This document shows positions 1 through 10,694 of a DNA stretch of 10,694 nt, in pieces. Under the pieces are notes generated by a model. That model did not search any database. It saw only the letters and a list, made by a program, of their open reading frames with translations, and was not told the origin of the DNA. Every line of letters starts with the position of its first letter. The stretch's first letter is position 1. The position numbers and the translations under genes are program-made. The DNA comes from a bacterium (lineage in GTDB: Bacteria; Arandabacterota; Arandabacteria; Arandabacterales; JALGWA01): NCBI GenBank assembly GCA_025774425.1, contig JALGWA010000022.1:1-10694 (forward strand). Reading direction: 5' to 3'.

Positions 1-967
1 TGACGGTCCGGATTCCGGCTGCGCGGCCCTTGCCCTTCATTATTTCCGAGACGCGCGTCCTGCCGGACACCTCGATTCTGCGGTCGAGAAGCTCCTGCCT
101 CTCGGCGGCCGTGAGCGGCATCTCGGCGAGATTTTCGAGGGCTATGAGCTCTACGCGCTCGGCCCCCCTCTCGGCCGCGACCACGGCGCAGTCCAGGGCG
201 GTGGCGCCTCCGCCGACGACGGCGACCCGGCCGGGCATCGGGTACCCGCCGGGGCTCTCCAGGTAGGCGAGGCCCGGGACCGCCAGGTCCTCGTTCTCCA
301 GCCCCAGTGCGGCGGGAACGCCGAGACCGGCGCAGACGGCGACGGCGTCGAAGCCGCGCTCGAGCAGTTCCGCGGGACTTTCGACACGCGACCCCGTCCT
401 CAGGGAGATGTTCCCCGCCGAGAGCAGGTACTCGATGTCGCTCCGCAGCACGTCACGCGGCAGCCGGCCCTCGGGAATGAGCAGGCACATGCCGCCGGCC
501 TCGTCCCGCTCCTCGAAAACTGTCACGTCATAGCCGAGACGCGCCAGCGTGACGGCGGCGGCGAGCCCGGCCGGGCCGCCGCCGACGACCGCCGCACCCA
601 TGCCGTTCTTCTCGACCTCTCCGAGCGCGGGCATGACGCCCAGCTCCTTCGCCTTCCGGACGATCGTCGCCTGGACGGCCGGGATATCGACTGGCGTGTT
701 CAACCCGCCGTAAACGCATGCCGACATGCAATGCCTGTCGGGACACACCACGCCGCAGACGCCGCCGAGCGGATTGGCCGTGAGTATCTCCGCTGCGGCC
801 CTCCTGTAGTCCGACGGAAGGCCGACCCTCGAGGCGAGGATGAAATCCATCGGCGAGCATCCGGCGGGACAAGCGCCGAGACAGGGTCTCTCCTCGCAGT
901 TCTCGCACTTCTCGACTTCGAACCTGAGCTGCGCCTCCGTGAGGAAGAATCTCTTACGCTCACTCAT
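1..967 (-). CDS. GltD/PreT/YgfK-like Fe-S flavoprotein oxidoreductase, partial (C-terminus beyond window)
   Basis: The first 322 residues are visible; the frame is open to base 1, so the 3' end is missing. The N-terminus has the two-cluster cysteine pattern of the glutamate synthase small subunit/dihydropyrimidine dehydrogenase domain: C21, C24, C29, C33 followed by P34, then C71, C75, C80, C84. An FAD-binding GGGPAG follows at residues 129-134, and an NAD(P)H-binding GGGATALD at 252-259. Family members move electrons between NAD(P)H, FAD and Fe-S clusters in the cytoplasm, usually for a partner enzyme. The ATG at 967-965 is supported by GAGGT 8 nt upstream. It is the fourth gene of the carbamoyltransferase operon, 24 nt after carbamate kinase. 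That context resembles ygfK near ygeW and yqeA in E. coli, but the N-terminal extension of full-length YgfK is absent, so PreT or stand-alone GltD-like is the safer name. The electron acceptor cannot be told from this part. Confidence 0.88.
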   Translation of the reverse strand, partial: MSERKRFFLTEAQLRFEVEKCENCEERPCLGACPAGCSPMDFILASRVGLPSDYRRAAAEILTANPLGGVCGVVCPDRHCMSACVYGGLNTPVDIPAVQATIVRKAKELGVMPALGEVEKNGMGAAVVGGGPAGLAAAVTLARLGYDVTVFEERDEAGGMCLLIPEGRLPRDVLRSDIEYLLSAGNISLRTGSRVESPAELLERGFDAVAVCAGLGVPAALGLENEDLAVPGLAYLESPGGYPMPGRVAVVGGGATALDCAVVAAERGAERVELIALENLAEMPLTAAERQELLDRRIEVSGRTRVSEIMKGKGRAAGIRTV

Positions 968-991
968 GACTTGAAACCTCGCCTTCGCGAC

Positions 992-1954
992 CTACGGCGT
1001 GAACCTGGTTCCCGCCTCGCCCCTGAGCGCCTTCGCGATGCTCGGTGGATCCGTGATTACGGCCTCGCCGCCGCCGGCCTCCAGGAACTCGAGGACGGCG
1101 CGGATCTTCGGCGCCATGCTGCCTTCGGCGAAATGACCGCCCTCGTCCAGCCGACGCCTCGCCTCGGCGAGGGTCATGTGGTCGACGGGCTCCTGATCGG
1201 GCTTCCCGAAATTGAGCGAGACCCTGTCCACGGCCGTCGTGATGAGAAAGAGGTCCGCCCCGATCCTCCGCGCGAGGAGTGAAGACGTGTAGTCCTTGTC
1301 GATCACCGCCGCCACGCCCTTGAGGACGCCGCCCTCGTCCGCGACCACCGCGATGCCGCCGCCGCCGCCCGCGACGACTATGATGCCGGCGTCGAGCAAT
1401 TCTCTCACGGCGGGCTCCTCGACGATGCGCACGGGCCTGGGGGAAGGCACGACGCGCCTCCAGCCGCGGCCGGCGTCCTCGATGACCTCCCACCCGTCTT
1501 CCTTTCTCCGCCTCTCGGCGTCGGCGGCGGACATGAAGGTTCCGATCGGCTTCGACGGCCTGGCGAACGCCGGGTCCTCGGCCTTCACCTCGACCTGGGT
1601 GACGACGGTCACCACGTTCTTGTCCATCCCGCGCCTCAGGAACTCGTTGTAGAGGTTCTGCTGTATGGCGTACCCGATGGCGCCCTGCGTGTCGGCGTTG
1701 CAGGCGTCGAGGGGTACTTCGTGCAGCTCGTGCCGGGAGAGCTCCGAACGGCGGAGTATGAATCCCACCTGGGGACCGTTGCCGTGCGTGATCGCGACCG
1801 TCCAACCGGCCTCGATCATGTCGGCGATGTGGACACATGTCTCGTGGGCGGCCGCGTACTGGTCCTCCACCGTCATGTGCCGCTTGTCGATGATAAGCGA
1901 GTTGCCGCCGATGGCGACGACCGCGAGTTTGCGTCCGCTCTTCTCGTTCTTCAT
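992..1954 (-). CDS. arcC: Carbamate kinase
   Basis: The product has 320 residues, close to the usual 310 or so of the family. Carbamate kinase transfers phosphate between carbamoyl phosphate and ADP; in catabolism it makes ATP, CO2 and ammonia. Family signatures in order are AIGGNSL (14-20), THGNGPQVG (56-64), DACNADTQGAIGY (83-95), KPIG (135-138), GGGGGIAV (196-203), VIDKDYTSSLLA (217-228), VDRVSLNFGKPDQ (242-254) and GHFAEGSMAPK (273-283). The start is the ATG at 1954, which overlaps the preceding gene's stop as ATGA, so translation is probably coupled. GGAGGG lies almost against the ATG, too close for a normal ribosome site, which also favours re-initiation. An in-frame upstream extension to 2029 lies inside the previous gene and lacks family similarity. 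Lying after two carbamoyltransferases, the enzyme most likely consumes carbamoyl phosphate. It is the counterpart of yqeA in the E. coli ygeW cluster. Confidence 0.95.
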   Translation of the reverse strand: MKNEKSGRKLAVVAIGGNSLIIDKRHMTVEDQYAAAHETCVHIADMIEAGWTVAITHGNGPQVGFILRRSELSRHELHEVPLDACNADTQGAIGYAIQQNLYNEFLRRGMDKNVVTVVTQVEVKAEDPAFARPSKPIGTFMSAADAERRRKEDGWEVIEDAGRGWRRVVPSPRPVRIVEEPAVRELLDAGIIVVAGGGGGIAVVADEGGVLKGVAAVIDKDYTSSLLARRIGADLFLITTAVDRVSLNFGKPDQEPVDHMTLAEARRRLDEGGHFAEGSMAPKIRAVLEFLEAGGGEAVITDPPSIAKALRGEAGTRFTP

Positions 1955-2991
1955 CCCTCCGCCCCCATCGTGAGCGCCATGACCGCCTTCTGGACGTGCA
2001 GGCGGTTCTCGGCGACATCGTATATGCATGAACGCTCGCCGCTCGCTACCTCGTCGGTGACCTCGTGCCCCCTATCGATGGGCATCGGGTGCGTGAAGAT
2101 CGCGTTGTCCGTGAGCGCCATCTTACCCGAGTCGCAGATCCAGTCCGTGAGCTTGAGGGCCCTCTCTATCTCGGCCTGCTTGAGAAACTCGCCGTCCTTG
2201 TATGCGTCCGGGCTCATCCAGTGGCGCGAGTATACGACATGCGCTCCCTCGTAGCCGGCGCGGACGTCGTTGGTGATCTCGAAGGCGGCGCCGTTGGCCT
2301 CGCAGTTCTCCCGTGTCCAGCGGATCACGTCGGGGTCGAGATCGTATCCCTCGGGATGGGCGAGCGTCACATCCATGCCGAAGCGCGAGCCGATCAGTAT
2401 GGCCTCCTGCACGCTGCTCCACGAACGCGCCAGCGCGCCGTGCCCCCACGTCATCAGGAGCTTCTTCCCCTTGAGTCCGCCGGGATCGAATCCGCCCTCC
2501 GGGCCGAGCCACTCGATCCAGCCCATGACGTCGGCGAGGCCCTGGCAGGGATGGTACTTGTCATGCGCCATGGAAACCACCGGTATGGCGGCCCATTTCG
2601 CGTATTCGCGCACAAGGGCGTCTCCCTCGCCGTAAGCGCCCACCTTGTCCTCGAGAATCCGGATGCCGAGCCCGCAGGCGTAGCGGCTCATCACCCTCGC
2701 CGCGTCCTCGATCGTCTCCCCGGCCGTCTTGGCCGTCTTGAGCCGCATGCTCTTGGGCTCCAGGAACTGGGCGTGCCCGCCGAGCTCGGTCGCCGCGCAT
2801 TCGAAGCTCTGGCGCGTCCTCACCGACGGGTTGTAGAAGAACATGAAGAACGTGCGGTCCTTGAGCACACGAGTGAATCCGTAGCGATCCTTCTTCATCC
2901 TGACCGCGAGGTCGAGGACGGCTTGGAGCTCGTCCAGGGTCCATTCCTGGGTCACGATGAGGTCGCGGCCCTTGAGATCGACGGCGCTCAC
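1951..2991 (-). CDS. Second carbamoyltransferase paralogue, divergent, lacking the proline knot loop
   Basis: The product has 346 residues. It has the aspartate/ornithine carbamoyltransferase fold signatures: carbamoyl-phosphate-binding SVRTR (56-60) and HPCQ (147-150), with the C-terminal domain entered at MTW (180-182). It resembles the upstream gene along its whole length (FYNxSxRTRxSFE, LGGHAxFL, DKYHPCQ, EGAHVVY, VQKAVMxL), so the two are paralogues. Two key spots differ. The segment after MTW, 14 residues long in both, reads GHGALARSWSSVQE here and has no proline, whereas the neighbour has three prolines in the knot-forming position. The substrate-side motif is HPMP (301-304), not HCLP, nearer to the HPLP of aspartate carbamoyltransferases. 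The GTG start at 2991 follows the neighbour's stop by 1 nt and has a strong Shine-Dalgarno. Substrate is unknown; arginine-synthesis ArgF is unlikely given the SxRTR variant and the operon. It may act on a different carbamoyl acceptor or form a mixed assembly with its paralogue. Confidence 0.88.
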   Translation of the reverse strand: MSAVDLKGRDLIVTQEWTLDELQAVLDLAVRMKKDRYGFTRVLKDRTFFMFFYNPSVRTRQSFECAATELGGHAQFLEPKSMRLKTAKTAGETIEDAARVMSRYACGLGIRILEDKVGAYGEGDALVREYAKWAAIPVVSMAHDKYHPCQGLADVMGWIEWLGPEGGFDPGGLKGKKLLMTWGHGALARSWSSVQEAILIGSRFGMDVTLAHPEGYDLDPDVIRWTRENCEANGAAFEITNDVRAGYEGAHVVYSRHWMSPDAYKDGEFLKQAEIERALKLTDWICDSGKMALTDNAIFTHPMPIDRGHEVTDEVASGERSCIYDVAENRLHVQKAVMALTMGAEG

Positions 2992-2992
2992 C

Positions 2993-4063
2993 TTATCTAC
3001 CTCCCATTATCAGCGACATCACGGCCTTCTGCGCATGCATGCGGTTCTCGGCCTCGTCGAAAATCGCAGACCTCCAGCCGCCCGCGACGTCCGTCCGGTC
3101 CATGACGTCGTTGTCGACCTCCCAGCCGCGGTCGGCCGGCAGGCAGTGCATGTATATGGCGTCCCTGGCCGCGGTATCCATGATCTCGGAAGTCATCTTC
3201 CAGCTCTTGTACTTGTCGAAAATCTGCTGGGTCTTGTCGGGATCGTTCTCACCGACGGGCGGCTGGAATATGGGAGTCGCCGCCCAGGCCTTGGGATATA
3301 CGACGTGGGCGCCCTCGAAGGCCTTCTCGAAGTCGTGGGTGACGGTGAACGTCGTCCCGTTCATCCCGGCGTTCGCCTTGCAGGCGGCGATCACCTCCGG
3401 GTCGAGCTCCATCTCCGGCGGATGGGCGAGCACGGTTTCGCATCCCATGAGCGACGCCGCGATGACGGCGCTCTGGGGCACCGCGCGCGGCTTGTGGACG
3501 CTCGGGCTGTAGGCCCAGCTCATGACGAACTTGATCCCCTTGAACGTCCCGAAGTACTCCTTGACCGTCATTATATCCGCAAGCGCCTGGCATGGGTGGT
3601 ACTTGTCGCACTCCATGTTGATCACCGGTATGTCGGACCAGCGCGCGAATTCCTCCATGAGGGCGTGCGCGCCTCCGTACACCCAGTCCACGGGGTCGCC
3701 GTAGCAGCGTATGGCGATGGCGTCGCCCATGCGGGAGAGCACCCTCGCGACGTCGGAGACGCGCTCGGTCGAGTAGGCGACCTCCTTGCCCTCCAGTGCG
3801 GGCGTGTAGATCTTGTTGGGATCGAGGAAATGGGCGTGCCCGCCGAGCTGGGTCATGCCGGCCTCGAAGGAGTTGCGCGTGCGCAGGCTCTGATTGTAGA
3901 AGAGCATGAAGAGCGTCTGCGCGCGCAGGATGTGATCATGCGGCTCGCGGAGCGCGAACCTCCGCTTGAGATCGAATGCCACCTCGAGCATGGACTCGAC
4001 CTGCTCCTTGCTCCAGTCGAGCAGGGTCATGTAGTCTCTTCCCTTGAAACCGTCGGTCTTCAT
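2993..4063 (-). CDS. Knotted carbamoyltransferase, YgeW/AOTC/SOTC-like
   Basis: The product has 356 residues. Carbamoyl-phosphate-binding motifs are SLRTR (59-63) and HPCQ (156-159), and the acceptor-side motif is HCLPADRG (306-313). The segment WAYSPSVHKPRAVPQS (183-198) matches the proline-rich loop that makes the trefoil knot in N-acetylornithine, N-succinylornithine and YgeW carbamoyltransferases. SLRTR instead of STRTR is shared with the acylornithine enzymes, while HCLPAD and WAYSPS resemble YgeW. Family enzymes transfer a carbamoyl group between carbamoyl phosphate and an amine; in catabolic operons the reverse reaction yields carbamoyl phosphate. The ATG at 4063 was chosen because AGAGGA lies about 9 nt upstream and the reading frame beyond it lacks family similarity. 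It is the first gene of the operon, about 108 nt after the predicted transcription start. The natural substrate cannot be read from sequence; acetylornithine, succinylornithine or a purine-derived ureido compound are all possible. Confidence 0.9.
   Translation of the reverse strand: MKTDGFKGRDYMTLLDWSKEQVESMLEVAFDLKRRFALREPHDHILRAQTLFMLFYNQSLRTRNSFEAGMTQLGGHAHFLDPNKIYTPALEGKEVAYSTERVSDVARVLSRMGDAIAIRCYGDPVDWVYGGAHALMEEFARWSDIPVINMECDKYHPCQALADIMTVKEYFGTFKGIKFVMSWAYSPSVHKPRAVPQSAVIAASLMGCETVLAHPPEMELDPEVIAACKANAGMNGTTFTVTHDFEKAFEGAHVVYPKAWAATPIFQPPVGENDPDKTQQIFDKYKSWKMTSEIMDTAARDAIYMHCLPADRGWEVDNDVMDRTDVAGGWRSAIFDEAENRMHAQKAVMSLIMGGR
2999..3005 (-). promoter_or_regulatory. Shine-Dalgarno GGGAGGT that fixes the GTG start at 2991
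   Basis: GGGAGGT lies inside the last codons of the upstream carbamoyltransferase gene and ends 7 nt before the GTG at 2991-2989. The spacing is ideal, which supports GTG as the true start of the second transferase and tight operon coupling. Confidence 0.8.
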
Positions 4064-4177
4064 GGCAACCGTCCTCTTGGCTTGTCGGAGCCCTAAACAT
4101 GTCGAGCCGCGGGCGCCTCGCACCGCAGCCTGGATAACGCATCCCCGGCGCAACCGGCCGGGTCGGTTGGACACGTC

Positions 4178-4205
4178 ATTATACCGAATGGGCGCGCATT
4201 GTCAA
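4178..4205 (-). promoter_or_regulatory. Consensus sigma-70-type promoter of the carbamoyltransferase operon
   Basis: On the minus strand, TTGACA (4205-4200) and TATAAT (4183-4178) both match the housekeeping consensus at six of six positions, with a 16-nt spacer. Transcription would start near 4171, giving a leader of about 108 nt before the ATG at 4063. No clear attenuator or known riboswitch fold was recognised in the leader, only short GC-rich inverted matches. Two perfect hexamers in such GC-rich DNA are unlikely by chance and sit exactly where the operon needs a promoter. Confidence 0.82.
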
Positions 4206-4243
4206 GGCGGGCCCGGCGGCGGAGGCCTCGCGCTTTTTACCGC

Positions 4244-4272
4244 TTACCTGAGGCCCCCGTCGGTGTTATATT
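4244..4272 (+). promoter_or_regulatory. Possible promoter for the lipoprotein gene
   Basis: TATATT (4267-4272) is a good -10 match in a short AT-richer patch. The best -35 at 17-nt spacing is TTACCT (4244-4249), matching only three of six positions. Its place 60 nt before the gene is right, but the -35 is weak. Confidence 0.4.
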
Positions 4273-4333
4273 GTCCCGAGGGCCCAGGGGCGCCCGGACG
4301 GCGGAAGATCCCGGCGGAGGAGGCATCGTGACC

Positions 4334-4951
4334 ATGCGCAAGGCGGTGTTCGTGCTCACCCTCGCGCTCGGCGCGGCCGCATGCGACCCGTTCGCGGCCG
4401 ACCCCGGGGATTCCGCCGGGTGCTCGAGCGAGGGCTGCGCCGTGAGCGGCTACATCGAGACCGAGGCCGGCCGGCCTCACAGGGAGGTCAAGGTCACGCT
4501 GAGGTCGGGCAGCCACCGCCTCTTCGGGGAAACGGACAAGGACGGCCGCTACGAGATCATCGGCGCCGTCCTGTGGAGGGACTACTGCGTGACGCCCAAG
4601 AAGGGCCCGTGGGAGTTCGACCCGCCCGAGCACTGCATCAAGGCCATCGACCGGGATCACTCGGGCCTGGACTTCGTCGCGGCCCATGTCGACAGCTTCG
4701 ACATCAGCGGCCAGGTCTTCGATATGCACGGCCCCTTGAGGGACGTCGCCGTGTTCCTGACGGGTCACGCGACGAAGAACACCCGAACCAATTCGCAGGG
4801 CTTCTACGCCTTCCGGAGCCTCAGGGGGCGCGAAGACTACCGGGTGTTTCCCTCCAAGCCGAGCTATACTTTCGAGCCCACCGAGCGGCGTTACACCTAC
4901 CTCGACAGCACGTTCGACGACGAGGATTACCTGGCGACCGAGAGCGAATAG
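4334..4951 (+). CDS. Putative lipoprotein with two carboxypeptidase-regulatory-like (beta-sandwich) repeats
   Basis: The product has 205 residues. It begins with a short basic/hydrophobic signal and LGAAAC ending at C17, a likely lipobox although position -3 is A rather than L, V or I. Two related repeats follow, about residues 36-116 and 122-203. Each has the pattern (V/I)SGx(I/V), a V/A-rich beta strand, then GETDKDGRYEI or TNSQGFYAF, then a YxVxPxK-type strand and a segment like YTFEPTERRYTY. This is the layout of CarboxypepD_reg/Cna-B-like domains found in exported proteins. Four further cysteines (30, 35, 85, 101) could form two disulfides. ATG 4334 is preferred; an in-frame GTG at 4328 is also possible because GGAGGAGG (4316-4323) serves either. 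The gene converges on the large repeat protein and shares a hairpin with it. No enzymatic residues were recognised; a structural or adhesive envelope role is inferred. Confidence 0.82.
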   Translation: MRKAVFVLTLALGAAACDPFAADPGDSAGCSSEGCAVSGYIETEAGRPHREVKVTLRSGSHRLFGETDKDGRYEIIGAVLWRDYCVTPKKGPWEFDPPEHCIKAIDRDHSGLDFVAAHVDSFDISGQVFDMHGPLRDVAVFLTGHATKNTRTNSQGFYAFRSLRGREDYRVFPSKPSYTFEPTERRYTYLDSTFDDEDYLATESE

Positions 4952-4977
4952 ACCGCGGCGAACGGCGGCGCGGTCTA
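4949..4977. terminator. Candidate bidirectional hairpin shared by two convergent genes
   Basis: TAGACCGCG (4949-4957) and CGCGGTCTA (4969-4977) form a perfect 9-bp inverted repeat with an 11-nt loop. The outer three bases of each arm are the stop codons of the two converging genes. Neither side is followed by a T-tract, so it is not a textbook intrinsic terminator. It may still act as a 3'-end stabiliser or a bidirectional, factor-assisted terminator. Confidence 0.6.
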
Positions 4978-7602
4978 CTCGAGAAGCAGCATCTTCCGTG
5001 TCCGGCGGCAGGCCCCGGCCCTGAAATCGACGAAGTAGAGACCGGGGGCGAGGGCGTGACCCGCCGTCGAGGCGGAGTCGAAGTCTATGTCATACATCCC
5101 CGCCGCCCGGGGGCCGTCGATGAGCGTCACCACGCGGCGGCCGAGCACGTCGTAGACCGCGAGCTTCACATCGGCCGTCTCGCCGAGCGTGAAGCGCAGC
5201 GTGGTCCGGCTCCTGAAGGGATTGGGTGAATTGGGATAGAGATACGCCGACCCCTGCGCCGCCCCCGGAGGGACGCCGGCCACGGTGTCGAAGAAATTGC
5301 CCCACACGCGATAAGACCCGTAGCCGGGATCGGAGATGAAGGAAGAGTAGATCATCAGGGCGACCCCGATCGGTGTCGTGCAGACGTCGGGCGTCATCTG
5401 GTGATTGGCGGCGCCGGAGACTTCGAAGCCGGAGGGGTCGGAGACCGCCCCGGAAGTGTCGGCACGGGCGCCGTATATGTCGAGCCCGGCCGACCCGCGG
5501 CCGTCCTGCCAGATCATCAAGTACTCCCTGCCGTTGAAGGCTATGGCGGGCTCCTGCTGGTCACCCGCCGCGCCGCTTACGATGATTCCGGACGGGTCAA
5601 GCACCGTGCCGTCGGCGGTGACCCTCGAGAGGTATATGTCATAGTCGACGTTGGTGCGGTAGTCCTGCCAGACGACGGCGTACCGGTCGCCGTCGAACAC
5701 GACGTCCGGATGTTCCTGGGCAAGCGGCGCACTCGCTATGGCGATGCCGGACGAGTCGAGCACCGCCCCGTTCCTCCGTACCCGTGTTCCGAAGATGTCG
5801 TCGTAAACGTTGCGGGCGTCCTCCCATACGACGAAGAAGTCCAGGCCGTCGGACGCCGCCGAAGGGCGGGCCTGGTCCATCAAGGCCTCCGACACGGGTA
5901 TTCCCCAGGCCTCGAGCACCGTGCCGTCGGGATCGACCCGCGACGCCCTTATGTCGAAGTCGCCCCTCCGCCTGTCCTGCCAGACGACGAGGTACCTCAC
6001 GCCGTTGAAGGTCACGGCCGGGCGCTCCTGGTCGTCCGGGCCGAGCGAAACGGAGAACCCGCCCGGGTCAAGCACCGTGCCGTCGGGCGCAATCCGGGCG
6101 GCGTATATGTCGGCCTCGCCGTTGCGGTAGTCCTGCCACGCGACGAGATAGTCGCTGCCGCCGAAGCAGACCGCAGGATACATCGCGTCACTCGAGTCCA
6201 CGCACACGGAAATACCCGCGGGATCGAGCACCGTGCCGTCCGCGGACACCCGCGTGGCGCGTATGTCGTAAAGCGTCTCCTCGCGCCACTCGTGCCACAC
6301 GACCAGATAGCCGGCGCCGTCGTATGCGACAGCGGCTTCGGCCTCGTCGACGGACGCCACGCTTATGAGGAACGACGCCGGATCGAGCACCGTGCCGTCG
6401 GAGCCGACGCGTATCGCGAAGATATCCTTATGATCGTTGCGGCTGTCGTGCCACGCGATCAGCCATTTCGAGCCGTCGAATGCCGTCGCGAGGCCGAACT
6501 GCTGGCTCGGCTCCAGACTGAGCGCGAGCGACGTCGTGTCGATCACCGCGCCGGTCGAGTCGATGCGCGCGCCGTAGACATCCCAGGTGTCGCCGTTGCG
6601 ATAGTCGTCCCAGACGACGAAGTAATCGGGGCCGTTGGTGCTCACCGCCGGATAGCCCTGGTAGGCGGGGTCGTCGCATACGACGATACCGGAGTCGAGC
6701 ACCGCCCCGGCGGTGTCCACGCGCGTAGCGTATATGTCGTATGAAGTCGCGCCCATGTCGACGCCCCACGTGACCAGGCATTCGCTGCCGTTGTATGCGA
6801 CGGCGGCATGCGCCTCGTCGGCCGAGGTCACCGCGACGGGGATGCCGCCGGAATCGAGCACCGCCCCGGCATAGGTCACCCTGGTCCCGTAGATGTCCAG
6901 CTGTCCGCTCCGCCTGTCCGCCCAGACGACTAGCCATCCCGCCCCGTTGTGGGCCGTCGTCGGGTATCGCTGGGACGCCGGATCGACGCAGAGCGCTGTT
7001 CCGCCGGAGTCGAGCACGGCGCCGTCGGGCGCGACCCGTGCCCCGTAGATGTCGTCATTGCCGCTGCGTGTGTCGGCCCAGACGACGAAATAGCAGGTGT
7101 CGCCGAAGGCGATCGCGACGTCGGCCTGTCCGCCCGCCTCGGTGCAGATGGGCAGTCCGTCGGGGTCGAGCACGGCGCCGCCGGGCGTCACCCGCGCCCC
7201 GTAGATATCGTCGGTGCCGCTGCGCCTGTCCGCCCAGACGACCAGGTACCCATCGCCGTCGAAGGCCACGGCCGGGGTGGCCTGCTGACCGGGGGCGTCC
7301 GATATGATGAAACCGCCCTCGTCGAGCACGGTGCCGTCCGGCGCCACCCTGGCGCCGAAGATGTCGTTCGACGTCTTGCTCCGGTAATCGCCCCACACGA
7401 CCAGGAAGTTGGTGCCGTCGAAAGCGACCGCCGCGTCCACCTGGTACTCGATGGGCGGGCCGAGGACCACGTCCCCGCCGATGTCGAAGGCCGGGCCGAC
7501 GCTGTCCGAGGCCGCAGGGCCGTCCGCATAGGCCGGGCAGAGGCCGGCGGCCAGCATTCCCCAGAGAGCGGCCAGCAGTGCACCGCAGATGCGCTTTTCC
7601 AT
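4975..7602 (-). CDS. Exported repeat protein, about 14 propeller-like units plus C-terminal sorting/FlgD-Ig-like domain
   Basis: The product has 875 residues. A Sec signal peptide comes first, with likely cleavage after AYA at residue 26. Residues 52-738 are 13 repeats of about 53 residues with the core AxAFDGxxYLVVWxDxRxG, DIYGARVxxDGTVLD, PxGxxVS, and a Q-x-x-P-like end. A fourteenth, degenerate unit lies at about 739-783 (MIYSSF, YRVWGNFFD). Residues 784-875 form a C-terminal beta module with LYPNSPNPF, VYDVLGRRVVTLID and APGLYFVDF, typical of the type A sorting-domain/FlgD-Ig-like tails of FCB-group secreted proteins. The repeats look like beta-propeller blades, and fourteen would fit two seven-bladed propellers; that is inference. 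AAGGAGGT at 7 nt and ATG 7602 give a firm start. No catalytic motif was seen. A secreted or surface-attached binding role is likely, and it has no evident link to the neighbouring metabolism genes. Confidence 0.9.
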   Translation of the reverse strand: MEKRICGALLAALWGMLAAGLCPAYADGPAASDSVGPAFDIGGDVVLGPPIEYQVDAAVAFDGTNFLVVWGDYRSKTSNDIFGARVAPDGTVLDEGGFIISDAPGQQATPAVAFDGDGYLVVWADRRSGTDDIYGARVTPGGAVLDPDGLPICTEAGGQADVAIAFGDTCYFVVWADTRSGNDDIYGARVAPDGAVLDSGGTALCVDPASQRYPTTAHNGAGWLVVWADRRSGQLDIYGTRVTYAGAVLDSGGIPVAVTSADEAHAAVAYNGSECLVTWGVDMGATSYDIYATRVDTAGAVLDSGIVVCDDPAYQGYPAVSTNGPDYFVVWDDYRNGDTWDVYGARIDSTGAVIDTTSLALSLEPSQQFGLATAFDGSKWLIAWHDSRNDHKDIFAIRVGSDGTVLDPASFLISVASVDEAEAAVAYDGAGYLVVWHEWREETLYDIRATRVSADGTVLDPAGISVCVDSSDAMYPAVCFGGSDYLVAWQDYRNGEADIYAARIAPDGTVLDPGGFSVSLGPDDQERPAVTFNGVRYLVVWQDRRRGDFDIRASRVDPDGTVLEAWGIPVSEALMDQARPSAASDGLDFFVVWEDARNVYDDIFGTRVRRNGAVLDSSGIAIASAPLAQEHPDVVFDGDRYAVVWQDYRTNVDYDIYLSRVTADGTVLDPSGIIVSGAAGDQQEPAIAFNGREYLMIWQDGRGSAGLDIYGARADTSGAVSDPSGFEVSGAANHQMTPDVCTTPIGVALMIYSSFISDPGYGSYRVWGNFFDTVAGVPPGAAQGSAYLYPNSPNPFRSRTTLRFTLGETADVKLAVYDVLGRRVVTLIDGPRAAGMYDIDFDSASTAGHALAPGLYFVDFRAGACRRTRKMLLLE
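5389..7449 (-). repeat. Thirteen tandem, diverged coding repeats of about 156-159 bp
   Basis: This is the DNA encoding residues 52-738 of the large exported protein. The plus-strand word GCACCGTGCCGTC recurs at 5601, 5916, 6072, 6228 and 6387, at spacings of 315 (two units), 156, 156 and 159 bp. All spacings are multiples of three, and the units have drifted while keeping frame, as expected of an old internal duplication under protein-level selection. Confidence 0.85.
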
Positions 7603-7609
7603 ATACTAT

Positions 7610-7617
7610 ACCTCCTT
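7610..7617 (-). promoter_or_regulatory. Strong Shine-Dalgarno AAGGAGGT of the exported repeat protein
   Basis: A full anti-16S match ends 7 nt before ATG 7602. It fixes the start of the signal peptide. Confidence 0.88.
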
Positions 7618-7620
7618 GTA

Positions 7621-7650
7621 ATTATATCACATCGGGGGCCGGATTGCGAA
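7621..7650 (-). promoter_or_regulatory. Possible extended -10 promoter for the exported repeat protein
   Basis: On the minus strand TATAAT (7626-7621) is preceded by TGA, giving the extended TGn form. TTCGCA (7650-7645) is a four-of-six -35 at 18-nt spacing. The expected start near 7614 falls inside the Shine-Dalgarno, so the transcript would have a very short leader. Either this is a near-leaderless message or the real promoter lies further upstream. Confidence 0.55.
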
Positions 7651-7664
7651 ACCAAAAGCCCCCG
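7633..7664. promoter_or_regulatory. Inverted repeat in the divergent promoter region, possible operator
   Basis: CGGGGGC (7633-7639) and GCCCCCG (7658-7664) are a perfect 7-bp inverted repeat with an 18-nt gap. It spans the -35 element and most of the spacer of the minus-strand promoter and ends just before the plus-strand -35. A regulator site is possible; a chance G/C-tract match is the alternative. Confidence 0.35.
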
Positions 7665-7672
7665 CGTTGGAT

Positions 7673-7701
7673 TTGATTTAGGCGCCGCTTGTTGCTATCA
7701 T
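7673..7701 (+). promoter_or_regulatory. Likely promoter of the PLP enzyme gene
   Basis: TTGATT (7673-7678, four of six) and TATCAT (7696-7701, five of six) are spaced by 17 nt. The -10 is preceded by TGC, the extended form. The predicted start near 7708 leaves a leader of about 63 nt before ATG 7771. Confidence 0.65.
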
Positions 7702-7770
7702 GGGGACTCACCGGTCGTGGGGCTCGTCCCGAGGGGCGCCGCGATCCATTCCTGGAAGGAGTCGTATGAG

Positions 7771-9237
7771 ATGCCGAGCAAGGAACAGGTACTCGAGAAC
7801 ACCGTAAGAAGATGCAGGGAGAGGAATATCATCATTCCCACCTACGAACAGATGCGGGATCCCCGCAAGATACCCGCCGGCATAGTGGAGGAACTCAAGG
7901 ACATAGGCCTTTGGGACCTTCACCCGAGGAACTTGTTCCGCATCACGTGGAAGAACGAGCCCGTCACCCGCGGCGGCGGCTTCCGGGGCGTCAACTACTT
8001 CGAAATCCCCCGGGCGCTCAGCGGTGTCGATGCGAGGATTTTCGTGCTGCTGGGCAAGTTCTTCCCCACGGGGGCCCACAAAGTGGGGGCGACCTTCGGA
8101 CCGCTCGTCGAGAAACTGGTGCGCGGCGAGTTCGACCCGACGACCCAGAAGGCCCTGTGGCCGTCGACGGGCAACTACTGCAGGGGCGGCGCATACGATT
8201 CGCGCCTCCTGGCGTGTCCGTCGATCGCCGTCCTGCCCGAGGGCATGTCACAGGAGAGGTTCGAATACCTGAAGAAACTCGGCTCGGAGATCTACGCCAC
8301 GCCGGGTACCGAGAGCAATGTCAAAGAGGTGTATGACAAGACCCACGAGCTCAAGAACGAGAGACCCGACGAGGTAGTCGTGCTCAACCAGTTCGAAGAG
8401 TTCGGCAACTCCGTGTGGCATTACGCAGTCACCGGCCCGGCGATGGAAGAGGTCTTCACGAACGAGAAGAGGGCCTCCGACAGGTTCGCGGCGGTCTTCC
8501 TGACGCAGGGCTCCGCCGGGACGCTCGGCTGCGCCGACTACATACGCGAGAAGTTCCCGCGGGTCAGGATATGCGCCGGCGAGGCCCTGCAATGCCCCAC
8601 ATTGCTCTACAACGGTTACGGGGAGCATCGCATCGAGGGGATAGGCGACAAGCACGTGCCCTGGATCCACAACATCAGGAACATGGACATGGTGGCGGGC
8701 ATCGACGACGAGCAGTGCATCAGGCTCATCCGGCTCTTCAACGAGGAAGCCGGCAGGAAGCACATGCGGGAGGCCGGGGTGCCGGAGGCCATAGTCGACA
8801 GGCTGGACCTCTTCGGGATCTCCTCGGTCGCCAACCTCGTCGGCGCCATCAAGATGGCAAGGTACTACGAGATGGACACGGATGATTGCATCTTCACCGT
8901 GGCCACGGACTCGATGGAACTCTACCAGTCGAGGCTCCGGGAACTGCGCGAGGAGCGCGGCGAATACACCGCATCCGACGCGGCGAGGGACTTCGATGCC
9001 TGCCTGATGGGACAGACCATCGACCACATGCTCGAGCTGACCTACTGGGATCGGAAGCGCGTCCACAATCTCAAGTACTTCACCTGGGTCGAGCAGCAGG
9101 GCAAGACGGTCGAGGAGCTCAATGCCCAGTGGTACGACCGGAACTACTGGGCGAGCAGGTTGAACTCCTACCGGGAATGGGACGAGAGGATCCGCGAATT
9201 CAACGAGAGAACGGGGCTCCTCAAGCAATACGAATAG
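7771..9237 (+). CDS. PLP-dependent enzyme of the TrpB/CysK superfamily (fold type II), long form
   Basis: The product has 488 residues and would be cytoplasmic. PTGAHKVGA (99-107) resembles the TGAHK segment of tryptophan synthase beta, so K104 is the predicted Schiff-base lysine. STGN (132-135) matches the substrate-carboxylate loop, and GSAGTLG (247-253) the glycine-rich PLP-phosphate loop. Other clear blocks are SIAVLPEGMS (151-160), TPGTESNVKE (177-186) and the region around EGIGDKHVPW. The protein is much longer than cysteine synthase (about 310) or YgeX diaminopropionate ammonia-lyase (about 400), with a long charged, aromatic C-terminal part. It best fits the poorly characterised family annotated as PLP-dependent protein subunit beta. 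The reaction is probably a beta-elimination or beta-replacement on an amino acid; the substrate is unknown. ATG 7771 follows GGAAGGA at 10 nt. The frame stays open far upstream, but only as antisense to the repeat protein gene. It has its own divergent promoter. Confidence 0.87.
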   Translation: MPSKEQVLENTVRRCRERNIIIPTYEQMRDPRKIPAGIVEELKDIGLWDLHPRNLFRITWKNEPVTRGGGFRGVNYFEIPRALSGVDARIFVLLGKFFPTGAHKVGATFGPLVEKLVRGEFDPTTQKALWPSTGNYCRGGAYDSRLLACPSIAVLPEGMSQERFEYLKKLGSEIYATPGTESNVKEVYDKTHELKNERPDEVVVLNQFEEFGNSVWHYAVTGPAMEEVFTNEKRASDRFAAVFLTQGSAGTLGCADYIREKFPRVRICAGEALQCPTLLYNGYGEHRIEGIGDKHVPWIHNIRNMDMVAGIDDEQCIRLIRLFNEEAGRKHMREAGVPEAIVDRLDLFGISSVANLVGAIKMARYYEMDTDDCIFTVATDSMELYQSRLRELREERGEYTASDAARDFDACLMGQTIDHMLELTYWDRKRVHNLKYFTWVEQQGKTVEELNAQWYDRNYWASRLNSYREWDERIREFNERTGLLKQYE

Positions 9238-9247
9238 AGGGGGCGAC

Positions 9248-9314
9248 GGGGCCTGACCCCCCTGGGGGTTTGACCCCTCGAGATTGTGCATTTTGAGCTC
9301 TGAGCTCTGACCCC
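9248..9314. repeat. Short REP-like intergenic block with repeated TGACCCC words
   Basis: TGACCCC occurs at 9254, 9271 and 9308. GGGG/CCCC arms allow alternative hairpins: 9248-9251 with 9257-9260, ACCCCC with GGGGGT at 9256-9269, and 9265-9268 with 9274-9277. GAGCTCT is directly duplicated at 9295-9308. The 90-nt spacer after the PLP gene is almost entirely built of these words. It resembles the GGGGTCAG-type dispersed palindromes seen in some genomes and may also end transcription, though no T-tract follows. Confidence 0.45.
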
Positions 9315-9327
9315 AGTGGGAGGATGG

Positions 9328-10293
9328 ATGGATTTCATTGCCGACCTCGAGGAGCTCGCCCTCGCCACGCGCCTCAAGAGGCTGAGCGAGAGGCTGATGA
9401 AGGACGTGTCCAAGGTCTACAGCACCCTGGGAGTCGACTTCAAGGCCAACTGGTTCTCGACGCTCTACGCCCTCGGAAAGACCTCGCCCATGACCGTGAC
9501 CGGGCTGGCCAAGCTGCTCGGGCTCTCGCATCCGGCGGTCAACCAGATAGCGGCCCAGCTCCTCGCCCGGGGCTTCATCACCCAGGGCAGGGACAGGAAG
9601 GACGAGCGCAGGAGGCTCCTCCGCCTTTCCCCCAAGGGCCGCCGGCTGATGAAGCGGCTCCAGCCCGTCTGGGATGAGATAAGACTCGCCAATCGCGTCC
9701 TCCTCAGGGAAGCGGGAGTCGACCTTCTCGGGGACCTCGCCCGGGTTGAGGCCGCCCTGGACGAGAAGTCGATGCTGAACCGGGTCAGCGAGAGGCTGGG
9801 CCTGCCCACCGCTTCCCGCCTGAAGATCGTGGACTACCGGCCCGCCTACAAGAAGCATTTCCTTTCGATCAACCTCGAGTGGCTCGAGGAGTACTTCAGC
9901 GTGGAAGACAGCGACAGGAGGATTCTCAACGATCCCAACCGCAGGATCCTCAAGAAGGGCGGAGCGATACTCTTCGCGCTGCTCGACGGCGAGGTCGTGG
10001 GAACGTGCGCCCTGATCAGGCACGCCGGGGATGTGCTGGAGCTCGCCAAGATGGGCGTGAGACCGGAGGCCCGGGGCCGGGGAATCGGAAGGGCCCTCGC
10101 CGAAGCCGCCGTCGCCCGGGCCAGGAAGATGGGCGCCGCCCGGCTCTACCTGTGTACGAGCCCTGTTCTCGAGCGCGCATGCACGCTGTACCGCCGGCTC
10201 GGCTTCGAGCAGGTAGACGACATCCCGGTTCCGGGAGCCCGGGAGGAGCGCTACAGGCGTTGCAGCATCACGATGGCCCTCAGGCTGGACTAG
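9328..10293 (+). CDS. MarR-type regulator fused to a GNAT acetyltransferase
   Basis: The product has 321 residues in two parts. Residues 1 to about 155 are a MarR winged-helix domain: the helix-turn-helix lies around TVTGLAKLLGLSHPAVNQIA (56-75) and the wing around GRDRKDERRRLLRLSPKG (87-104). Residues about 167-321 are a GNAT domain with the acetyl-CoA pyrophosphate loop VRPEARGRGIG (244-254) and the late YRRLGFE block (288-294). Such fusions are a known architecture, annotated as bifunctional HTH regulator/GNAT. They probably bind DNA and acetylate a small molecule or protein, but targets are rarely known. ATG 9328 is chosen with GGAGG (9319-9323) 4 nt upstream; GTG 9316 would lose that site. 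It lies 90 nt after the PLP enzyme and 103 nt before the aminotransferase, all on one strand, so it may regulate them. Confidence 0.9.
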   Translation: MDFIADLEELALATRLKRLSERLMKDVSKVYSTLGVDFKANWFSTLYALGKTSPMTVTGLAKLLGLSHPAVNQIAAQLLARGFITQGRDRKDERRRLLRLSPKGRRLMKRLQPVWDEIRLANRVLLREAGVDLLGDLARVEAALDEKSMLNRVSERLGLPTASRLKIVDYRPAYKKHFLSINLEWLEEYFSVEDSDRRILNDPNRRILKKGGAILFALLDGEVVGTCALIRHAGDVLELAKMGVRPEARGRGIGRALAEAAVARARKMGAARLYLCTSPVLERACTLYRRLGFEQVDDIPVPGAREERYRRCSITMALRLD

Positions 10294-10396
10294 CAGCAAC
10301 ACACGAGTTCCGCGTCGATACCGCCGGGCGCCTCGCTCGGGCCGGGGCGGGGCAGCACGGCGGAGGGGGCGACGAAATACAGGAGGAGGATGGAAC
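10294..10396 (+). other. Spacer between the MarR-GNAT and aminotransferase genes
   Basis: This 103-nt spacer is G/C-rich apart from a few bases before the ribosome site. No convincing promoter or terminator was seen. AGGAGGAGGA (10381-10390), 6 nt before ATG 10397, is a strong Shine-Dalgarno that fixes the next start. Read-through from the upstream gene is therefore likely. Confidence 0.55.
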
Positions 10397-10694
10397 ATGG
10401 ACTATGAGTTCTCGAGAATCTCCGGGAGGATATTCGGATCCGAAATCAGGGAGATCCTCAAGTGGACGCGCAAGCCGGGGGTCATCTCCTTCGGCGGGGG
10501 CCTCCCCAACGCGTCGCTCTTCCCGGTCGACGAGATCGCTGAAATAACCGCCAAGGTGCTCGGCGAGAAGGGCTATCTCGCGCTCCAGTACGGGCCCACC
10601 CGCGGCGAGGGCGAAATGCTCGAAGCCATCGTCGCCCACATGCGCGAATTCGGGGACCGGGCCGCTCAAGAGCAGGTTTGCGTCACGTCTTCCT
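10397..10694 (+). CDS. PLP-dependent class I/II aminotransferase (LysN/2-aminoadipate type), partial
   Basis: The first 99 residues are visible; the gene runs off the right edge. SFGGGLPNASLFPVDEI (31-47) and ALQYGPTRGEGEMLEAI (62-78) are the N-terminal signatures of the fold-type I aminotransferase subgroup containing LysN and the MocR-type aminotransferase domain. The last visible residues VCVTSS lead into the expected cofactor-binding glycine/serine segment. Absence of a winged-helix domain before residue 1 makes it a stand-alone aminotransferase rather than a MocR regulator. Members transfer amino groups between 2-aminoadipate, branched-chain, aromatic or similar amino acids and 2-oxoglutarate. 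The catalytic lysine lies beyond the window, so substrate and integrity cannot be judged. ATG 10397 follows a strong Shine-Dalgarno at 6 nt. Confidence 0.88.
   Translation, partial: MDYEFSRISGRIFGSEIREILKWTRKPGVISFGGGLPNASLFPVDEIAEITAKVLGEKGYLALQYGPTRGEGEMLEAIVAHMREFGDRAAQEQVCVTSS

Follow-up and report, generated by a model that had tools for sequence, protein, structure and literature searches.

We propose that a four-gene operon encoding two distinct carbamoyltransferases serves the lower steps, at which energy is conserved, of a variant reductive (anaerobic) urate pathway, a reading to which we assign a probability of roughly 0.45. The operon lies in a window that is the entire contig (10,694 of 10,694 bases), and its minus-strand genes run in the same direction in the order TCB and TCA (the two carbamoyltransferases), carbamate kinase and a GltD-like flavoprotein, the last of which is cut by the contig end. 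The evidence consists of the gene content, its order and conservation, the intact carbamoyl-phosphate motifs and the linkage to SsnA, HyuA, Xdh and YgfK in some relatives; from these we infer the substrates, the role of TCA, the ATP yield and the identity of the PLP lyase. To our knowledge, none of the module's proteins has a known activity.

In the proposed route, urate would be converted to 2,3-diureidopropionate by a xanthine-dehydrogenase-type enzyme, a flavin reductase, SsnA and HyuA, with the reductase here probably being the GltD-PreA fusion whose first half lies at the contig end. The YgeW-like TCB would then phosphorolyze one ureido group of 2,3-diureidopropionate and TCA the remaining one (on albizziin or 3-amino-2-ureidopropionate), at the step where E. 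coli YgeY hydrolyzes. Both carbamoyl phosphates would be turned into ATP by the carbamate kinase, and the 2,3-diaminopropionate released would pass to a PLP lyase other than YgeX (PALP2 and/or PALP).

The layout is that given in the initial annotation, with all three spacings exact: a 1-nt gap between TCB and TCA, a 4-nt overlap between TCA and carbamate kinase and a 24-nt gap before the flavoprotein gene. The single promoter claimed there also agrees with what we find, as the candidate site ahead of the operon matches the sigma-70 consensus at 12/12 positions, against a mean of 0.0 in shuffled sequence, and is a predicted promoter on the basis of this match.

Table 1. Features of the operon and of the nearby PLP-dependent enzyme gene
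Feature	Position	Strand	Basis
Sigma-70 promoter-like site, TTGACA-16 nt-TATAAT, ahead of operon	4178..4205	-	12/12 consensus
TCB, carbamoyltransferase, 356 aa, YgeW-type proline-rich loop and 240s lysine	2993..4063	-	PF02729/PF00185
TCA, second carbamoyltransferase, 346 aa, GTG start	1951..2991	-	PF02729/PF00185; own second-substrate motifs
Carbamate kinase, 320 aa	992..1954	-	PRK12352
N-terminal 322 aa of GltD-PreA fusion flavoprotein (candidate dihydropurine reductase)	2..967	-	69% identity to G003 orthologue
PALP, PLP-dependent enzyme, 488 aa, possible module accessory	7771..9237	+	PF00291

Both transferases carry the PF02729 and PF00185 domains (E 1.1e-32 to 9e-40), and both stay below the curated cut-offs of three narrower models: TIGR03316 for YgeW (cut-off 500 bits; TCB 146, TCA 120), PRK04523 for N-acetylornithine carbamoyltransferase (AOTC; 288 bits; 278.7 and 238.4) and TIGR00658 for ornithine carbamoyltransferase (OTC; 280.85 bits; 240 and 192). 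The SMG motif of E. coli ArgI was not found in the alignment in either window protein. TCB does contain the YgeW loop WAYSPSxxKPxxVPQ together with the 240s-loop lysine (YPKxW), and across 83 TCB rows the W-A-Y-S, S, K-P and V-P-Q positions as well as the lysine are conserved at 100%, with the first proline at 98%. In overall sequence and fold, TCB is at least as close to AOTC and to OTC as to YgeW, and its YgeW-likeness rests on the loop and the lysine. The nearest solved structures to the two transferases are those of AOTCase. On these features we consider TCB to be probably the equivalent of YgeW.

TCA is of a different type. The YgeW-type loop is absent, being one residue shorter and missing its prolines, and an arginine replaces the 240s-loop lysine in 56/56 TCA rows. 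The carbamoyl-phosphate motifs SxRT and HPxQ are invariant in both families (83 TCB and 56 TCA rows), while the HxLP motif is exact in TCB and mostly HPMP (86%) in TCA. The second-substrate site of TCA departs from the YgeW/TCB type, with substitutions that are invariant across the 56 rows, and we tentatively assign TCA to the second ureido group. TCB and TCA form two separate clades across several phyla, with a support of 100 for the TCA clade. The initial annotation spoke of a duplicated transferase, and two paralogous transferases are indeed present; judged from their sequences, these are two old, separately grouped clades and not the product of a recent duplication.

The carbamate kinase scores above the cut-off of PRK12352, the model taken for catabolic carbamate kinase (389 against 266 bits), and falls narrowly below the arcC model (354.5 against 358.25 bits). 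Over its residues 3-322, an 830-aa protein of genome G003 that joins a GltD half to a PreA half shares 69% identity with the flavoprotein. The window contains only 322 aa of the flavoprotein, and the comparison with YgfK (TIGR03315) was run on a full-length orthologue (L149). We reject an identity as YgfK, as the orthologue scores 159 bits against a cut-off of 835 and has GltD in its N-terminal and PreA in its C-terminal half, whereas YgfK has GltD in the C-terminal half. The genes for the fusion orthologues are followed directly on their 3' side by ssnA.

In a set of 45 genomes, each selected because it encodes TCB or TCA, YgeX (TIGR03528) was found at 1e-20 in one and over its cut-off in 0/45, and none was found in the window's own draft genome; PLP enzymes other than YgeX (PALP and PALP2) are linked to the module instead. 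PALP is divergent from TCB and its nearest neighbor in G002, G003 and G005, lies ~1.5 kb from it in G001 and G004, and also occurs inside the urate clusters L184 and L229. This family is very large (at least 8000 matches at 1e-80), and PALP is thus not specific.

The adjacency of TCB and TCA is more than chance and is kept in related genomes: in the nearest relatives (L036-L038, L040, L041 and L049), a TCB that is 82-85% identical is followed by a TCA that is 78-82% identical. TCA lies within 2.5 kb of TCB at 45/79 TCB loci and YgeY at 5/79, with both present at 2/79 and neither at 31/79 (21/43 among loci flanked by 2.5 kb of DNA on each side). YgeY is found within the same distance of YgeW at 3/3 loci and of distant single transferases at 5/9. 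In G078 and G091, the distant transferase is adjoined by an ATC- or OTC-like transferase, and both genomes are without YgeY at 1e-60. In Thorarchaeota, no carbamate kinase was recognized near TCB, and all SsnA matches are below cut-off.

The window's own genome encodes SsnA (G000:C306; 503 bits against a cut-off of 455.5) and HyuA (G000:C304; 492 against 393.25), as well as a protein on C275 that scores 757 with the XdhA model (cut-off 780) and 623 with the XdhD model (TIGR03313; cut-off 1102). YgeY was not found at 1e-60 in this draft, which is 83% complete. G007, of the same class and 96% complete, carries Xdh genes, a PreA-like gene, HyuA, SsnA and a broken TCB, all on one strand of contig C345, and the rest of TCB, TCA, carbamate kinase and PALP2 on one strand of C344, such that the contig break falls inside TCB. 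This genome lacks YgeY at E<=1e-60 and YgeX at 1e-20, and gives no YgeW match above cut-off; such a match occurs in 2/45 genomes overall. In G075, TCB-TCA-CK-YgfK-Xdh-SsnA stand on a single contig.

SsnA is present at E<=1e-100 in 38/45 genomes holding TCB or TCA, compared with 33/201 sampled from the phylum of G075. Within that 201-genome sample, 5/6 TCA genomes have SsnA (hypergeometric P 5e-4, uncorrected for kinship); without the central G075, the proportion is 4/5 against 32/200 (P 2.5e-3, likewise uncorrected for kinship). Within at most 10 kb on each side of the module, on contigs many of which are short, a purine enzyme marker appears at 7/80 loci (13/80 counting a transporter) and SsnA at 0/80; at loci for which longer stretches were taken, the module is repeatedly accompanied by SsnA, YgfK and Xdh genes. 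The initial annotation had proposed an anaerobic purine or urate module that yields carbamoyl phosphate for ATP, and this claim has good support from the SsnA, HyuA, YgfK and Xdh genes of relatives, as well as from the SsnA and HyuA that the window's own genome encodes. We regard the assignment to a urate or purine pathway as likely.

Alternatively, the two transferases might assemble into one mixed trimer acting on one ureido group only, with TCA as a partner or as a regulator and the second group left to YgeY or a different hydrolase. A trimer is the basic unit of known transcarbamylases (PMC4581275), and the two genes are often close: match ends are -1 to 159 bp apart in 34 of the 39 same-strand pairs within 2 kb. 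YgeY over cut-off persists in 24/45 genomes, and TCA is therefore no simple replacement for YgeY everywhere. Of the companions expected from the E. coli set, YgeX is absent over cut-off and YgeY only partly replaced. Against a mixed trimer, YgeY is missing at 1e-60 in 16/45 genomes, G007 included, TCB and TCA occupy separate contigs in genomes such as G083 and G076, and the invariant SxRT, HPxQ and own second-substrate residues of TCA fit an enzyme more than a scaffold. We consider this arrangement unlikely; of the two possibilities raised initially, two substrates fits better and a hetero-oligomer less well.

Slightly less probable still is that the pair serves other ureido acids, chiefly N-carbamoyl-beta-alanine in reductive pyrimidine breakdown, or mixed hydantoins, and stands near purine genes because HyuA- and PreA-type enzymes are common to both routes. 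The G003 contig, which also holds PreT, PreA, dihydropyrimidinase and a nitrilase-type amidohydrolase, is consistent with this, as are the grouping of HyuA, PreA-like and nitrilase-type genes in the own genome and the 73/80 loci with no purine enzyme within reach. Pyrimidine breakdown, however, yields one ureido group, for which one enzyme suffices, and G003 already has an amidohydrolase; the YgeW binding-loop motif in TCB and the recurrence of SsnA, YgfK and Xdh genes beside the module in wider stretches also speak against this reading. It is very improbable that TCB and TCA belong to arginine biosynthesis or the arginine deiminase pathway as ordinary ornithine or N-acetylornithine carbamoyltransferases. 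The AOTCase structures noted above would agree with such a role, as would the source names of the listed TCA relatives, which, where given, are ornithine or N-acetylornithine carbamoyltransferase; these annotations hide the TCA family. Both proteins nonetheless score too low for the AOTC and OTC models, an OTC-like gene with a higher score exists separately in the own genome, and 0/8 OTC control loci, of which four are shorter than 8 kb, carry a module gene. Arginine deiminase genes had been named at the outset as speaking against a purine role, and arcA was found in 0/45 genomes at 1e-20, with a positive Lactococcus lactis control.

Publication of the reductive urate pathway, based on gut bacteria, dates from 2025, and its E. 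coli cluster is arranged as ygeW-ygeX-ygeY-hyuA-yqeA ... ygfK-ssnA-ygfM-xdhD (PMC12507026; L116). The module shares with it a carbamoyltransferase and a carbamate kinase that come downstream of SsnA and HyuA, the proline-rich loop common to TCB and YgeW, and the release of carbamoyl phosphate that can give ATP. It differs in having two transferases, in lacking YgeX while other PLP enzymes are linked, in the GltD-PreA fusion that close relatives have beside ssnA where E. coli has YgfK, and in a YgeY that seldom adjoins the transferase (5/79). The C. difficile variant, which uses UacX and UacY, has a PreA/DHODH-type reductase where YgfK would stand, as in G007; UacY hydrolyzes, so no carbamoyl phosphate is saved (PMC12507026), whereas phosphorolysis would be extended in the two-transferase module. 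A published precedent for replacing the hydrolase is ureidoglycine transcarbamylase of Rubrobacter xylanophilus, which is encoded beside carbamate kinase and substitutes phosphorolysis for an amidohydrolase in purine breakdown; that enzyme is ATCase-like, acts on allantoate and is a single transferase (PMC4016543). L-2,3-diaminopropionate transcarbamylase, which acts in viomycin and zwittermicin biosynthesis, is set apart by being anabolic and is described as OTCase-like (PMC6022934; PMC4581275).

A 2025 commentary raises two unanswered questions: which of the ureido groups goes first, and whether the pathway arose in ancient times or as an adaptation to the gut (PMC12990295). The two transferase clades, which differ in their binding-site motifs, offer a direct handle on the order of cleavage, and their occurrence in uncultured members of several phyla is relevant to the question of origin. 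A little more cautiously than the role of TCA, we put forward a fully phosphorolytic urate fermentation in uncultured bacteria, with a reversed-order reductase, a non-YgeX lyase, two carbamoyl phosphates and up to two ATP per urate. If this is correct, a second carbamoyl phosphate would be kept where E. coli hydrolyzes, more energy might be saved as ATP, and such fermentation would span several phyla, including Chloroflexota and relatives of Candidatus Eisenbacteria. In the own genome, a nitrilase-type N-carbamoyl amidohydrolase gene also lies beside HyuA (L232), and its product could hydrolyze the second ureido group instead of TCA.

Window features, with coordinates on the contig
Feature	Position	Strand	Remark
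GltD-like protein	967..2	minus	cut by contig end
Carbamate kinase	1954..992	minus	
TCA	2991..1951	minus	
TCB	4063..2993	minus	
Perfect sigma-70 consensus	4205..4178		
Small lipoprotein-like protein	about 4334-4951	plus	carboxypeptidase-regulatory domain
Beta-propeller protein	4975-7602	minus	T9SS-type sorting tail
PALP	7771..9237	plus	
MarR-GNAT fusion	9316-10293	plus	MarR-type regulator fused to GNAT acetyltransferase
PLP aminotransferase-like gene	begins at 10397		after the MarR-GNAT fusion gene

The window is the entire contig C212 of G000, a draft genome of 2.26 Mb in 476 contigs that is 83% complete. We coined the labels TCB for the carbamoyltransferase with a YgeW-type loop, TCA for the second carbamoyltransferase, and PALP and PALP2 for two PLP-dependent enzymes linked to the module. 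The 1-nt gap, 4-nt overlap and 24-nt gap described in the initial annotation agree with the gene coordinates. TCB adjoins PALP in three related genomes (G002, G003 and G005), and the beta-propeller and lipoprotein-like genes that separate the two in the window look like the result of an insertion or rearrangement.

Both transcarbamylase domains are present in TCB and in TCA, which are 41% identical to each other and both score below the curated thresholds for AOTC, OTC and YgeW. By whole-protein score and fold, YgeW is no nearer to TCB than AOTC or OTC is. In a quick maximum-likelihood tree of 59 rows chosen from an alignment of 156 sequences, TCA forms one group (20 rows, support 100) and TCB another (22 rows, support 89), with E. 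coli-type YgeW placed elsewhere, among single-transferase homologues. Each group includes Chloroflexota, the window's lineage and Thorarchaeota, as well as members named Elusimicrobia or Deltaproteobacteria/Myxococcota; because both span these lineages, the split between TCA and TCB looks old from the sequences, with the deeper branching order unsure owing to the tree tool's long-branch warning near AOTC, OTC and PyrB. The TCB of G005 (L162, G005:C55, 2514-3609) is covered by two matches that overlap, which looks like a frameshift near the 3' end and may reflect an assembly error or a broken gene.

SxRT and HPxQ, the motifs for carbamoyl phosphate, show no variation across 83 TCB rows and 56 TCA rows. 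TCB shares its proline-rich loop with YgeW (SWAYSPSVHKPRAVPQ in TCB versus TWAYSPSYGKPLSVPQ in YgeW) and also has the 240s lysine and HCLP. A review of the family (PMC4581275) describes a proline-rich loop as a feature of the knotted transcarbamylases AOTC, SOTC and YgeW, and states that in AOTC and SOTC the lysine that opens the 240s loop binds the second substrate. The TCA loop is one residue shorter, its prolines gone, with invariant Gly, Leu, Arg-Ser and Ser (W..G-xLxRSxxS.Q); the 240s lysine is arginine in 56/56 rows, and the HCLP position is mostly HPMP (86%). Since TCA keeps the carbamoyl-phosphate motifs and differs at the loop and lysine, it looks, from these residues, like a working enzyme that takes another second substrate.

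A contig scan gave 249 TCB relatives, from which 80 loci were kept; their flanking DNA reaches at most 10 kb to either side and is often shorter. TCA was present in 50 of the 80, carbamate kinase in 35, a GntR regulator in 22, PALP2 in 17, PALP in 16, the Xdh large subunit in 5, YgeY in 3, YgfK in 2, HyuA in 1 and, within that span, SsnA in none; any purine enzyme occurred in 7/80, or 13/80 counting a BMP-type transporter. Eight OTC control loci, four of them under 8 kb, held none of these module genes. Wider stretches around chosen genes of chosen genomes give a clearer picture. G007 carries, on two contigs that break inside TCB, the orders Xdh genes, PreA-like, HyuA, SsnA, TCB and TCB, TCA, carbamate kinase, PALP2. 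Single contigs hold TCB, TCA, carbamate kinase, YgfK, Xdh and SsnA in G075, and fusion-ssnA, HyuA, carbamate kinase-TCA-TCB and PALP in G003, with reductive pyrimidine genes alongside. Near distant transferases (40-47% to TCB), YgeY lies in all five fetched loci (L226-L230) and SsnA in four, one of which, L229, reads PALP2-TC-YgeY-PALP-SsnA-HyuA-YgfK (a partial match)-Xdh; PALP adjoins true YgeW and YgeY in G025 (L184). On other contigs of the window's own genome, PALP2, HyuA, a PreA-like gene and a nitrilase-type N-carbamoyl amidohydrolase stand in a row (L232, G000:C304, 1-4508), and matches to the Xdh large and small subunits adjoin a GuaD-like amidohydrolase match (L160, G000:C275, 2223-6300). 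Thorarchaeota and other archaeal MAGs (L099, L101-L103, L105-L115) have TCB, sometimes with TCA, and no carbamate kinase was recognised nearby.

Genome-wide tests covered 45 genomes selected, rather than sampled at random, for holding TCB or TCA (G006 by a TCA fragment only). SsnA (TIGR03314) passed its cut-off in 29/48 handles, or 27/45 distinct genomes, and in one of 14 control genomes, namely E. coli; at 1e-100 it was found in 38/45. In a background sample of 201 genomes spread evenly over the phylum of G075, that genome included, SsnA (1e-100) occurred in 33, TCA (1e-80) in 6 and both in 5 (hypergeometric P 5e-4, uncorrected for kinship). G075 had been chosen for holding both; with it removed, SsnA occurs in 4/5 TCA genomes versus 32/200 (P 2.5e-3, again uncorrected for kinship). 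Among the 45, YgeW exceeded its cut-off in 2, YgeY in 24 and YgeX in none (one match at 1e-20); 16, including the window's own genome, G007 and G075, had no YgeY at 1e-60, and none had arcA at 1e-20. PALP was found at 1e-60 in 43/50, and HyuA over its cut-off in 14/22.

As published, the pathway strips 2,3-diureidopropionate of its two ureido groups in a disputed order, one by phosphorolysis through YgeW and one by hydrolysis through YgeY, and the resulting 2,3-diaminopropionate goes to YgeX (PMC12990295). That the module belongs to the urate pathway is well supported. TCB, with YgeW's loop, likely carries out YgeW's step, phosphorolysing one ureido group; that TCA, often at YgeY's place in the neighbourhood, would phosphorolyse the other is a testable proposal. 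Chemical precedents are ureidoglycine transcarbamylase, where phosphorolysis stands in place of an amidohydrolase (PMC4016543), and diaminopropionate transcarbamylase, which catalyses the reverse reaction (PMC6022934).

The main support for two phosphorolyses, correlative in nature, is a swap of neighbours, counted up to 2.5 kb from the transferase. YgeY lies beside YgeW in 3/3 cases and beside distant-type transferases in 5/9, a set of nine that includes L019, which groups with AOTC. Beside TCB it lies in 5/79, and two of those five share just 27% identity with the E. coli protein; TCA lies beside TCB in 45/79 and beside YgeW or distant transferases in 0/12. Both adjoin TCB in 2/79 loci and neither in 31/79, and among the 43 TCB loci whose flanks both reach 2.5 kb the counts are 21 for TCA, 2 for YgeY, 1 for both and 21 for neither. 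The proposal for TCA is weakened by the YgeY genes in 24/45 genomes, by the nitrilase-type amidohydrolase adjoining HyuA in the window's own genome, by the many TCB loci with neither neighbour, and by the Thorarchaeota, in which the remaining pathway is hard to make out. Two of the four distant rows lacking YgeY (L193 and L212) have another transferase adjoining the YgeW-type one, ATC-like at L193:7998-8951 and OTC-like in L212 from base 3, and their genomes (G078 and G091) have no YgeY at 1e-60. The L193 gene passes the aspartate carbamoyltransferase model (256 versus 237 bits) and so may be plain pyrB; if it is not, a second transferase has possibly joined a YgeW-type enzyme twice, as an independent variant.

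Over its 322 residues, the product of the window's cut GltD-like gene shares 69% identity with an 830-aa protein encoded in G003 (L149:9554-12046, minus strand). The two halves of that protein match GltD and PreA, respectively, and its gene runs directly up to the start of ssnA. This fusion, which has the domain order of mammalian DPYD, may be a new type of dihydropurine reductase. In G002, SsnA adjoins a similar open frame, also of 830 aa, and two more genomes, G025 and the Elusimicrobia genome G095, have GltD parts 54-55% identical close to SsnA. The rest of the window's fusion is found on no other contig of its own genome at comparable identity (the best matches elsewhere being 30-34%), and that genome's SsnA, on the minus strand at the right end of contig C306, is cut at its start, which is consistent with C306 following C212 across an assembly gap. 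The portion of Li et al. consulted reports YgfK, UacX or F420-type reductases, to which the fusion would add one further type, and describes Chloroflexota clusters with an F420-type reductase instead of YgfK (PMC12507026). Nearly full-length YgfK, 39-41% to that of E. coli, adjoins SsnA at L163 (G076), L166 (G083), L167 (G079) and L170 (G075), loci titled Anaerolineae, Anaerolineales or Chloroflexia.
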